The notes below the pieces were generated by a model. That model worked only from the letters and a program-made list of their open reading frames with translations. It was not told the DNA's origin and ran no database searches. Shown piece after piece: positions 1 through 64,000 of a stretch of DNA of 64,000 nucleotides. Location: NCBI GenBank assembly GCA_020736575.1, contig JAGPYM010000004.1, positions 186,001 to 250,000 of the forward strand, in the 5' to 3' direction. Within the stretch, counting starts at the first letter, position 1. The number at the start of each line of letters is the position of its first letter. This stretch comes from Thelonectria olida. Lineage: Eukaryota; Ascomycota; Sordariomycetes; Hypocreales; Nectriaceae. Position numbers and translations under genes: made by a program.

Positions 1-2438
1 TCACCTGCACACCGACCTCGGTCCAGAATTTGCGCTCGGGGGCCCTGCCATGTGTTAGAATTTAGTCCAACATCAAGTCCTGGTTGACCTACTCAGTTGC
101 CAAATGCGCCATGGATGCAACTGTCTCCATACTGTCGAGTGCCTGAACGAGGGATTCCAATTCACGGTAGTTTCTCGCATCCGAGGCTACCCTCTCCGGC
201 TTGACGTCTGGAATCTGGTGATTCTCAAGCTGCTGGGCCCAGAAGGTTATGTCGCCAAACCAGTAATTGTCAATCTCATCCTGCCCGGTGAGAGCAGCGA
301 CAATCTCACCAAAAGGTACCCTCTTCATTAGCTGTCGTGCTGCGTCGAGGTGCAGGTGTTCTTTTATCGCATTAGCTTCCATCATAGCATGACATGATAC
401 ACGTTAACTGACTGAGGAAGAATTTGTAGACTCTGGTTCCTATCGCAAAGACCTTTGGCCAAGTCTCATTCACCAGCATCAACCACTCCAGCGAACGGAT
501 CAGATATTCATGCTTAATGTCGATGACGTCCTCATCGCTGGCAAAGAAATCTGCCCTGACTGGTCGTCCAACTCTTGACGTGGGTGGGCCAGGTGCGATG
601 ATAGAGAAGGATTCCTTAGCCGGGAAAACGCCCCTGGTATTCTTCTGAAGAGCAACGTCTTCATACATGAGCCAGGCTTGGGTCTTGACGAATTCCATCA
701 CATCAATACCGGCGTTCTTGATGAGCTTAAGTTGGGTCAGTCGCCGCTTGGGATTGCTCTCAGTGATGAGGTTGTAGCTCAGCACCTCATATCCTCGGGT
801 TGTCGAGATAATAGAACAGTAAAGCGGTATTAGTTCTGGTAGCTGAGCAAGCCGCAAGTAGTTGGTGTAGCCCGCCAAAATGTTTTCTTGGCCTCGCCTC
901 CATTCCGACGGGGGTGCCGAAGGAAGCCCAAAACTCCCCCCTGCGCCCCCGTATTTCTCCAGCAATGCGATGAGAAGGTGAACGTGGGCAACGATACGGA
1001 GTCCATGATGCTGATCTGACTGGAAGTATTTTTCGTTGTTTACCTGGAGGTCACTGTTGACCGGGGTTCGGTAAATGCTTTTTGAGACAACATCTGTACC
1101 ACTGCCTGCCGCTAGAACCAAGCCCTGCTCGAAAAGGTGACGGTCAATCTCTTTCGAAATAAGAGAGGCTTGGAGCGCTTTGGTTGGCTCCACAGCTTCG
1201 GCGCGGATCTGGGGGTTTGATTCAAGAGTATGCATGAGGCGTTTCTCGACCGTTTGCGACTCGCCGTGGAACTGGATAGCATCGAAAGAAGGAAAAGACT
1301 GGGCTAGGTTGGTAGCGATTCCGGGGGGACATTTGCCCAGAATGAACGTATCAAGCTGTGTCCGTAGTAGGGCATTGTAGTTGGCGAAGAGGAAGTCGTC
1401 CCAGGTCAGGGCGACCTTTTCCACGCTGGAAATGTCACCGGAGAGCACACCATACACGGCTCGTTCGTAGTCGTCGTATCCCCCTTGCCGTGCTAGACCG
1501 AAACACATGCGTCGCCAAAGTGCTAGCGATGCTGGTGCTTCCACAGAGGTAGCTTTGCCATCGCCTGGTGAGAGAAGCATGGCAGACGAGGAGACATAAC
1601 GCCACATCTCTGTTCTTTCCTGGCACCATTCGCGAATCACTTCTGGACTAGACCCCCGGCGAAGATGCTCAAAGCACCCAAGCCAGACAGCACGTTCGAA
1701 GAATGCGTCCGGAGCTTCGAGTTTGCGGGCTTGACGGCTCGGGGCATCAGGGTCCATTTGGGTGATGAGTAGGTGACCGTCTTTATCACAGAATCGGTTC
1801 TCGATGTTTGGGGATAGGCGGTCCAGGAGGTGCGGCCATGCATTAACACTCTTCTTCATCTTGATGGCGGTGCGGGTGTGAATCCATCCGTGAGCGACGA
1901 TATCTCCTCGTTCTGCCTTCTGCTGGAGCTCCCGAGCCAGTTCATCGATATCTGGGCCGGAAGAAGCATTGGTTTGTAGCCATTGGACAACAGCCCGACG
2001 TTCTTTGGCTCTTGGGTCGGTTTCGAGAAACTGGTGAAACAGGTCTTTGGGTGCAGCTTTAGCGGACGCATCTGACGTCGAGCTGGAGTATCGAAGTGGT
2101 AGAAGCCGACGAACTAGGTCCCAAGTCTGGGCCTCCTTCTCGAGAAGCTTCATCTGGTTGGTGGAAGAAGCATTGTCGTCATTGTCGGCCTCGTCCACGT
2201 CCATGTCAACATCATCGTGAGTTCCTTCGCGTGACTTTCTCGGTCGGGCACGCGCTAGTCGTCGTAAAGCGTTCTCGTAGTATTTACGCGGAAGGTCGAG
2301 GATCCGGTCTCGCTTTTCTTCGTTGGTGAGAGAAGAAGCTAGGCAATCGTCCAGAGCGTTGGCGAACTCTTCGACCTCAGGGCCGGCGGGGAGGGGATCG
2401 GGTATGGTCGCCGTCGCGGGCTTCTGATCAATATCCAT
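1..2438 (-). CDS. NUP84: Nup84/Nup107 nucleoporin, 3' end cut by the window edge
   Basis: Structural nucleoporin of the Y-shaped (Nup84/Nup107-160) complex that scaffolds the nuclear pore. The reconstructed exons are 413..2438, 93..360 and <1..44, giving about 779 residues before the edge. Intron 361..412 (52 bp, branch-like GCTAATG) joins KFFL to KHLHLDAARQ. Intron 45..92 (48 bp, CTAACAC branch, GGCAG acceptor) removes an in-frame TAG and continues as EAPERKFWTEVGVQV. Family features are the alpha-helical composition and the conserved stretch with DPDAPSRQARKLE followed by FERAVWLGCFEHLRRG and REWCQERTEMWR. The start is the first ATG in frame (MDIDQKPATA); the open frame extends four codons further upstream without another ATG. 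The N-terminus is acidic (an Asp-rich run near residues 85-95). The identification rests on motif resemblance, and the extreme C-terminus is outside the window. Confidence 0.88.
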
Positions 2439-3133
2439 TTTGCCTGCCAATATTGGGCCTTTCCTTATGCTCGGATTGACGTAGCGACGGTATGACGGCG
2501 AGATATGTTTTGGGTCGAAGTGAAGGTGTTGACCCTAATCGGCTTGGGTGGCCGCTCGGGTCCAAGGTTTTTGCTCGTTCAGCGTCGCATTCATGCGCGA
2601 ACTTGACTGCAGGATAGAAGTTGCGTGCGCCAAAAATGCGTGAGATGAAATCGCGGGTCAATCGTGGTGTTGGGTCTGTAAAGGCTTTCGCGGGCGATTC
2701 GTCGTTGCAAAACGTGAGAGCTACTGAACTGTTATGTTGCTTTGTCTGGCGCGCCTGGAGCTTTAGGTTTTCCTGCATGAGGTACGTACCGTGTGCCTGG
2801 GCGGCACTGGAGTAACGCAGCCGCGGACAAGCGCGTCGCGCTAGAGATAGCTATGCTGTACAGTGCATTACAGTGCTTTATATGACTTATTCTACTGTCT
2901 CACTTCATCTACGGCTCCACTCAGCCGCAATTTTTCACCTTTCTACTCTTTTCTTCAACATAATGTCATATGGCATTCATATTAGAGTCTCGGAACAGGA
3001 CATTTCACTGCTTGTTCAGGTCCCATGAGGATCTCTTGCGTGCTCAATGATCGCCTAGAAAAGATCCGTCGCTCTTCAATCAGTTGCCCAAGTTTCCCAA
3101 ACCGGCGGACATAATTACGACGAGCGTTACATA
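2439..3133. other. Intergenic: NUP84 upstream region and CMC4 3' flank
   Basis: This 695-bp stretch lies between two minus-strand genes. It holds the NUP84 promoter and leader on the right of NUP84 and the CMC4 3' flank. I see no supported coding sequence; open frames here lack family resemblance. No RNA gene was recognised. Confidence 0.6.
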
Positions 3134-3562
3134 TCATTTTTCCTCGCGGAGCTGCTTCATCTTCAGCCGCAGCAGATTCGGCTTCGGACAGCTTGGAGTC
3201 GACCCTTCATCACCGTAGCGTTCGTAAAAGGCTTCGCAGCACTCATAAAGAGCCTTAATTGCGGTCTGGCACTTTGCCTCATTGTAACCGTTGCGTGTGA
3301 GGCAGTCTGTTTGAACAGATTCAGCACGTTGATTGGCTTGGGGCTCTGCAAGCCAGAATGTGTGCACGGAGTACGCTACCTTGAATTGCGCACTGGAAGC
3401 GTCAAGGAGATGAGAATCAGTCTGCTGCTGTAATGATCGGAGTTCTGAGAACCTACAGCACGGGGATGGCAAGCAGGCTTTGCCTCGACGTCGTCCTTTG
3501 GAGCCTTTGCGCAATTGGATGAGCGAATGCACAGTTGAGGAAGATGAGACCATACGTACCAT
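3134..3562 (-). CDS. CMC4: Cmc4-like twin CX9C mitochondrial intermembrane-space protein (4 exons)
   Basis: Small twin-CX9C protein of the Cmc4 family, expected to be imported into the mitochondrial intermembrane space through Mia40. The reconstructed exons are 3560..3562 (ATG only), 3457..3504, 3380..3392 (13 nt) and 3134..3306, giving 78 residues. The spliced protein starts MAPKDDVEAKPACHPRA. It then reads CAIQDCLTRNGYNEAKC and CQTAIKALYECC, so two CX9C pairs appear (C-HPRACAIQD-C and C-QTAIKALYE-C). The tail is CPKPNLLRLKMKQL. Introns are 55, 64 and 73 bp with donors GTACGT, GTAGGT and GTAGCG. Only the last exon is obvious from open frames; the rest is forced by cysteine spacing and frame. 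It is divergent from the SUMO gene. Cmc4's exact role is poorly known; a link to the COX assembly family is inferred from the fold. Confidence 0.85.
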   Translation of the reverse strand: MVRMVSSSSTVHSLIQLRKGSKGRRRGKACLPSPCCRFSELRSLQQQTDSHLLDASSAQFKVAYSVHTFWLAEPQANQRAESVQTDCLTRNGYNEAKCQTAIKALYECCEAFYERYGDEGSTPSCPKPNLLRLKMKQLREEK

Positions 3563-4479
3563 TGTTACAATGTTTCTTCAAGCCGCCAAAGTCAGAAAGT
3601 GAATGACGTGGGAACGGGAAACCGCGGAGCTCCGTCCGTTGGCCAAAGAACCAAAATGAAAAGGAATCCAAGACGTCAGCATGGTCGGTTACAGACTCCA
3701 GCCACACCCGATGGATGGATGATGGGCGAATAGCCACATCTTAAACCGCGTGCCGCACTGTCGTCCCTGTTTTTTAGCCGCTCAATTGATCACTCTATGG
3801 TGTGGTTTCTAGATTAGGTACCTACATGGTAAAATGCTGACGTCTGGTAATCGCGGCACTTCAAGAAATAATAGTAATACAACAACATGAGTGGTAAAGG
3901 ACGGATAGACAGTGGACTATCTAAAACGACATCGAAAGTGCACAAGCCGACTTCCGTCCACCTCCATCGCTGAGGTCAGCAAGCACCTTTGTTCTCGGCT
4001 TCACGCTCCCCATTCATTGTCTAACCTATGGCTAGTGGCCAATCAGCTGTGGCGCTCCCCACCTTCCGCTGCCTGCAGTCTTTCTTACCCTCTGCCGCCT
4101 CCACTATTGCGACCGGGTGGGAGACTGGTCCGCCTTCACTTCCCGTCCATCACATCACGCACGCACGCTCTTCCCTTCCTCCCTTTCCTGCGCCCAGAAA
4201 AACAAACAAACACACGGTCTAGAGCTAGGCTTGTCCCGTTTCCCTCTCCAACCTCATCTTCCATCCTCCTTCTTCGCCCATCTTCTTCATCTCTGGCGCA
4301 AAACCTCCTGCACCCCACCGCCTGCAGCGAACCCCTCCAAACTCCCCACCCGCTTTCGCAACAACTTGCCAAAGATTTGGTACGTTTTTAACTCCGAATC
4401 GACGACGCTTCATCGTCGCCACGTCGCGTACTGACTCCCAACGCCCGCGCAGAAACCGAGACCCTCACCGCTCCCAACC
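3563..4479. promoter_or_regulatory. Divergent promoter between CMC4 and SUMO, with SUMO 5' leader
   Basis: This 917-bp region serves two divergent genes. The right half (about 4040-4360) is strongly pyrimidine-rich on the plus strand, typical of fungal promoters and leaders of highly expressed genes. It ends in a probable 5'-UTR intron of SUMO at 4380..4452. Open frames inside it are low-complexity and not supported as genes. Confidence 0.6.
4380..4452 (+). other. Probable 5'-UTR intron of the SUMO gene
   Basis: GTACGT donor at 4380, GTACTGAC branch site at 4428..4435 and CGCAG acceptor ending at 4452, 27 bp before the SUMO start codon. Length (73 bp) and signals match the coding introns of the window. 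It is a sequence-only prediction. Confidence 0.7.
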
Positions 4480-4859
4480 ATGTCTGGCGAAAACGAGAAC
4501 GGCGCCCCCAGCGGCGGCGAGCAGGGCCCTGCGGCCGCCGAGCACCTCAACATCAAGGTGACGGACAACAACAACGAGGTCTTCTTCAAGATCAAGCGAA
4601 GCACCAAGCTCGAGAAGCTCATGACGGCCTTTTGCGAGCGCCAAGGCAAGGCGTTGACTTCCGTCCGCTTCCTCTTCGATGGCACACGTGTCCAGCCTTC
4701 AGACACGCCTGATGCGGTATGTTCACGGAGCACGCTCCCACCGCCCCTTTGGCTCAAGCACACCGAGAACGAGATGGGCTGACTGGATACATTCTTTAGC
4801 TCGAGATGCAAGATGGCGATACGCTCGAGGTTCACCAGGAGCAGGTTGGCGGTTGCTAG
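4480..4859 (+). CDS. SMT3: SUMO (Smt3-type ubiquitin-like modifier)
   Basis: Small ubiquitin-like modifier that is conjugated to lysines through the E1 Aos1-Uba2 and E2 Ubc9 pathway. Exons 4480..4716 and 4800..4859 give 98 residues; the 83-bp intron has GTATGT, GCTGAC and TTTAG signals. A flexible acidic/Gly-rich N-terminus precedes the beta-grasp core (HLNIKVTDNNNEVFFKIK, then FCERQGKALTSVRFLFDG). The second exon supplies ALEMQDGDTLEVHQEQVGG, ending in the diglycine used for conjugation. Only one residue (Cys) follows GG before the stop, so maturation by a Ulp1-type protease would remove a single amino acid. The start ATG follows CCAACC and begins MSGENENG. It is convergent with the LIM gene, 422 bp apart. 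Confidence 0.95.
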
Positions 4860-5281
4860 ACACGCATGGACTTGAGCAGACAGCCCAAAGCGGATGCCGT
4901 CCCTCAGCTAGCATGGCAATATGGTTGGCTTGTGTACATCAGATGATACGAGGGAAACTGGTTCACCAATAATTCACGACTACATTTTTTACCATGCCTT
5001 GTCCACGTCACTTTGTGCGCTTGTAGTTGCCCCCAATTTTGTATGCCATTAATTGTCAAAGTCCAGCAGATCCCAAGTTGCGTATGCTATTCCAGTCCGG
5101 TCGGAACAAACCTCAAAAAGCAAACTCTTAAATGCAATGCACGCAACGCCCGCCATGACCGTTCCCGACCAAACCAACGCAAAAGCAAGCAGTAAATTAC
5201 ATTATCCCAACGCTCCCTGCAACGCTCTCAAACACCAAACTAGAACCCATGACTAACCCTATGCTAGGGGGAAACAAAAAA
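4860..5281. other. Convergent 3' flanks of SUMO and the LIM gene
   Basis: This 422-bp stretch should hold both 3' UTRs and polyadenylation regions. It is A-rich on the plus strand around 5100-5280. I see no gene in it. Confidence 0.6.
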
Positions 5282-7732
5282 TCACCACGACTTCAGTTCT
5301 CTCTCTCGGCAGCCAGTGCAGAGCACAATATACATACCTTTCTCTTCTCTGGGGAAGATTTGGCCGTCGTCGAAGCCTCCCTGACATTCGGCGCAGCGGA
5401 AGCATTCTTCGTGCCACTCACCTCCAAGAGCCTGGATGTACTGTCCAATGACAGCCGTCTTGCAGCATTTACACCTGGGCGCTCGACGCTCAGTGCGCTT
5501 GGTCTGGCAGTTAACACACCAAGCATAGCCATCCTTTTCGATGTGTGTCATGCCATGGTCGAACGGGTCACCACACTCGGCGCAGAAGAAGTGGCCGTAG
5601 TGCCAGTGCTCCCCAAGAGCCACAATGTGCTCACCTAGGATGGGCGTCTTGCAGTGTTTGCAACGGGGCGCAAACAGCTCGTGCCAGTCTAGGTGGCAAA
5701 AGAAGCGCATGCGCTCATCTCCATCCTCGGCCTTGGTTATTCCTTGAACTTCTGGCAGCATCTCACCCGCCGCACGGCGCTGGATGCGCTCGAGTCGCTC
5801 AAGCCGAAGGTTGTCTGGCTCTGGGCTGATCTCCATGGCCTCCAGGGCAGTGCCACAAACATAGCAGCTGAAGCATTGAGGGTGGAATTTCTCGGGGCCT
5901 CCGCGGAGAGCCACAAATCTCCCTTCAATGGGGAATGCACACTCGTGACAGATGGCGGTGACGCGCTTGGAAGCGCCAGGAGCGGGAGACCAATGGCCTC
6001 GTGGTCGCTGAGCTGTTCGAGGAGGTCCAGTTGCCCCAGGTGTAGGCAGTGGACGGCTGCGACAAGCTGGCTTGTCGCCCTGTGTTACGATGGCAGGGAG
6101 GGGACGGGCTCGAGGCGCTGGATTGTCGTCGGGAGTCACAATGGTTGGGACGCTAGGGTTGCTAGGCGCCTCATCCACAGCGATGGTCGGGATGTTGATC
6201 GAAGGTATCGGGCCTCTTGGGCCATCATCGACTCCCGCTACGCAGATTGACGGGATGCTCGGGCTGGACGACATCGGCGTGCTTTCTTCCGCCACAACGA
6301 TACTAGGTATCTCCACGGGTTTGGTCTTCGTTTGGAACGGGGATCTGGAGGTGGCCGGGATTGACCGGTCTGGGCTGATATCAGTGGACTCGTCCGGGGC
6401 TCGCCAATTAGCGTTGAAGCTTACAATGGGCCGTCCCGGACTGTCACTGACGGCGGAAGGCTCTGGGAGGTTTGGGCTGCGATCTCTCATTCGCATGCTG
6501 GTGGCGTCTCGAATATCCTGGCTTCGAACTTCCATTCCGTTCTTTCTCTCGACTTTATCCTCTGTAGGCGCACTCTTTGCCGATGCGGAGTTGGAGTTGG
6601 TTGTGTATTGGGCATTGCGGGACTGAGAAGGCGGGTTGCGATAAATCTCAACCTTGTTGAAAGGCTTGGGCTTCGCGCCCTCCTCTTCTACAGGCTCAAA
6701 GCGGACGCGGTTCATGGGGTTCGCGGGACGGTTGCTCAGCTTCTCGGGCGAAACACGACCAGAAGAGCTGGTATCCTTGGTCGGGGACGAGCTGGGTTCT
6801 TGCCAGATTTGATCCCCAGAAAAGGGACGCTCAATCTCCCCACTGATATTTCGCTTCTGGCTACCATTGCGACGCGTCTCAGAGAACGGTCCAGAACGGC
6901 CGGAGATACTGCCATATTGCTTGATCTTGCGGGTTGGCGGGTCCCCTTCGCGTTCCTCATTCTCCGAGGAGCTGCCAGAGAACGAACGAGTGTTCTTCTT
7001 CTGAGCAGAACTCTCCGAGACACTAGCAGTGCGCGCATGTGCGTAACTGTTCTTTCTGAGGTGTGGTCGATATCGGTAGGGAGCATCTGGAGGGGGAGAC
7101 TTTTTGCCGTGCTGATGTCGCCAGACGAGCTCGGCGGCTTCGTCCAGCGCAGCCGTGTAAACCCGAGCCTCCTCTTCGTCGCCATTGTCTTGTGGGGGAG
7201 GGGAACCCTTGAGGGCTTTCCGCAAATGCATCTCGTCCATTGCATCTCGCAATGAGGTTGCCTCTTCCTTCTCCATCCATCTTTGCCCGCGCTCCATGTA
7301 CGTGGCAGAGCCGACCACTTCCCCAGGCTTCAGAGGGGTCGTCCCCGCTGAAGAGGAGAAGTAGTCGCGAGTTCGGCTGGTGGTCGAGTATCGAGAAGTC
7401 ATGCTGCCACCAGCTACGCTAGGGACCTTGCTGTTGAGGCTATCGGCCTGAGAGACTGCATCGGGACTGAAACGTCCATTGCCGGATCGGTTGCTTGTAC
7501 GGCTTGGGGTTGGACGGGCTCCGGCCGGTTGAGGTCTTGCTCCGCCTGGTCGCGCGACGCGGTTGGAGCGTAGGTCTGCAAGATATGTTGCTGTGCAGGG
7601 CACTTGGGTTAGCAAAGGTGGCCGTGAACATCACCACGTGTCATGCATACCGAACTGCTCGTTGGACATGTAGGTGGGTGCTGGCGGCGTGCCCTTGGAC
7701 GACTTGTCGTTGATCCGCCCGGTGGTTGGCAT
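5282..7732 (-). CDS. LIM-domain protein with three C-terminal LIM zinc fingers (paxillin-like)
   Basis: Probable cytoskeleton/polarity scaffold. Exons 7651..7732 and 5282..7590 give 796 residues; the 60-bp intron joins YMSNEQF to ATYLADLRSN. The first ~570 residues are Ser/Pro/Arg-rich and probably disordered. The C-terminus carries three LIM double zinc fingers. LIM1 is about residues 573-668 (CHECAF, CYVC), interrupted by a long charged helix. LIM2 is about 669-722 (CKHCKTP, HWHYGHFFCAEC, CVNC). LIM3 is about 733-790 (CKCC, HEECFRCAEC, CTGC). The last Cys pair lies just before the stop, so the GTATGT at the 3' end is not used as a donor. Domain layout resembles yeast Pxl1/paxillin-type proteins, which act with Rho GTPases at growth sites; that role is inferred. 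A polypyrimidine-AG acceptor just upstream (AG at 7750..7751) suggests a 5'-UTR intron. Confidence 0.85.
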
Positions 7733-8212
7733 TTTGGCCGCAGGACCTGCTGGGGAAAAAAAATTAATCAATACAAAGATCTGAATGGTAGGAACAGGCT
7801 CGGTGAGTTCATGAAGGATAGGTGACTGGGGGTCGTGGTGTGAGGGGGTGCACATTTATCTGGACGTCTTGCAGGGCGAGCCAGGCGTGGGGTTGGCCAG
7901 GCAACGGCTGCCATGGCCATGATTAACCTGATTTTGGCGGGCACAGGTATGTATGTCACCAGCAGCAACAAAGGTCGAGCACGTCAAGCACACGACAAAA
8001 GAGGCGTCAAACACGTTGATCAAGCTGGAAGCCCAAACGAATGGGCGATTGTCTTTGATATATGTATATCGATATTGTACATTGGCTTGCCTTGATGACG
8101 AGGCTGGTACAGCGGGGCGTCGCCCTGAATTCCGTCGTGTCTGCCTCTCATTTGATGACGGCCCGTCTGCAGCGTGCATTCTGCATTCTCGCATTCACGC
8201 AGAGGTGCAGTT
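7733..8212. other. Intergenic: LIM-gene leader and COX19 3' flank
   Basis: 480 bp between two minus-strand genes. On the minus strand a T-run followed by CCCCAG just before the LIM start looks like the acceptor of a leader intron; the donor could not be fixed. No coding sequence is supported. Confidence 0.5.
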
Positions 8213-8739
8213 TCACCACCGCAGCTCTCCCTTGACGCCCTTCTCGGGTTCTTTTGGCGGAGGTGGAGGCTCAGCGAAGCCCAGATTTTTAAATTCGTCT
8301 CTCGCCATCAGGTTTCTGTGAGTCATACATTAGCCCGTCGAGTTTCGTGATCGCATGAACGCTGTCGTGCCGTCTCATTTAACATGCGCTTCCTTACCTG
8401 TCCATCCTGCAACTCAGATATGACTTTGCCAGGCCGCGGCATTCGCCCTCATTCACGCCGCGCACCTTTTTCATGCACGCTAGGTAATTTTTCATGACAG
8501 TCTTGCATTCGCCTACATAAAGAAAAAGAAATAAAACATTAGTTGTCTATGCCGGCAAACCTGGCATATGACGCGACTAACCGTCATGATCAAGAGGAAA
8601 GCTGCCACGCTGCGGGCTGCACCCAGCATGGTTGAGTCAGTCGTGCAGGGACAAAGAAAGCGCTGGAAACAAACAGACGGGAAACTTACGGCGCGGGCTT
8701 TGTCGTAGGCAATGCTCCTGGACTTCCAAAGGTACTCAT
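8213..8739 (-). CDS. COX19: Cox19, cytochrome c oxidase assembly factor (twin CX9C)
   Basis: Soluble twin-CX9C protein of the mitochondrial intermembrane space/cytosol, required for cytochrome oxidase assembly and linked to copper handling with Cox11. Exons 8690..8739, 8582..8616, 8398..8512 and 8213..8315 give 100 residues; introns are 73, 69 and 82 bp. The N-terminus reads MSTFGSPGALPTTKPAP, then PQRGSFPLDHDGEC. Two CX9C motifs follow: C-KTVMKNYLA-C and C-RGLAKSYLS-C, with the family signature CRMDRNLMARDEFKNLGF. The tail is Pro-rich (EPPPPPKEPEK). Only fragments of this gene are visible as open frames; the model comes from splice signals and near-perfect family agreement. It is divergent from VPS1. 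COX19 and CMC4 share fold and compartment. Confidence 0.93.
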
Positions 8740-9271
8740 AGCTTGAATCGAGCGTCCAGCTTCTTCTAGACTGCACTTCTTCGGCCCTCATGGCTTCTCC
8801 CCAATGGTAAAAGTCATGCCATGGGGCGACAAGCCACACCGCCCCGATACAGTGGTACAGCCGTGCCGCCTAGACGCAATTCTCATGTGGCGAGTGCTGT
8901 GGCGAGTGACTTGGCACGGGCATCCGCACTACGGGGATCCAGCTTTCTCAAAGTACCGCGCAGCCGAAAAAGCGCGGGTGGGTACCTCTACCTCCCGTTA
9001 TGGCCTTGCGAATACGGTCAACGTTGTAGCTGTACCGTATTGTCGGCTTGTCCACACGTGAACCCGACGCCAACGCCGCACCCTGGACGCCTGCATCAAC
9101 GCATGAATTCCTGCAATTGATTAGAGCGACAACGACGCGCGCAGCCCAAACCTCCCTGTCTTGGCCAGCGGACTCCTGACGATCGAGCTCCAAGTCACCT
9201 TTGTGTGTCCTGTCTCCTGATTCTGCCCTTGTTGTTGTCCTCTCGATCCGCTCGTCCCCCCCTCGTCAAAG
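8740..9271. promoter_or_regulatory. Divergent promoter between COX19 and VPS1
   Basis: 532 bp that should contain both promoters and leaders. The last ~60 bp before the VPS1 start are pyrimidine-rich. I recognise no specific operator and no RNA gene. Confidence 0.55.
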
Positions 9272-11874
9272 ATGGCTGCTCTCGGCGAGGACCTGCTCAC
9301 CACGGTCAACAAGCTGCAGGATCTGGTCTTCAACACTATTGGCAGCGACTCGCTCGACCTTCCCCAGATTGTAGGATTGCCGTGTCTCTTAATTGGTTCT
9401 GTGCCGTTTTTCGCTCACACGCGTTTAGGTTGTCGTCGGTTCTCAGTCTGCTGGAAAGTCCTCGGTTCTGGAAAACATCGTCGGCCGAGATTTCCTACCA
9501 CGAGGAAGCGGCATCGTCACCCGCCGACCCCTGATTCTCCAGCTCATCAATGTGCCGGATGACGAGAGCGCCCCCGATCCCTTCAGCGACCCTTATCGAT
9601 CTCCCGATGCCGCCCGCCGGTCCGAATGGGCAGAATTCCACCATGTCCCCAATCGACGCTTCAACGACTTTTCTGATGTCAAGCGAGAGATCGAGAACGA
9701 GACGGCCCGAGTCGCCGGCAGCAACAAGGGAATCAACAGACAACCCATCAACCTGAAGATTTACTCTCCCCACGTTCTTAATCTGACGCTTGTTGATCTT
9801 CCGGGGTTGACAAAGGTATGATAATTCTTTGCGCCCACCGGCGTCATACATAAATAAGTTGAATAGCCCCACTGACCAACATTTTGTCTTCCAGGTCCCC
9901 ATCGGCGACCAACCCACCGATATCGAGAAGCAGACCCGAAACCTCATCTCTGAGTACATTGCGAAGCCCAACAGTATTGTCCTTGCCGTTTCTCCCGCGA
10001 ACGTCGACATCGTCAACTCAGAAGCCCTCAAACTCGCCCGCCATGTTGACCCTCTCGGCCGGAGGACCATCGGTGTTCTCACCAAGATTGACCTGATGGA
10101 CCACGGTACCAATGCTTTGGACATTCTCTCGGGTCGTGTTTACCCACTGAAGCTTGGCTTCATTGGCGTCGTCAACCGCTCGCAGCAGGATATCCAGGGT
10201 AACAAGCCCATGGAGGAGGCCCTCAAAGCCGAGGCCGAGTTCTTCAAGCACCACCCTGCCTATCGCAACATCTCGAACCGATGCGGCACCCAGTTTCTCG
10301 CCAAGACTCTCAACACTACCTTGATGGGTCACATTCGTGAGCGGTTGCCAGACATTAAGGCACGACTCAACACTCTCATGGGCCAGACCCAACAGGAGCT
10401 TGCTAGCTATGGCGACATGCACTTCAGTGGCAGGGAGCATCGTGGATCTCTCATCCTCCAGCAGATGACTCGCTTTGCCAACTCCTTCATCTCCTCCATT
10501 GACGGTACCTCTACTGAGATTTCCACCAAAGAGCTTTGCGGTGGCGCTCGCATCTACTACATCTTCAACTCTGTCTTTGGAAGCTCTCTCGATACCATTG
10601 ACCCTACATCTAACCTTTCCGCGTTGGACATCCGAACCGCCATCCGAAACTCAACTGGTCCCCGGCCTAGTCTCTTTGTCCCCGAGATGGCTTTTGACCT
10701 CTTGGTCAAGCCCCAGATCAAGATGCTGGAGATTCCCAGCCAACGCTGTGTTGAACTGGTGTATGAGGAGCTTATCAAGATTTGTCACACCTGCGGCTCT
10801 GCTGAACTGGCGCGCTATCCGAGGTTGCAAGCCAAGCTCATCGAGACGGTGTCAGACCTCCTCCGTGAGAGACTGGGACCTGCGTCCAACTATGTCGAGT
10901 CTCTCATCTCAATTCAGCGCGCCTACATCAACACCAACCACCCGAACTTTCTTGGCGCCGCTGCTGCCATGAGCAACGTAGTCAGCGCTAAGCAGGAGCG
11001 GGAACGGAAAAAGCTTATTCAGGACGAGCGCGAGCGCCGGGAGCAGCGACGGAAGAAGGAGGTTGAGGCCAACGGCGACGGCCCTGAGGGTGAGGATGGC
11101 GTGGCTGCTCCTGCTGAGAATCCAGAGGTTATCGCCATCCGAAACAAAGCCTCAAAGCCGCCCCGCAGCCTGTCCCCTGCTATCAGGGAAAACGGTGGCA
11201 GTTTGGCAGCAGCCATGAGCGCCTCTACTACTATGAATGGCATCCGATCAGCATCGCCAGCTAGACTTAACCAGCAAGGGCTCGGCGGTGCTCGGGATTC
11301 CTTCCTGAACTACTTCTTTGGCAAAGACGGTACCACTATCGGCGGCTCCCTGCCCAGCCCTAGCGGCATCAATGGGCGACATGTAAGAGAGCACTCTGAG
11401 ACTGGCTTCCCAGTTGTCCGTCGTGAGCAGGACCTTCCTCTCCGACCATCTACTGCTCATGATGAAGAGTATGAGAGCACACGGAAGAGCTACGGCCTGG
11501 CTTCCCACCTCGTAAGTGAAGCCATGTGTGCCCTCATTCATAGACAATCGCTAACCGGACAGGGCGAATCGAACGAACCTGCCATGACCGAACGTGAGGC
11601 CATGGAGACGGAGCTGATCAGGGCCCTGATCTCATCGTACTTCAATATCGTGCGTGAGTCCATTGCCGACCAAGTCCCCAAGGCCGTCATGCACTTGCTC
11701 GTGAACCACTGCAAGGATGTCGTCCAGAACCGACTGGTGAGCGAGCTCTACAAGGAGAGTCTCTTTGAGGAGCTCCTATACGAGGACGACGGCATCAAGA
11801 AGGAGCGCGAGAAGTGCGAGCGTCTCCTCCAGACCTACCGGGAAGCGGCCAAGATCATTGGCGAGGTGCTGTAG
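9272..11874 (+). CDS. VPS1: Vps1, dynamin-like GTPase
   Basis: Dynamin-related GTPase acting in endosome/vacuole trafficking and in peroxisome fission. Exons 9272..9370, 9429..9815, 9895..11511 and 11563..11874 give 804 residues. The start is [20 protein letters not shown]. GTPase motifs are in place: P-loop GSQSAGKS at residues 37-44 (formed across intron 1), DLPG at about 156-159 and TKID at about 225-228. A dynamin middle domain follows ([12 protein letters not shown] region). The GTPase effector domain occupies the last ~100 residues ([20 protein letters not shown]). A Ser/Pro/charged segment of roughly residues 535-690 separates them. The protein is about 100 residues longer than yeast Vps1 (704 aa, from memory), mostly in that linker. 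The last intron lies between linker and effector domain. It is convergent with the F-box gene. Confidence 0.95.
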
Positions 11875-12332
11875 AGATGATTTCCCTAAACAACACGGAG
11901 AACGAATGCAGTAATGAGCAACAACTGGGCGTCTAGACACAGGAGCAGCGGAGCATGACGGGAGCATCATACAAACCCGATGGCAATTTGCAGGGCGGCT
12001 TGCAAAAACATGTTTTTGATGGAGACACTGCTCATTGGGAAGGGGGAGGTTTGTTGTAAACTTGATCACTTTTTTTGTACATCACACCACCATCGACATT
12101 CGGGGATTTTTGCCAGTCAGCTACCGGGCGTCTGCGAAAAAGAAGAGGAGGGTTTTGTTACGGGAGGAAGGCTTGTATGTAAAACACAACGAACTCGGCT
12201 CGTCATCCTCATTATTATAAGAATACACTGTACTACTCTTGTTCAATTTATATATTTTTTTGAGGAACAAGTATTTGCGGATACATGGTGAAGTTGTTAA
12301 GTGTGCTGCTATGTTAAAGTATTGCTAGACAT
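11875..12332. other. Convergent 3' flanks of VPS1 and the F-box gene
   Basis: 458 bp with T-rich 3'-UTR-like sequence around 12060-12280. No supported gene. Confidence 0.55.
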
Positions 12333-15300
12333 CTACCGCCTGCTCTGATCCTCCCTTGGTCCTCCTGTCGCTGGGTATCGAGGATCATACTCCCCATATT
12401 CTCCCTTGATGCTCGACCGTGCCTCCGCTCGTGACGCCGAACGTCCATCAACCCCATGTTCGACGGGCCTTCTAGGACAGTCATCTCGGATAGTGCTGTA
12501 GGACAGATGTGCTTCTGATTCTCTTGGCTCATACCCCCTTTCGTACTCATAGTATTCCAGCTCTTCTCGATGAATAGGGCGTTTGACATAGTAATCTCCC
12601 ATGGGGTCATGAACCCTGACCAACTCTGACGTATCAACAGGCGGTCTTGATGGACGATGAGGGTCGTCGTAGTACACTCTATGTACTAGGCGCTCTGGTT
12701 CGTGTCGGTAGCTTTGCGGTTCGTATCTTGGCCTCAGGTCTTCGTCGTGGTAGACTCTTGGGGGATAGGCGTCGTATCGGGGAGATGGTGGTCGGTCGTG
12801 TGCGTCAGGCACCATGTCATCTTGGTAGACGACCCTAGCGGTTCTGGACCGTGCTTCTATAGGTCTAAAAGCTCGCCTCACTTCCCGGCCTGAGGAATCG
12901 AGGTAGATGACTTCATCATGTTCTCTTTGAAAATGCGGCGGACGAACATAGGGGATATTGAACCTGTCATCTGTGGGACGAGTTGCTAGGCGCTCATGAT
13001 ATGACCCCGACGATCGTCTAATTCGACGAACTTCCTCTTCCCATCTTCTACTAGGCCCCAGGTCCTCCTCGCGTGGGGGGTACCGGGATACATATCGGTG
13101 CGGTTCGACATCACGGTAGTCTTGTGATCGACCGTCACGAACTTCAGACAAGGGGTAGTCTTGTGGAGAACGAGGACGCGCAAAGCTCTCCGGCCCATGA
13201 CCAGCCGGTCGGCTCCTTTGTTCGTGTGACATGGTTGCATCACGGTGTCGATCAAATAGAGGAGACTGTCGGCCTGGCTCGACAGGCAATCGGCCGTTCA
13301 CCTTGCCAATAGGAGGATCCAGACGTTTGTAGACTTCACTAGCAGGCTTCAAAACTGGTACCATATTTGGCGGCTCTGGACTGTATGTTGGAGACTGAGA
13401 TGGAGCCTGATGTCTAGGAGTTTTTACCCCTCGAACATTGCCAGGCTGTGGAAGTCGAATCCCTTCAGTTGTTGAAAGGGTATCCTCAGCTCGCGGTACT
13501 TCTGGTTTCTTTTGATCATCACCGAAGGGGCTGGGCTGACTTAAACGACGATCGTCTAATCCGAGCGGTGCTCCGCCCGCAGGCGAGTCGATACGTGTTG
13601 ACCATGACTGCTGACCTGTTGGATGGTAGTCGATTTGCTCTACAAAGGCCCACGGTAGAGCATCTGCGACTAAAGCACATGCAGGTGGAATGTCTCCTAG
13701 AATCTTTTTTAGATTTCGAAGTAAAGACATTTCAGGCAGTGAGATCATGTCGATCCGCCAGTCCAATGGAGCAAGGCCCTGAGATCGTCGGTCTTCGACG
13801 TGGTGCTTGTAGAAGTGATTGCATAGTTGCGGGAGGGAAAAGTCAGTCCTCTCATAAACATTATGACCCATGGAACAAGTCTTGCAAGCCAAGCCAGGGG
13901 TGCTTCGTATAGGACGCATGTCTTTGTGATTTGAAAGCCCATCAATGAACATGGGTAAAGACGCAGCTTCTCCAAAGTCATCTTGAAATGTCTTCGCAAT
14001 GCGATGAACAACCACACAAGCTTTGACAGAAGGAGGAAGATCGCTGACTCCTTCGATCAAATTCCACGTCTCTCGGGCTACCCTGATCATTGTCTCAAGA
14101 CGAAGGTTGTATTTGACAGATGGGTCAACTGGCGGCTGATTGTTGTAGAACCCTGGATGGTCTGGCTGTGAAGTATAGCTGTACCCGTAAGGTACTGGAT
14201 TCAGCTGCCCGCCGTAGCCAGCAGGTGGTGCCTGGTAGTAAGCTGGAACACCATACACGGGCATGGACGGGTAGGAAGGGTAGCCCGGATCCTGCACTGA
14301 GTAGCCTTGCGAGACAGGAGCACCAAAGGCGGGTGCATTTGGGTCAAGAGAATGAGGTGCCGAAAACGGGAGACCGGGCTGAATAGGAGACGGAGCTCCA
14401 AAGCCCTGTGTCGGGTATCCCGTGGACGATGACCCAAGGGGGTATGCTGGATAACTGGGGTAAGGCTGAGGCCCAGTGGAAGTGGTCGGCGTGCTGGAAG
14501 GCTGGTTAGGCTGGGTTCGACCATCTGGCCTGAAAGGAGGCACTTCAGGCCATTCCGCTCTCCAACATACAACAACGTTGCCATTACTCAAGGCAGTTGT
14601 GTGCTTAGCAGCATAATGCTGAATGATGGATTCCAAGCCGTAATATTTTGAATTCCCGTCACAGCCGTTGCAGAGAAACAGGTCGGTTCGGTACTTCTCT
14701 GTAAGAGGCTTTATCTTGACATCGAAAATCCATTTCATGTTCTCCAAAGTCAGCTTCTGGGTCCAGGGCCCTTCTGGCGAGTCCTCGGTGACTTTCAAGC
14801 CAGCTGCGGCTGCCATTGTTGCTTTCTTGGCCACCTCGACATAGAATTTCTTGCGAACGTATGTGAGAACATCAGCTGCGAATCGAGGGCCACTCTTCTT
14901 TCCAACCTTGTCGCCATTGTCCCAATTCACTCGGATAATCTCATCGGCAAATTCAGATATCCGGCCGCGAAGGGGACCTTGAGCCTCGTCCCAATCCTGA
15001 TCAGTGACCGTTCGGGTTGCCTTGGGGGCTGAAGTCGCCTGCTCTTGGGTTGCTGAATTCTCTTCAACAGCTTGCGCCTTCACCTTTAGTTCTTTCTCCT
15101 TCGACTCAGCTTCCCCCCTCGGAGCAATGAGCCGTGGCTTTAGGAGTTCCCAAGCATCGTCATCGAGAGGAGTGGTGATCTGCAAAGCCGCCTGAAAAGA
15201 AGGGATGTGGGCAAGGACACCGGGAGTAAGAGGAGGGTCAAGTAACAATGCGCGAAGCTCGATCTCGGCGCGTCGCTTGCTCTTGAGCTCGGCGACTTGT

Positions 15301-16904
15301 TGCCTCGTTTTCCTTTGCAACCGGCGCGATTGGTGGCTATTAGCATCGGCATTAACGGTCGAGCCTGGGATTTCAGCTTGTTTCACAGCCTGCTGTTGAT
15401 GCTCCAGGGAATTGTCTGTTTTGGGAAACCTCTCTCCCCGTGGACCAGTAGGTACCGTGTCAGTGTGTGCCGAAACTGGCTCTTGATGATTGAAAGGCTT
15501 CTGGCTCCGGGACAACCTCTCAGCTTTGGGGCCTGTAGGGATTCTGGCGAATGGTTCTAAATCCTGTTGTTGTTTGTCCGAGGGGCTCTGGTCTTGCAAC
15601 GATCTCTCGGCTCTAGGACCTGTTGGAATTCTTGGACCTATTGGGGGGGCTTGGGTGCCAGCAAGAGCTTTGGGCCCAGTAGGGGCTCTCAGTGTGACGG
15701 GAGATTGAGGGCCAGAAGGGACTTGAGGGGACAAAGGCCCAGACGCCGCCATCTGGACTCTCTGAGGGTGCAGAGAACCCAAGTCTGGATTTGTCCTCAT
15801 CAAGTGGACTCCTGAATCCATATCCCATTTTTCCCAATGAGCTACATTGAACATCGCCTTCTTACCGCGATTCCCAAGACCCTTGACCCATTCCTCAGCT
15901 GCTCCAGGGCTAAGCGACATTGCAGATTCATATTCAAACTTGAGCTCCTCCATCTGGCCGGACCAGAAAGCTGGAGACGTCGAAAGTTCCCCATTTGCAC
16001 CCTTCGGGACGTAATGCCCATCTTCAGTGATGTATGCCTTTAGAAATCCTGGGACGAGGGCGTTGGGAATGGGATATGACAAAATGTCGGCTTCCTGTGG
16101 CAATGATGAGATGTGTGTAGTCGACCACCTAACATGCAGCAAGTCACATACCTTGACACTTTTACTGAGTAGACAACTTCCGCAGAGAGCAACACCAAAG
16201 GGGAAAACAGGGTAGACGCCCTTGGCGCCGGGTCCACGATAGCGCTTGTCAGTGGAATTAAACGACTCTAGGTCACCCTTGCGGCCGCAGATTTGACACG
16301 ACCGCGAGCATACAAGGCGCCACATGTCGAGCTCTGTCTTTCCCTTAAGAGGTGACGGGATGCGGGACATGAAACGCAGCCTTGATTGGCGCCATATCGC
16401 GTTCGGCTGCAAGGGTTTGACGATACACTTCGAGGCGGAGCGACGAGAGGGAACATCGACAGAGGGATCAGAATAAAGAAATGCATGGAAGAGTTTGTTG
16501 AGGCTCAACAAACGACCCAGAGCTTTCGGGGGGACAAGGGTGAGGATGCGCTGCCAAATCTCCGCTGGGAGCTGTTTGGACCTGTCCATAACCACTACAG
16601 AGCCTAGAGTCTCTCTTGAGCCTCTAGACCCGTCCTCGTCCAACCTCGCTCTTTTCGCATGTGCAGGCTGATGAGAGTCTGCAGGGTCTGACGACGACTT
16701 GCGCTTCTGGGCTGAGGAGCCATCGGGCGGCAACGTCTCGACGGGGCGAGTTGAATTCAGCTTGTGCACGGCATGGTCGACGGGCTCGGCGATATTAGTG
16801 TAGTCGGCAGGGGGACTGTACGCGTCGTCATCGGCCTGTTCATCGAAGGTGAGCATGGCACCATTGCCAGATGCTTCTGGATCCTCGGAGCTGGCGGAAG
16901 ACAT
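12333..16904 (-). CDS. Large F-box protein of unknown function
   Basis: About 1504 residues, with one probable intron at 16095..16151 (57 bp, AAG|GTATGT...CCACAG|GAA). The intron is in frame and stop-free, so retention would add 19 residues. The start is MSSASSEDPEASG; the frame is open for 14 more codons but has no other ATG. An F-box-like helix pair (LPAEIWQRILTLVPPKALGR) lies near residues 112-155. A Cys-containing segment follows (CSRSCQICGRKGDLESF, then CGSCLLSKSV) that could bind zinc. Next comes a region of degenerate PTGP(K/R)-x-ER repeats. A second conserved-looking domain (TEKYRTDLFLCNGCDG... IIQHYAAKHTT) also has a zinc-finger look. The Pro/Tyr/Gly-rich middle and the Arg/Tyr/Asp-rich C-terminus look disordered. 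F-box proteins usually link substrates to SCF ubiquitin ligases. The substrate here is unknown and the role is inferred from one motif. Confidence 0.8.
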   Translation of the reverse strand: MSSASSEDPEASGNGAMLTFDEQADDDAYSPPADYTNIAEPVDHAVHKLNSTRPVETLPPDGSSAQKRKSSSDPADSHQPAHAKRARLDEDGSRGSRETLGSVVVMDRSKQLPAEIWQRILTLVPPKALGRLLSLNKLFHAFLYSDPSVDVPSRRSASKCIVKPLQPNAIWRQSRLRFMSRIPSPLKGKTELDMWRLVCSRSCQICGRKGDLESFNSTDKRYRGPGAKGVYPVFPFGVALCGSCLLSKSVKVCDLLHVRWSTTHISSLPQEADILSYPIPNALVPGFLKAYITEDGHYVPKGANGELSTSPAFWSGQMEELKFEYESAMSLSPGAAEEWVKGLGNRGKKAMFNVAHWEKWDMDSGVHLMRTNPDLGSLHPQRVQMAASGPLSPQVPSGPQSPVTLRAPTGPKALAGTQAPPIGPRIPTGPRAERSLQDQSPSDKQQQDLEPFARIPTGPKAERLSRSQKPFNHQEPVSAHTDTVPTGPRGERFPKTDNSLEHQQQAVKQAEIPGSTVNADANSHQSRRLQRKTRQQVAELKSKRRAEIELRALLLDPPLTPGVLAHIPSFQAALQITTPLDDDAWELLKPRLIAPRGEAESKEKELKVKAQAVEENSATQEQATSAPKATRTVTDQDWDEAQGPLRGRISEFADEIIRVNWDNGDKVGKKSGPRFAADVLTYVRKKFYVEVAKKATMAAAAGLKVTEDSPEGPWTQKLTLENMKWIFDVKIKPLTEKYRTDLFLCNGCDGNSKYYGLESIIQHYAAKHTTALSNGNVVVCWRAEWPEVPPFRPDGRTQPNQPSSTPTTSTGPQPYPSYPAYPLGSSSTGYPTQGFGAPSPIQPGLPFSAPHSLDPNAPAFGAPVSQGYSVQDPGYPSYPSMPVYGVPAYYQAPPAGYGGQLNPVPYGYSYTSQPDHPGFYNNQPPVDPSVKYNLRLETMIRVARETWNLIEGVSDLPPSVKACVVVHRIAKTFQDDFGEAASLPMFIDGLSNHKDMRPIRSTPGLACKTCSMGHNVYERTDFSLPQLCNHFYKHHVEDRRSQGLAPLDWRIDMISLPEMSLLRNLKKILGDIPPACALVADALPWAFVEQIDYHPTGQQSWSTRIDSPAGGAPLGLDDRRLSQPSPFGDDQKKPEVPRAEDTLSTTEGIRLPQPGNVRGVKTPRHQAPSQSPTYSPEPPNMVPVLKPASEVYKRLDPPIGKVNGRLPVEPGRQSPLFDRHRDATMSHEQRSRPAGHGPESFARPRSPQDYPLSEVRDGRSQDYRDVEPHRYVSRYPPREEDLGPSRRWEEEVRRIRRSSGSYHERLATRPTDDRFNIPYVRPPHFQREHDEVIYLDSSGREVRRAFRPIEARSRTARVVYQDDMVPDAHDRPPSPRYDAYPPRVYHDEDLRPRYEPQSYRHEPERLVHRVYYDDPHRPSRPPVDTSELVRVHDPMGDYYVKRPIHREELEYYEYERGYEPRESEAHLSYSTIRDDCPRRPVEHGVDGRSASRAEARSSIKGEYGEYDPRYPATGGPREDQSRR

Positions 16905-17519
16905 TGCCTCACAGCAATAAGCAAGGTGGCGAAACTGGGAAGCCAAGGCGGGATGTAAAGGAGAAGAAATGATCAGGCTGCAAGCATGCGAGAGGGAAGA
17001 TAGATAACACTTGTCAGCTGCGTTGGAAAGTGGAAGGATGGCAAGAACAGCGGTCGGTCAATCTCTAAACTTAGGGAGGGGAATATGACACCGCCCCTAA
17101 ATCTCATTGATGAGTGTCCATTTGCTTCTCTTCTTTTCCGACAGTGTTGACTGCGAATGTCGATGAGATGAAGATGCGCGATTGGGCATGGATGGATGAA
17201 AATTGCGTCGGCTGTAATGATTGCGTGCATTGGTTTTCTGACGTAAGCAGCCAGTTGTCGCGCAGCTTCAACACCCCTTATCAAACAAATACCCAACAAG
17301 CCGCATGCAATACCAGAGAAAACCACAGTATGTATAGCAGGAGACTGTAGGTGACTACAAGCATGTCGCGGATATTACAAAAGCAATTTTCAGTGGTTGA
17401 GTGGAATAATGTGCTGAGGATTTTCCTTCTCTGTTACGCCAACTTTTCATCATCACAACATGAGCCAACCTGGGCCAACATCCATAGATCCCAGCATAAT
17501 CGTACATCATTTTCCATCA
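16905..17519. other. Intergenic: F-box gene upstream region and Zn2Cys6 gene 3' flank
   Basis: 615 bp between tandem minus-strand genes. It should hold the F-box gene promoter (left part) and the 3' UTR of the Zn2Cys6 gene (right part). No supported coding or RNA gene. Confidence 0.5.
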
Positions 17520-20254
17520 CTACATGTTCATACTGCCACTGCCGCTTGCCGAGCCTCCCCCTTGTCCTCCTCCCGAGCCTCGCGCACTTCCACTACCTGT
17601 TCGCCCAGGTCCACCCCCTGTAGAACTCTGGTCTGGAGAAGGTTGGCCGTCTCCCGAACCATAGATTTGGAAGCTCTGGTCAGCTCCCCAGTTGGCCATC
17701 TGCGTGTAACTCTCAAAGGCATTCTGCAAAGTATTAGTTGGAGTTAATTCATTCCACATGGTTTCAGTCTCACCCAGTCAAAGTTCGTGTTCAAGTCGAC
17801 CCCAACAGAACTGCTTCCCATGTTCGTAAACATGGAGGAGAATGGAGACGCGGGACCAGGAGCGCCTCCAAATCCTTCCGTCTGCATATCTACACCCTCG
17901 GTAGGAACCGTGAGGCCAAAGTCCATTCCCATGAATGGAGCAGTCGCAGGTGCTGAGAAGGGATCCATTCCCACGCTGAAATCAGTCATGCCGCCAAGGG
18001 GAGAAACGAGACTGGAATTCATGGGCGAAGGGTCAATGCCCATGTTTGAGGGCGTCAGATCCTGCATGGGGTCTGGCTGGGGGGTTTGTGCCGAGTCAGT
18101 GCTTTGTCCGGGGCTTTGAATCTTCGACAGCATGAGGTCAATAATCTTCGTGGCCTTGTAGGCTTCCATGGACGTGTCCGCAAGCGTTTTCCATATCTCC
18201 TTGGCATTCTCCAGGCCACCAATCATTCTTGAACGCTGTTCTGCCGTCCAGAGGAAAGCTCCATCGTGTTCGGGTCTGTTCGGATCCTGCGATCCTATAT
18301 TGTCGAAATGAAGGTCCAGGATGACCAGCATTGCGGGCAATATGAAGTCCTTGGTTGCGATGGACTTGACGTACCAATGCACCGACCTCAACCTCCCGGT
18401 GGGTTGAGACTCGTTGTGAAGAACGGCAAGATGGTCAAGAGCATTCAAAGATGCTTCGATCGCGCTTCGTCGAGAGTGTGCGTATCTCGGACTCTGCCTT
18501 GCCCTCGGAAGGTACTTGCGGTGTAGTAGGCAGAGAATCTTCTGGTATAGGATGTCCACGTTAAAGCGAGCAATAATCAGTGTCACAGGATCGTGCGAGC
18601 CTTCCAAGTGCGTCAGCTTGAGGTGTGGTGGAAGCTCCTGCATCACCTGGCGGAGCTTGGCGTCAAATCGAATAATCTCATCGTAAGAGACATGCTTTCC
18701 CACTTGATTTGTGGCTTGGAGGATGTTCCCTAGCTCATTACAAAGCCTTGCCTTGGCAATCATGTAGGCGATTGGTGTTGGCTCTGTGGGAGGTCGAGAA
18801 GGGGGCAGTGTTTTGATGCCAGGGTGAAATTCGTCGTCAAAGATGTTGTTGGGGAGTTGGGTGTCACAATCGTGCTCATATATCATGCTGGGGAGTGACA
18901 CTTGGTGCGAAAATATGACATCCGACATTCGAACCAGAGCCCACGTTCGCCTTCTCATCTCTGCTTGGAAGGGTGTGAGTGATGGGAACCATTTTGCGTC
19001 TCGGTGGTAACCCATTCGGAATGCAATGCGTGTGATCAAAGACACGATCAACCACAGTCCCAGATCGGCGTCCCAACGAGATGAATATTCTCCGAAGACG
19101 TAGAGAATCATGGTCTCGACAGTGTACTCGACTGGCTTGGTGTAGTCGGATTTGATGAGACACTGGACGGTACGCAGTCGATATTCGGCGGCCAACTCCA
19201 GCGTCCGACCCTTCCATTCAGGCGGCTCATCGCCAACCTTGTGATAGCTCAGCATGGCGAGACAGAGAATCGAGTACAACAAGCCCAACCACATGACAGG
19301 TGTTTTCGAAGGATCCTGCCAGTGATTTCGCAGCTGCTGCTGGAAAGTCGGTCCATGGATAATGTTGACCGCATTGTCCATGGAATTGAAATAACGACCA
19401 CAGAGTGTCAGAACGGCCGATTTTGGTGGTAATTCGGCTCGAAGTTCAAGCTCAGAGGCGGGAATAGCCCCCAACAGAAGGGTAGGCCCTTCTCTCGCAG
19501 CCATGGGCTTTGACGATCTGACCCTCTCATAGCTCGATTCCAGCTCCTTTTTATGAGAATTCCAGTAGTTCTTCACTTCGGAGATATCCGCCAAGATCGA
19601 GTGCCAATGTTCCTGTCCAATATATAGGGACTTGCCCTTGTCAGTATCTACCTTCAAAAAACCCAAGGAGGCAGCCAAGCCCTCTTCGGCGTCGCTTTCT
19701 TCTTCGTCTTCGACCATGGCAGCTTCGTCGTTTCGGCCGGCCTTTGCTGACGAGCCACTATCGGTTGCCGATTGCGTCGTGGACTCTGCTGAAGCAGCTG
19801 CGGCGGCTGCAGACGTCGAAGCGTCTATATTCGCGCCTCCATGCATCAAGGATAAAACTAGGCCTTCTAAACGGTCAATACGATTCTGCATGTCATCGGG
19901 ACTCGAGTCTCCTTGACTTTGATTCTTCTTGCGAGAAACTGGAGTAGCGTACGAGCAGGAAGTAGTTCCCATGCCTTCCCGCTTCGTACAGTTACTGCAA
20001 GGTTGATTCCTATCACATTTTCTGTCATGGATTAGTCAAATCTCATAGTATACTTAGTTGCGTTTTCTCAGGCTTACAATCTATAGACCCGGTCAGCACG
20101 GCCAAGGTGAGGGGGCGTTAAGTTGTACATACTTCCTCGTCCTGCATGGATAGCAGCTGAGCGGGACGCGATTCCTCTTCCTCACGACGCGGAACTGTTC
20201 CTCAGGGGAGCGGCCGCCCTGGGAGGAGTTCGTCGAAGGTGGGGTAGGACTCAT
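17520..20254 (-). CDS. Zn2Cys6 transcription factor with fungal-specific regulatory domain; contains a 3-nt micro-exon
   Basis: Fungal binuclear zinc-cluster regulator, 858 residues. Exons: 20133..20254, 20078..20080 (ATT only), 17774..20021 and 17520..17723. Introns are 52, 56 and 50 bp. The zinc cluster is assembled over three exons: SCYPCRTRK + L + KCDRNQPCSNCTKREG. Skipping the micro-exon would delete Leu and change the conserved C-X6-C spacing to C-X5-C. A heptad-like segment follows (DDMQNRIDRLEGLVLSLM, about residues 80-97), then an acidic/Ser/Ala stretch. The middle-homology (Fungal_trans type) region contains CGRYFNSMDNAVNIIHGPTF, FGEYSSRWDADLGLWL and RRRTWALVRMSDV. The C-terminus is Met/Pro/Gly-rich and may be an activation region. 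The target pathway cannot be told; no metabolic cluster is adjacent. Confidence 0.88.
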
Positions 20255-22719
20255 TGTGATAGGAAAATGGGCAAGAGACTTGTGTCTCTATAGACAAGGT
20301 GGGATCTCGTGGAGTGTGTGAAGTCGGACGAGGACAGAAACGGACGCCAGCTCCGGGGAGCCGACGTCAATATATCACAGCTCCGGATCCCTAACCAAGG
20401 AACAGGTAGTCTGCTCCGTGATGTTTTGAGAATAGCTTTCAACAGTTGTCCCAAACACTTGGATCACAAGATCGATCTCGACTGATAATGCTAGTGGGGC
20501 GTTGTGTCTGAACCCTCGCTCCAACAGCTTCACAACTCCACGATGGCGTATATGAAGCGGATCCCAGCCTCGGTTTGGTGTTCAAACCGGGAACGGTTCT
20601 ATTATGAAATATCCCGAACGAAACTGCAGCCTGCTATGGCTCAGTCTGGGTCTATGATGCGCCGCTGCGCCGCGCCCGTTGACGACTTGGTGGCGGATAG
20701 TCTAAGACAGAAGCTTCGTCTGAGTTCGTTGTCGGAGCTGCGGGAAGCAAGTCGCGCGAGGTCCAATGAATGGTTCCGGGAAGCAAGGAAGTAAGGAAGC
20801 CTCGGGATCGGAAGGCGAGAATTACTGAACACCGATGGGACGTCTAGAAGGCGAAGGGCCGGACCGGGCAACGATATGGTGGAATAGTCGGTGGCTGAGG
20901 GGTCATTCAGTATATTGTCGCAATAGGCCGAGATCAAGGGGAAGAAATCCTTACCAATGGCCGTCGACAGCGCGGGTTCAGGGGGGGGAACTAGAAGAAG
21001 GAGGATCGGGGACTCCGTGATGCTGAGAAAGAGAACGGGGAAAGAAGACGCGATATGCGATGACAGGAATTAGTTTTGGACGTCAGCGCCCGCGCGGCTG
21101 GTATTAACGCCGGTTTTGAGATGGAGGTATCGAAGTTAGCTTAGCACCGTTCTTCGTACTTCGCACAGATAGGTACTTGGTACTTCACACCCCACTTCTG
21201 TTCTTCCTGGAGCCTAACTTACCTACCTACTTGCAGCAACAGAAAGAGAGGGCGGGAGGGATCACGGTGGGTTCCTTCCTGGTTGGGTTGATGCACAGGG
21301 CTGCCATAAGCCATTTCTCTGCTGGGGCAGGGCTTCATCACTTGCTTGCACTGGTGCCGTTTTGCTTCTGACGGGTCTTTGGAGATTGATCCAATGGTCC
21401 ATGGAGATCGCCCGGACCCGTCGGCCGGGGAGTTAGGCCGGTGTGACGCCGCCTACGTATATGCGTATTGAGTAAGGGCACCAAGGCACGGCACCCAGCA
21501 AAAGCAATCCAATCCCTGGGCTCTCTTAGAAGAATACGTAGATAATGCTCAGGGAGTTACGTCGCCTCCTCGTGCCTGGAGACCCCCTTCGCATGTTCAA
21601 CGTTGAGACTGTAGTTAGTTGATTGGTTTCCAGGACATCCGAGTTCTTGGGTTCTAGTCTCTTCTGGTTCGGTTTCAAGCCACCAGATCCGAGTCGTGGC
21701 AATGCTCACTTCGCATCATCCCATCTTCACTTTAACCTTAAAAACTTGGACAATCCTCGACACCACCAGTTTCCACTGCTGCACATCAGGCAAAGCCATG
21801 CTCTATCTCAAGCGTCGTCATGCTCGGCAGCCTGGTTGTCGTCCCCGCGAGTTGCAGCTTACTTTGCAATGCTTGCGGTAGCGAAAATGAAATTGAATCC
21901 TGCCCTGGCTTCACTGCCCAGTAAAAGATGGCGTTGCATTGAAGCTGTGAGTCATCTCACCAAACAGCATCTGCCCAATTAGGAAAACCCTCCAATAATT
22001 GTCGGCTTGGTCATCCGCGCGCAACGGCAGGGTCGGCAAGACGGACCTGAATCAACACCGACATTTGTCAGCCCAGGTCACCCCACCACGCAACTTATCC
22101 CTGGCACGTCAAGTCTAGCTTAGGTCTAAATAGCTTCTGTCCACGATCCATCCCACGCGAAAGCCACCAACAGCCCTGCAGTTCAACGCTGGCATCCAAG
22201 CCCGATTCAAAAACGCCCACGTTGACTGCATGCATAAAGTAGCGCATCTGATATGATGGTGGAAATTGTTGCATTTTCAATATGGAGCAGCACCAGCCGA
22301 GGTTCGAGGTATCAGTGGGCCTGGCTAGACATCTCCCGGTTGCGAAAATCTAAATACCGGGACCGGTCGTCAGATAGTAATCGGATGTGATTGATTGAGG
22401 CTTGAGCACACTTTTCTGTTCAAATGATATCCAGCCTCGTCACAACCTCCTTCCCAGTCTGGTGCCTTGCTTTTGATTCCCTACACTCCAGCAACGCAGC
22501 AAATTACAATACCTGCAGGTTCGGCCTTGTCCTCGACTCTGTCTCCAACGGCCGACTGGTTTAGGATATTTCGCAATTGGCTCCCGCCGGGTTCCATGAC
22601 TTGTAATAGGACAACGGACAACGGTTCATCAATCACCACCAATGTTAGATCTCACACGGTTAAATGGAGACAAACACATTTGGCGATAAACTTTCTCTCT
22701 TCTTTTGCAAAGTACTTCA
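20255..22719. other. 2.5-kb intergenic region upstream of the Zn2Cys6 gene
   Basis: It holds the Zn2Cys6 gene promoter and, at the far end, the glutaredoxin 3' flank. Short open frames on both strands look random in composition and show no family motif. Base composition becomes AT-richer around 21620-22720. No tRNA, rRNA or mobile-element signature was recognised. Confidence 0.5.
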
Positions 22720-23541
22720 TCAGGCAGTCGTTTCACCAGGCGCTACACTGTAAGCCTTGAAGAAGTCGGCGCTGTTGCTAATTTCCTCCTTGACCTATAA
22801 AAGAGTTAGCTGGCACATATGACAAATCCACTGTCGGAATAAACTCACAATATCAAGACCGCCAACGAGCTCTCCGTCAATCCAGAGCTGGGGGTATGTC
22901 GGCCAATCCGCGTACTCCTTGAGGCCTTGCCGCACTTCGTCGTCGGCAAGAATGTTGAAAAAGCCGTACTTGACAGAGTTCTCTCGTAGAAGACCGACCA
23001 TCTGGCGGGAGAATCCACACTGTGGTGAGCTAGGAGTGCCCTTCATGAAGAGCATCACAGGCGCCGCCTTGACGAGATCCGCAAGACGCTTAAACAACTC
23101 CTCCTTCTTCTTCTCGGGATCCTCCTCCTCGGCGGGTGCACTGTCAACGTCCATTCCGTTGGGTGCGGTGGCATCCGCAACAGGCTCAGTTGCTGATTGT
23201 TTGGCGTGCGTTTCGATGGCGGTTCGGACTTTGACGGCGCTGCTGCCACTAACAGTTTCAACCACCTTGCCATTCCTCAACAGAACGAGGAAAGGAACCG
23301 CAGTCACATCGTAGGCTTCGCTGATGTCGCTGAGATCCTCTGCGTTGATCGACACCCACTTGGTCGTGGGGGGGTCGGCAACAGGGTATTCGGAGGCGAG
23401 AGTCGACAGGACGGTTGCCATCTGAGCGCAGGGAGCAGCCCATGGCGCATGGAAAGAGACAATGAGGAGGGTGGTCGCAGGAACAGACGCCAGCACCTGC
23501 TCCCACTCGGGGATGCTGGTGACCTCGGTGATGGTCGACAT
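22720..23541 (-). CDS. GRX4: Monothiol glutaredoxin, Grx3/Grx4 type (thioredoxin-like + glutaredoxin)
   Basis: Cytosolic/nuclear monothiol glutaredoxin that binds a [2Fe-2S] cluster and signals iron status. Exons 22849..23541 and 22720..22794 give 255 residues; the 54-bp intron (GTGAGT...CTAACTC...TATAG) joins GGLDI to VKEEISNSADFFKAY. The N-terminal thioredoxin-like domain (about residues 5-105) has WAAPC in place of the redox-active WCxxC, typical of Grx3/4. An acidic linker (AEEEDPEKKKEE) follows. The glutaredoxin domain (about 145-255) has FMKGTPSSPQCGFS with the CGFS active site, WPTYPQLWIDGELVGG and the final glutathione-binding region. The start MSTITEVTSIPEWEQ is the first ATG in frame. 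GRX3 and GRX4 are near-interchangeable names; the symbol is a best guess. It is divergent from ABP1. Confidence 0.93.
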
Positions 23542-24288
23542 CTTTGGATAGGATCTTATCAATCTTTGGAGGATGTTGTTCGAGAGATCAAGTTGGTCAG
23601 CGGCCGATGTCGATCCCACCGGGCAAATGGTGCGAAGTTCGAAGTTTGGCGGGGCAAATCAGAAGGAGGGGCTCTGAGTCGCGCACATTTGCGCTTGCGT
23701 CATTTTGGGTAGACTTGTCACTTCCAGTCCAGACTCCTCCACCAGGCCGCAGGCGCGACAGTTGCACCCCGATAGAAGCAAGAAGATGGTCAAGCTTCTC
23801 TTCATGCATCTAAGCCAAAAGCCAACCATTTTGGATGCCCAGCTCACCCCGCTATCCAGCTGTGCCCCAGTCTGGCCCAGATGGCACCAGTTAGGCACCT
23901 CTATCAGAATAGAATGGAGCCTCCGTGCGAAGCTACATCATCTCAGCCACACTGCCACTGTCCCAGTCCCAGTCCCAGTCCCAGCTTCGACCGACAAGCC
24001 GTCTTGCAACTTGTCCCTATTCCCACCCAGCAAACCCTCATTCGAACTGTGCTTCATACTATTGTGGTTGCCAGAGCTCTCTTGTGTCTCCTCTCTCCTG
24101 AACTCTTCCATTCCGCTCCCATTTTCTCCGTCTCCGGAGCTCCGCTGTCTCCGTCTCCGTCTCAATTCTCGTGTGGAGCTGCTCTGGCCGCAGCAACCAG
24201 GTGTCAACGTCACCCCAACCCCCGAATCCCCGTCAGCTAAACCTCACCATCTTCACCTGCTCTCGCCATTCACCAACAGCCCTCGACG
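23542..24288. promoter_or_regulatory. Divergent promoter between the glutaredoxin gene and ABP1
   Basis: 747 bp. A tandem hexamer, (TCCCAG) repeated four times at about 23959-23982, lies in the ABP1 half. The last 200 bp before ABP1 are pyrimidine-rich. Open frames here are low-complexity. No known iron-responsive site was confirmed by eye. Confidence 0.55.
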
Positions 24289-26829
24289 ATGGCATCCCTG
24301 AATCTCTCCATAAACGGCCCTTCCATAAAGAGCAGCTACAATGGCGTTGTTAACGCTCCTACGCCATCCGATAGCTCTCCTTCCCATGCCCACTGGGCTT
24401 TGTTCTCAGTCCAGGCGCCTCTCCTAAACGCTTTCCAGGATACTGGTGCCAAGGACAGCATCCTCAAAGTCCAAGGCACTGGCGGTATGTCAACCACTCA
24501 AGGCAAGCTTGCTAGGTCCTCGTTACTAACACCGCGATAGATGGCGACCTTACCGACCTCTTTGAGGACTTCAGTGAGGGTCGCATGCAATTCGCCTTCG
24601 CCAAGGTGAAAGATCCTAACAGCGGTCTACCCAAGAATATTTTGATCGCCTGGTGTGGCGGTGGTGTCCCCGAGCGTACCAAGGGCTATTTCACCAGTCA
24701 CCTCGCCGCCGTCTCGAAGGTCCTCCATGGATACCACGTCCAGATCACCGCGCGATCCGATAGCGACCTCGAAGTCGATTCCATTATGCAAAAGGTGGCC
24801 GATGCGTCCGGTGCCAAATACTCTGCTGGATCCTCTGCTGGTCCTCGTGCTGCAACAGCCGCACCTCCAGTCAAGACCAAGCCCGTATTCACCCCTACCA
24901 CGAGCAGCCGCGCAATCAACCCAATCGTCGCCGCCCGATCCAGAAAGCAGGATGATGAGGGAGATGGCTGGGGTGCCGATGCCCCTCCCGTCACTCGAAC
25001 CCAGATTGAGAAGGTCGAGTCCGCTTACAAGCCTACAAAAGTCAACTTGGCCGACCTTACGAAGCAACCCACTGCCACTACCAGTGGCAGCGCCCCCAGG
25101 GCATCTTCTAGTGGTGTAATTGGGGGCGGGTATCAACCTGTTGGAAAGGTCGATATTGCGGCCATCCGAGCTCAGGCCAAGAAAACCGATGATGACCGAC
25201 CAACTATTGTAAAGGGAGCTTATGAGCCGGTCGGAAAGGTTGACATTGCTGCAATTCGAGCAAAGGCGCAAAAGCCCAGAGAGGAACCCGAGGAAGAGGT
25301 GCGGTCGCTCGATGATCGCAAGGCTGCCTTCTCTCAGCCTGCTCAGTCCGAGCGCTTGACATCACTACCCAAACCAAAGGTCGCTCACAAGTTTGGAGCT
25401 GCCGCAAGCTTTTCGGGCACCAAAGCTCCCACTCCTGGGGGTCTGGGCGGGTTCGGCGCTCCGGCTGTCCCTGCTGCTCCAGTCGGTGCTGCCAGCCGCA
25501 CTTTTGCTGACCAGGGTGGAAAGACTCCCGCTCAGCTCTGGGCTGAAAAGAAGGCCAAGCAAGGGGGAAGTGTCCCCCCAACCAACGCTGCCCCTGTCAC
25601 CGCTCAGAAGAGCGGCGGTAACGAGTGGAAGAGCGGTTATAGCGGAAAGAGCTGGGCAACTGTACAGACCTCGGGCTACGGTCAGAGTGCTACTGGAAGG
25701 GTGAGCCAGCAGAACACCGGTGAGCCTGAGCAAGAGGGCGAGGAGGGGGGTGAGTCCCACTCTGTTTCCGCTCTGCGTGATCAGTTCAAGAATTCGGCCC
25801 CCATTGGCTCTGCTCCTCCTTCCCGCGCACCTCGTCCTGTTGAAGACGACGAGCCCGCTCCTCCACCAGTCCCTGGCGGCTCTCGACCATCTGGAGGCTT
25901 TGCCCTTCCCGGCCTCCCTACTCGGCCGGCTGCTGTGGAAGAGGATAATGAGCCCGAGGATCCCACCGCTTACCAGCCTGTGGCTGAGCGATCTCCCTCT
26001 CCCGTCCGGATTGCTGTTCCAGTGAGCCGGGGCCCAGAGCCACCTGTAGCAACTCCTCCCGAGCAGCGAGCTCCTCCACCTCTGCCACCCAGCCAGATTG
26101 ATGTGCCCAAGGAGGAGGACCTGCCTGATCAAAAGGAATCATCCCATACTGCTCGTGCTGCAGGAGCTGCGGTCGCTGGTGTCGCTGTTGGAGCTGCTGT
26201 CGGAGCTGGTGCGGTGGCAGCCCACCATGCTCTTGAGGAAGAGGAGGAGCCCGAACCGGAACCTGTGCCTGCTCCTGCTCCCGTCCCCGCGCCTGCTGCC
26301 GCGGACGAGCCAGCTCAGGGTGGCTATTCAGCAATCATTCAGTATGACTATGAGAAGGCCGAAGATAACGAGATCGACCTGGTGGAGGGTGACTATGTGG
26401 TCAACATTGAGATGGTGGACGAGGACTGGTGGATGGGCACCAACTCCAGAGGCGAGAGTGGATTGTTCCCAAGCAACTATGTCGAAATTGTTGAGGACGG
26501 CCAAGTCGAGGAGCAGGCTCCCGCAATGCCACCACCACCCCCCGTGAGGGAACCGACTCCTGAGCCCGCTGCTCCTGAGCCAGCGGCTGACAGTGGTCCT
26601 GTTGCGACGGCCCTGTACGATTACGAGGCTGCTGAAGACAACGGTAAGCCTTAGACTGCATCCGACACTAAGTGGTACGAAACCAGAATGCTAACGATGT
26701 ATAGAATTGAGCTTCCCCGAAGACGCCAAGGTTACCGGACTTGAGTTCCCTGATGAGGATTGGTGGTTTGGACACTATGGTGGCAAGTCTGGCCTCTTCC
26801 CGGCCAACTACGTGCAACTTGACTCTTAG
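24289..26829 (+). CDS. ABP1: Abp1, actin-patch adaptor (ADF-H + two SH3 domains)
   Basis: Drebrin-like actin-binding adaptor of endocytic patches. Exons 24289..24484, 24541..26643 and 26705..26829 give 807 residues; introns are 56 and 61 bp. The N-terminal ADF-homology domain spans about residues 5-135 (LFEDFSEGRMQFAFAKVKDP, then ILIAWCGGGVPERTKGYF). A long low-complexity middle has repeated Y-x-PVGKVDIAAIRA motifs (two clear copies and a diverged third) and Pro-rich SH3-ligand-like stretches. Two SH3 domains end the protein: YDYEKAEDNEIDLVEGDYV...DWWMG...GLFPSNYV and YDYEAAEDNELSFPEDAKV...DWWFG...GLFPANYV. The second is split by the last intron. Yeast Abp1 has one SH3; two is a filamentous-fungal arrangement. 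An odd Ala/Gly/Val-rich hydrophobic run lies near residues 603-628. It is convergent with the CYSTM gene. Confidence 0.93.
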
Positions 26830-27519
26830 GGGAGGAGTCGCCAATTTTGATGGATTTTGTTTTTACCCATCCGTATGAGGTGGGACAGGTTTGATAGCTA
26901 TCAGTAAGACAGGCGATGCGAGAAAGGGGTTCGCGGCCACAGCATGATGGGACAAAAAAGCAAGCAATTGAGTTTCCATGCGACAGATTTCTTGCCTGGG
27001 AACCTACGTCTAGGTATTCTTATATTACAGCGATGTACCTAAGTATTTTACTAGGAGTGATTCATGATCCCGCATCTGGGTAGGGAGATTGAATACACGG
27101 ATGCTACCGTCACGCACGTCATAGAAACATTGCAGGAATAATTGACTTGGTTAGAATCGATGTGGAAATGAAGCATTAGCCAAGAAGCAATACCTATCAG
27201 CAAAGAAATAACTACCCTATGAGGCGCCTTTTCTTCCCCAAGAATACACAATTCCCATCAACCACGCGGCGCACTCGTCATATAAAACAGGGTGGTGGTT
27301 TTGGCATGTCTCATGTCCCGTATTCTGTCAGTCATATCCCGTGTCACACTCGTCTTGTCCCTCTTCCTTCATGATCCTTCCGTGCGTGCTATTCCGCATG
27401 TCGCTATTTCTGGATAGAAGGTCCAAAGTGTTGTGTTTTTTCGGCTGTCGTCCTGTCTCTTAGCATTGGGTATCGGTCGGGCATCGTAAAAAGATTATTA
27501 ATTAGCCAACGGTCGTCGT
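26830..27519. other. Convergent 3' flanks of ABP1 and the CYSTM gene
   Basis: 690 bp of T-rich and A-rich 3'-UTR-like DNA. No supported coding or RNA gene. Confidence 0.5.
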
Positions 27520-28137
27520 TTAGCAAAAGCACTCGCAGCACTCGAAACTAGAGAATCGCACAGGTTAGCTTCATTCGATTGCGAAAAGGCGGCGAAGACA
27601 AAGCTCTTGTTGGGCTGACGGTATTTGGCGCAAAACGGAGCTTGGAGCTAGGCGAGAGCTCTTTTTGGCTGCATGCAAGACGGGCCAATGCGCCGCCGTG
27701 TGACCAGCCGAGGGACCAGGGGTTTTGCGGTTTGCGCCGTGTGAGGGGATTGGGAGAGAATATCGTACCAGCATTCGCAAGTCTCGTCGAGGACGCAGCA
27801 ACAGCAGAGCGCAGCGAGACAGGCCGTTAGACAGTTACCGCCGCCCTTTTGCTTCTGCGGGGGAGCTTGCTGGTACTGCATAGGAGGCTGCTGTTGAGGA
27901 TAATATTGGCCCTGGGGGGGACCCTGAGGAGGACCGTAGTTGCCCTGAGGGGGGCCGTATTGGCCTTGGGGAGGACCGTAGGCCTGTGAGAGATGCAAGT
28001 GTTAGCTTCTTGCAATTGGGGGGTTGTAGCGCAGCGCAGCGCAATGGATGGCAGTCGAGTGAGGAGCTTACAGGCTGAGGATGCGAAGGATAGCCACCGC
28101 CGCCACCTCCTCCTCCGTAGTAATCTTGAGCCGACAT
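27520..28137 (-). CDS. CYSTM-type cysteine-rich C-terminal tail protein
   Basis: Small (102 residues) member of the CYSTM-like families. These have a Gly/Tyr/Pro/Gln-rich N-terminus and a Cys-rich, membrane-associating C-terminus. Exons: 28072..28137, 27769..27983 and 27520..27547; introns are 88 and 221 bp. It starts MSAQDYYGGGGGGGGYPSH. Tandem YGPPQGQ/YGPPQGN units and a Gln-rich stretch follow, then NCLTACLAALCCCCVLDETCEC and a final exon encoding FECCECFC. The last exon was found from the CTCTAG acceptor with a GCTAAC branch site; it restores the Cys-rich ending seen in the family. The cysteines may be palmitoylated. Stress or metal tolerance roles are reported for CYSTM proteins; the role here is unknown. 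Confidence 0.82.
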
Positions 28138-30471
28138 GATGATGGTTGGATTGGGTTGATGTATGGATAGGTGAGCGTGGGGGAGCGAAAGCAAGAGTGA
28201 GAATAAGAGAGCAGAGGGGAAAAGAAAAGAGTTGGATATGTCGGTGGTAATTAAGTCAAGTTATTTTAGGTGTCCGTCCAGAAACAAACGCAGCAAGAGC
28301 AGCGTTTGGCGCTTGCGTGGGTTTGGGGGGCACGTTGAATGTCCGATGATCAAGCTTGCCGCATTCCCGATTGAAGCTGCTTGTTGGGCGGGCCTCCGTA
28401 AAGTGGTCCCTTCTCGCTCATCGGGGAGTCCGTCATGTCGGGATGCTTGAAAAAGAGTGGAGTGGCGGTGCAGGGTCTTTTTTTTTTCCCAGTGGTGACA
28501 GAGAGTCTCTCGGCATTGGATTGGATGCATCAGCAGATGCTCCGTTATATTGCAGCAAATCTACAAGAACTACTCTTTGTACTCCCAGCCTGTTGCTCAT
28601 CATCGTCTTCTCAACGACACAAACAAATAAAAGCCCAATGTTGAGAGCTTCAACGATGGTCAACGCGCTTACTCGGCACTCAGTGAGGTACACGTGGACC
28701 CCAGAATGTGTCAGAAGACATTGACGTCGAGGGCCAAGCCAAGCCACAGCTACCTTAGGCGGTACCTACCTACTAGGTATCGAATGTCTTTTTCCTTCCA
28801 TTCCCATGGGAACCTCAATGACGCCCACTGCTCCGAGTCACTGGATCGGTACTCGGCTGCAGCTGTCTGTCAGAAAAGCCACATTCGTCGTCATTTTCCT
28901 GTGGCGTAGAGAACGTGTACGCACCCGAAATCCTCTGAATAAATACGTAAAAAGGCCAAGACAGTTGTGGTTTGCCGCGTGCCGATTTTACCGGAGGAGT
29001 AGGGGCCACTGTACGAATGGTTTGTCCACACGCACACCCCTGCCACAAGTTCGCAACCGCGCACACCCCTAGACAGTGGGTTCTCTTGGCGCTTCAGCCT
29101 CTGGGGATCGGCCTCGCTTTGATCTCACAGCCTTTCTCTTCCACGTTCAACTCACCTGAGAAGAAACATCAATCCATTCATTGGTTTCCATAGCTAAGCA
29201 GTTTTGCTATCCAAGCAGGAGGCGTGTTCGCTAAGAACATGGACCCACTCACAGGGTAGCAGGCAAACACCACGACTCTCCCAAAAGACACTGTTCCCTG
29301 CTTCATTCATTCATTCATTCATTCATCCCACACAATGTTGCTCAACGAGTGAACAAGAACTCGTAAAGAAATTATAGTGAATTAAGGCAACAATCACGCA
29401 GCCACACATGATACAGCTGAGCGGCATCTCGTTGGACGAGAGTGCCTTCTCACAGCTTCAAAAGTCAAGTTGGAGATGCCACCAATGAAGAAGGAGAAGC
29501 ACGATGCAGAGCCGATAGCAACGAGAGGTCGGCATTCTCATCTTTGCTTGCTTAGCATGTTGATAGCGAGAAATTTATCAACAGCATGGACACGTGAGGT
29601 GTAGGGAATTGAGAAGACTCGAGACCAAAACCACGACTCTACTCGCAAATCGCAGTTTGGCAAGAGCCATGTGTAGCTCTCCTGCCTTCCGTTTTTCGCA
29701 ATAGGCAGCAAACAAACTTTCCAAGGAAGCAACGAGGGAGAGGTTGGTGCTCCTTCCCTTCAGGGCCGAGGAAGAGGTCAGAGTGGTCGCAGTAGTAGTA
29801 GCAATAGTAGTGGCCAGCCAAACCTCCATTATCGAGATGATGCCAACTCTGAGCAAACCAGACACGAAACGAGCTGATCACCACCATCTTCACCGGCATC
29901 ATCATTCATCATCATCTGCCCTCAAGTGCTGTCAACACCGTTTGCACCTCGGCGTGAGTTTGTTCCATCTCTCCTCACGCCCCTTCCCCAGGCCTCTCCT
30001 TACATCCTCATTTCCCACCGCCCTCGAGCCAATCGTCGGCCTTCTCGCGCAAACGCAGTCGACTCTGAATCATGGCCATTGTCATTGTCTCACCGCCATC
30101 TCTCCTCTCCCCCAACACTTCCAACAATGCCCATCACGGTACCCCATTGATCTATTCAAACAGTGATTCCGTCTCAATAGAGCTCTGCATCATGCCAACC
30201 GCCGCCGTTTGAACTTGATGGCTGCAGCCCAGTCATTCGATTGTCCATAAAAGGATCTCCCGCAGTGTCAAGAACTCGGAGCTTCTCTTTTCCTCCGTGC
30301 ATAACTTCAGCTCAAGATTCTCTACACCGGTTTCTAGTTTCCCCTCCAACCAACCACAGCTCGAGTCCAAAACCAGTCGCGCCCTTCTGCCTTCCTAAGC
30401 CGCACAACATTTCTCTCCTCTACAGCATCACTGGCCGATATCATTTATTGAATCTTGACTGGCTTCCACCC
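28138..30471. promoter_or_regulatory. 2.3-kb divergent region between the CYSTM gene and the zinc-binding/Gln-rich gene
   Basis: It contains both promoters. A (TTCA)6 microsatellite lies at about 29302-29325. Plus-strand DNA from about 29940 to 30471 is C/T-rich, consistent with the leader of the right-hand gene. Open frames here have no family motif. No tRNA or other RNA gene was recognised. Confidence 0.5.
29302..29325. repeat. (TTCA)n microsatellite
   Basis: Six near-perfect tandem copies of TTCA in the divergent intergenic region. It is a simple repeat with no other evident role. Confidence 0.9.
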
Positions 30472-32368
30472 ATGTCTATTGCAGCGCAAACGCCCGAAGG
30501 CGATCCCACAGAGATAGACTCGTCTCCCCTCTCAAGCCAGCCGAAGATGGAGCAACAAATCGAATCTCCTCCTCAGCACATCACCAGTCTCGAGGAAAGC
30601 TCTCCCGCTCCAGAATCTTATGAACAAAAGCCTACTGAGCAGCAGCAACATTCTCAAAGTGCCACCCCGTCCGACTCTGGTACCCTCACGAACTCGCCCC
30701 CCGACTCAGCACTGGTTTCTCCCCGAACTCGCCCTCAACACTCTGGCTGGGAGCCAACCACTATCAACATGGCCAAGTGCGACTACTGCGACCAGAGACG
30801 CAGGGGTACTCTCTACCGCTGTGCTCAGTGCCAAATCGCCATCTGCAAAGCCTGTTGTTCCAAAGGCATTCTTAACCACGATAGCAAACACTGTCTCGAT
30901 CCCGACTCTGTTTCTTGGGATCTTCACCCTGCTGCTGGGGACAAGCCGGGCAACAAGAGAGTCAGGAAGACTGCCACTACTGCCACCAAGTCTACCCCTA
31001 CTACTCGTGCCCGGACTCGTGCTAAAGCGGCCCGAGGAGGAAGGGTTAGAAGGACGGCTGCTTCGCGGGTGAAGACAGCTGAGAACGAGAAAAGTCAGGA
31101 CGAGGAGATGACTGATCCCGCCCTCTTAGCTTATCAGGGTAATGAAGAGGACCAACAGGCTGGAGCTGTCCTCGCAGGGCTTTCTCAACTGCCTTCTTCT
31201 ATCACTCGGGCGAAAGCCGACTACGGCCAAGCCGCGTCTCCCCCCGAGACAAACGAGCCGGTAACTAGCTGTAGTCTGTTTCCAACTTGTCTGACTTCGC
31301 TAACATAGAAATCAGGTCACTGCCTACTATCAGTCTGGGCTCCAGGCTCCAAAGCCTCAGCGACCCCTTACACGGCAACTTGCAGCCATGACGGCTCAAG
31401 CTAAAACCAAGACAGTCCCTTCGTCGACGAAAGTCACCGAAGGTACTCAGCAAGATCAGCCTCGTCAGCCAACGGCTTTCCGTACCATCCTCCCTCGGCC
31501 TGTCCAGCCTCAGTTTGATCCATTTCAGCACCAACAACAGCAAGTCAGTGCTCATCACCAGCAATTTGCGTCCGGGCAGCATCCGCAGATGCACTCGTAT
31601 CCAAACCCGCAGCCGATGGGATATCGGGCCCCTCCCTATCGATCCCAGGAATACGACATGGCTATGCAGCTGGAACGAAACCGGCAACAGGCTTACCAGC
31701 ATAGGTACGGTTACGCTCCCACTCCCGTCGAGTCCTTGCATCAAAAACGGCCAGTCCCTCAAGACAGGTCCATGTCCGATTGTAACATCGATCCCCGGCT
31801 GAGCGGCGGATCGTCTCAGCCTCATCAGCAACAACTTCATGCCAGAGCTAGCGTCACTTTGCCTTCCCTTAGAAATTACGAGCAGTGTCCTCCTCAGTAT
31901 CAATACCAGCAGCAGCAGAACCAGCCTCAGCATCAGCCTCAGTATTATCCCGCGCCTCCGGCTCTCCAGCACCAACCTGAGCAGCAAGTTGAGCAGCAAC
32001 CCGTCCCGGAGCCCCTCATCCATCGCATCGGCAACCAGCTCGAAGCCGACGCTCTCGCTACCCACGAGGAGAACCCAACTCAGCCCATGGACGAATGCCT
32101 CCGTATTGAACTTAACCGTGTCTGGACCCGTCGCAACGCCAGGACCAGTCTTCTCCGCGAAGCAACACAGGAGAATCCCAATGTTGCCGAGGACGTTGGA
32201 AACGCTTTTCGCACTCTTCTTGGGGCAGCTTACTATGCCAGCATCCGCCTCAACTTGGACGTCCAGAACGCTTCGCGCCTTTGGATTGTTGAAACAGAAA
32301 AACAGCTTGTCGCGGACGGGCTCATGGAACCAGTTCGACCTAGTTGGCAGTGGGGTAACCCTAAGTGA
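30472..32368 (+). CDS. Unknown protein with B-box-like zinc motif and Gln-rich region
   Basis: 613 residues from exons 30472..31260 and 31316..32368. The 55-bp intron has GTAACT, a GCTAAC branch and ATCAG; an alternative ATAG acceptor lies 9 bp upstream. The start MSIAAQTPEGDPTEIDSS is the first in-frame ATG. Residues 1-100 are Ser/Pro/Gln-rich. A Cys/His cluster follows: CDYCDQRRRGTLYRCAQC, then ICKACC and NHDSKH. The spacing resembles B-box or ZZ-type zinc-binding modules. A Lys/Arg/Thr-rich stretch (TTRARTRAKAARGGRVRR) could bind nucleic acid. The second half is rich in Gln, Pro and Tyr. It ends in a predicted helical segment (DECLRIELNRVWTRRNARTS ... LWIVETEKQLVADG) that looks like a conserved C-terminal domain. 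I do not recognise the family. A nuclear/regulatory role is only suggested by composition. Confidence 0.75.
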
Positions 32369-33029
32369 TGTTCTTCACTCGTTTTTCTTTCCTTGTACTG
32401 TTTTTATTACCAGACCGAATTTCTCCCTGGTGGAGCGACTATCGCGCGAGCTCTTTATATCAATGAAGTCGAAGGGTGAGAATGGAAATGATGGGCTCAA
32501 AACATTGGTGGAAAATGCAACAAGCTTTGCATGTGTGGAAAGGATACCCAAGGAACTTGTCATGTCAGGCGTTTTGGCAGTTGTGGTCAGGAAAGCAAAC
32601 AGGGTATTCATGTATAAGTGTACAGATAGGGAAGGATTGGCAAAGTTGGCTGGTGGTATCTTCGGTTCCTTACGGACATGTGTAAGATAGTTCTTCCATA
32701 GGTACGAAGTCAGCACTATGCGGGTCAAGGGTTGGTTCACATCATGGCACATAATACATCAGTCGAGGCCGCAAGATGAAGCACAGCATGATTGAAATCG
32801 CGTATTTCTTTTGCGTACCAGGCCACATTAATCGTAGCCAAAAATGTACAATCCTTCCGGACCATGAGACCGAGCGCCCCTCGTTTCAAATCATTAGAAC
32901 GTGAGGAACGTTTTTTGCACACGCTCTCTTCCACCTTGGCAATCTCCCCTTCCTTTTCCCATAGTCGTCCTCTTCCCCCCGATATATCAACCCTTCCTCC
33001 CTCTCTCACTCCTTCCCTAGTTAGCAAAC
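32369..33029. other. Convergent 3' flanks
   Basis: 661 bp between convergent stops. Apart from 3'-UTR-like sequence I see nothing in it; open frames are random in composition. Confidence 0.5.
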
Positions 33030-34918
33030 TTACTGCTCAGCCTCGGGCTGAGGAGCAGCCTCCTCTTCCTCATCGTCCTCCTCAAAAGTACCGGCAGGGA
33101 CCTCGTACAGGCGCAGGATGGACTTGTTGGGGTCCTTGGCGAGGACAAACTTGGCCTCCTGTTCCGAGGAGGCGAGACACATGTCGGCAATCGTGCGGAC
33201 GATACCCCAGCCGTTGGATAGCGACAGGTTCATCTGGTTGGCAAAGTCGCGGGGCTTCCAGCCGATCACGCCGAGGACGACGTGCTTATCGTTAGAGCGA
33301 GGGTTCAGACGGGAGACGAAACTAAATACTCGGTTAGTAATCTGCATATGCATGTGTGAAGTTTCAAGGGAGGAAACATACCCAAGCTTCATCTGGTCAG
33401 ACTTGGCCAGAATGCTCTGCACAGTCCATCGGGCGAGCTTGCAGCTGTTGTTCTTCATCTCAGTAGCAACCACGGCGCCGCGCTGGGTAACGAGCTTGCT
33501 TCGCCAGTCGAGGGCGCCGCCGCTGCCAGCAGCCTTACTATCGAACTCGTTGAGAGCCTTGATGGTGATGTGCTGGTCGCCGCTGATGGCGTTCTTCTGT
33601 ACGGCGTCGACCTCGGTTCGCACGACGAGGTAGACGGGCTCCTCCTCGTTGGTGGAGAGGTCGAAGCGGCGGTACTTGTAGGCCTTGCTAGCCGGGGGGT
33701 CGGTGTCCTCGGAGGAGTTGTAGAAGGGGTTGGCGTTGGCCATCTGGACCTTGGAGGAGTCGTTCTCGTTGACGACCTGGTTGGCGAAGTTGTGGTTGAT
33801 GTAGGTGGCCTCCTCGGCGAGGGCGGCGGGCTGGTTGATGGTGTCCTTGCTGCCGTCGGCGGCGTCGAGGGGGGCGTCGGCGGCGTTCTCGTTGACCGTG
33901 ACCATGTCAAGAGCGGCGTTTTCACGCTTGTCGAGGAAGATCTTCTTGCCCTGTCGAGAGATGACAATGTCCCAGGGGTAGACGGAGCGGGGCGAGCACA
34001 TGAGCATGGAGAGAATGCTGTCGGTGGCGAAGATGGTAGCCTCGTTGTTATCAGCGAGCTCCTGGATGACGGGGTCGGAAGAAGTGGTGACGTTGTAGGC
34101 GGCACGGTCGATGGGCGTGAGCTTCTTCTCGGCGCCCTTGACGGGCTGCTTGTCGTAGGAGCGGTCATAGTAGTAGAGGAAGCCGTAGTCGTCGAGGTCC
34201 TCGCCATCGTCGGTCTCGAGGTTCAGTTTAGCCAAGCGGTTGAAGTCAATCTCCTCCAGCAGCTTCCACTCAGCCTTGATGTTGATGCTGGCATCACGGT
34301 TGCGAGCAGGCTTGTCGTAGTCCTTCCAGCCAAAGCGACGGCCACCACGACCAGCGTTCTGACGACCGCCCTGTTGGTAACCACCGCCGCCGTAACCCCC
34401 TCGGCCACCACCGCCGCCGCCGCCGGCACCGGTTCTCTGCACGGCCTGTCGGCCACCACGGCCAGTCTGGGCAGCGCCACGCTGGCCGCGGCCGCGGGTG
34501 AAGACGGCACCGCGGCCGTATCGGGACTTGGTCGAGTCTCGGGTGTTGCTGACGACGGAGAAGGTCGACTCGTCCTCGGCGACGGGGGCGTTGAAGGTGA
34601 CGGCGTGGCTGGATCCGTAAACCTGTTGGTCTGTTGCAGACGAGAAGCTATGTTAGTGAAAATTTCAAGCAAGAGAAGACCAGGAGAAAGCAGGAGATGG
34701 TTCGTACCCCTATAGTTACGGTTGTACTGCGCGCGGCCACCACGTTCACGGTCCTTGCCCTCGGTGGTCCAGTCAGCCATGCGGCCCAGCTTGTCGCCCT
34801 TGGAGAAGGGCGCATAGGGCACGCCGTTGAGGGTCGTCTCGGTGGTGACGGCAGGACCCCAACCGTCGCCGGCGGGGCAGCTTTCGCAGATCTGAACGTA
34901 GTCGAGTGAGTCCGCCAT
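33030..34918 (-). CDS. Translation initiation factor eIF3 subunit d
   Basis: Subunit d of eIF3, which contacts the 40S mRNA entry side and has a cap-binding fold. Exons 34708..34918, 33382..34630 and 33030..33321 give 583 residues. Intron 1 is 77 bp and joins NRNYR to DQQVYGSS. Intron 2 (33322..33381, 60 bp, GTATGT...TTACTAAC...TTTAG) is in frame and stop-free. Its removal gives [21 protein letters not shown], matching the conserved KLG-(Y/F)-VSR segment. The start is [23 protein letters not shown] Gly-rich RGG-type stretch ([11 protein letters not shown]...) lies near residues 125-150, then [17 protein letters not shown]. The C-terminus is acidic ([17 protein letters not shown]). Codon use is strongly biased toward C/G-ending codons, as expected for high expression. 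Confidence 0.95.
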
Positions 34919-35557
34919 GATGAAGTTTGCGCGTTGCGGGTGGGGGAGGCAAGGAATTGCGCTTTATCACCCGCGAAGCCAGAATTTGGACGTCGACGAT
35001 GAATTTGTGGTGGGGTGGAGTGTGGGGCACCCTTGCGTGCCGAAAAAATGCCCAAAAAGCCCCGCGACACTTTGTGTTTGTGGGTTGTGGGCGTTGGTCA
35101 GCCACAGCCACTAGCCACATGATCCGGTTCAGCTATAGGGTAAGTTGAGGGGCAAAGATGCTACCCTACAATGGGACTCTCTGCGAAGGTTGAATGAGGC
35201 ATCTCATTCTAATAACAGGTTGCCTAAGTTGGATCAGTAAATGATGGCCTCGAAATTACAAACCAGAGCATGAATTTGTAGCGGTTGTTGGTAGTCTCAT
35301 TTGTTAACATAAATCTCAACACCACTAGATTCAATTCATTTCCGAGTCGACAACAAGTGGTCGTAATCTGTTACAGAACACCACAAACATAGTATCATGA
35401 CTCGTCCCAGTTCGTTTGCTTCCCTCCCAAGCATTCCAATTTCGGAGCTGGTGCATAACCCAATCAATGCAAAAACTGACCAACCCATACTCCGCCCATG
35501 TTTCCAAGTCGTTCAACATAACTACCCGTCCAATCGCCGACTCTCGCACCAGGGCTT
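34919..35557. other. Intergenic: eIF3d promoter and bZIP 3' flank
   Basis: 639 bp between tandem minus-strand genes. The left part should hold the eIF3d promoter. No coding or RNA gene is supported. Confidence 0.5.
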
Positions 35558-36915
35558 TCATGCAAAAAGGCTGTCCAAAGCATCCCTTACCTCAAACTCT
35601 TCCATCACAGCGCCGAACCTGCCATCTCAAGTTAGCCAGGGTAAGCCCTAGGGTAGGCCTTGATGCGACGTACCCATAGCATCGGATTTTCTGGACCAGT
35701 TCATCCGCGAGCATCTTGAACTGCCAGGTTCCGAGCTCGTGTACCCGTGGATGGGCCAGCACCATCCCCCATGCCATGACGGGAGTGACCTCACCATCGA
35801 GGTCCAACCTTGAGCTGAGGTCCAGTAGTGTCGCCAGGTCGGCCTTGGAGGGTTGTGCTTCATGCCACGCGCCGTCTCCGGGAGCATCGGCCTGTCCAAA
35901 AGGGTTATCATGCCTTGATTCCGGAGGGAACTGGGATGGACACGACGCCATAAGGGCATGGCCACAGGCGCCGCCTTCTGGATCGGCTTTTCGCTCCATC
36001 ATGAACTGAAGATGCGCCTTGCAGGGCTTCTCTAAACTACATGCCCCCTCGACAAAATTAGCCAACCTGATGACAATGAAAACCCCACCCCTCCTCCCCG
36101 TTCGGAACAGGGCAAAGCTCCTGTCGAATCACTGGGGAGGAGACGACAGGTAGGCTTTGGAGTTGGAGGGAGGAGGGTTGCCGTACGCTAAAACGAAATC
36201 GATTCCCGCCTGTTCCACATCCACTCCCCGACCTGATGCCTGCTGCGTCATGTCTCGAAGCTGATGGCCAGACACCTGCTGGCGATCTCCCGGCGATGCG
36301 TGGCCAGATGAGCCTATCGACGGCGTGGTAGTTTGCGTTGAAAAGGGTGGCGTGCGTGTGCTGGAGGATCCAGGTGCATAGCTAGCCGTACTCCCAGGAC
36401 TGCCGACGGGGATGCCGTACTGCGCCAATGCTTCTCGCAATTGCTTGTTTTCTTCAGCCAATTTCTCACGGCCTTGCCGACTGTCACTGTAAACTTCCTT
36501 CAATCTAAGAACCTCGTCCTCCAGGGCTTTGATGTAACCCTCCTTTCTTAAGCGATGTGTTCTATCGGAACAAAGATGAGAGTCTCATCGAGCAGATGTA
36601 TATGGTTGGTGGACATACCTTTGAGCTTGACGATTGAGTTCTTGGCGCCTTGACACTGCAGGCTTGCTATTGGGCTTGGGGCCACGCTTCTTTGGTGGGT
36701 TTCCATCTGGATTACAGTATTAGTTGGTGAATGGATGGATTGATGCAGTAGTCAGGGCGGGCGAGGCGCTTACCGCGCGTGGTCCTCTTCTCGGCAAGAG
36801 TCTGAAGGATGTTGGGGTCAAGGCTCGACGGGCTTGTCTTGTCGTCGCCCTCTGAGGTACTAGGTCCTCGTTCGGGAGACCGCGACGAGGGCATGTATGA
36901 GGTATAGGAAGCCAT
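35558..36915 (-). CDS. AP-1/Yap-like bZIP transcription factor (5 exons)
   Basis: 342 residues. Exons: 36774..36915, 36619..36706, 36187..36561, 35674..36036 and 35558..35618. Introns: 67, 57, 150 and 55 bp. The start is MASYTSYMPSSRSPERG. The basic region is KKRGPKPNSKPAVSRRQELN, then RQAQRTHRLRKE; the N-x7-R core is formed across intron 2. A leucine-zipper-like segment follows (YIKALEDEVLRLKEVYSDSR, then EENKQLREALAQYG). The Ser/Thr/Pro-rich middle is followed by a conserved C-terminal block, DFVLALEKPCKAHLQF then CGHALMASCP. The protein ends GFGAVMEEFEVRDALDSLFA. Intron 3 was placed so that FVLA joins LEKPC, as in related proteins recalled from this family. The DNA target is likely AP-1/TGACTAA-like from the basic region class; its physiological role is unknown. 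Confidence 0.87.
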
Positions 36916-38336
36916 ATTGACAGCCTCGCTTAACCGCTGACTGAGATGGGTCAGCACTTGATAATCGCGGATGAGTGGATAAGTGTGCAAGATGAGGGCA
37001 CAGCGGGACGATTGTGGCAGACCGGGGTTCCGGGGGCGCTGGATAGTGAGCTAGGAGACGTACATATAAATATCGGCTCTAGCGCCCTGCTGTCACTGGG
37101 AGCGTGTCAGCGGACGAATCGATGCCACAGCAGGCAGGATATTCCGACGTCTCTGGACTTCACGGAGACGTCAGGAGAGCCTTGCAAGAGATTAGGTGCC
37201 AGCCAGCCTGAGCAGCAGAGCGGATCCCGCGAGGGCAAAGCGATGGGGGCGTCGGCCGCCCGCGCAGAGACCAGCAAGACAGACAGCTCGGAGCCCTTAG
37301 CGCACGGCTGAGAGGCTGAGCTAAGGATAGCAGCAGGAGACAACGACGAGGAAATGCAGGTCAAAGGACAATTGTCCGCCCTTTTCACCGGTACCCACCA
37401 GCTATGTTTGATAGGTAAGGCTGAAGCAAGCGAGCCGTGCAAGCCGTGGCCCGGCAGATGGATGGAGGCAGACGACACCGCGCGGGGACGATCTCGCAGT
37501 TCGAGGGATGATGTGGGGTTGACGTTTTGGATCGAGTTGGTAAGGAGACAATGACGAACAAAGGGAAGAAGACAAAGGAGAAGAAGAAGGAGAAGATTGA
37601 TGACGAAGACGACGGAGGATAAGAGAGGAGTGAGATTGAGAATGAAGCAATCCGGATTGGGGAAGTGCAGGGCTGTCGTCAATAGTCGGGACTCGGCAGG
37701 AAACGTGCCCGGGAAGGAAGCCACGGAGATGGCTGATCAAATGAAATGGTACGGAGTGACTAGCTAAGCAGCGCACAGCCACCCCGCTGATGTTACCCCC
37801 AAGTGGAAGCGAGGGCATGGACGGATCGCGTCGTGGCATGTACTCTGCAATCTTCACACGGCTGTTGTATCATATGTGGTCAGAGATGGAGCATAGTCTG
37901 CTGCGGTTGCTGAGAATACTCGAATGTCTTGAGTGTGGCAATCAATCCCCTAGAATTCCAGCCGATGCTTCCGTCTTGACGAGTCCTGGGTTGATGACCC
38001 ATTGATCCATCCAAGCCACAAAATGTACGTACGTACTCGTAGATAAACTTCCGAACCACCCACAAAGCGGGTCAGATCGAGGCTGAGGAGTTCGAGGTCG
38101 AGAACAAATCGACAGGAACAACGGAACATTTAACTAAATCGCATAGATACATATTTCTCTAAAGAGACCACATGTGACTCTTCGACTGCAAGTTCCCAAC
38201 TACGACATATATCTTGAGCCTATCACGGCTGTCGCAAACCTTTATCCATGGACCTATCACTACTGGATTGAGTTGTCATTGTCATCGACTCCATGTTCGT
38301 AGGTATGCACTGGATATAGGTATTCTCAGATTCTAA
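36916..38336. promoter_or_regulatory. 1.4-kb upstream region of the bZIP gene
   Basis: It contains the bZIP promoter and probably a long leader, plus the 3' flank of the small Cys-rich gene. A minus-strand frame at 37107..37724 is open but compositionally random. TATA-like ATATAAATAT occurs near 37062-37071. No RNA gene was seen. Confidence 0.45.
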
Positions 38337-38582
38337 CTACAAGAGCCTTAGTAACTTGTAGTTGTGTCCAACATTCAACGGCTCTGACGGGACCCTCTTC
38401 TTCCCCGGCCTGCATTCATGACACTCGTCGTGATGCACCTCAATTGTTGGTTCGTCAACCGTCTGCAGCTTGCATGCCCGCTCCTCCGAATCCCACTCTT
38501 CGCACTTTTCATTTCCCGTCCGCGTTCTTAGGAGCTTGCTGCAGGTCCTGCACCTGTAAGAATATGTCTTGACTGTGCACAT
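38337..38582 (-). CDS. Small Cys-rich hypothetical protein
   Basis: 81 residues from the first in-frame ATG, starting MCTVKTYSYRCRTCSKLLRT. Cysteines are spaced C-x2-C near the start, then CEEW, ACKL and HDECHEC toward the end. The layout is reminiscent of the many short fungal proteins that begin MC- and carry paired cysteines (possible zinc ribbons), with no assigned role. No signal peptide is visible. An exon may lie upstream: an ATG frame at 38797..38985 ends at a GTGAGT donor-like site near 38805. I cannot join the two with confidence. The gene is isolated in a gene-poor stretch. It could also be non-coding. Confidence 0.45.
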   Translation of the reverse strand: MCTVKTYSYRCRTCSKLLRTRTGNEKCEEWDSEERACKLQTVDEPTIEVHHDECHECRPGKKRVPSEPLNVGHNYKLLRLL

Positions 38583-41500
38583 GGTTGAGGATATAAGGTA
38601 TAGTAGCAAACGGGGTTTTCAAGTGTGTTTTTTTTTTTGGTGACAGGTACAGCTTAATGGACCTTCGATGATGGATAACGGGTTTTGTGAATGTGTAATG
38701 ACCTGGGCGTGGTAGGTATGCATCGGGTTCTGTGTTGGTCGACGTATAGTCTTGTTGTGGTGAAGAAATAAGAGTTGCGAGTCGTGTCTGCCGTACTCAC
38801 GATGCTCCAAGGCAACTTGCGATAAATAGAATAAAGGACAGCTTCGTATAAGGGTACGTCCCTTCCAGCATGTCAAGGTTGGCCACGGTGAACCTTCCTT
38901 GATCAACGGCAGGATACATGTTTCTGAGCTGTGCAACGTAGGTATCTGTTAGGTAGGCAACCTGATGGACTGGCCGAGTCTTCATTGTTCGTACGCCCTG
39001 TTCTCAGTTACCTGCAAGTTAGCACACGTTGGCTGCTTTTCTATCATACTGCTTACACTGCACTCGTCCTGTTCCTAAGAATCCCAATACATTGCGCCTG
39101 AACTAGTAGAGCCTAGGTTCTGCAAGCAGCATGCACCCGTCCTCGCCCTGCCACCTGAAAGTTGACGGCCTTTGCAAAAAGTCTATAAAAATGACAGCAT
39201 GACGGACAGATAAGAAAGGCCGATCAAGAACATCTGTTGACAAGCCATTCATTGTTAGCAACGACTGTAGAGCACTCATTCCTTGACCCTGCATCAAGTT
39301 TGCGTTACCTGCATCTCTCCATTCATACACAGACCAATCTTTCTTGGAACTGAAAGTGAGCGATTTGCAAATCCGGAATTACGAGTCAGACAGCGTCGGC
39401 TTGGGGTAGTGTTTGCAAGATATTTACTCTTGGGGCAAAACGATGGAGTTGACATTCGAGTGTGAGAGCGCTCTTTAGAGTAGTCGCGGCGAAGAAATGA
39501 AGTGAGGGTTGAAAATGGACTGGAAGTCACATCCGCCGACGATTTGCTCCAGGCACTGCAGCTACCCGAGATGAGGATGAATAGACTGGCTCTTCGCTAT
39601 TGAGGAGAAACGACTGGGCTCGGGGAATAGAAAGAGTAAGAATGCTGGGCTTTGAGCGCCTGGAGAGACTACGAGACGCGCTTTGAAGAAGCTCGGTTTA
39701 TACAGACGGGTGCATGGGATATTAGTTTGCCATATCGTATTTGATTCCGCGGAGGGAGACTGAATGCGAATATTCATTTAATGTACCATCTAGTATAAAT
39801 GACTTAACTTGATAGGATCAGCATCGTGAAGTGCATATTGTTCAACTTCCGCCAACTCACTCTTCAGTTTGGCGGTTACAACTGGGTATCCCTGGTTTCC
39901 GAGCCTTGAGCGTCACTGCCGGGCGCCATTGAGATCATCGCCCTAGGCCAGCAGACAAAGAAGCACTCATCTTGATGGACTGCGAGTGGTTCATCCTCGA
40001 TGATTTCTACAGGGCAGTTGGGATCAGTGGCGTATTTCTTACAACGGTCCATTTTCGATATTCGGGCGATCTCCTGTCTGCATTTCGGCAGATGTATGGT
40101 TTGATGTGGTTTTCACACATTGAAGCGAGGCTTGACGACGTCGTCACTTGTACAGTTAGGTTTACGTGGTTGTTTAGCTGTCAATGGTGTTTTGAGGCTT
40201 TCTTTTGGTTGTTGACGGGGAGAAGAAAGGTCCCCATTGTCTCAGAGAGGGCTCGGATGCTTATATAGGATATGAGGGCTGATTCACAGCCTGTTTCTAT
40301 TAGATGGTATATCATGAGTCTAAGTTTTCGTGAGCTTCCAACTCGACAAACTCGATGACTATCCAAAAGGTCCAGCGTAATGCGTGAACCTAAATGATGG
40401 AACGAACATGTGCATATGTAGCTTCGTCACAGGATAGAAGCTATTGACCCTTATCGCCTATCAAGAATTCCTCAAGCCCCCACGCCGGCCTATCTTCTAT
40501 CTAATTCGAGCAGAGGCACTTGTTGGGTGCAACTTCTACACGAGCATAAGCCACAGCAACTGTTGTGTGGGTGGGACAGGTACGTGTCGTCCTGAAGCAT
40601 TCAATCAGATAGGTATGGGAAGCAGTTGCCCAGAAAAGGTTTCAGTTGAGTCTTGGGTTCATCGGACAGCAGGTGTTGGACTGGAATGCATGCCTTCATT
40701 CCTTTGTTTCATGGGTTGCTGTTTACCGTGACTCGTTTGGGTGGAAAATCACAATACGCAGGTTCTCATACAGACCCGAAGCGCCGGGTTCGTCATTGTC
40801 CATGGGTGGTGGATGGCGCAACCTGGCTGTCTGCTAATCCATGCCGTCGCTACACCACGGCTATTCTCACTTCGCCTAACTTGGCCCTGTCACTGAGATT
40901 CATCTGGCCACAATGTTTGTGTATGACGCTTTTTGGCTCTTCTCATTTCATCTAGACTAACCTCTCTCGAAGCCTCAACTTGGCTACGAGGTGTGTCTCA
41001 GCTGCCGGGGATGCTGAATACTCTCCCTTCGAGGGAAGTTACATCACATGGCAGACTTACCACAATGATCTGGCATGCTGGTGGCGGTACCAGTTCTCTG
41101 CGACAGCAAGCTCTATCTCCTTATCTTGCTTAGATGGCATTCTTCAGGACATGGGAGGACCCGTAGTGCTGCGGCGGGCTGAGAATGATAAGACAGGGCT
41201 GAACCATAATCTCTAAATGATGGCATGTGTTGGTGCATGTTTGAATGGTATGCGGAACGGACGCCACGGGCTTATCAATTGCAACGAGGGCGTTCTGCTT
41301 TGCCAGATCCAGAGCCATTCCAGAGTTTACAGGACGGGAATCCGGCGACAACCGGTGCAATTCGCTCCGTCTACGGGTCTTGAGAGCTTCATCAATACGA
41401 TGGTTGACTCCAAAAGGCGCCGCATGTGCGACTTTCCCATGTCTCACGAGGCACCCACCACCAACCAACAACAATAGAAGATTCCAGAGAGGCGACCGTT

Positions 41501-44500
41501 TCCCGGAAATAAGCGACAGAAGGCGGGGACGGGGACCTGGCCCCACGTGCGTGCTGGGAGATGCTCCATTGAGCCTTTTCCCCAGGCCGGCCAAGGATGA
41601 GGAGAGAAGTCGAAGGAGCTCAAGTTGAGCTAAAGCCAAGCTGTGGTCTCTGGGAGAAAGACGACAGGGCCGCTTGGAAAGCACGAGACTCAAAACAAGA
41701 GCATGGGCAGAGGCGCAATTGGATGGTTGACGGATGTGACAAGATGGGCAGACGTGTGAGATGATCAAAACCCCCAAGTCGCGTGTCTATCGTCGGGGCC
41801 TTTGCTTCTACGGCGCGGCACGAACGGGTTGCGGCGCCTATTTTCAGCAACTACACATCTACTTTTCTTGCTCCGAGCTTGCGCGCCGCTTACCACTTCC
41901 TTGTGTGACAAGCAAGGGGAGAAGGGTGGGAGGGCACCTCAGGAATGAGGCGTTGGCTGGTGGAAAACGTCAGAGGGATGCTGCAGGTGGGCTCTGCCAC
42001 TGCTGTTTGGAGTCCGGGGGAGGGTGGCTTATAACAAAGGTGTAGTATAAGCAGCGATGGCGCATGTGACGAATTCGACTTGCTTGCTTGCATCAACAAC
42101 AAGCCCCCGGGACACTCCAGAATGACGAAGGGGGCTTGATGGAATAAACAAACCAAATCACAAGAGTTGAGGTGAGCCGTGTGAGGAGGCCCCGGCAGTT
42201 GAAGATGGGTGCGTCGAGAAGCTCATCCATGGCCTCGGGGAGCCGTGTAACCCTGAACCCTGGGGAGACTTGGGGATTGGTCCTCGACTCGACAAGTGGG
42301 AGAACCGGCAACCGGAAGCACGGCGGATGGTAAACTACGGCGTCTGAGTGCGACGTCGAAGAAGCAGGATGATCAGGGGGGCATCATCTGTCCCCCGGCT
42401 AATGTCCCATGGAAGGCGGTATATCAGCTCATCGCTGCAGCCCGTGACGGAGAGCCGAGACGGAGGCTCAGGCTGTTTGGCTGCGAGAGAAGGGCTCTTC
42501 GGCCATGGTGGTTCAAAAGGGAAATATTGGGGACCCAGCGGCGAAAGGTGACTCACTTGCATAGCGTTGCCGCCCGTGATTGAGGATCCCAGGTCGTTCG
42601 ATGACGAAACAGTATTGCTGTCGGTACCTTGCAAAATCGCATGCAACGAATGTACGGAGCCCAAGGTCCTGAGCGTTGGGAATGCGTGACAAGACCGGAG
42701 GTTTGTTTCCCCCACCACGACTCCACGAGCGGGACGGGGGACGGGGGACGGGGGACGGAAGGGATGGCGATACGGAGTAATCATGGTGGTGGTGACAGTC
42801 GACGAACAGAATCGACCATGATGATGACGGTCAACTCTCGCTTCATGCGCTTGCGCTTTGATGTGCTGATATTCATGCGTGCAGCTCTCTGGTGGTGCCC
42901 GCCTTGCCCGCCCTGTCCGCCGTCTCTCTCTCCCTCCATCCAACAGTCTAAGACGACCGGCCCGTCTCCGCGACGCCCGTTGTCGGTCGGCGGTGGTCAT
43001 GGGGGGCGGGCGAGGAGTCTAATGCACTGCAGCACCCAATGCAGCGCAGTCCCCTTCCTTCACTGCAGAAACAATGGAAGGCAGATGTTTCGTACAGCCC
43101 CCAAAGGCCCCTAATAAGAGTGAGACTCCGACTGTGGGGGGCTTGCGAAGGGATGGGCGGGAGGGATGAGGGACGCCCCAGGTTCGGTGTGCAAGAAGCT
43201 TGAAGAGGGCAGAACCAGAAGGGGATCTTCTGCGGCTTTGCCTTGTTTGTTCTGGCTGCACCCCTCTTCGATGCTTCCGCTGTGCAGCTTTTCTTCGGTG
43301 CACCTGATGTGAAAGGGTTACATGCGAGTTGTGTGTGTCTTGGGCTTGGGAATCGGAAGTCTCGTGCTCTCCTATGTTGGTCTAGGGTAGTTATCACAAC
43401 GAGGCGGTGGGGACGGATCGAGATGCCTTGAAACAAAACAAGCAAGAGCTGAGACGAGGAAAGGGCGTGGAAGCGAAAGTGAGAGCTGACAGCCCAGTGA
43501 CAGACAGGGACAGGACCTGATGAGTGAGGTGGGTGGACGGTGCCATGTACCTCACTAACAGCTTACCTAAGTTACCTTATTAGCATCACCAGTGACGGAG
43601 CGAAGTTGAATTTAGTTCCAGGTTACCGACAAATCACTAGATGCGCCAAGAGACAGAACCCTTTGCACGCCCGCTCGAGTATCCGATTTTAGCATCGTCT
43701 GTCGGCAGTGAGCAGCGGAAACGAGGAGAGAGAATGCGAATGAGTTGTTCTGGGCTGTGCCGTCCCACTCCATAAGCAACGGCACGCACGCACGCACGCA
43801 CCCAAGTTGATGTCCCAATGGAATCACGTCCAGGGCACCAACAATGACTACCTACCTTACCTACAGGCAATGGATAATTATGTACGCAACTTCCATTGCA
43901 GTTGCAGCATGTACATACGCAGCAGCACACACACACACCTACATGCGGAGAGAGTACAGTAGCGCACAGCACGTCTCCCACGACGAAGCATCAAACTCTC
44001 CCTCCCGTGTGAGGCCCGTGCAATGCGCGCGTCCATTGGGGCTCGATTGGGTCCTCGCGCGTTAATGAATTGCTGGCTAGGTACCTAGGTAGATAGCTAG
44101 CTTCTGGGTAGTCTAGTAGCCCTCGCAATGCAGAATGCAGGCATCCCCAGACCCCGGTCGTTAAAGTCCCTTGGGACCGAAAGCAATTCGTGCATTCACT
44201 CGCCTCGCAGAAGGATGGAACAAAAAAAGCGACCAAAGAAAAAAAAGCAGCAGCTCAGCAGACTAGAAACTAGCCCCCCGCGAGATGGTGGGTGGTGATT
44301 GGCCTCTGCGCCGCCTTCCCCGCTTATTGTATCATGAGAGGAACGCGAGCCCTCGACCGTGGTCCTTGGAGACTGGAGTTGGACATTGTCCGGCCTGGCT
44401 GAACTCTGTCTCTGTCTGTCTCTCTGGGAACTCCCTTCAACGGTGACGCGAGCAACTTGACCGAGCGAGCGAGAGAGAGAGAGCGAGCCCTCACTCCTTT

Positions 44501-45058
44501 CTTTCTTTTTTTTTTGCTGTTGTTTCAACACTACACTTCTTTTTCTTCTTTCGCTGCGAACCTCTTCTTCTCTCCAAGTTTCGAGCTACGGCCCCCCCTT
44601 CGTCAATTCGGCCTCTGGCTGCCGCCGTTCCCGTTCCTCTCTGCTCTGGTCCCCGGTCCATGCCCACGCTCACTCCCACCTGCACGCCCGCGCCCGCGCC
44701 CGCTTCCGCACCAAGACTCCGACCTCCGAACGCCAACTGCGCCTTCCACCTGTGCTTAAGAGGTCACTGAACGACAGCCTCAACGTCAACGTCCACCGTC
44801 ACCGCCAAGTGCAGCTGCAAACCTTCCTCTCTCCCGTCAGCCTCGAGGACATTTCGCTCGTTGCCGGCCCTTCAGTCATGTCTTCGAGTCTCGCGGGTCT
44901 GTAGTCCTGGCGCCCTTGCCAGACCCCCGAGTCTATCATTTTGTTTCCTGCTCTCGGCAGAGCACCTCGACCGTCACGAATTGCACGCCCAGACCCCAAG
45001 TTGGTCACGAAAACACCTCACCAAGACTATCTGAACCGTTGCTCTCGGTCCTGACGCC
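38583..45058. other. 6.5-kb gene-poor region with RIM15 upstream DNA
   Basis: No gene model is convincing here. Open frames such as 38797..38985 (-), 39975..40268 (+), 40980..41216 (+) and 41130..41777 (-) lack family motifs, good start context or splice partners. Simple repeats are present: GGGGGAC units near 42732-42758, (ACGC)n near 43783-43800 and a CA-run near 43925-43938. The last ~700 bp (44,360-45,058) are pyrimidine-rich on the plus strand and look like the RIM15 promoter/leader. No tRNA, rRNA or transposase signature was recognised. Lineage-specific genes with several introns could be hidden. Confidence 0.5.
42732..42758. repeat. GGGGGAC tandem repeat
   Basis: About four tandem copies of a 7-nt G-rich unit (GGGGGAC). 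The G-runs could in principle form a G-quadruplex on the plus strand. It is intergenic, with no known role. Confidence 0.75.
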
Positions 45059-48000
45059 ATGGAGTCCCCCGCCGGGGCCACTCTGGCCCCTCTGGCCGTT
45101 ACCTCTCTACGGGCACAACAGGCAACTGTCATGGAGAGATCACTGAGCCAGGACATACGGGAAGAGCGGGAGGAACTACGAGAAGCGGCCGAGCAAACCC
45201 TCAATACCATCGTCGACCTCAACCTCGACGGCACCATCAAGTGGGTCAGTCCATCATGGACCGACGTTGTCGGAACTCAGGCCGAAACGGTCGAGGGCCT
45301 TCCCATCTCCGACTTGATCGTGAGTGACAACAAAACCGTCTTTGCCGACGTCGTCGAGTCTATGAAGAAGGATGATTCTCGAAGCCACCGCGTTCGATTC
45401 GCCATCCAACTGGGGGGTCTGTCCAAGCTCCTCCCACCTCCCGAGGACCAAGATATCCATATCGACAATGAGCAGCCACAAAACCTAGATTTGGAAGCCC
45501 AAGGAATCATGGTGTACGACAGTGTTTCCGGCGGAGAGAGTCACGTTAGTTTCCAATTTCTAAGTTTCACGCTGTTGCTAGTATGCTAATGACCAGCCTG
45601 TTTAGACTATGTGGATGTTGCGGCCGTGGATTGCTCCTAGGGAGATCAAGATTGATCTTCCCTCAATCATTGTCAACTCACTAGGTTCTGGTGCCGAGGT
45701 CCTAGCCGGCTACCTGACTCAACTGGCTGACCCCAACGTTGAAGATCCCGAGCAACAGGATCCTCCCCCTCCGGTGCTCTGCCGCATCTGCGAACGTCAG
45801 ATCCCCCGTTGGTGGTTTGAGAAACACACCGATGTCTGTTCCCAGGAACATCGAGCAGAGATGGATGTGCAGATGGCACAGGAGAACCTGACGGAACATC
45901 GTCATGCCATCGTCAAAGTCCTCGATGCTTTGGAAGCTCGTAAGAGCCGCTCCATGACTGGGGACCAAACTACGCTGCCCATTGCCGAATACAAGGGATT
46001 GCCAATTGGGCCGCCGCCGTCAACTCAGTCCTCTCCTGGAAGTTCCATTCCTAGGTCGAGTGAGCGAAGCGGGAGTGGATTGGGGCATACTAGGGCACGC
46101 TCCTTTGCCATTCGACGACCGCAGGCTAGAATTGTCGAGCTTCTGATGGACCTGTGCGATACCGCCATCGAGATCAGCACACCGGCTATCAAAGAATCGT
46201 CTTCACAGCAATCAACTGGCGAGCTCCGTACGCAATCCCCTCAGTCAGAGTCTCGAATCTCTCAAGTTCTTCAGTGGCAATCGCCAAGCACAAACACATT
46301 GGAGCAGGAGCAGGGGCTGGCTCTCCTGTGCTCTGATACCGAAAAGGTTTCAAGAGCCAAGGTTGACGCTGTATTCCGTCACCGGAAGATCATCGAATAT
46401 GCGGAACGTATCCGAATCGAACTGGCAGTCCTTGTTCAGGATTGCATCGACGAAGCACTGAGAAAGGCCGCCCGCATTGCCGCTGGCGACCTCTCGGACT
46501 CAGACGAAATGGAGGAAGAGGTTCATGAACACTACGAGGAATGCGAAGCAGATGGGGAGGAGGGAGAAGCACCTCAAGAGCCTCAGCAGGAAGAGAACTA
46601 TTCCCAACCCTTGAATAGCCCTTCTGCTCTGGCTGCTGCCCTGCGCCAGATGGATATTTCTGACCGACGCAATCGATCTCGCCCAACGTCGTTCATCGCC
46701 TCGACGAGATCGAGCAGTCCAAAGGAATGCCCAACCCCTCGATCTCATTACGGTGGGCCAAGCAGTTTGAGCACCCAGGTGCGAGATACCCGGCGGGACT
46801 CTCTGCTCATTGAGAGTGATACTGTTGAGAGCGAAGGGAGCATGCGCTCGTCGTCTGTTGCTTCTCGAAACGCTACTAGAACCGAGTCCCCCATATCCGA
46901 GTTTGGAGATCTTAGACGTGCTGCTAGCACCAGGCAACGCCATCGACGAAGCCTGGTTCTTCCAGGCGCCAAGTCTCCTCGACGCCAGGAATCCCCTTCT
47001 CGTCCACCTCCGCCTCCATCCCCGTTGCGGATCAAGGCTCGTCCTTTCCCCGCGTACAACGATGTCATTGTTTCTCCTGAAGCATCGCCCATGCTCCCTG
47101 GGAGTGACTTCAGCTCTCCAGCCGCGGTTTCGGCCCGACACCACAGGAGACAGTCATCGGCTGCAATCTCCGACTTTGTCATGAAGCCGCCGGTCTCACC
47201 ACGCCTCGGTCCAAATCAAGCTCCTCCTCAGCCCCGACCGACGCAACCTTCGATTAAGGACTTTGAGATTATTAAGCCAATCAGTAAGGGAGCTTTTGGG
47301 AGTGTCTATCTCTCCAAGAAGAAATCTACGGGAGAGTACTTTGCTATCAAGGTCCTCAAAAAGGCGGACATGGTTGCCAAGAACCAGGTTGGCAATGTCA
47401 AAGCTGAGCGAGCTATCATGATGTGGCAAGGACAGAGCGATTTTGTCGCCAAGCTTTACTGGACATTCTCAAGCAAGGACTACCTCTATCTGGTCATGGA
47501 GTACCTTAACGGTGGTGATTGCGCTGCCCTCATCAAGGTTCTGGGCGGTCTTCCTGAAGAATGGTCTAAGAAATACCTCGGTGAAGTCATCTTGGGTGTT
47601 GAGCATCTTCACAGCAGGGGCATCATTCACCGAGACTTGAAGCCAGACAATCTTTTGATCGACAAGAGAGGACATCTCAAGCTCACCGATTTCGGTCTAT
47701 CTCGGATGGGTTTGGTTGGTCGACAGAAGCGAGCTTTGAATAGCGAGAACTCCGATGGGACTCCCGACTTACTCAAGCAAGGACCGTTCGTTCGCTCAAC
47801 CTCGATTGCGTCCTCGAGATCCACCTCCCTCGATCTGCACGGCCATATTCATTCTCCGAGTATGACACCGCAGATGACCCCAGATGTTGGCAGCCTCCCA
47901 CAGCCATCCTATTTCAGCCTCGGGCAAGAAAACAATCGCCGAGTTTCCGGTAGCCGCCGTAGTGATAGTGGCGGAAGCGAGACGCTTGCTCATATGGTCG

Positions 48001-50864
48001 CCAATTTCTCGCTGAACGATTCCGAGGTTGGATCTCATCCAAGCAGCCTCAAGTCGCCAGTGGACGAAGAAGCGGTTGCTCATGGCTCACCCGACCTGCC
48101 AGCGAATTTCAGCCATCACCGGCTAAGCATGGATGGTGGTAGAAACTCGCTCCCGCCTCCGTCAAACATGATGCCTCCCCCGATGGCCCTCTTCAACCCA
48201 GAAGATACCAACCGACGATTTGTGGGCACTCCAGACTATCTCGCCCCGGAGACCGTCAAGGGCGACAAGCAAGATGAGACAAGCGATTGGTGGTCTGTCG
48301 GCTGCATCCTGTTCGAGTTTCTCTACGGCATCCCTCCCTTCCACGCTGGAGAGGCGGAGGAGGTGTTCGAAAACATTCTCGCACGTAAGATCCAATGGCC
48401 TGACGAGATCGAGTGTGAGCCAGTCTCCGAAGAGGCTAAGGACCTCATCAACAAGCTGCTGTGCATGGACCCTCCAAACCGTCTGGGCTCCAACCTTGAG
48501 GATAAGTTTGCCTCTGGTGGAGAGGAAATCCGAAATCACCCATGGTTCAGTGATCTCAGTTGGGACTCTCTTCTCGAGGATGAGCCTCAGTTCATACCGC
48601 AACCAGAGAATCCTGAGGATACGGAATACTTTGACGCCCGAGGTGCAGTCCTCCAGTCCTTTGCGGAGGAGATGGAGGATCAGACCTCGCCTGCGCCTTC
48701 GACCGGGGGCTCTGATTATCCCGAGCGACCGCACGACGCCCTTTCCAAAGTGCGGTCCCAGGTCAACTCCCTGAACCGCAAGCTCATGCCACTGCACATC
48801 CCACCTCATGTTCGAGACCTGAAGTCGAGACGACTGAGCGAACCGGTGGTCATGGACGACTTCGGAACCTTTACCTTTAAGAACCTCCCCGTGTTGGAGA
48901 AGGCCAACAAAGACGTGATCCAAAAACTGCGAGCTGAGGCGCTGGCTGTTCAGAGCAAGCAGTCTGCCAATAGCTCCGGATCGAACGGCGGCATGTCTCC
49001 CGCCCCGTCTCTTGAAGGTAGCCCCGTCATGGCGAACCCGATTCAGAGGACCATCTCCAACGCCAAGAATCGGCCGCAGTCGCCGTCTGGTATCAATCAT
49101 TCGAATTCATCTCCAAGTAGGATGTCACAGCCATCTTCGCCGCTCCTTGTGTCGTTCGTGGCCGGACAAGGGACTGAGGGGCGACGAAAGGCGTCGAGCA
49201 ACTCGTCGAGTCTCTCTCATCAATCGAGCGCTTCTCTCCAGCCTACCTTGGCATATGACATACCAAAGGTTCCGCCCAGTCTCCAAAAGGCTGCCACTAC
49301 GGTTGGGGCATCGTCATCTCCTGCCAAGGGCCGGGGTTCAGCTCCTCCACCGCTGTCCCTGTCACCACAGAAATCCGTATCAACTCCACGACAGTCAAGC
49401 GGGTCTTCAGCAGGCCGATCGCGATCACTCACTGTGGGATCTCAGTCCCAAGATGGAAGCCCTGTTGCATCCGACATCTTGCATCACCATCGAAATAGAA
49501 GAAGCCAGGTTTTCGACATGTCTCCATCCTCATCTGATAATGAAGGCGAAAAGCACAACGCGCTCCTTCGGGTTCAACGGCGTCGGCAGAGTTCCCGACG
49601 GCTGTCACAGATTGCCTTCGATGCAGGACCTACCTTCCGCCCTCTGGATGTTCTCATTTGCGAGGACCATCCTGTGTCGCGAATGGTGATGGAGAAGCTG
49701 CTGGAGAAGCTCCGTTGCCGAACTATTTCCGTTCCCAATGGGCCTGAGGCGGTTCGTTACTCGATGAGTGAGATCAAGTTTGATATCATCTTCCTGGAAT
49801 ACGCACTGCCGCAGATTGGGGGAGCGGACGTGGCACGCATGATTCGAGAAACCAAGAACACCAACTCGCACACGCCTATCGTTGCTATTACGGCTTACCT
49901 CAAGGAGCTACAGGCACCCCACTACTTTGACTCGCTCATCGAGAAGCCTATTAGCTCTTCCAAGTTGATTGAAGTTTTGAAGGGCTTGTGCCAGTGGCGC
50001 CCCGAGACATCCGGGACGAGTACGCCAGGCGGCCTGCCTCGACCAATGCCGATAAGCATCCGCAAGGCCAATGCTCGGGTCGAAGATAGCCCGACGTCAA
50101 CGTCCTCGATGTTCGCGACACGTCTGGGATCGGCGATGATACCTAGCAGAGAGGATTCTTTGAGCTCGTCGCTGTTTGGGGACTCGGAATCTGTCACGAC
50201 AGATGAGATCCCCGTCGTCATCAGTCGCAAGACGACCAATGAGTGGGACGAAGGCGGACTGGGCATCACCACAGACCCGGACGGCCTCAATGCCCTGGAG
50301 GCAGTGAAGCCAATCCCTCCTTTCCTTACTCAGCAGTCAGCTCCCCCGCTTATGGACCACGGTTACCGACTGTCGGAGAAGCTCAAAGCCAAGAGGGATG
50401 CTCCAGAACGACTTGCTCCCGAGGGCACTGAGTCGGCAGACGACGAAGACGAGGAGCTTGGCACAGGGCGGGACAAACAACTTGCACGTAACAGCCAACA
50501 GCTGCTCGGCAAGGCGGGGCTTCCCAGCTCCAAGCTCGGAATCGAAATGATGCGGGCTAATAGTCATGACAGCATGACGATGGGGTCAGAGAGCACGCCC
50601 GAGGCCGTGACCCAGGTGGTGACGACGCCATCCAAAGAGATGGAGTTGGGATCGCTGGAGATGATTGGCAGCTCTCCCACGCGGACTCCACCGGATAGCA
50701 GCCGCGAGACTGCGATTTATGCGGGCGACACGCCTGAGACAGGGACAGGGACGGACAGCGTCGATGCTACACCGCGGCCGTTGGCGACGCGAGCCGACAG
50801 TGCTGAAGACCTCGAGGAAACACCACGACCAATGGTCAAAAAGGAGGAAGCTGCCCATGTGTGA
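45059..50864 (+). CDS. RIM15: Rim15-type PAS/AGC protein kinase with C-terminal receiver domain
   Basis: Greatwall/Rim15-family kinase integrating nutrient signals (TORC1, PKA) for quiescence entry. Exons 45059..45544 and 45606..50864 give 1914 residues; the 61-bp intron joins GGESH to TMWMLRPW. A PAS-like domain is at about 45-115 (LNTIVDLNLDGTIKWVSPSW). A zinc motif (VLCRICERQIPRWWFEKHTD) is near 220-240. The kinase domain is at about 715-1147: GKGAFGSV-type loop (SKGAFGSVY), AIKVLKK, HRDLKPDN, DFGLS and GTPDYLAPE. About 160 residues are inserted between DFG and the APE motif, the hallmark of this family. The AGC C-tail follows. The receiver domain (about 1508-1624) has the acidic pair and the KPIS lysine, but Glu (about residue 1560) at the phospho-acceptor position. 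Start: ATG in MESPAGATLA. Confidence 0.95.
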
Positions 50865-51012
50865 CGGAGCAAGGATGGAACTATATCGACCTCTCTACAC
50901 AATCTGGGTTTTACACATTCTATCATTCATTCGTTCATTTACCAACCCCAATTTTTCTTAACACGGTTTTTTCTTATGTACGGATTGCAGCGTGGCGTTT
51001 GAGTGGAGAGAC

Positions 51013-51040
51013 CTGAGCTGAGCTGAGCTGAGCTGAGCTC
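51013..51040. repeat. (TGAGC)n pentanucleotide microsatellite
   Basis: Five perfect tandem copies of TGAGC, about 150 bp after the RIM15 stop, probably within or just after its 3' UTR. Confidence 0.9.
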
Positions 51041-51923
51041 ATATGTATCGTGGAGGGAGGTCCTCCCATCTAAGCGCTCAGATATATTTGCTGTGGAGAG
51101 CAAGCAAGCATGAAGAGCAAGGGAAGAAGAGCAAAAGGGAAGAAAAAGGACCACGCACGCACCTTGTCTAGGAGGGGAAAACCTTTCGGAAGGGAAAATC
51201 CTTTTCACGGACGGACAAAGACTGGATTCACGTCAAAGAGAGGCGAGAAGTTGCATCATCTATCTGGCGGCAAACGGAAATGGAGTTTTTTTTTGTCATC
51301 GTCAATTTTCCGTTTTGTTTTCTCTTGTCGTTGTCGTGTCGACTTTTTTTCAGTTGTTCTTTTTGGGAAGACTTGGATAGGCGGACGGATGAGTCGAGGG
51401 AGCGTGCTCCAATGCAATCAGTCCGTGGGCGATTGATGAGGCGGCGAATTATTCTTCTTCTTTGTGGCGATGAGACTGGGTGGTGGTGTTTTCGGTGATG
51501 GTGATGATGGGAGACGTGCGAGAGACAGGAGAGAAAGATTGGAAGCTGTGGAGAGGAACCATAGCGAAGCCATCTCGGGTAGCCTATTCTACTCTCCTTT
51601 TCACCCTCGTGCTGCCCCTGTCGCTGCCGCTGCCTGCTGCCATTGCGATGGGCTCTTGCCAGCAGTGTATGAGAGATCAAAGATACGATACAGAATTTAC
51701 TACATATACGCCTCATTCATCAGCTGTTGGATAGCAGTGTGACTTACCTTGTTGGCCCGCAATCTCGTTGGCCAGGCTTTTGACCTGATGACTAATGACC
51801 CATTAAGCTTAATGACAAGAGGATTTCAGGACACGCGTTTGAGGGGAAAAGAAAGGAAGATGACTGGGGAAGAAGCGGGGAGCACACGAGACTGAGAGAG
51901 AGAGAGAGAGAGAGACTCAGGTC

Positions 51924-51962
51924 GCGAGATTAGGTACAGAGATTAGGCCGAGAGATTAGGAT
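51924..51962. repeat. GAGATTAGG minisatellite (three copies)
   Basis: Three copies of GAGATTAGG spaced by 13-14 bp, directly after a GA dinucleotide run. The TTAGG core recalls fungal telomere repeats, but the copies are spaced and not TTAGGG arrays. Confidence 0.7.
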
Positions 51963-53519
51963 GGAGATACGGATGCAGGGAGGCTGCAGGAATCAGAAAC
52001 TGGCCGGGGAAGACAAGAAGAAGAAGAAGAAGCAGGGAACAAACAAATGCCTCTTTTTTTTTTCCCTCTTGTCTTCCATGTTGCTGCTGGGACCGGGCCG
52101 GGAGGAGATATGGAGAAGATCTGGCCATGATTTGTCTAGCAAAAACGCCCGGGACGTATGACTTTGCTTTTATTTTTGTCAAGGCCGGTTGATGGGATGG
52201 GGGGACGTTCTCCGCCGCTCTTCTCCGTGCTTGTCAGACTCGAGGACCGTTTTAACGGCCGAGATGGAAGAGTTGACTAGTTGTTAGCGTAGGGGAGTCC
52301 CCCGAGGACATGGGCTTATTGGCTGTCAAAGAGTTGCAAAGGCTGTTTTGCCGGTCTGGGAGGTGGGCCGCGCGTTATGGTTATCTGTAGCGTGTCGAGG
52401 ATTTTCCCTTTGGAAAGGGTCTCGAAGCAAGACGACTTGTTCTCGGGGGAGAGGGGGTGCCACTGGCCAGTCAGTAGCGAGGATTGACATATCCCGGTGG
52501 CTGTTGAGTTTTTTATTCCGCTTTGAGCATGGGCGGATGAGGGGATGGCGTTGGAGATTGAGTTAGGCTCTTCTGCATCTCGGAGGGGAAGATGCGACTC
52601 TATCTGGATCCTGGAGCATCACGAGACGAGGGCGGTGGAGTTTACTTTGTATGCAGTGTTGAGATGGTCGGGAAAGTCGATGATGGGGATGCGGATGGCG
52701 CGGTGTTTGAGGTGACATTCGTCCTGTTCGGTTCAGGGCTGATGTCGAAAGAAAAGAAAGGAGGGAGATGCCGGGTTTGCAAGAGGAACAGGGCATGTGG
52801 GTGTTGGTGATGCATCATGGAGAGAGTATACGTAATCGTGTGTGGTGTTGATTGATGGCAGGATGAAGACGAAGACGACGACGAAGATGAAGGTGAAATG
52901 ATGAAAAGGTTGACTTCACAGAGGGAGGGAACGAGAGGGAGACAGCGGAGAGTTGCTATCATGATTATCGGACTGATGGATAAACGGATGTCGGCTCCAT
53001 CATCAGCCATGAAGCTGTTTTGGGCGACCGAGAGTCTGACGAGAAACGTGGTGGTGTTCTCGTCTTTGGGGAATAGTGAGAGATTAATCAGAGAAGCTGA
53101 CTTCCTAGCCCATAAAAAAAAAAAGAGGAGATTCATCGTGAGTCGTCGTCGTTGAATCATGTCCGTTTGAGGATTCATGTCGCGTGCCCTCTTGCAGTCG
53201 GTGCGGCATCGTTGGTGACTGTGCATGGCCGACAGCCTCGTGTGAGCACTTTGAGGGGATTGAGGGGGCGCTCGGTAAAGCAAAAAGGTTAAAACTTTTT
53301 TTTTTTGTAATATCGTGATGCAGGCAGGCACGGCGGGCAGAGAGGGTGGCATGGCATGGCAGGCACGACGTTGCTGGGACTTTTTCGCGAGGAAGGACAT
53401 CACACGAGCACTTTCCCAACGTGGCTAACTGCCCCACACATCGAGTCCGAAAATGTGGGGTCTTGGCGGACGTTGTTTGGCCAAGGACCGGCAGAACGCC
53501 TCAGATGCTGCCAAGCCAA

Positions 53520-53525
53520 CACGTG
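53520..53525. promoter_or_regulatory. CACGTG E-box, candidate Pho4/NUC-1-type site
   Basis: A perfect CACGTG palindrome about 1.3 kb upstream of a phosphate-permease-family gene. In fungi, Pho4/NUC-1-type bHLH factors bind this core. The distance is long and one 6-mer is expected by chance every few kb, so this is a weak candidate. Confidence 0.2.
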
Positions 53526-54836
53526 CATGAGACCCTTGTACGATTTGTTCGACATCAACTCTTTTTTCTTTTTTGTTTGTGAGGGATTCCGCATTGACTT
53601 TGCAAAATAAATGGGAACCGGCATTGTTCTGCGCTTCACTGACACCCTCGGCCATGTATCGAGCTGTACTTTTCTTGCCTGAAGAGCGACTGCCGGAAGT
53701 CCCGATCAGACCGACGCCAGAGATTGCCAAGACTGGCTTACCGAGCGCGGCGTGAGGCGAAGAAACGGGGTACGTCAGAGGCTTGATGCGGATTTGACGA
53801 AGAAAAAGTCACATTATTGCTGCATCAATGCGTGCATGAAGCAAAAAAGGCTTTTGGCTTTGTTGGTTCCTTTGCCTCCTGCTCCCGGTCGCTCAATTGG
53901 GACACCGAGAGGTTGCGTGTGTCGGATTGTCGAAACAGGAGCAAGAGCGGACGAACGTTTCTACCCTTTTTGCAGCACTCGCTAGAGCGTGACTGGACAA
54001 ATCAAATCATGCGAGATGGGAGATGTGGGAGGTGCTATGCCGGGGTTATCCCAATTCTGGCTCCTTCCCAGGCATTTCATTGAGCGATGCCCTCAACCCG
54101 TCTCCACCGCGCCTCTGCTGCTTGTGCCGTGATATCCGGTCACGCGCACAATTGCTCTCTTCGTCCATGCGTTGCTCGTCATCGCACAACTTGTCCCACA
54201 TGGCTCGGCCTCTTCTTACGGCCGGGATCTCGCCTGGATCTCTCTTCGTTCTGCCAGCCACCCCTGCTTCCCGGCCGTGAGCGAGACCTTCTCATTAGTC
54301 CAGCTTCAGGGAGCGGGCCGTTACCTCCCAACATGGTACGTACTCGCCTTGACAGACACTCCCCCAGACACTGATCTTCACTCGGCTCGACCAGCTGCTG
54401 GCCACAGGATCGCCCACGATGTTGCTACGACGATTCTTACTGGTCGATTCCGTTCTCGCGATGCTGGCTGAAGCCCGTCAACGAGACTTTGCGCATCTCT
54501 TCGTCCACGGCCGACCATCTTGATTCAAATACTGCCCGTCGTCGCTGCCTTTTTCTGCCTTCTCTCCTCTTGCTCAACCTGCCAAGACAAGTCAATTCCG
54601 GGTTCGACTCCAGTTCCTTCTTTCAAACAAAGCCAGTCCATTCATCTGGTATTGAAGTCGAAAAAGTCCCCATTTCCGGGCTTCACTTACACCCACACCC
54701 CGTCAAACACCGCCACCACAGCAATATAGCAAGCAAAGCAGCAATAAAGCTTGGCCACACGTCTCTCTCCATCGGCCAATTCCACCGTAGGATTACAACT
54801 ACACAATTTCCAGCAAGAATTGTTTGGTAATTCACA

Positions 54837-57007
54837 ATGGTCCATCGCCATCACGAATCCGCCATCCCAGGCGAGATCCCTGTCCCCCACGGACCCCATG
54901 AGAGCGACGACTCCGATGAGTTCCCCGGCCTCACCAACGACGAGCGCCGCATCTTCAGCCATGTCACCCGCCCCGACGACTCGTACAACGAGGACGGCGT
55001 CTACTGGGCCGATCTCCCCCTAGCGAAGCGTATCGGCTTCGTCACAAAGGTCGACAACCAGGCCGCTAGAGAGGAGGCCTCGTCGGCCTGGGCCATGTTC
55101 AAGGAGGACCCTCTGTCCAACTTCTCGTGGTACTTCCGCCACGCCGTCATCCCCGGCGCTGGTCTCGGTCTCGAGGGTTACGTGCTGTTCTCCATTGGTA
55201 ACCTCGAGCCATTGTTCAAGGCTGCTTGGCCCGACTGCTGGGGCGAGGGCCATGAGGTGTGCAGCAAGAACTGGGTTGCTAGCGTGACGTATCTTGAGAT
55301 TATCGGTATCATGGTTGGACAAGCCTTTGTTGGTGTAAGTCTCCCTCCCGCCCGCCTTATTCCCTTGCTTTCAGCCCCCATTCCCATTCCCATTCCTTAG
55401 CGACTTGGTTTGCTCTCTAAGCCACACACCCACACGCACGCCTCGTACTTGGTTTCCGTTTTTGGCAATTCTCACTTATTCTGGCTGGTTTCATTCGTCA
55501 AATTCTAACGTCGACTTTGCAGGTCATTGGTGATTGGGTTGGTCGACGATGGGGTCTTATTCAAGATGCCGCTATCATGTTCATCGGTCTTCTCATGCTT
55601 ACTGCCTCCTGGGGCCTGACTCTCCAGGGCTGGGTTATTTGCTACGCCTGGTCCCTCTTCTTCTACGGTATTGGTGTCGGTGGCGAGTATCCCATCACCG
55701 CCACCTCGTCGCTCGAGGGTGTCTCCAGCGGTGGAAAGCTCTCCACTCGCGAGGATCGTCTCCATCGTGGTCGCCGTGTCACCACTGCCTTTTTGATGCA
55801 GGGTTGGGGTCAGTTCGTCAACCAGGTCGTTCTCATCGTCCTTCTCGTCATCTTCAACAAGGGCGAGGGTGCTCCTCCCTACAGCAAATCTGCTGCACAG
55901 TACACGTTCCGTCTCTCCTTTGCCTTCCCCGCCGTCGGAACCCTCTGGCTCCTCTACTACCGTACCTACCGCATGAAGAACGCCTCCAAGCAGCTCGCCG
56001 AGGCCAAGAAGCGCTCCAACGTCACCGGTTATGATTTGAATTCTCTCAAGTACTGCTTCAGCCACTTTGGCGGTCGTCTCCTCGCCACTGCTGGTACCTG
56101 GTTCTGTAACGATGTCTTCTTCTACGGCAACAAGCTCTTCCAGTCGCAGTTCATCAAGGTCATCTCTTCCAACCCCAACTCTCTGCTGACCACCTGGTCT
56201 TGGAACTTGGTCAACATTGTCGTTTCTCTTGCTGGTTACTACCTGGCCTCGCTTACCATCGACAACAAGCTTTACGGTCGCAAGATGATGCAGCAGGTCG
56301 GCTTCTTCATGTGCTTCCTCATGTTCGTCATCCCTGCCTTCAAGTTCGAGTACTACACTAGCCCCGCCGGTATCCACGCCTTCCAGGCCATGTACTTCAT
56401 CTCGTCCTTCTTCAACCAGTTTGGACCCAACTCGGTTACCTTCCTCGTCGCCGGTGAGGTCTTCCCCACGCCTGTCCGTGCCACCGCCCACGGTTTCGCG
56501 GCCTGTATCGGAAAGTCGGGCGCTCTTCTCGCCTCGGTCCTGTACAACTACATCGGTACCCAGACCAAGTTCTACGTTGTCCCCTGGTTTGGTCTCGCTG
56601 GTATGCTCCTCACCTGGCTCTTCCTCCCCGACACCACCGGTCTCGATCTGAAGGAGCAGGAGCGTCGCTGGAAGTACATCGTCGAGGGTCGCCCTGAGGA
56701 ATATCACGGTGTGGCTGTCAACCCCGTGCATCTGTCTCTCTGGGAGCGTATGCGTGGCGTGAGCAAGTCGTACAGCCCTGAGCTGGACTGGAAGGCGAAG
56801 ATTGAGGATATGCGCCACGAGTGGGAGCTTGTTCAGGCCAACCGTGGACCCAAGGAGACCGAGGACGATGCTATGCCCCAGGATGGCGAGTTCTCTCCCG
56901 AGATTCACAACTTCTTCAAGCGCTCGAGCCCGAAGACTAACCGCAACGAGGGCGTCATGGTTGACGATGAGAAGACGGCCTTCCCTTCGGATTCCAACTC
57001 GAAATAA
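54837..57007 (+). CDS. MFS transporter of the phosphate:H+ symporter (PHS/Pho84-Git1-like) family
   Basis: Twelve-helix major-facilitator transporter, 660 residues, in the plasma membrane by family. Exons 54837..55334 and 55523..57007; the 188-bp intron (GTAAGT...TCTAACG...TGCAG) splits loop 2-3 just before VIGDWVGRRWG. Family signatures are GVGGEYPITATSSLE (Pho84 group: GGDYPLSAT), VAGEVFPTPVRATAHGFAA followed by GKSGA, and the PDTTGLDLKEQE end motif. The long N-terminal tail is acidic and the C-terminal tail is hydrophilic with many charged residues. Substrate could be inorganic phosphate or a glycerophosphodiester (Git1-like); the E in GGEYP leaves this open. Codon use is strongly biased to C-ending codons, as in highly expressed genes. 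ATG context is TTCACAATG. Confidence 0.88.
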
Positions 57008-57686
57008 ACACACCCATCATTTCTTCCTTCTGCACATAAAAAAGATGGACATATATACCTTTTCCTCTCCGTTTTCTAGTTGATAATTGATACTTGGGGG
57101 TGTTGGTGGTTGTGGTGCTGCAGAGCGGTAATCTGAGCGACGAGCGAGAACTTGATATAGCATATAGCATGGCAACGGCGTTCAATTGATTCCCTACTTT
57201 TTTTATCTGACAAGATGTCCCCCAAAGTGTTTACTGGTATTCAATGACATCTGTCTCTGGGACCACAGCCAGTGTTCAAACTGCGTGCCACATGTTCAAA
57301 TCGTGTTTCATCAATATCTCTATTGTCTAACCTTCCATTTGTAATAAGTAAGAGCCCTTTTCCGTCGCGAGCCCCCTTTCCTCGAGCGAGGCTAGAGTCA
57401 GAGTCAATAGGATGCACACGGCCGCAACTAGGGGGCAGATTGAGGAATTAGTCGCCCACATACTGGGCGTCGTTCCTTGGTGTCGGGCGATGGCATGATT
57501 AAAACTGTGCTACGGGTTTTATCCCTTGAGAATTATGACGATGATTAATAGCTGTCCTCGTGGCCTTGTCATAGTAGTGTAAGAATGACCTCTTGACTGC
57601 AGGTCAAGGGGACGAGAAGGATATTAGAACCAAGACAAGAACGCAAAGAAAAAAGAGAAAGAGAGAGAGAACCAACAACGGTGACT
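57008..57686. other. 3' flank of the permease gene
   Basis: 679 bp holding the permease 3' UTR and then plain intergenic sequence with a GA-rich run at 57655-57670. No gene supported. Confidence 0.5.
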
Positions 57687-58490
57687 TTAGTAGGCAGGAA
57701 GCCACTCTCGGCCCAGGTTGCGCTTAATCTTATGCTTGACCCATAGCCCATCCTTCTCTCCATTCCCCTCAGTGCCAGGAATCAGTTCGGGCAGCTCGGT
57801 GAACTCGTCAAAGTCAAGTATGGGGACATCCAAGGCCTGCTCACGTCGAGCGCGAAACGACACGCTCGGTCTTTTCTTTTTTGCGGACAGTGCTGTCGCC
57901 TTGGAAATCACCTTCATACCAGCCCGCGTCAGTCTTGAGCTGATCGTGACGTTCGCATCGCTCAATGTAATCGTCGCCTCCCAGCTGTCCCTTCATCCGA
58001 CAAAGCTTGCTAGGCTTGGACTCGCCGACGTCGCGGTTCAATTCACTGATGTTCTCAGCGCGACGCTGAAAGGCACCATAGGGAGTGTGAAACATTGAGC
58101 TCATATGTCGTGTCAGATCGAATTGCAATCAAAGCCGCGGAGCTGCTTGATGAGCTGTTGGGTGTCGGCTGGGACACAGAGCCTCGGGGCTCGCTCATCT
58201 TCAATGCTCAAATCCTCACCGTGGGCTCGAGTGGCCTTGAAAGAGTCAGTCGGTACGGACAAAATGATTGAGCCTAGGAAATGGAACCTGCCTTGACACA
58301 CGTCCAATAATCCCGAAGAACTCTGTCCTGAGCCTGTTGGGTACCTTTGGCATGCCAGCGAAAGGTTGGGGCAGCGTCAGCGTCTCGTTCGGCCTGAGCA
58401 AGCACATCCAAGAACTCGTCTGTCGAAACGTTGTGATCCCGGCCGGCTTGTTCGTCTTGTCTTGATCTCTTGGTAGTACTGTATCCATGA
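57687..58490 (-). pseudogene. Unrecognised coding-like region in three frames, probably a broken gene
   Basis: Three minus-strand blocks look protein-like but lie in different frames. Block 1 (about 58277-58470) has DEFLDVLAQAERDADAAPTF, then RWHAKGTQQAQDRVLRDYW. Block 2 (about 58110-58240) has ATRAHGEDLSIEDERAPRLC, then ADTQQLIKQLRGFD. Block 3 (57690-58100) has FHTPYGAFQRRAENISELNR in one frame and KKRPSVSFRARREQALDVPI in the next. A GTTCCA donor and a CTGACTCTTTCAAG acceptor could join blocks 1 and 2. No in-frame ATG precedes block 1, and frame changes between the later blocks lack good splice sites. It may be a decayed gene or a multi-intron gene I have mis-spliced. I do not recognise the family. 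It ends immediately beside the tRNA gene. Confidence 0.35.
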
Positions 58491-58581
58491 ATGGTTTCCC
58501 TACCTGGAGATTCTCTTCGCTTAGGAACAGCGCACAAGCATCCGTTTGATTCCCATTCCCATCTTTCTTGCACTAAACGGC

Positions 58582-58588
58582 AAAAAAA
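58582..58588 (-). terminator. Pol III poly-T terminator of the tRNA-Arg gene
   Basis: A run of seven T on the minus strand, 7 bp after the tRNA discriminator base, as expected for RNA polymerase III termination. Confidence 0.8.
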
Positions 58589-58595
58589 TTCGTCA

Positions 58596-58751
58596 CGACC
58601 ACGCCAGGAGTCGAACCTAAGTTCAAAGTTAGTACACAAACGATTGAGAGGATTATCTATGTTGTGCAAGGGGTTGAACCGACCTGGAGTCTTCAGAGAG
58701 ATGGTTCCGGTGTACCGAAATCTGACGCCTTAGCCATTAGGCCACGCGGCC
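58596..58751 (-). tRNA. tRNA-Arg(UCG) with a canonical intron and a second, spliceosomal-like insert in the T-stem
   Basis: The gene is 156 bp. Removing 58699..58714 (16 nt, between positions 37 and 38, the canonical site) and 58617..58683 (67 nt) leaves a complete 73-nt tRNA. The acceptor stem is GGCCGCG with CGTGGTC (two G-U pairs), the D-stem GCCT/AGGC, and the anticodon stem TCAGA/TCTGA with loop TTTCGGC (anticodon TCG). The T-arm is CCAGG-TTCGACT-CCTGG, with discriminator G. The A box (TGGCCTAATGG) is intact, and the B box GGTTCGACTCC survives at the 3' side of the insert. The insert begins GTCGG, ends TACTAACTTTGAACTTAG and lies at AG|GT. No T-run of four or more interrupts the transcript. 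The tRNA call is firm. Whether the insert is removed, and by what machinery, is unknown; the gene could be inactive. Confidence 0.9.
58617..58683 (-). other. 67-bp GT-AG intron-like insert inside the tRNA-Arg T-stem
   Basis: It starts GTCGGT, contains a perfect TACTAAC branch-point sequence, and ends CTTAG 11 nt after that branch motif. Length and signals match the protein-gene introns of this window. The flanks read CCAG|insert|GTTCGA, so AGGT occurs at both junctions, like a proto-splice site or a short target duplication. Near its 5' end it carries GGTTCAACCCC, which resembles a second Pol III B box. Confidence 0.75.
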
Positions 58752-59389
58752 CGAGTTGTCAGATCTGCCAGGTGTGCAGCTGATAGGTAGCTACGACGTG
58801 CAGCACGTGATGGCTCATGGGAGCATCCTCGCTGGGCACTCGTGGTGCTTCCTTGTCCACCATGGGGTCGCCTAGCGCTTTTGCGAAGCCATCTCGCAAA
58901 CGATCCGGCGTGGTTGCTGAATCTGATGATGAAGCTGAAGCTGAAGAAACCTCTGGCAGTCACCCACGCAAGCGCCCCGGTGCCTCTGGCGCCATTGTCA
59001 TAGATGAGCATCCCAATCTCTATTTAGGAAGCCAAGAGTGACTGTTCTCGGCCAAGATGACACAACGACTACTGCGGAAAGAGTTCCGACTCTGGCGGTA
59101 TCAAGACAAACAATTTGAAGCATCATTCAAGTCAGAAGCACATTGGCATGAAAGCAAGGCTAAAAAAGATACAATGAAGAGAAGCAACATATATAAATGC
59201 AAAATGCCATCCCAATCCCCGATCAGAACCCAAAAGTAAAGTTATAACCCAACTGATTGCGACTCCGTCCTCTTATGCTGTCCTTGCGGCTTAGTCTCTG
59301 TTCCGTCCGTGCCCCTCCTCTTCGGTCTCTCCGACTCGTCCTCGCCGTGAAAATGACGACGACGAAGGCGCCGAACTTTGTTGGTATGG
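58752..59389. other. Intergenic: tRNA upstream and C2H2 gene 3' flank
   Basis: 638 bp. A small plus-strand open frame at 58817..59041 lies here (listed separately). The rest has no supported gene; the right part should include the C2H2 gene 3' UTR. Confidence 0.5.
58817..59041 (+). CDS. Possible small acidic/basic peptide gene
   Basis: A 74-codon frame starting MGASSLGTRGASLSTMGSPS. The second ATG at 58862 has a strong context (TCCACCATGG) and would give about 59 residues. Composition is Ser/Lys/Arg-rich with an acidic patch (ESDDEAEAEE), nuclear-protein-like. It begins about 65 bp from the tRNA on the opposite strand and has no visible intron. It could be a chance frame or the surviving exon of something larger. 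I do not recognise it. Confidence 0.25.
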   Translation: MGASSLGTRGASLSTMGSPSAFAKPSRKRSGVVAESDDEAEAEETSGSHPRKRPGASGAIVIDEHPNLYLGSQE

Positions 59390-62300
59390 TTAAGGTTGTT
59401 GTGATGGCGGTTGAAGGGGCTGTGCCGTTGCTTGTGGCGGTTGTTGTATCGGCGGTTGGTTTTGTTGTGGAGGGTTCGACGAGGGCACAATAACGCTGAG
59501 GACACAATCGTCGAGATGCTCGTAAAAGTCCTGGGGCGTAGCGAATTCGTTTCGACATATGGAACAGCTCGCTCTCGTGTTTACGGGTGTTTCGCCACTG
59601 GGTAATCGACGGGCACCAGGCCCAGACTGATCAATATGGTGGGCGGCGGTAAGGTGGCGTTTGAAGACATCGGCTCGAGTGAAAGATTTCTCGTAAGCAG
59701 TGCCGGCGCCGGGGCAAAAGGGGCACACCATGGAGCCACGGTAGTGAGTAAGCGCATGGCGGTTCTTATCGTACTTTCTGGCGAACCCCTTGGTGTGGTA
59801 TTCGCACGAGACGATGGGGCACTTTTCTGGACGTTCTTCTTGGTGCGTAAGCATGTGGGCTGCCAGATCGCGAAAGACGCGGCCACAGTCGGGGTGAGGA
59901 CATCGCGCGCGATTTTCGGCCGACCTTCGTGACGGACTAATGCGTTCGATAGGGATGGGGGGCTCGAACGAGGATGGGAACGCTGTTATCAACGTGACGT
60001 TATTCGGAAACGCAGCAGGTTCGGGAACGGGCGACGGGTGTGGTGGCGCATCGTCAAAGTCTGTCATGGATCTCATCTCGGTATCTTCGCCACCGCTGGA
60101 CGAGGCATCTTCGCTGGCATCGGCCGATTGTTGCACCTCTCGCATCCATTCCCTGAGAGTTGTCATAGGCGGCCAGTCGCCGCTGGCTTTCCCTGCTCGA
60201 TGCGGCCGGAAGTGAGCTCGGCGGAGATGAGCTGCCGCGTTGTAGTATGCTCCGTAACGCTTTTGGGCAAGGCAAGCCTTGCAACGAGACAAAGGGATTA
60301 CAGGTTGTATCCCTGAAGGTTCCATATTCTTGGGCTCCTTACAGATCCATCGCTTCACCATGGGTGAGTGTTTAGCATCAACATGGCGCTTAAGCTCGTG
60401 TTCTCCGCGAAAGCCGTCGGGGTGTTCGTTGCACTTATCGCAGAATAGTCGGCGTAGAGATGGCCTTCGGAAGGACGGTCGGAACTTGGGAATCGGATCT
60501 CCCACCGGTCGTCGCATTTTCGGCATCGATGACACGTCTTCTCCCACCGTGTGTCGTCTCGATCGCTCGGGAGGATCGCGGGATGGATTAAACTGCCCTG
60601 GAGCCTGGTATTCCGGCGCAGTCGCGAATCCAACACTCTCCGTTTTCCATGGGCCGCTGCCCGACTCGAAAGCTGGAAATGGTTGTACCCTTGAGGTCGA
60701 CTCGTGATTTAAAAGCGAGGGAAGAAGAGAATTTCCCGGACTTGCGTCGTTGAGCTTGCCTGGTCGAAGAAACCCATTGAACCCATATCCTTCGGTTTCC
60801 CCCCTGCCAATGTTCATGAGAAAGTCGAAGCTCGACCCCGAATTCTGTGACGGCCACAAATCTCGACGAGTAGCGCGGTCTGTTTGCTGTAGCAGTGTCA
60901 TTTCCTCCGGTGTCAGGTTATTAAAGTAGGCATCGCTAGAAGCTGCGAATAGGGCAACGAGAGCTTTGTAAACACTGTGGATGGCCTGTCCCGGTGTCTC
61001 TGTCCGTGCCGGTCCCGTATACCTTGGCGGATAGTAACTTGACGGTGGAGGAAGGGTGATATCCATCAGTATCGTCTGCACGGCGCTCAAGATGCAGAGA
61101 GAAATGAACACGCCCAACCAGTGCTTCAGATTCAACTTTGACTTTTTCGAGACAACCACCTCGAACGAACTCAGTAAACCCATCATAAACGACCTCAGGA
61201 GATGGCTACGATCGGGGAAGGCAACGTCTTCTGTTGATGCATTTCGAGGATGATTTGGCCCTGGTAGAATAACTGGGTGTGGCTGCAGTACGTCGTAAAA
61301 CGCAACCTCCCTCAGAAGTTGCTTCGCTCGATACAGCGTTGGATAAGTCATCATTTCCACATCTCGAGACGAAGAGAGCTGGCCACTGATGGCTATTAGC
61401 TCAAGGAGATCGTAGGCCGTGTTCTGACAGTTCCAACTCGTGGCGATAACTCGGAGAATCGGGGGCATGGCTGATGCCTCGATAGGGATCTGGTTAGCCT
61501 GGCGTTGACTTAGATCAATGTCCCCTTCTGTCCACCAAAAGTTATCCTGAAAGTCAAGCCTCGGAGCGCTCATGAAGGCCCCCCCTGAAAGAGAAGGATA
61601 CGCCCTGAATATGAAGTCATTGATATTGCCTTGACGATGATGCGGCGGCGTAATTGGAGTCTGGGCGGGAGTCGATAGCGGCCCTGCTTGGCGGTTAATT
61701 TGAGAGACAAGCCCTGCAGAGCGGGAGTCTCGGATACCTGGAAGTATTCTGTCAACCAGAGACACTACCGTTCCCCGGTAACAGCCCAGATAGTTCCAAT
61801 GTGCCTCGTTCTCTGACGGAGGGAGGTCTGAGCAAGATGTGCACGGGTTGTTCGAATCGCACTACGCATGAAATAAGCCCACGAAACTTGACAAACGAGC
61901 AGGAAGTTGGGAATGGCCGTACCTGTTTGTTAAGCGCTCGGCATCGGAGACAGGGGTCATTTTCTTGAAGCAATCGCAGCTCCCCAATGGACTGTAGTCG
62001 ATGGTGGCCGACCCGGGCTCTTTTCAGGGGCGGTAACTGGGCGTCAATGTCGTCCGCCAGGTTTCTCACGAGAGAAGAAGTACGATTTTCCGAGAAGCTG
62101 AATCTGGAAGCTGAGTCTCTCGTCCCGGTGCTCGCTGTGGACGGAGTCGGGAGAGGAAGAGGGGGGAGATTTGTAGTCACCAGAGGACCTGGCGGTTTGA
62201 CAGAGGACATGCGGCTTCTCGACATGTGGTCTGCTGGATTTACAGGGGAATGCTCTGTTGATGATAGAGTAGATCTTGTCGGAGGAAGAGGTGCAGGATC

Positions 62301-63197
62301 TTGTGTTAGCTGAGAAGAATGGAGTCCAACATGGTTTTCTCGGTCGATCCGAGTTGGAAAGCCGTAGATGTAGTGAATACACTGTTCATGCCAGCATTTG
62401 AAGGATCCTCGCGGAGAAGTCCGGGGGAATGGGGCAGATGGCTGAGCATGGTGCGTGAGGGTGAGATTCCTGTCGAGCCACGGGGCGAAGCCAGGCGGTG
62501 CTTGGTCTGGGGAAAAGTGTGTCAAGATACCCGCCGCGTTGAACCCTGTCTCGTTAGTTTCCTCCATGTTCAAAGATGCAGAAAATTGGTAGAAACGCGC
62601 GGAATCAAAGGCCATCTACATACCCTGCTGCTCGAAGGCGGCTTCGAGAGACTCGCATCGATACTGCAATGCCCGAGCTTCTTCAGCCAGAGAGGGAGTA
62701 GGGATGCGTGACGCAATTCCTGAGGCGGGGGAAGTAAGTGAGCAGGCTGTATTCGCAGGAATTGCAGGAGGGGCACGCATAAGCGGTACCATAAGACGAC
62801 GACACAAACAGGAAAGGGGGAGAAACGAGGCAGGACAAGACGAACCGTGACGTTCAACAGCATCTTCGAGGAGACGGAGCTTATGACGCAGCATGTCGAC
62901 CTCGTAAGCAGGACTAAAGGCGACATGGCGGAGACGTTGAGATGGCGAGGAGACGGGGAGTCTCGCCGCCGGGTCAGCAGAAGTAGAAGGAGGAGCAACG
63001 GCGGAGGAAGAAGAAGTAGCGGTAGCGGCATAGTTGTTGGTGATGGTGGAAGTAGGAGCGGCAACATAAGAGGCGTGATGAAGAAGATGCTGTGGCTGCT
63101 GCTGTTGTTGTTGTTGATACGGAGCGTGATGGACAACAGCGTCGAGATTGGGCTCCGGACCGGACATGGTCGACGGAGTGGACTCATCCTTGCTCAT
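59390..63197 (-). CDS. C2H2 zinc-finger regulator with a Zn2Cys6-like cysteine cluster
   Basis: About 1180 residues. Exons: 62846..63197, 62624..62719, 61923..62545 and 59390..61861. Introns: 126 bp (in frame and stop-free, less certain), 78 bp and 61 bp. It starts MSKDESTPSTMSGPEPNLDA and has a polyQ run near residue 30. A C2H2-like finger (FKCWHEQCIHYIYGFPTRID, then H-x3-H) is in exon 3. A Zn2Cys6-like cluster, CLRCRALNKQ|CDSNNPCTSC plus a distant Cys, is split by intron 3. A long regulatory-type helical region follows. The C-terminus carries several C2H2 fingers: LFCDKCNEHPDGFRGEHELK, then RHVDAKH; CPHPDCGRVFRDLAAHMLTH; CPIVSCEYHTKGFARKYDKN; CPFCPG...RADVFKRHLTAAHH; and a diverged CSICRNEFATPQDF. 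The tail is Pro/Gln-rich. The family is common in filamentous fungi; targets are unknown. Confidence 0.85.
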
Positions 63198-63351
63198 ATC
63201 TGGATCGGGTCACCTCATCTCGTCTCGTCTTCTAGAGGGAGAGGAGTCGTGCTGGGCTGAACTGCCGAGCATAAGCATGGCGGACGGACTTTTTGTCTTG
63301 GTGACAGGCGAGAGTGAAGTGAAGTGGAAGGGTTGAAGCTATAGTCGACCA

Positions 63352-63374
63352 GCAACAGCAGCAGCAGCAGCAGC
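63352..63374. repeat. (CAG)n trinucleotide repeat
   Basis: About seven tandem CAG units (the first interrupted by CAA), about 155 bp upstream of the C2H2 start codon. It is non-coding in the model given. Confidence 0.9.
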
Positions 63375-63710
63375 GGCCATTGCAGGCAGGCAAGGAAACA
63401 CCCGGGTGTGAGAGACAAAGAAACGGAGGAAGAAGGATAGTGTCAAAAAGGTCTGGTTGGAACCGGAGGGCCGGACGGGATGTGGATGGATGGAGAACGG
63501 AGACGGGAACGGGCACTTGTCGAACGGATTATTATTTTTTAGACCTGAGGCTCCGACGAAGAGAGAGAAGGGAATGAAAGAGTTAGGATTTATTCCATGG
63601 ACACGACATGGTTGCTGGGACCCCAGTTGCGCTTCTTTGGGGCAAGAAAAAAAAAAAGGATCCCAGAGTGACAGACGGAGAAAGAGAGAGTGGGAGTGGT
63701 GGGCGTGAGA

Positions 63711-63775
63711 TGTGTGTGTGTGTGTGCGTGTGCGTGTGTGTGTGTGTGCGAGTGAGTGTCAGTGTGAGTGCGAGT
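63711..63775. repeat. (TG)n / GTGC-rich microsatellite
   Basis: About 65 bp of alternating purine-pyrimidine sequence (TG runs with GC and AG interruptions), the longest simple repeat in the window. Such tracts can adopt Z-DNA and are length-variable. Confidence 0.9.
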
Positions 63776-64000
63776 GCAAAAGAGCAACAAGAGGATGGGA
63801 ACCGACGAAGCAGCAGTGAGCAGAAGGTGGGGCGGAGAAGAAAAGGTCCCAAAGTCGACCCCCCCAGTCCAAGTCCACCGGCAGATTTGGGAGATAGTGC
63901 CGAACGACCCTCTTCCTGTGGACTGCAGCCGTTGCTTGTTGTTGCTGTTACTGTTGCTGTTGTTGTTGTTGCTGTGGTTGGCTGTGGGAAGTGAGGGAGG

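Follow-up and report, generated by a model that had tools for sequence, protein, structure and literature searches.

A tRNA-Arg(UCG) Gene of Thelonectria olida with a Probable Spliceosomal Intron in Its T-Stem

Introduction

The spliceosome, which serves mRNA, and the Sen/Trl1 pathway, which serves tRNA, are as a rule assigned different substrates. The locus described here raises the question of whether a nuclear tRNA may be processed by both. It lies in a 64,000-nt stretch of the genome of the filamentous fungus Thelonectria olida of the Nectriaceae, Hypocreales (the window; GenBank assembly GCA_020736575.1, contig JAGPYM010000004.1, positions 186,001 to 250,000 of the forward strand) and consists of a tRNA-Arg(UCG) gene that is interrupted at the canonical position 37/38 and again in the T-stem, where the insert resembles an intron of mRNA genes. 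Spliceosomal introns are already known in U6 and U3, and T-arm introns of tRNAs are already known in algae, nucleomorphs and archaea; what the sequence suggests to be new is an mRNA-type intron joined to a tRNA host, one of the small non-coding RNAs made by Pol III. Among the papers listed by the literature searches, in which subscription journals are thinly covered, none reports a nuclear tRNA gene with a spliceosomal intron.

Structure of the Window Gene

The first-pass annotation proposed a doubly interrupted tRNA-Arg(UCG) gene at this locus, and the proposal is confirmed, on the minus strand, by a match to the Rfam tRNA model, by the ARAGORN call obtained after removal of the 67-nt insert in the T-stem, and by identity with another UCG gene, L009. 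In the following feature list, L009, L010 and L011 are the UCG genes interrupted only at 37/38, by an intron of 16 or 17 nt, and L013 is the C79 gene, a further UCG gene on contig C79.

58751-58596, minus: doubly interrupted tRNA-Arg(UCG) gene; the Rfam tRNA model spans exactly these coordinates.
58715-58751, minus: exon 1, nt 1-37, with the anticodon TCG at 58718-58716; placed by RF00005 and by an exact match to L009, L010, L011 and L013.
58699-58714, minus: canonical tRNA intron of 16 nt at 37/38, TACACCGGAACCATCT; identical in L009.
58684-58698, minus: exon 2 (CTCTGAAGACTCCAG), ending in the 5′ strand of the T-stem; placed by sequence comparison.
58617-58683, minus: 67-nt intron of spliceosomal type in the T-stem; recognized by its splice signals, its single genomic copy and a 54-nt intron at the same site in L013.
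58683-58678, 58634-58628 and a site ending at 58617, minus: signals of the T-stem intron, namely the donor GTCGGT, the branch word TACTAAC (branch A at 58629) and the acceptor TTAG.
58670-58680, minus: B-box-like word GGTTCAACCCC within the T-stem intron, matching GGTTCGANTCC at 8 of 10 fixed positions.
58596-58616, minus: exon 3 (GTTCGACTCCTGGCGTGGTCG), comprising the T-loop, the 3′ strand of the T-stem, the 3′ strand of the acceptor and the discriminator G; placed by Rfam and paralog comparison.
58582-58588, minus: run of seven T (T7), the presumed Pol III terminator; read directly.

The window gene scores 35.0 bits against the Rfam tRNA model RF00005 (cut-off 29) in an alignment that opens a long insertion ahead of the T-arm, and the C79 gene scores 35.1 bits, compared with 55.1-55.2 bits for the three uninterrupted genes. 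ARAGORN calls no tRNA in the uncut window gene; when the 67 nt are left out (68+21 nt) and introns are allowed, it returns tRNA-Arg(tcg) with a 16-nt intron. In the anticodon-intron helix of this gene, six pairs are provided by TTTCGG and CCGGAA.

The cloverleaf of 73 nt that had been claimed for the mature tRNA is borne out for the acceptor, anticodon and T stems, which form as expected in the predicted fold; the D-arm is folded in a shifted register, and in the Rfam alignment of L009, which is uninterrupted and identical to the mature sequence of the window gene, all four stems are paired. The poly-T terminator noted earlier can be read directly at 58588-58582, and the A and B boxes noted with it are judged present by consensus, the A box presumably lying at about 58744-58734. 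After removal of both introns, the window gene would thus have the fold, anticodon, A and B boxes and terminator of a functional tRNA gene.

Five Genes for tRNA-Arg(UCG) and the History of the Intron

It had been asked whether the window gene is the only UCG-decoding gene of the genome. It is not, because there are five UCG genes, three of which are uninterrupted in the T-stem: the 73-nt mature sequence matched the 52.5-Mb genome six times, at five loci, and a 30-base pattern with up to 3 mismatches was found at five places genome-wide, while a control pattern was found at none. The first-pass annotation had also held that intact UCG genes elsewhere, together with an absence of spliced reads, would reduce the locus to a disrupted pseudo-tRNA; the part concerning intact copies applies, in that 3 of the 5 genes are uninterrupted. 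L009 equals the window gene over all 89 nt when the 67-nt insert is left out, and the predicted mature tRNA-Arg(UCG) of the window gene is identical to that of all three uninterrupted genes. With three such copies, the cell need not depend on the two interrupted genes.

The fifth gene, L013, carries a 54-nt insert at the very same base of the T-stem (CCAG/GTCAGTTCAGTTCG...CCTAACATGAAATAG/GTTCGA). It differs from the window gene at 1 of the 73 mature positions, in the variable loop, where a T is specific to L013, and at 2 of the 16 positions of the canonical intron. The 37/38 introns of the five genes are of four different sequences and all keep a 6-nt run of anticodon pairing (G-U counted); the downstream T runs, the box words and the anticodon-intron pairing are intact in the window gene as in the C79 gene.

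The two T-stem introns are themselves strongly diverged. Their global alignment scores 34 against a shuffle mean of 24.4, a score reached by 36 of 2000 shuffles, and their local alignment is not significant over shuffles. Compared without gaps from the first base, at lengths that were chosen after the sequences had been inspected, they agree at 15/22 positions (p 0.0025-0.003, shuffles keeping the splice motifs), 8/9 (p 0.017-0.019), 9/15 (p 0.19) and 15/27 (p 0.029). No relation was detected between the 120-nt upstream flanks of the window and C79 genes (98/500 shuffles reach the score). The upstream flanks of L009 and L013 are related (0/500 shuffles; 75% identity by blastn over 195 nt, part of the gene included). 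Because these flanks are shared, though diverged, L009 (contig C89, uninterrupted) and L013 (interrupted) look like duplicates that differ by the precise presence or absence of the intron. The introns of the window and C79 genes most likely go back to a single gain and have since diverged, L009 having lost its copy precisely; independent, parallel gain at one protosplice site is less likely. The pattern as a whole fits either an old intron that has stayed spliceable and was precisely lost from L009, or parallel gain.

These genes are also an annotation trap for ARAGORN. In default mode, the uninterrupted UCG genes and the window gene without its 67-nt insert are all called tRNA-Glu(ttc); with introns allowed, L009 and L010 are called Arg(tcg), L011 is called Lys(ttt), and L013, with its insert in place, is read as tRNA-Glu(ttc) with a 71-nt intron.

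Splice Signals of the T-Stem Introns

Both inserts start with GT, contain CTAAC and end in TAG, 12 nt (window) and 10 nt (C79) after the branch A. The GT start, TACTAAC and AG end claimed earlier for the window insert are read directly from the sequence (CAG/GTCGGT, TACTAAC, TTAG/GT), and those of the C79 insert are GTCAGT...CTAAC...ATAG with CAG on the exon side. In 200,000 shuffles of each insert at the T-stem site, GT...CTRAC...YAG arose at a frequency of 2.35e-4 (window) and 3.1e-4 (C79), for a motif that was picked post hoc; the two frequencies would be linked if both introns had a common ancestor. As AGGT stands at both ends of the inserts, five pairs of cuts give the same product, and the GT...AG ends of a U2-type intron are found in both inserts at one of these five equivalent pairs.

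The donor contexts match CAG/GTAAGT at 7/9 (window) and 8/9 (C79) positions, compared with 6/9 for the U6 intron, 5/9 for each of two U3 introns and 4/9 and 6/9 for the introns of the dynamin gene in the window, two introns that were read by eye and have the donors GTAGGA and GTATGA. Relative to the consensus GTRNGT, GTCGGT and GTCAGT have G at +5 and T at +6 and deviate by C at +3, a point against the spliceosomal reading, and GTCGGT also has G at +4. In a crude collection of intron candidates (38 from 264 kb, where control words average 9.75), donors with G at +5 have a summed weight of 20, of which C at +3 accounts for about 1.7. Upstream of branch words in the same 264 kb, neither donor is enriched (GTCGGT 1 seen vs 2.4 expected; GTCAGT 3 vs 2.1), and the donors enriched in this unsupervised test are GTAAGT, GTATGT and GTACGT; GTCAGT accounts for 4 of 106 entries, themselves unverified, in a crude ab initio intron list. 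Five attempts at an organism-specific splice model from the 264 kb yielded too few clean introns, and the published fungal consensus and the U6 and U3 introns were used instead. The fungal branch word is given as RCTRAY, 6-36 nt before the acceptor, in the account of U3 introns (PMC5832005); ACTAAC of the window gene fits it fully, and CCTAAC of the C79 gene has C in place of R at the first base.

The longest T runs in the T-stem introns are 3 (window) and 2 (C79), and therefore no Pol III stop lies inside them. The predicted fold of the window precursor has a free energy of -44.6 kcal/mol, a stability that might hinder the spliceosome. In this fold GGTTCAA near the donor is paired with TTGAACT before the acceptor, so that the two splice sites would come close to each other; no such donor-acceptor pairing is seen in the fold predicted for the C79 precursor. 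By eye, TTCA and TGAA are seen in the C79 intron at positions like those of GGTTCAA and TTGAACT. Such complementary words could pair the donor and acceptor regions in both introns.

Introns in the U6 and U3 Genes of the Same Genome

The search for U6, in which 47 of 2792 candidates were scored, gave one match among them:

G000:C122:777140-777309, minus: U6, single match (L051); 170 bases against the 105-base model.

This gene contains a 71-nt intron between ACAGAGAAGAT and TAGCATGG, of the form GTCAGT...GCTAACAACCTCACAG, with CTAAC and a CAG acceptor, and it shares its donor hexamer with the T-stem intron of the C79 gene. Since U6 is transcribed by Pol III, the cell must splice a Pol III transcript if L051 is the sole U6 gene. 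Three matches to U3 snoRNA were found (48 of 326 candidates scored; loci L052-L056 on G000:C57, C75 and C88), two of them with introns of 169 and 94 nt at TTCA/GAGAATC and the third uninterrupted; in these 2 of 3 matches, removal of the intron restores the bases of the uninterrupted copy around the junction.

The U6 intron and both tRNA-Arg T-stem introns begin with GTC[AG]GTT and contain a B-box-like word. Such words match at 8/10 fixed positions in both T-stem introns, and equal or better matches occur in 2.7% (window) and 1.8% (C79) of shuffles of the intron middle; the word of the U6 intron, CGTTCGAACCG at +43, matches at 7/10 fixed positions and is equalled by words at +4 and, in numbering from the 3′ exon, at base 312. 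As meaningful elements of the introns, these words are suggestive only. In their leading bases the window and U6 introns agree at 12/15 positions (p 0.002, shuffles keeping the splice motifs), 7/9 (p 0.18) and 12/22 (p 0.10), and the C79 and U6 introns agree at 10/15 (p 0.17). The introns of the Pol III genes may conceivably share an origin, for example if a U6-type intron was reverse-spliced into tRNA-Arg RNA, an idea to which these agreements lend weak support. The intron of S. pombe U6 is itself thought to derive from reverse splicing, according to a discussion of that intron in PMC10484740.

Searches for Further Cases and for Other Origins

The genome pattern CTAAC...AG/GTTCRANNC, aimed at further tRNAs with a spliceosomal intron in the T-stem, was found at 11 places (41 in the reversed control), among which the tRNAs are the window gene and the C79 gene only; the other nine were judged non-tRNA by eye and with ARAGORN, a program that misses the window gene too. 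With a second pattern, 4 places were hit, compared with 7 in its control; they are the same two tRNAs and two others judged by eye, and both patterns are blind to other branch words or positions. The general tRNA search is no census, since 63 of 1484 candidates were scored and 61 listed, the window gene not being among them. Exact patterns had no match in bacterial/archaeal and viral contigs.

A group I or group II intron was considered, and a cmscan of the window with 4227 Rfam families at the gathering score returned the tRNA alone. The T-stem intron was also compared with the 3′ part of the tRNA as a possible duplication: the window intron matches GGTTCGACTCCTGGC at 12/15 positions, which is reached by 11% of shuffles, and the best match of the C79 intron is reached by 28%; such an origin is not supported.

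Proposed Processing and Alternative Explanations

The 67-nt insert is probably a U2-type spliceosomal intron that is removed by the spliceosome in the nucleus before cleavage at 37/38, and the same would hold for the C79 gene. Pol III would transcribe the gene through both introns to the T7 run; the B-box-like words of the introns might help TFIIIC, although the genuine B box is preserved across the acceptor. U1 and the spliceosome would then excise the T-stem intron in the nucleus at the CAG/GT site on the 5′ side of that stem, immediately ahead of the G that is followed by the T-loop, and the T-arm and the D/T elbow would form only after this step. Processing by RNase P and RNase Z, export, and cleavage by the tRNA splicing endonuclease at 37/38 of the refolded body would follow, and the precursor of the C79 gene would be processed in the same way. 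The spliceosome is placed first because the insert splits the T-stem and blocks formation of the D/T elbow, and the elbow and the mature body are sensed by TSEN, as described for the human enzyme structure (PMC10539383). It is rather likely, at a somewhat lower level of confidence than the nature of the intron, that this nuclear tRNA has to be processed by two unrelated splicing machineries in an obligatory order, first the spliceosome and then the tRNA endonuclease.

The first-pass annotation left open whether the spliceosome or another activity processes the transcript or whether a fresh insertion has killed the gene. The spliceosome is now favored, and the fresh killing insertion is spoken against, because a second gene carries a diverged insert at the same site between near-identical exons, because GT, CTAAC and AG are kept, and because the single U6 match of the genome contains an intron. 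A pseudogene in which the T-stem insertion ended tRNA production, with exons still intact since the event is young or through gene conversion, is nevertheless worth weighing, although we consider it unlikely. Its loss would be tolerable with three uninterrupted copies, and short insertions in the D- or T-arm, most of which affect a single member of a large set of synonymous tRNA genes in eukaryotes, are usually read as supposed marks of pseudogenes in the survey of tRNA introns PMC4090602. The interrupted genes could accordingly be dead or unneeded, and conversion could be what keeps their exons similar. However, the same base is hit in 2 of 5 genes by inserts so strongly diverged that they are not young unless gained independently, the exons differ at only 1 of 73 positions, and neither the splice signals nor the terminators, box words and anticodon-intron pairing have decayed; conversion that repairs both sides and yet spares the insert is possible but strained.

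An intron of the tRNA-endonuclease type at a non-canonical position, cleaved by the Sen complex of the fungus and ligated by Trl1, has precedents in the T-arm introns of algae and archaea described in PMC4090602 and PMC9602550, and among the five cut pairs allowed by the AGGT repeat there is one that gives 4/4 central pairs in both genes, mostly G-U and with outer pairs at 1/3. A full bulge-helix-bulge is nevertheless formed by 0/5 cut pairs in either gene under two formulations, the strict form of which is failed by the canonical 37/38 introns used as a control too, which makes this test not decisive; moreover, the insert breaks the D/T elbow that is recognized by human TSEN in the structure reported in PMC10539383, and GT, CTAAC and AG would be left unexplained, so that this explanation is highly improbable. 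We give least credence of all to a mobile introner or transposon that resembles an intron by chance. The flanking AGGT repeat does resemble a target duplication, and the site is a protosplice site; against this, each insert occurs in one copy, the insert itself, in 52.5 Mb at E up to 10, in a search that skipped very common words, so that a very abundant family could hide.

Comparison with Known Systems

Among known systems, the spliceosomal explanation has its closest counterpart in the U6 snRNA intron of S. pombe and other fungi, which is likewise a GT-CTAAC-AG intron in a Pol III transcript; the title of Frendewey 1990, as it appears in the reference list of PMC10484740, also places a B-box-like word in the intron of Schizosaccharomyces U6. 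Unlike tRNA-Arg, U6 is a spliceosomal RNA, and its intron lies near the catalytic site. The introns of fungal U3 snoRNA, as presented in PMC5832005, are similar in that canonical splice signals interrupt a small structured RNA, and interrupted and uninterrupted copies occur in one genome (here 2/3 of the U3 and 2/5 of the tRNA genes are interrupted), but the host RNA is not a tRNA.

The tRNA introns of Cyanidioschyzon merolae, nucleomorphs and crenarchaea resemble the present case in the extra T-arm intron, sometimes accompanied by one at 37/38, whereas those of C. merolae and archaea differ in having bulge-helix-bulge motifs and being cut by the tRNA endonuclease (both according to the sections on these introns in PMC4090602). 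For very short nucleomorph tRNA introns the cutting mechanism is stated there to be unknown, and the main text of PMC4090602 contains no word beginning with "spliceosom". The two T-stem introns of tRNA-Arg(UCG) would share with a further group the spliceosomal type in a transcript that is not made by Pol II. Spliceosomal introns occur in ascomycete nuclear rRNA genes, and the host there differs in being Pol I rRNA.

Implications

The sequence suggests that the mRNA splicing machinery helps to make a tRNA. If this is true, Pol III transcription and a tRNA fold are no bar to the spliceosome, and the maturation of this tRNA would follow a fixed and directly testable order. It would also mean that tRNA annotation overlooks such genes: the search for non-canonical introns is described for the archaeal mode of tRNAscan-SE 2.0 (PMC8450103), and the window gene escapes ARAGORN, which also misassigns the C79 gene. 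The tRNAscan-SE 2.0 paper states that a eukaryotic tRNA gene has at most a single intron (PMC8450103). The interrupted and uninterrupted paralogs within one genome constitute a natural experiment on the gain and loss of introns in non-coding RNA.
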